DNA of 8,456 nt. It comes from Elusimicrobiota bacterium (GTDB lineage Bacteria > CG03 > SLGR01 > PWQF01). Of this stretch, positions 1-8,456 are shown piece by piece. The translations under genes and the position numbers were made by a program. The first letter of the stretch is position 1; each line of letters begins with the position of its first letter. The DNA is taken from assembly GCA_003557485.1 (NCBI GenBank), contig PWOI01000052.1, positions 1 to 8,456 on the forward strand, read 5' to 3'. The notes below the pieces were generated by a model. It worked only from the letters and a program-made list of their open reading frames with translations. It made no database searches and was not told the origin of the DNA.

Positions 1-500
1 AAAGAAATCCCGGTAGTACCCAAGCCCCCGTCAAATATTTCATTCAGGGGAGTATAATCGTCTTCGGCATAACTGAGCCACAGCAGCCGGATTCCGGCTC
101 CGACCGAAATCCCGTCTCCAACTTCATATCCGCCGCGCATAATTGCTTCTCCCTCGCTGTACAGGTCGGTAGCCGTAAAACTCATTATTCCCATACCTAT
201 ACCGAAACGGTCCGTAATGCCGTAAACTCCGGCGGCGTTGCCGGACATAAGGTTAACCGAACTGTCAAGCCCTGTAAACCTGTTGCCGTAAACAGCGTAA
301 ACTTCATCGGAATATATCCCCGCCAGGCCCGCAGGGTTAAAATAAACCGCGCTTACATCGTTGCCCAGCGCAGTCATCACGCCGGCCATTCCTCCCGCGC
401 GGGGCATAGAGTCGCGGGTAAGGAACATAGCCTCCGCGGGCCCCGCTGCCGTAAGCAGCAGAACAGCCGTTATAATAATAAATACTTTTATCCTTCTCAT
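1..500 (-). CDS. PorV/PorQ (UPF0164)-like outer-membrane beta-barrel protein (3' partial)
   Basis: The frame starts at ATG (500-498), overlapping the TGA of the giant gene, and stays open to the left edge, giving 166 codons. Residues 1-24 are a signal peptide (MRRIK, then a hydrophobic run, cleavage after AEA). Next comes a family-typical N-terminus: PRAGGMAGVMTAL at 33-45, then NDVSAVYFNPAGLAG at 47-61. The NPAGL box and the preceding glycine/alanine-rich 'small-residue, A, small-residue, G-D' pattern mark PorV, PorQ and UPF0164 barrels, which resemble FadL. After it come short alternating segments rich in G, Y, F and V (for example GVYGITDRFGIGMGIMSF), consistent with transmembrane beta-hairpins. 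PorV in Bacteroidota type IX secretion binds the C-terminal signal of substrates and carries them to the attachment machinery. A similar role here is inferred from the adjacent protein's FlgD-like C-terminus and the ATGA coupling. No strong Shine-Dalgarno is visible; GGTGG lies a few bases upstream. Whether it is PorV itself or a paralogue cannot be told from the N-terminal third. Confidence 0.82.
   Translation of the reverse strand, partial: MRRIKVFIIITAVLLLTAAGPAEAMFLTRDSMPRAGGMAGVMTALGNDVSAVYFNPAGLAGIYSDEVYAVYGNRFTGLDSSVNLMSGNAAGVYGITDRFGIGMGIMSFTATDLYSEGEAIMRGGYEVGDGISVGAGIRLLWLSYAEDDYTPLNEIFDGGLGTTGIS
497..500 (-). promoter_or_regulatory. ATGA stop/start overlap coupling the giant gene to the PorV-like gene
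   Basis: On the minus strand, bases 500-497 read ATGA: the start codon of the barrel gene shares two bases with the TGA of the giant gene. This geometry normally indicates translational coupling by terminating ribosomes, and it fits the weak ribosome binding site. It implies that the barrel is made in step with a very long upstream protein. Confidence 0.7.
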
Positions 501-3500
501 CTTGCCACCGCAAAAACCCCGGTCTCTACATCACCGCCTGCTTCAAGCTGGTATATATATGGGCCGCTCTCAACATATTTATCATTCCGGTCCCGGCCGT
601 CCCAGACTATCACGCTTTCGCCGTGACCCGGACGGAGCTGCCTTATCTCCCTGCCGCGCATATCATATATTGTCGCGGTAACGTCCTTGTTATCCGGATT
701 ATCAAAATAGAGACGGAACCTGTTGACTGTCTCTTCCCTGCTGTCCGGGGAAAATATCCTCGGAGCGATCTTTGTTACGCCGAAAGACAGGGACGGGTAT
801 ATGTACTTAACGCCGTATCTGCCGAAATTTCTCACTCTTGCCCCCACGCCCGACGTGCCTTCGTCCTCGCCTACCTTTACCCACTCAACGCCGTTAAACC
901 AGTACAGGGCCGTATTCTTTTCATCCCGGTCCAGGGCAGAAGAGGAAGGCGCGTCATCCAGGCTTACATTCAGCAGAAAACCTATGCCCCTGCGGTCAAG
1001 GGATACATTTACCACACGGCCCTGCTCATCAACAGCGTCAACGGTAAATTCCATAATAAAGTCATCCGTAGATTTAATTTCTGTCACTACTCCCAGGTTT
1101 TTCGCGACTTCGTTTGTATCCTTGTAAAGAACGCCGGCTATTTCCTTCTCCATGCTAAGGCTGACTACTCTTCCGTCGCGCTGCCGCAGAAAAGAAACCT
1201 CTCCTAACACATCTAATATCATACCGAGAGCAGACTCCTGGTTATTTTTATCCAGGGTCTTGACAGTATAATACTTATAACTGCTGTCATAGCTCCCCGT
1301 CCAGGAGGTAGAACCTGCCGACGCCTGTCCCGCCTGAATCCATTCACCCCTTCGGGATGCCGCCTTATATATATTGTACCCCTGAACTTTTCCGTCAATT
1401 GAGGAACCGTCAGTATATCTTGTAACCTTGGCCCACCTGACAGTTATATTCCCTCCCGAAACAGAAGACTGCACGCCGTGCGGGTACCTGGGACGGGCCT
1501 GCACGTCAAGGGTTACTTCCCCGCCCGGCCCTTCCGTACCGTCGCTGCTAAGAGCCCTGACCTGATATGTATAAGAGGGAACCGAAGCATCAATATCCGT
1601 ATCTACAAATGATCTTTTATCGGCACCCAAAGTCTTATAAAGAACTCCGTTGCGGTAAATCCTGTAGCCGCTTATTACCGGCGAAAGCGACCTGTCTTTA
1701 TACTCGGCAAGAGAATACGGGCCCTCTCCCCCGGAATTAACGGCAGTAACCCTGTAACGGTAAAGAGGGGAAGGATCCGGAGCATCCACACTGCTCCAGC
1801 TGATTACAAACCTTTCCGGCGTATCAACCATCCCGTGAACCGAAGGAGTGGAAGGAAGGCTGCCGTAAACCTCGCTGTCATCATACTGTTTCCCCGAAGC
1901 CGTTCCTACCGCAATAGTACCCCTGTAAATCTTGTAACTTAAAACATGAATATCATTATGATTGTAATTAATCCTGAGAAAAGAATTATCAACCTCCGTA
2001 ACCGTCAAATTATGTACCGGCTCCGGCAGGGCCCGGATTGAAGCCTGAGCGGACTCGTAAATATCACCCGACACCGGATCGGTTGAAGCAAAAATGCTGA
2101 AACTGTATTCTTTACCCGGCTCAATGGGAGGCTCCGTATCAAAAAGGGACTGCCTTATTTCCTCCGCCTCCCACCAGTCTTTTGTTTCCCATAATCCGTC
2201 CCAGGAAGATGAAGTCTTACCGTTTCCGTCCAGATACCTGTTATCTCCGGTTCGTATAACGTAATACCACTCTCCTTCATCTTCCCATCCTATGTTAATG
2301 CCGACATGGAGATAATAATCAAACTGATTGCTCCACCTGCTTGACAACACAGGTTCGAAGGTTTCGGTTTCAATGGATTCCTCCGTTGAATAAGCGGTTT
2401 CCAGTTCGTCTTCATTCCTCGCGTTTACAGATACAAAATACAGGGTTCCCGGCTGTATGTTATCCTGGTCGGCAACCTGCACCGGGTCTCCCCATTCAGC
2501 GCTTGTGGTAAAGAACGCCGTTGCTGCAAGGGTCCCGCCTGATTGGACATACATATAATTTATGCCGTCCGTAGTTACTTTTATTGAGTACTCCGTGTTT
2601 GAAGGATTTCCGTTTTCATCCATTATCACCTGAAACGCCCTGACCCGTGCCCTGAGAAGTGTCGGCTTTCCGGGTTTCCGGACCGCAGTATATCTGGTTA
2701 TACTGCCGGAAAAAGCCGTTTCTATTTCGTCGTGATTGCGTCCCATTATACGGAAATCATACGGCTCGTTTAAGTCCAGTCCCGCAGAAACCCATTCATC
2801 TGATTGTATCCAACCGCTGTTATCCGGCAGAGTTTCGTTTTCAAAATTAAGGCCAGAATCGCCTTCGGCAACATTGTTAATATTTTCCGCTATAACAGTT
2901 ATGCTTGCCAGGTTTATAACAAAATTTATCTCGTCCGGAACACGCATAAGAGTCCATTCTTTATCTATATTGGAATGATCACTCTCAACTCCCTCCCCAA
3001 CACCTACAACATACCTGCTGTAACGGGTATTGTGGTCGAGTTCGGTTTCCTCCCACTTCATTGTTTCCGTAGAGACCTCTGTCTGTAAAACATGTGTATC
3101 AGCACAGTATATACGGAACATTTCCGCTTCCCCGGCAGGATCCTCCCACGCCCAGGTTATAGAATCTACCGTTGTAGACCCGGACAGTACACGGAAGTTT
3201 TCAGGATTGGGAATCGCAGGAGTTTCTCCCATATCAAAATCAGATAAGGCTGTCTCACTATCGTCAAAATTCCTGGCTTTGACTTTATAATAATAGCTTG
3301 TAGATGAAACAAGACCGCTGTTAACCCGGACAGTCTGTGTACTCCAGTACTCTTCCGCAGCCAGCAGTCCGTCTTCGCCTACCCACCATTGTTCAAAGCC
3401 CCCGTCAGCCCTTGTAGATTTTGTAACGGCATACTCGGTAACAGCGGAATTATCCCTGGCATCTATTTCTACTGTGCAGTGATATAGATGCTGCTCCGAC

Positions 3501-6500
3501 CAGGCTCCGGTCACGTCCGGAGTTCCGGGAGTTTCAGCCAGGGACCACCTTTGCTGACCGGCGGAAAACTCTTCACTTTCAAGCCCGTCCGAAGAATAAG
3601 CCTTTACCTGGTAAAAAGCTGACGTGTTGGGAAGAAGACTGCTGTCGGTATATTCGGTATTAAGCCTTCCTTCAACGGAATCAATTAATTCCCCGTCCCG
3701 GTATATTCTGTACCCGCTAACAACAGGCTCCACCCTTGCAGGGAGTTCATTGCTTAAGGGCCCTATCCTATCGGTAAAGGCCCTTACGCTGTACCATTTG
3801 GTTGCCGAGGGTGTCAGGTTACATTCAACCGCGTCCCACTCAAGTTCAACTGACGTATGACTTAAAACTTCTGCCGTAAGCCCCTGCGCCTGATCGGGTT
3901 TTCCCCCGTCCAGGTCATCATAAAAATCAGTTGCAGTTGTTGTCCCTATTTCCAACGGCAAACCGTCCGGCTCTGTGGCGCGGTAAACAATGTAATATGA
4001 AATATTTTCCTCGGCTCCTCCGGGGACATTCCATCTAATACGAAGAAAATCATTATCAATTTCAGCTATAGTCGTTATATGAGGAGCGGGGGGAATAGTT
4101 GTTATGGATTTGGGCTCGGAAGGACCCGTTTCAAAACTTTCAGCATTCCTGGCATATACTGTATAAGTATATTCGGTTGCCGGGAGCACATTTACTTCAT
4201 GCAGATTGGATCCCTTATCTTCCCATTCATCGCGGGTTTTCCAGACCTGGGTTTCTCCGTAATTTCCATTTCCCTGGAGCCACCCTGTTTCCTCGCCGTC
4301 TAAAAATGAGACAAATATTGCATATTTCGTACGATCCGGGTTGCCGTCATCTGTTGATATATGAACACTTACCCAATAATCCTCACCTCCGTAATGCCCG
4401 GTATCAAGATCGGCGATTTCAGGTACTGCCGCCCTTGTTGTCTGGGTCCCCAGATGCACCCAGTCGGTTATCACTCCCGCCTTGTTTCTTGCCCGTACTT
4501 CGTAAGAATATTCTTTGTCAGGTTCCAATTCATCATCATCGTCACTCGTTATTTCCCTCCACCCGGAACTCGTTAAAGCTGTTATGTTCCTTAAATAAAA
4601 TTCAGTGTCCGGAGGATTACCGTTGAGGCCCCAGTTAACAGTCATAGAAGTAGAAGTAACATTTGTAAAAGTTTCGGCAGGCGAAAGTTTCCCCGGCGCT
4701 CTTGCAAGGGTATGCGTAGAAGACTCATACCCGAATACACTGTCTGTGTATGGCAGATTTCTTGACTTAAGCCTTACCCTATATAGGGTGTTTGGCAAAA
4801 GTCCCTTCATTTGTCCGCCGGGATCTCCCGTCATCCACGTAGTAGTACTTGCCCAATATATTGACTCGGTACCGAGGAACCCCGTGTCATTCCTGACATA
4901 ACGCTTCACCTGGGAATCGCCAGTACTCACTGCTATAAGGTATTGCGTTTCATGATTTTCATTTACGGGGATTATGCTAAAATCAATGGTAGTCTCAGCG
5001 GGAGAACTGAGAACAGGGGCTGTAGCTATCAGCGTAGAAAAAACTTTATCCGCCCCCCAATTTTCGTAAACTTCACTGCCGCTCCGGCTGCGCATTCTTA
5101 TGCGGTATTCCTGCCCGCTCAGAAGTCCGAGCGCTTTAGATTCCGCATCCTCCTGCCAGGAGAGAGGCGTACGGTAACTGGGAACAGAACCCAGATGCCC
5201 TCCTTCCTGAAGGTAGCGCGCCGCGTTCCAGTCCGCAGAAGTCAGGGCTACAGCGTATTCTGTCAAGTGAGGATTGGCTGCCTCGTTTATTTCAAATACA
5301 ACGTCCCTTGTATTGACGCTTATCACATCCGGCTGGCCTGCCGGCACAGCCCTTGTAAAGCCTGAAACCGGATCAGAGAGAACGCCGTCAACACCCTGGG
5401 TTGTTACCGCCTTAACCTGCCAGTAGTAAGAAGTATTTACCGCAAGCCCGGTATCGTTGGTAATAAAGGTATCGCTTGAAACATCCTCCACAAAATCCCC
5501 GTCCCGGTAAATCCAGTATTCCGAAATTACCGGCATAACATAAATGTCTACTTCGCCATTGGCAACCGGACTGCGGGCGCTTTCGGCTCCCGCGGCTATT
5601 GAAGTCATACGGAAAAATTGAGTCTGGCTCGGCAGAGGAATGGCTTCATCCCATTCAAGGGTGACATAAGTACTGTCTGTTTCATCAACCTCAACCGGAT
5701 TCATCTGTTCTACGTTTCCTTCAACATAATGGTCATAATAGCGATTTTCAAACCATTCGATTTCAGCAAGGAACTCAAACTCATCTGAATCAATATCAGG
5801 GGATGTGGCATAATATATTTTATACGAATCTACATCTGCAACCTCATCCCAGGATATCCTGAGAATATTGTTATCCATCATTGCAACATTAATATTTCCC
5901 GGATATCCCATTGGAGTAAGACCGATTCCTTCAGGTGAATAATCTGTCAGCACACCGTTAACATTGACAGCGCGCACGTCAAACCTGTATTCGGTGCCGG
6001 CCGATACATCTGTATATAAATTATGCTCATCCGAATGCCATTCATCCCAAGTCTTCCATACCGGATTTTCACCTGTACCGCCATCGCCTTGAAGCCACCT
6101 TGACGGTAGAGGCCGGGTCCTACGTATAGCGTAAAGGGTATGAGGAGGATTGTCATCTTCTGCCAGAGTAACTTCTATGAAGTAATATGTTTCTCCTTTT
6201 TCGTCATCTTCTGATCCTCCTTCTACAGCAGGAGCCAGCGGCCGGGACGCCAGCGTACCGACAGCCATATCCAAAGGAGGACTTGTATCCACTCCCACCC
6301 GGGATTCAATGCGAAAATAATGGGTGGTATTCGGCACAAGGTCGGAAACTGTCCAGGTATAACCTACCTGCCAGTCAAACGTATCAAGAACAGAGATAAA
6401 ATTCGGCATAGTTGAAACTATTGCCCTGTACTCGGCATCCGGGTGATTGATTGTCTGCCAGTTGGCTGTAATTGACCCGGTACTTACCGATGTAAAGGAA

Positions 6501-8239
6501 TCCCATACAGGACGCCCGGAAGTGTATCTCTGCGGCTTAGTTGACCAACCCGATACATTATCAGCATAATCTTTTGTTCTCAATTGGAAGTGATATTCAG
6601 TAAAGCCTTTAAGTTCGCTAACAGTATAACTGTTGGGTGAACCGGCAGGAGTAGTTGTGGGTATGAGAATACTGGTGTAGGAAGAGAACTCACTATCGGT
6701 TGAATACCATATTTCATATTCCGCATCCACAAGGTCGCCCCATCCGCCGTGATTATTATTTGCATAAGGAGCATTCCAGCTTAACTGAATACTCTCTCCC
6801 TCATAAGCTTCCACCGCGGAAAGAGTTACCGTTGTCGGGGGCCACATATTAACAGTAAACTGCCTGGACCCGGTAGGATCAGACCAGTTGCCGGCCTTGT
6901 CCCTGGCCCTCACTCTCCAGTAAAAATGATACGGAGGATATCCTTCCACATCAATGGATATCTCAAGTTCATCGGTAAATTCAGCTATCAGTATAGTGCT
7001 GAATGATGAAGAAGATGCAATCTGAACCTCATACCCTGCTACTCCGGAGTGTTCGTCTGTTGAACTCTCCCACCTAAAATCAATTACGGTTGTTTCTGTT
7101 TCAAGCTCATTATTTTCAGGTATTATTAGAGAAGAAGGCACGGTCGGCGGTATATTATCCAGGTAAGCAGTCCATACCTCCGACCATTCGGAAATATTGC
7201 CCGCTTTATCCTCAGTTGCCACACGCCAGTAAACTGTGGCCCCGGGTTCCAGGGCAAGGAACCCGGTGAAGGTCTGGGTGGAAATAACAGGGGTTGAGGA
7301 AAATTCAACTTCCAAAAACTCTTCGTCAATAGCCACTTCTATTATGTAGTTGGAAAACCCGCTGTGTAAGACATCACCGGCTATATCCGTCCATTCAAAA
7401 GTCACCGTATCGGTATAAATCATATATTCGTCCGCCGGTGACGCAAGTAATGGCGGATCAGGTAAAATATTCTCTAAATAACAATGCGACACCTCTGACC
7501 AATCCGAGATATTGCCGGCATTGTCCTGAGCATTAACCCTCCAGTAAAAGGTAGTACCAGGTGTAAAACCAAAGAAACCGCTGAATTCTTTTTCAGTGGT
7601 TCCCGCTCCTATGATATCACTGTAATTAATAACTTCAGTAAAGGTTTCGTCAGTTGACACCTGTATTTCGTAATGGGAGAGTCCGCTGTAATCATCAACT
7701 ACCGCGCCCCATTCAAAATTAACTTCGTCATCAACTACCATATAACCGGTTGCCGGGGAGGTAAGCTGGGGAATAGCAGGAGTTATTGTTTCAATATAAA
7801 CTGTCCAACTGTCGGACCAGCCCGAAAAGTTCCTTGCATTATCTTCGGCTCCTACCTGCCAGTAAAAGGTAGTTCCGGGTGCAAAATCAAGGAACCCGTC
7901 AAAAGTCACCTGGTTATCTACAGGCGAGGCGGAATAGTTAATAAAATCAAACTCCGCATCTGTTGAAACCTGTATCTTGTAATTAGAGAATCCGCTGTAT
8001 TCATCTGTTACCTTACTCCAATCAAAAGTTATATCATTATTATATACCATATAGTTGGTTTCGGGTAAAGATTGTTCCGGGACATCAGGCGGGTTGTCAT
8101 CAATCACAAGAGTAACGCTTATATCAAACGAATCTGTCGTGGGATCGGCAGATACAGGAAACGCTGATAATATAGCAAAAATAAAAACACCTATAACGGT
8201 GATAGATACATTTCTTATGTTTTTAAGTTTGCTATACAT
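497..8239 (-). CDS. Giant secreted FnIII-repeat protein with FlgD-like C-terminal sorting domain (2580 aa)
   Basis: This is a single uninterrupted frame from ATG (8239-8237) to TGA (499-497). The start is chosen because it gives a complete signal peptide (basic MYSKLKNIRN, hydrophobic core to about residue 27, VSA before D32). No clear Shine-Dalgarno sequence lies upstream, so translation may depend on coupling from the preceding gene, whose stop is 8 bases away. Layout by residue: FnIII-like repeats 1-3 at 50-363; divergent repeat 4 at 364-466; units 5-6 at 467-665; cassette A 666-962; three units 963-1268; cassette B 1269-1567; four units 1568-1960; cassette C 1961-2248; a last FnIII 2249-2344; a beta-rich domain 2345-2485; and an FlgD-like Ig domain about 2490-2580. 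FnIII marks recur throughout: the strand B tryptophan, YxIYR in strand C, and YxxxVxAxN in strand F. The protein is visibly acidic and has only four cysteines. I see no catalytic motif, SLH, dockerin, LPXTG or carbohydrate-binding module. The likely role is a surface-exposed or released adhesin or fibre. The exact function is not recognisable, and the name states architecture only. Confidence 0.9.
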   Translation of the reverse strand: MYSKLKNIRNVSITVIGVFIFAILSAFPVSADPTTDSFDISVTLVIDDNPPDVPEQSLPETNYMVYNNDITFDWSKVTDEYSGFSNYKIQVSTDAEFDFINYSASPVDNQVTFDGFLDFAPGTTFYWQVGAEDNARNFSGWSDSWTVYIETITPAIPQLTSPATGYMVVDDEVNFEWGAVVDDYSGLSHYEIQVSTDETFTEVINYSDIIGAGTTEKEFSGFFGFTPGTTFYWRVNAQDNAGNISDWSEVSHCYLENILPDPPLLASPADEYMIYTDTVTFEWTDIAGDVLHSGFSNYIIEVAIDEEFLEVEFSSTPVISTQTFTGFLALEPGATVYWRVATEDKAGNISEWSEVWTAYLDNIPPTVPSSLIIPENNELETETTVIDFRWESSTDEHSGVAGYEVQIASSSSFSTILIAEFTDELEISIDVEGYPPYHFYWRVRARDKAGNWSDPTGSRQFTVNMWPPTTVTLSAVEAYEGESIQLSWNAPYANNNHGGWGDLVDAEYEIWYSTDSEFSSYTSILIPTTTPAGSPNSYTVSELKGFTEYHFQLRTKDYADNVSGWSTKPQRYTSGRPVWDSFTSVSTGSITANWQTINHPDAEYRAIVSTMPNFISVLDTFDWQVGYTWTVSDLVPNTTHYFRIESRVGVDTSPPLDMAVGTLASRPLAPAVEGGSEDDEKGETYYFIEVTLAEDDNPPHTLYAIRRTRPLPSRWLQGDGGTGENPVWKTWDEWHSDEHNLYTDVSAGTEYRFDVRAVNVNGVLTDYSPEGIGLTPMGYPGNINVAMMDNNILRISWDEVADVDSYKIYYATSPDIDSDEFEFLAEIEWFENRYYDHYVEGNVEQMNPVEVDETDSTYVTLEWDEAIPLPSQTQFFRMTSIAAGAESARSPVANGEVDIYVMPVISEYWIYRDGDFVEDVSSDTFITNDTGLAVNTSYYWQVKAVTTQGVDGVLSDPVSGFTRAVPAGQPDVISVNTRDVVFEINEAANPHLTEYAVALTSADWNAARYLQEGGHLGSVPSYRTPLSWQEDAESKALGLLSGQEYRIRMRSRSGSEVYENWGADKVFSTLIATAPVLSSPAETTIDFSIIPVNENHETQYLIAVSTGDSQVKRYVRNDTGFLGTESIYWASTTTWMTGDPGGQMKGLLPNTLYRVRLKSRNLPYTDSVFGYESSTHTLARAPGKLSPAETFTNVTSTSMTVNWGLNGNPPDTEFYLRNITALTSSGWREITSDDDDELEPDKEYSYEVRARNKAGVITDWVHLGTQTTRAAVPEIADLDTGHYGGEDYWVSVHISTDDGNPDRTKYAIFVSFLDGEETGWLQGNGNYGETQVWKTRDEWEDKGSNLHEVNVLPATEYTYTVYARNAESFETGPSEPKSITTIPPAPHITTIAEIDNDFLRIRWNVPGGAEENISYYIVYRATEPDGLPLEIGTTTATDFYDDLDGGKPDQAQGLTAEVLSHTSVELEWDAVECNLTPSATKWYSVRAFTDRIGPLSNELPARVEPVVSGYRIYRDGELIDSVEGRLNTEYTDSSLLPNTSAFYQVKAYSSDGLESEEFSAGQQRWSLAETPGTPDVTGAWSEQHLYHCTVEIDARDNSAVTEYAVTKSTRADGGFEQWWVGEDGLLAAEEYWSTQTVRVNSGLVSSTSYYYKVKARNFDDSETALSDFDMGETPAIPNPENFRVLSGSTTVDSITWAWEDPAGEAEMFRIYCADTHVLQTEVSTETMKWEETELDHNTRYSRYVVGVGEGVESDHSNIDKEWTLMRVPDEINFVINLASITVIAENINNVAEGDSGLNFENETLPDNSGWIQSDEWVSAGLDLNEPYDFRIMGRNHDEIETAFSGSITRYTAVRKPGKPTLLRARVRAFQVIMDENGNPSNTEYSIKVTTDGINYMYVQSGGTLAATAFFTTSAEWGDPVQVADQDNIQPGTLYFVSVNARNEDELETAYSTEESIETETFEPVLSSRWSNQFDYYLHVGINIGWEDEGEWYYVIRTGDNRYLDGNGKTSSSWDGLWETKDWWEAEEIRQSLFDTEPPIEPGKEYSFSIFASTDPVSGDIYESAQASIRALPEPVHNLTVTEVDNSFLRINYNHNDIHVLSYKIYRGTIAVGTASGKQYDDSEVYGSLPSTPSVHGMVDTPERFVISWSSVDAPDPSPLYRYRVTAVNSGGEGPYSLAEYKDRSLSPVISGYRIYRNGVLYKTLGADKRSFVDTDIDASVPSYTYQVRALSSDGTEGPGGEVTLDVQARPRYPHGVQSSVSGGNITVRWAKVTRYTDGSSIDGKVQGYNIYKAASRRGEWIQAGQASAGSTSWTGSYDSSYKYYTVKTLDKNNQESALGMILDVLGEVSFLRQRDGRVVSLSMEKEIAGVLYKDTNEVAKNLGVVTEIKSTDDFIMEFTVDAVDEQGRVVNVSLDRRGIGFLLNVSLDDAPSSSALDRDEKNTALYWFNGVEWVKVGEDEGTSGVGARVRNFGRYGVKYIYPSLSFGVTKIAPRIFSPDSREETVNRFRLYFDNPDNKDVTATIYDMRGREIRQLRPGHGESVIVWDGRDRNDKYVESGPYIYQLEAGGDVETGVFAVAR
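500..772 (-). other. FlgD-like Ig / type IX-like C-terminal sorting domain (residues 2490-2580)
   Basis: The motifs appear in order. RIFSPDS (2494-2500) stands where the family has (N/R)xFSPNxDG. A strand LYFDNPD is followed by ATIYDMRGREIRQL (2522-2535). VIVWDGRDRND (2543-2553) matches the W-D-G-x-D hallmark. ESGPYIYQLEAGG (2557-2569) matches (P/S)SGxYxYxIxxxG, and the end is a basic residue (VAR). This is the FlgD Ig-like fold used at the C-terminus of exported proteins in Bacteroidota-like and candidate-phylum bacteria, where it commonly acts as the secretion/attachment signal. The next gene being PorV-like supports that reading. Confidence 0.82.
785..1207 (-). other. Beta-rich pre-C-terminal domain of the giant protein (residues 2345-2485)
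   Basis: This region has no FnIII marks. It alternates short hydrophobic strands (VSLSMEKEIAGVLY, FIMEFTVDAVD, GFLLNVSL) and ends with ALYWFNGVEWVKVGEDEG (2444-2461), then VRNFGRYGVKYI (2469-2480). The pattern 'xLYyfNGxeWvkvg ... v.hFg.Yg' recurs in many large surface proteins just before an FlgD-like or other C-terminal anchor. I know no formal function for it. Confidence 0.6.
1208..1495 (-). repeat. Last FnIII-like unit (residues 2249-2344)
   Basis: This is an ordinary FnIII arrangement: ITVRWAKV for strand B, VQGYNIYKAAS for strand C, and YKYYTVKTLDKNNQES for strands F-G. It is the only unit between cassette C and the C-terminal domains and shows no aromatic insert. Confidence 0.75.
1496..2359 (-). 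repeat. Three-part cassette, copy C (residues 1961-2248)
   Basis: This is the most diverged copy and slightly shorter (288 residues). The insert FnIII reads RYLDGNG (2001-2007), then LWETKDWW (2016-2023) and EYSFSIFAS. Strands A-E follow as FLRINYN...SYKIYRG. Then comes strand B FVISWSSV (2144-2151), followed by the very typical F-G segment LYRYRVTAVNSGGEGPYS (2159-2176). Strand C PVISGYRIYRNGVLY (2187-2201) comes after it, closing with YTYQVRALSSDG. The order of pieces is exactly as in A and B. Confidence 0.8.
2360..3538 (-). repeat. Four FnIII-like units between cassettes B and C (residues 1568-1960)
   Basis: The units fall at about 1568-1673, 1674-1764, 1765-1850 and 1851-1960. The first and last carry the aromatic insert (WWVGEDGLLA at 1618-1627; MYVQSGGTLA at 1896-1905, ending EW at 1915-1916) and F strands ending in ARNxxxxET. 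The second (PENFRVLSGSTT...ITWAWEDPAG...FRIY) is a plain FnIII. Its length of about 91 residues matches the extra length of this array compared with the one after cassette A. The third is degenerate and short, with WIQSDEW (1810-1816) and YDFRIMGRN recognisable but no clear strand C. Confidence 0.72.
3539..4435 (-). repeat. Three-part cassette, copy B (residues 1269-1567)
   Basis: This is the same order as copy A and almost the same length (299 against 297 residues). The insert FnIII has WLQGNG...GETQVWKTRDEW (1320-1339), then TEYTYTVYARN. Strands A-E follow as FLRIRW...SYYIVYRATE with FYDDL. Then comes strand B VELEWDAVE (1464-1472), the early F-G segment KWYSVRAFTD (1481-1490), and strand C PVVSGYRIYRDGELI (1505-1519) ending in FYQVKAYSSDG. 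Copies A and B are clearly homologous along their whole length. The two WLQG inserts are the most similar stretch. Confidence 0.82.
4436..5353 (-). repeat. Three FnIII-like units between cassettes A and B (residues 963-1268)
   Basis: The units fall at about 963-1072, 1073-1179 and 1180-1268. The first two carry the aromatic insert: RYLQEGGHLG (1008-1017) and RYVRNDTGFLG (1113-1123), each followed by an S/T-rich stretch ending in tryptophan (W1028, W1135). Their F strands read YRIRMRSRSG and YRVRLKSRN. The third is closer to canonical FnIII (SMTVNWGLNGNPPDTEFYL, then YSYEVRARNKAG). The array opens with VPAGQPDV, which parallels TPGTPDV at the start of the array after cassette B. Confidence 0.75.
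5354..6244 (-). repeat. Three-part cassette, copy A (residues 666-962)
   Basis: This is the first of three copies of a compound module. Part one (666-777) is an FnIII variant with a long insert, WLQGDG...GENPVWKTWDEW (715-734), before TEYRFDVRAVN. Part two (780-842) is FnIII strands A to E, NILRISW...SYKIYYAT. Part three begins with strand B TYVTLEWDEA (857-866), passes at once to an F-G-like FFRMTSIAAGAES (875-887), and only then shows strand C PVISEYWIYRDG (903-914) and its own YYWQVKAV (938-945). Copies B and C have the same order of parts. Confidence 0.8.
6245..6841 (-). repeat. FnIII-like units 5 and 6 (residues 467-665)
   Basis: Unit 5 (467-576) has IQLSWNAP, AEYEIWYSTD and YHFQLRTKDYADNVSGWS, i.e. 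strands B, C and F-G, with an asparagine/glycine-rich insert after strand B. Unit 6 (577-665) has SITANWQTI, AEYRAIVST and THYFRIESRVGVDTSPP. Both follow the usual FnIII order. They are single, dissimilar units rather than members of the repeat family in front of them. Confidence 0.75.
6842..7150 (-). repeat. FnIII-like repeat 4, divergent member of the first array (residues 364-466)
   Basis: It keeps the family signature, FRWESSTDEHSGVAGYEVQI for strands B-C and YWRVRARDKAGNWSDP for strands F-G. It lacks the YM motif and the PGTTFYW turn of repeats 1-3, having GYPPYHFYWRV instead. It closes with NMWPP, leading into the next unit. It is the boundary between the uniform first array and the more varied units that follow. 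Confidence 0.8.
7151..8092 (-). repeat. Tandem FnIII-like repeats 1-3 (residues 50-363)
   Basis: Three consecutive units have anchor spacings of 103 and 106 residues (the YM dipeptide falls at 63-64, 166-167 and 272-273). Each runs SPA..YM, then (F/W)-strand FEW or FDW, SGxSxYxIxVSTDxxF, F.GF..F.PGTTFYWxV, and ends in DNAGNxSxWSE before a D/E-N-I-x-P linker. The similarity extends to DNA: 7541-7580 and 7859-7898 match at 34 of 40 positions at an offset of 318 bases (106 codons), with the first 15 bases identical. This indicates duplication recent enough to have left nucleotide similarity. Units like these usually act as rigid spacers. Confidence 0.9.
8147..8239 (-). other. Signal peptide of the giant protein (residues 1-31)
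   Basis: The N-region carries K4, K6 and R9. The hydrophobic core runs from V11 to about F27. The PVSA/D boundary (residues 28-32) fits a signal peptidase I A-x-A-type site (V29-S30-A31). There is no lipobox cysteine, so it is not a lipoprotein. This directs Sec export to the periplasm. Confidence 0.85.
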
Positions 8240-8247
8240 AAAATCTA

Positions 8248-8456
8248 TTATTGACTATCACGTACTGCTCGTAAATAGAATAAGCTTTCTTTCCCAAATG
8301 AACGATTCCTCTTTTCATTTTCCCTAAAATCCCTACTCCATGCGCTTGCGCCAGCACTTTGTGTTGCTGACCAATATCTTCCTGCTGATGCTACAGGCCC
8401 ATCGTCATTATAGCTTATATAATAAACACCTTTTTCACATAAGTTTTCCAATTCAC
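8248..8456 (-). CDS. 3' end of a DUF1566 / Lcl-C-terminal-like domain protein (5' partial)
   Basis: The reading frame is open from the right edge and ends at TAA (8250-8248), directly followed by an in-frame TAG. It gives 68 residues of C-terminus. The segment GRYWSATQ, then an alanine/tryptophan stretch (ASAWSRDF), then a polar turn and FYLRAVRDSQ at the end follows the closing pattern of DUF1566/Lcl C-terminal domains and the related Fibrobacter major paralogous domain: YWSaT.....aW...F......k....yvRaVR. These domains are found mostly in secreted or surface proteins and are thought to have a C-type-lectin-like character; their ligands are generally unknown. A TTG within the frame (8451) could be a start, but the domain needs about 100 or more residues upstream, so the gene almost certainly begins outside the window. 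The next gene starts 8 bases after the stop, so the two are probably cotranscribed. The domain call rests on recalled motifs, not on a profile search. Confidence 0.72.
   Translation of the reverse strand, partial: ELENLCEKGVYYISYNDDGPVASAGRYWSATQSAGASAWSRDFRENEKRNRSFGKESLFYLRAVRDSQ

Follow-up and report, generated by a model that had tools for sequence, protein, structure and literature searches.

Interleaved strand order points to interlocked FnIII domains in a large bacterial protein

A stretch of 8,456 nucleotides of Elusimicrobiota DNA (hereafter the window) encodes a protein with three cassettes, each of which very probably consists of two FnIII domains interlocked within one chain. In all three, the blocks of strands follow one another as A1-B1-C1-E1, A2-B2, F1-G1 and C2-E2-F2-G2, and domain 1 would be assembled from A1-B1-C1-E1 and F1-G1, while domain 2 would be assembled from A2-B2 and C2-E2-F2-G2. 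Domain 2 would have its A-B hairpin threaded into the chain that links E1 to F1, and domain 1 its F-G hairpin placed in the chain that links B2 to C2. Both folds would be ordinary, with the usual A-B-C-E-F-G order in each, and the junction between neighbors would comprise three chain crossings (E1 to A2, B2 to F1, and G1 to C2) and not one linker. This architecture draws on the sequence order itself, which distant bacteria retain, on the fold predicted for the pair and on a co-variation signal consistent with it.

The host protein and its three cassettes

All of the strand strings quoted in the original prediction were found in the order given, on the minus strand and within one frame of 2580 aa (Table 1). 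The encoded protein begins with a signal-peptide-like stretch, ends in a FlgD-Ig-like region and is probably secreted. Its Pfam matches include fn3 (5.9e-38; 129.4 bits over the whole protein), Ig_Rha78A_N (4.1e-27) and a weak FlgD_ig. The cassettes are ~190 aa in length, and cassettes 2 and 3 are ~32% identical to cassette 1. A FnIII-like domain of one kind, recognizable by the motif WLQGxG..VWKTxDEW, precedes each of them, so the larger unit of preceding domain plus cassette was probably triplicated and the cassettes are not three independent inventions. The three divergent copies had been taken to argue against random damage; the order is indeed conserved, but the copies do not serve as three independent witnesses because the larger unit is shared.

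The idea of a degenerate or scrambled array, in which random recombination left non-functional strand fragments without a two-domain fold, is highly improbable. It can draw on the low identity among the cassettes and on the failure of Pfam to detect the first domain of cassettes 1 and 2 even when de-interleaved, but the frame is open throughout, the order is kept in three divergent copies, some 75 matches occur in another phylum-level group, and the fold of cassette 3 is predicted at high confidence.

Table 1. Positions of the host gene, the cassettes and their blocks in the window
Feature	Residues	Positions	Strand	Basis
Host gene, multi-domain FnIII/Ig-like protein	2580 aa	497..8239	(-)	single open frame
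FnIII-like domain before cassette 1	aa 652-776	5912..6286	(-)	leave-one-out profile, 28.8 bits
Cassette 1	aa 777-967	5339..5911	(-)	interleaved; fn3 and interleaved-order profiles
Cassette 1, A1-B1-C1-E1	aa 780-841	5717..5902	(-)	aligned to modelled cassette 3
Cassette 1, A2-B2	aa 842-867	5639..5716	(-)	aligned to modelled cassette 3; fn3 match
Cassette 1, F1-G1 (between A2-B2 and C2)	aa 870-901	5537..5632	(-)	aligned to modelled cassette 3
Cassette 1, C2-E2-F2-G2	aa 902-963	5351..5536	(-)	aligned to modelled cassette 3; fn3 match
FnIII-like domain before cassette 2	aa 1256-1380	4100..4474	(-)	leave-one-out profile, 35.5 bits
Cassette 2	aa 1381-1572	3524..4099	(-)	interleaved; fn3 and interleaved-order profiles
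Cassette 2, A1-B1-C1-E1	aa 1384-1446	3902..4090	(-)	aligned to modelled cassette 3
Cassette 2, A2-B2	aa 1447-1472	3824..3901	(-)	aligned to modelled cassette 3; fn3 match
Cassette 2, F1-G1	aa 1476-1504	3728..3814	(-)	aligned to modelled cassette 3
Cassette 2, C2-E2-F2-G2	aa 1505-1567	3539..3727	(-)	aligned to modelled cassette 3; fn3 match
FnIII-like domain before cassette 3	aa 1944-2068	2036..2410	(-)	leave-one-out profile, 12.8 bits
Cassette 3	aa 2069-2250	1490..2035	(-)	AlphaFold2 and VIA-align
Cassette 3, A1-B1-C1-C'1-E1	model residues 4-56	1868..2026	(-)	DSSP on model; strands 8-15, 19-25, 33-38, 41-46, 50-53
Cassette 3, A2-B2	model residues 60-83	1787..1858	(-)	DSSP; strands 66-72, 75-80
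Cassette 3, F1-G1	model residues 88-116	1688..1774	(-)	DSSP; strands 92-100, 113-115
Cassette 3, C2-C'2-E2-F2-G2	model residues 119-180	1496..1681	(-)	DSSP on model; strands 121-128, 131-137, 142-145, 154-163, 168-177

Predicted fold and profile evidence

The FnIII fold (PF00041) is a seven-stranded A-B-C-C'-E-F-G sandwich. Cassette 3 was the cassette modelled with AlphaFold2 (mean pLDDT 90.6, pTM 0.73), from input that excluded loci of the genome searches; the blocks of cassettes 1 and 2 were assigned by aligning them to it. In the model of cassette 3, both domains have the FnIII fold and superpose on solved FnIII domains (VIA-align), at 1.4-1.8 Å over 80-86 residues, and the B-strand Trp and F-strand Tyr of FnIII are conserved in the cassettes. 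The pairing of strands was read from the spans that hold a whole domain and not from hydrogen bonds; VIA-align reports the first and last aligned residues and not those skipped between them. For domain 1, the 90-aa FnIII domain 7jgu aligned over 84 residues at 1.6 Å (span 2..119) and 1k85 over 85/88 residues at 1.8 Å (span 1..117); the span in the model is ~34 residues longer than a single FnIII domain. For domain 2, 3b8y aligned over 80 residues at 1.4 Å (span 62..177) and 5jip over 86 residues at 1.8 Å (span 59..178), and with 4wtw included the matches to ~57..180 cover 80-88 residues at 1.4-2.2 Å. Since two overlapping spans each hold a whole FnIII domain, the strands are interleaved in the model, and within each domain the A-B-C-E-F-G order is kept with one block inserted. 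The contiguity of an ordinary tandem array is absent, as the domain spans 2..119 and 59..178 overlap.

Structure prediction was the check proposed along with the original reading, which two sequential FnIII domains, or an early F-G unpaired with the A-E sheet before it, would have overturned; for cassette 3 the outcome was the reverse, the whole domains lying in the overlapping spans 1..119 and ~57..180. Two ordinary sequential domains with a mis-read motif would be an extremely improbable explanation: tandem FnIII pairs from the PDB can be aligned to the whole model (e.g., 1qg3, 146 residues), but they do so with an rmsd of 5.8-20 Å, Foldseek has to spread a 182-aa query and a 195-aa target over ~230 columns (TM 0.40), and single domains fit at 1.4-1.8 Å only in overlapping spans among the matches listed. 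None of the matches listed by VIA-align (50 of 999 PDB chains) superposes both domains at low rmsd.

Profile searches carry the strand order beyond the motif reading on which it was first proposed, in that both fn3 alignments and interleaved-order profiles match the cassettes. In cassettes 1 and 2, Pfam fn3 aligned ~110 residues to 77 profile positions (query 73-183 at 26.8 bits and query 71-176 at 26.9 bits, with a cut-off of 25), which fits a reading as A2-B2, a gap over F1-G1, and then C2 through G2. The cassette 3 alignment (query 6-109) reached 20.7 bits, below the cut-off of 25, and would fit A1 through E1, a gap over A2-B2, and then F1-G1. A profile in AB-FG-CE order, made by recombining ordinary FnIII domains taken from proteins outside the window, placed its matches correctly on all three cassettes (24.6, 18.4 and 12.7 bits); it is weak by itself because a gap over FG lets it match certain ordinary domains as well. 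When the FnIII loci sampled from this genome and its relatives were scanned with a regular expression for the B-F-C order, no further case emerged.

Myxococcal relatives and co-variation

A search by strand order identified a myxococcal protein, L060, that has the B-F-C order of the cassettes and extends it to three domains. As had been suspected, the arrangement is wider than the host gene, with ~75 interleaved matches in 11 of the 188 myxococcal genomes sampled. Some of these proteins have about five interlocked domains in the form of near-identical tandem AB-FG-CE units of 90 aa. A profile of the myxococcal AB-FG-CE units scored the cassettes at 24.2, 20.8 and 18.4 bits, and its matches in the window are exactly these three; the best full-span control scored -0.8 (57 control ORFs from FnIII-rich loci). 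A profile of the L060-type module, running from A1 to E2, gave 46.6, 33.8 and 20.9 bits against 8.4 bits for the best long-span control. The match between L060-type modules and the window cassettes may reflect either common descent or convergence.

A second model, of L060, agreed with the first in that 7jgu aligned over 82 residues at 1.5 Å (span 1..115). The matches to its domain 2, 9bfq (83 residues, 1.6 Å, 57..202) and 8oty (89 residues, 2.0 Å, 56..204), have spans that imply a domain 2 skipping both F1-G1 and A3-B3, in a model that is confident for domain 1 only (A2-B2 at ~67-73, C2-E2 at ~78-80, and A3-B3 and domain 3 mostly <50).

Co-variation among 74 myxococcal modules favors interleaving over a nested or permuted arrangement. 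Strand pairs specific to interleaving accounted for 12 of the top 50, where 2.8 were expected, and for 20 of the top 100; pairs specific to nesting numbered 3 in the top 50 (2.8 expected) and 3 in the top 100 (5.7 expected), and the two classes differed with a Mann-Whitney p of 8e-6. Pairs bridging blocks made up 13 of the top 30 versus 5.0 expected, a number equalled by 0 of 231 cyclic shifts, although 74 sequences are weak for single pairs and the cyclic shifts are non-independent tests. Under the nested alternative, A2-B2-F-G-C2-E2 would fold on itself as an FnIII domain with permuted strands, carried by the E-F loop of an outer domain that comprises A1-B1-C1-E1 and the last F-G. The 90-aa tandem unit, which holds one of each strand, and the few co-varying pairs that join F1 with C2 speak for this. 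Its pairing of F1-G1 with C2 and of the last F-G with C1 is favored neither by the co-variation counts nor by the model, where whole domains occupy 2..119 and 62..177 and not 1..180 minus its middle. Among the matches listed, every solved FnIII domain aligns in chain order, whereas a permuted domain could not be aligned in this way over its whole length. Nesting is thus quite improbable, and the order A1-B1-C1-E1, A2-B2, F1-G1, C2-E2-F2-G2 first read from motifs is supported by the cassette 3 model, the profiles and the co-variation together.

Other searches bear on how far interleaving extends. The B-F-C DNA pattern used on genome contigs carried an RDG tail; because it requires the codon after W to start with G, the number of cases it recovers is a lower bound. 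Of its eight matches, L060 alone was real; in L059 and L061, Y.[IV]YRDG follows non-FnIII sequence, and the remainder were out of frame or unrelated. None of the eight viral contig matches supported an interleaved order. A peptide pattern found no close relatives in viral contigs, in genome contigs or, the window itself apart, among the 16 genomes from the phylum-level group it belongs to. Across 386 genomes (best 10-14 candidates per genome), the interleaved-order profiles A3 and A8 gave a whole-span match in the window alone, and other matches covered only the first block and were ordinary FnIII. The L060 module had no match in plasmids and phages. A Moorella phage hit, H1 (25% identity), proved to be a FnIII protein of the ordinary tandem type. 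Sequence searches of solved structures with the cassettes and L060 returned nothing beyond weak FnIII matches, and no report of interleaved, interlaced or entangled FnIII domains was found in a literature search that largely left out subscription journals.

Precedents, origin and possible role

Several known proteins come close to this architecture. CD19 (PDB 6AL5) has two Ig-type sandwiches interdigitated in one chain, and as of 2021 the database contained no other double Ig fold; its sequence domains keep the A to G order and swap halves upon folding (PMC8470474). The cassettes resemble it in that two sandwiches interdigitate within one chain. Unlike CD19, their blocks are interleaved in the sequence (A1B1C1E1-A2B2-F1G1-C2E2F2G2, and not normal A-G domains exchanging halves), the domain topology is normal, the fold is FnIII and the chains can be longer. 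A CD19-type fold is further defined by two long sheets fused across both domains. MXRA8 (PDB 6JO8) features a reciprocal A-B swap between two Ig domains of normal sequence order (PMC8470474); there too the A-B hairpin of one domain sits in its neighbor, whereas the cassettes are interleaved in sequence. The double Tudors of JMJD2A and RBBP1/ARID4 are two small interdigitated beta domains in one chain (PMC8470474, PMC8038949). Their two small domains, like those of the cassettes, arise from interdigitated segments, but they are SH3-like barrels and not sandwiches, with a normal repeat order in sequence. We know of no longer chains of interdigitated Tudors. These precedents swap strands with sequence domains in order, while the cassettes interleave blocks in the sequence itself. 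A nested insertion likewise interrupts a domain with foreign sequence, but there one domain is wholly contained in the other, whereas in the cassettes each interrupts the other. In ordinary FnIII arrays, one domain is complete before the next and a single linker forms the junction; cassette domains are split by part of their neighbor and have three crossings.

As for origin, an ordinary tandem may have had its F-G/A-B junction duplicated and the outer halves then lost, and such an event would swap F1-G1 with A2-B2. In the myxococcal relatives, repetition of AB-FG-CE (~90 aa) would interlock three to about five domains in one chain, the inner ones being assembled from three separate pieces. It is reasonably likely that these are open-ended interlocked FnIII chains in which the evolutionary repeat AB-FG-CE differs from the folding unit, with three-piece inner domains, a special first unit without F-G, a last F-G cap, and service as a rigid stalk fiber at the cell surface. 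Lipobox-like N-termini occur in 10 of the 56 ORFs having upstream sequence, and the interlocked units contain 4 Cys among 19,693 residues.

The most likely role of an interlocked chain is that of a stiff, linker-free spacer or joint in secreted or surface-anchored proteins, which would fix the orientation of neighbors and withstand pulling and proteolysis without disulfides. It is conceivable that the interlocking is real and exchanged between chains, as open-ended domain swapping that would join molecules instead of stiffening a joint. The same strand exchange is possible between chains in principle, and Ig-fold proteins such as CD2 are known to swap domains (PMC8470474). This is nonetheless very improbable, as the within-chain model is confident, tandem units always provide the missing hairpin in cis, and the first and last units bear matching complete ends (window and L060).

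If the proposal of interlocking within one chain is true, an open-ended interlocked FnIII chain would be a distinct fiber architecture. FnIII ranks with the commonest and most thoroughly studied domain folds, and annotation treats domains as successive beads. With interlocked FnIII, bead boundaries would be wrong in principle and profile methods would detect half domains. Such a chain would be a natural, disulfide-poor lock between neighboring beta-sandwiches, and its derivation from a flexible tandem by one block transposition would make a testable case. It would also serve as a scaffold on which to build rigid multi-domain binders and as a subject for force spectroscopy on how extra chain crossings alter mechanical strength.

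Strand order in the large protein

The minus strand of the window has an open frame (497-8239) encoding a protein of 2580 aa with a signal-peptide-like N-terminus, Ig_Rha78A_N-like domains and many FnIII-like domains. Three of its segments, the cassettes tabulated here, align over their full length at ~32% identity, and every one of them has an A-B-C-E half domain followed by a Trp-bearing A-B pair, then an F-G pair, and strand C only last. The original prediction had claimed just this order (B, then F-G, then C), and it was read exactly in all three sequences. Each of the three cassettes, a presumed interlocked joint, lies behind the same kind of FnIII-like domain, within a larger unit that was probably triplicated. 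At the N-terminal end (window 7100-8100, aa about 50-360), four Ig_Rha78A_N/SusE-like domains have the ordinary order.

Cassettes of the large protein and the motifs in their order of occurrence
Cassette	Residues (aa)	Strand	A-B pair	F-G pair	Strand C
1	777-967	minus	TYVTLEWD	FFRMTS	ISEYWIYRDG
2	1381-1572	minus	SVELEWD	WYSVRA	VSGYRIYRDG
3	2069-2250	minus	RFVISW	YRYRVTA	ISGYRIYRNG

The Pfam fn3 model (~77 profile positions) was built without knowledge of interleaving. On natural cassettes 1 and 2 it covers query spans of 73-183 and 71-176, as expected if F1-G1 is skipped (digits denote the domain), while on cassette 3 it covers 6-109, as expected if A2-B2 is skipped. A recombined AB-FG-CE profile, for which ordinary FnIII domains from other proteins were cut and re-joined with the window excluded, also matches the cassettes; by itself this profile is not specific, and natural relatives were therefore sought.

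The next gene on the same strand (window 3-500, minus) begins an outer-membrane-like protein of the 'ARAGGM..VSAVYFNPAGLAG' style, a motif that resembles those of PorV/PorQ-type proteins; in Pfam its product matches UPF0164 and FadL/TodX weakly. Together with the weakly FlgD-Ig/Por_Secre_tail-like C-terminus of the large protein, this neighbor may point to export by a type IX-like route.

Predicted fold and co-variation

An AlphaFold2 model of cassette 3, computed from a five-row alignment of the three cassettes and two myxococcal modules from locus L060, has a mean pLDDT of 90.6, a pTM of 0.73 and 14 strands where expected. Domain pairing was read from the spans that solved FnIII domains occupy on the model. 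For 7jgu (FN3tt, 90 aa), 84 residues align at 1.6 A (span 2..119), and for 1k85, 85/88 at 1.8 A (1..117); for 3b8y (pectate lyase PelI FnIII), 80 residues align at 1.4 A (62..177), and for 5jip, 86 at 1.8 A (59..178). A whole domain in 2..119 leaves out ~34 residues, the size of A2-B2 plus links, and one in 62..177 leaves out ~36, the size of F1-G1 plus links. These overlapping predicted spans favor two interleaved domains. When ordinary tandem FnIII pairs are fitted to the model as a whole, the rmsd is 5.8-20 A or ~50 gap columns are needed.

The L060 module model is weaker (mean 62.2), with a confident domain 1 on which 7jgu aligns over 82 residues at 1.5 A (span 1..115). For the second domain, 9bfq (83 residues, 1.6 A, span 57..202) and 8oty (89 residues, 2.0 A) take up 146-149 residues for 83-89 aligned, so that F1-G1 and A3-B3 would both be left out of a three-piece domain. 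Among viral proteins in BFVD, the cassette model matches A7KUU0 best (406 aa; TM 0.60 over the whole query, 5.6 A). This entry, whose accession block belongs to a large Bacillus phage, scores clearly higher than PDB tandem pairs (about 0.4) and is possibly another interleaved pair.

Independently of AlphaFold, mean-field direct coupling was applied to 74 non-redundant myxococcal modules. In 13 of the top 30 between-block pairs, the two blocks lie on either side of a third and belong to the same domain under interleaving (against 5.0 expected), a number reached by 0/231 cyclic label shifts. Examples are C2-F2 across A3-B3, B2-C2 across F1-G1, and the E1 end with the F1 start across A2-B2. The hardest rival is a permuted AB-FG-CE domain nested within an outer FnIII domain. 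Pairs predicted only by nesting number 3 of the top 50 and 3 of the top 100, against 12 and 20 for those predicted only by interleaving (2.8 and 5.7 expected for either; Mann-Whitney p 8e-6). Nesting is very improbable. An interleaved FnIII structure of the cassettes is, in our judgment, highly probable.

Relatives in myxobacteria

Close-similarity searches for relatives of the cassettes found none. In 84,980 genomes there were 8 matches to a DNA pattern coding for W, followed within 7-17 residues by Y.[VI].A and after that by Y.[VI]YRDG. One is real: L060, in a Myxococcales MAG. Its lipoprotein-like product (1483 aa) has two modules of ~270 aa, 57% identical, in the order A1B1C1E1, A2B2, F1G1, C2E2, A3B3, F2G2, C3E3F3G3, the same arrangement as in the window but one domain longer. 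The L060 genome has 11 matches to interleaved modules, and about 75 occur in total in 11/188 genomes sampled from its phylum, bearing out the suggestion that the arrangement extends beyond the window gene. They are concentrated in one family-level group (11/21 genomes), with two genomes in another. Such proteins show a lineage-specific expansion in three genomes of the L060 group: G404, G414 and G531 each have at least 12 matches, and G404 has as many as 24.

A profile of the myxococcal modules matches the window protein exactly at the three cassettes (46.6, 33.8 and 20.9 bits), and no long-span match among 57 control ORFs exceeds 8.4 bits. This likeness may reflect common descent or the same solution reached twice, since the AB-FG-CE part gets almost as high a score from the recombined ordinary-FnIII profile.

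Loci L126, L127 and L156 have three AB-FG-CE units (90 aa) in tandem, often nearly identical (protein residues about 460-900). With their ends, these apparently make about five interlocked FnIII domains, judging from sequence, and the arrays are a good target for structure determination. After its interleaved modules, the L060 protein ends in ~270 aa of tandem 'TETVRKLDSDGNEQWSF' repeats with a beta-propeller look, whereas the C-terminus of L066, another locus, has repeats ('GGLIGYNS') of a GLUG-like type. It seems that the interleaved part carries varied C-terminal domains.

Probable interlocking, possible origin and role

The double Ig fold of CD19 was unique in the structural database as of 2021, MXRA8 has an A-B swap, and double Tudors are interdigitated (PMC8470474). 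In all three, the sequence domains stay in order and the exchange occurs during folding. In the interleaved FnIII proteins, by contrast, the exchange is encoded in the sequence, each domain would keep ordinary topology, and the arrangement propagates to chains. A literature search, mainly of non-subscription journals, found no report of such an FnIII arrangement. As a simple candidate origin, the F1-G1/A2-B2 junction of a tandem pair could have been duplicated and the outer copies then lost, so that the two blocks changed places.

Neighboring domains would each give a hairpin threaded through the other's connection, so that adjacent domains would be held by three chain crossings without a free linker. 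These crossings should lock the orientation of neighbors and make both domains unfold jointly. The units are almost Cys-free (4 Cys in 19,693 residues), and the joint is thus without disulfide reinforcement. A mechanical role for the interlocked domains can reasonably be inferred. Lipobox-like N-termini, found in 10/56 myxococcal ORFs with upstream sequence, and the beta-propeller-like end of L060 suggest that these chains may serve as stiff spacers, with a membrane anchor on one side and a distal domain on the other.
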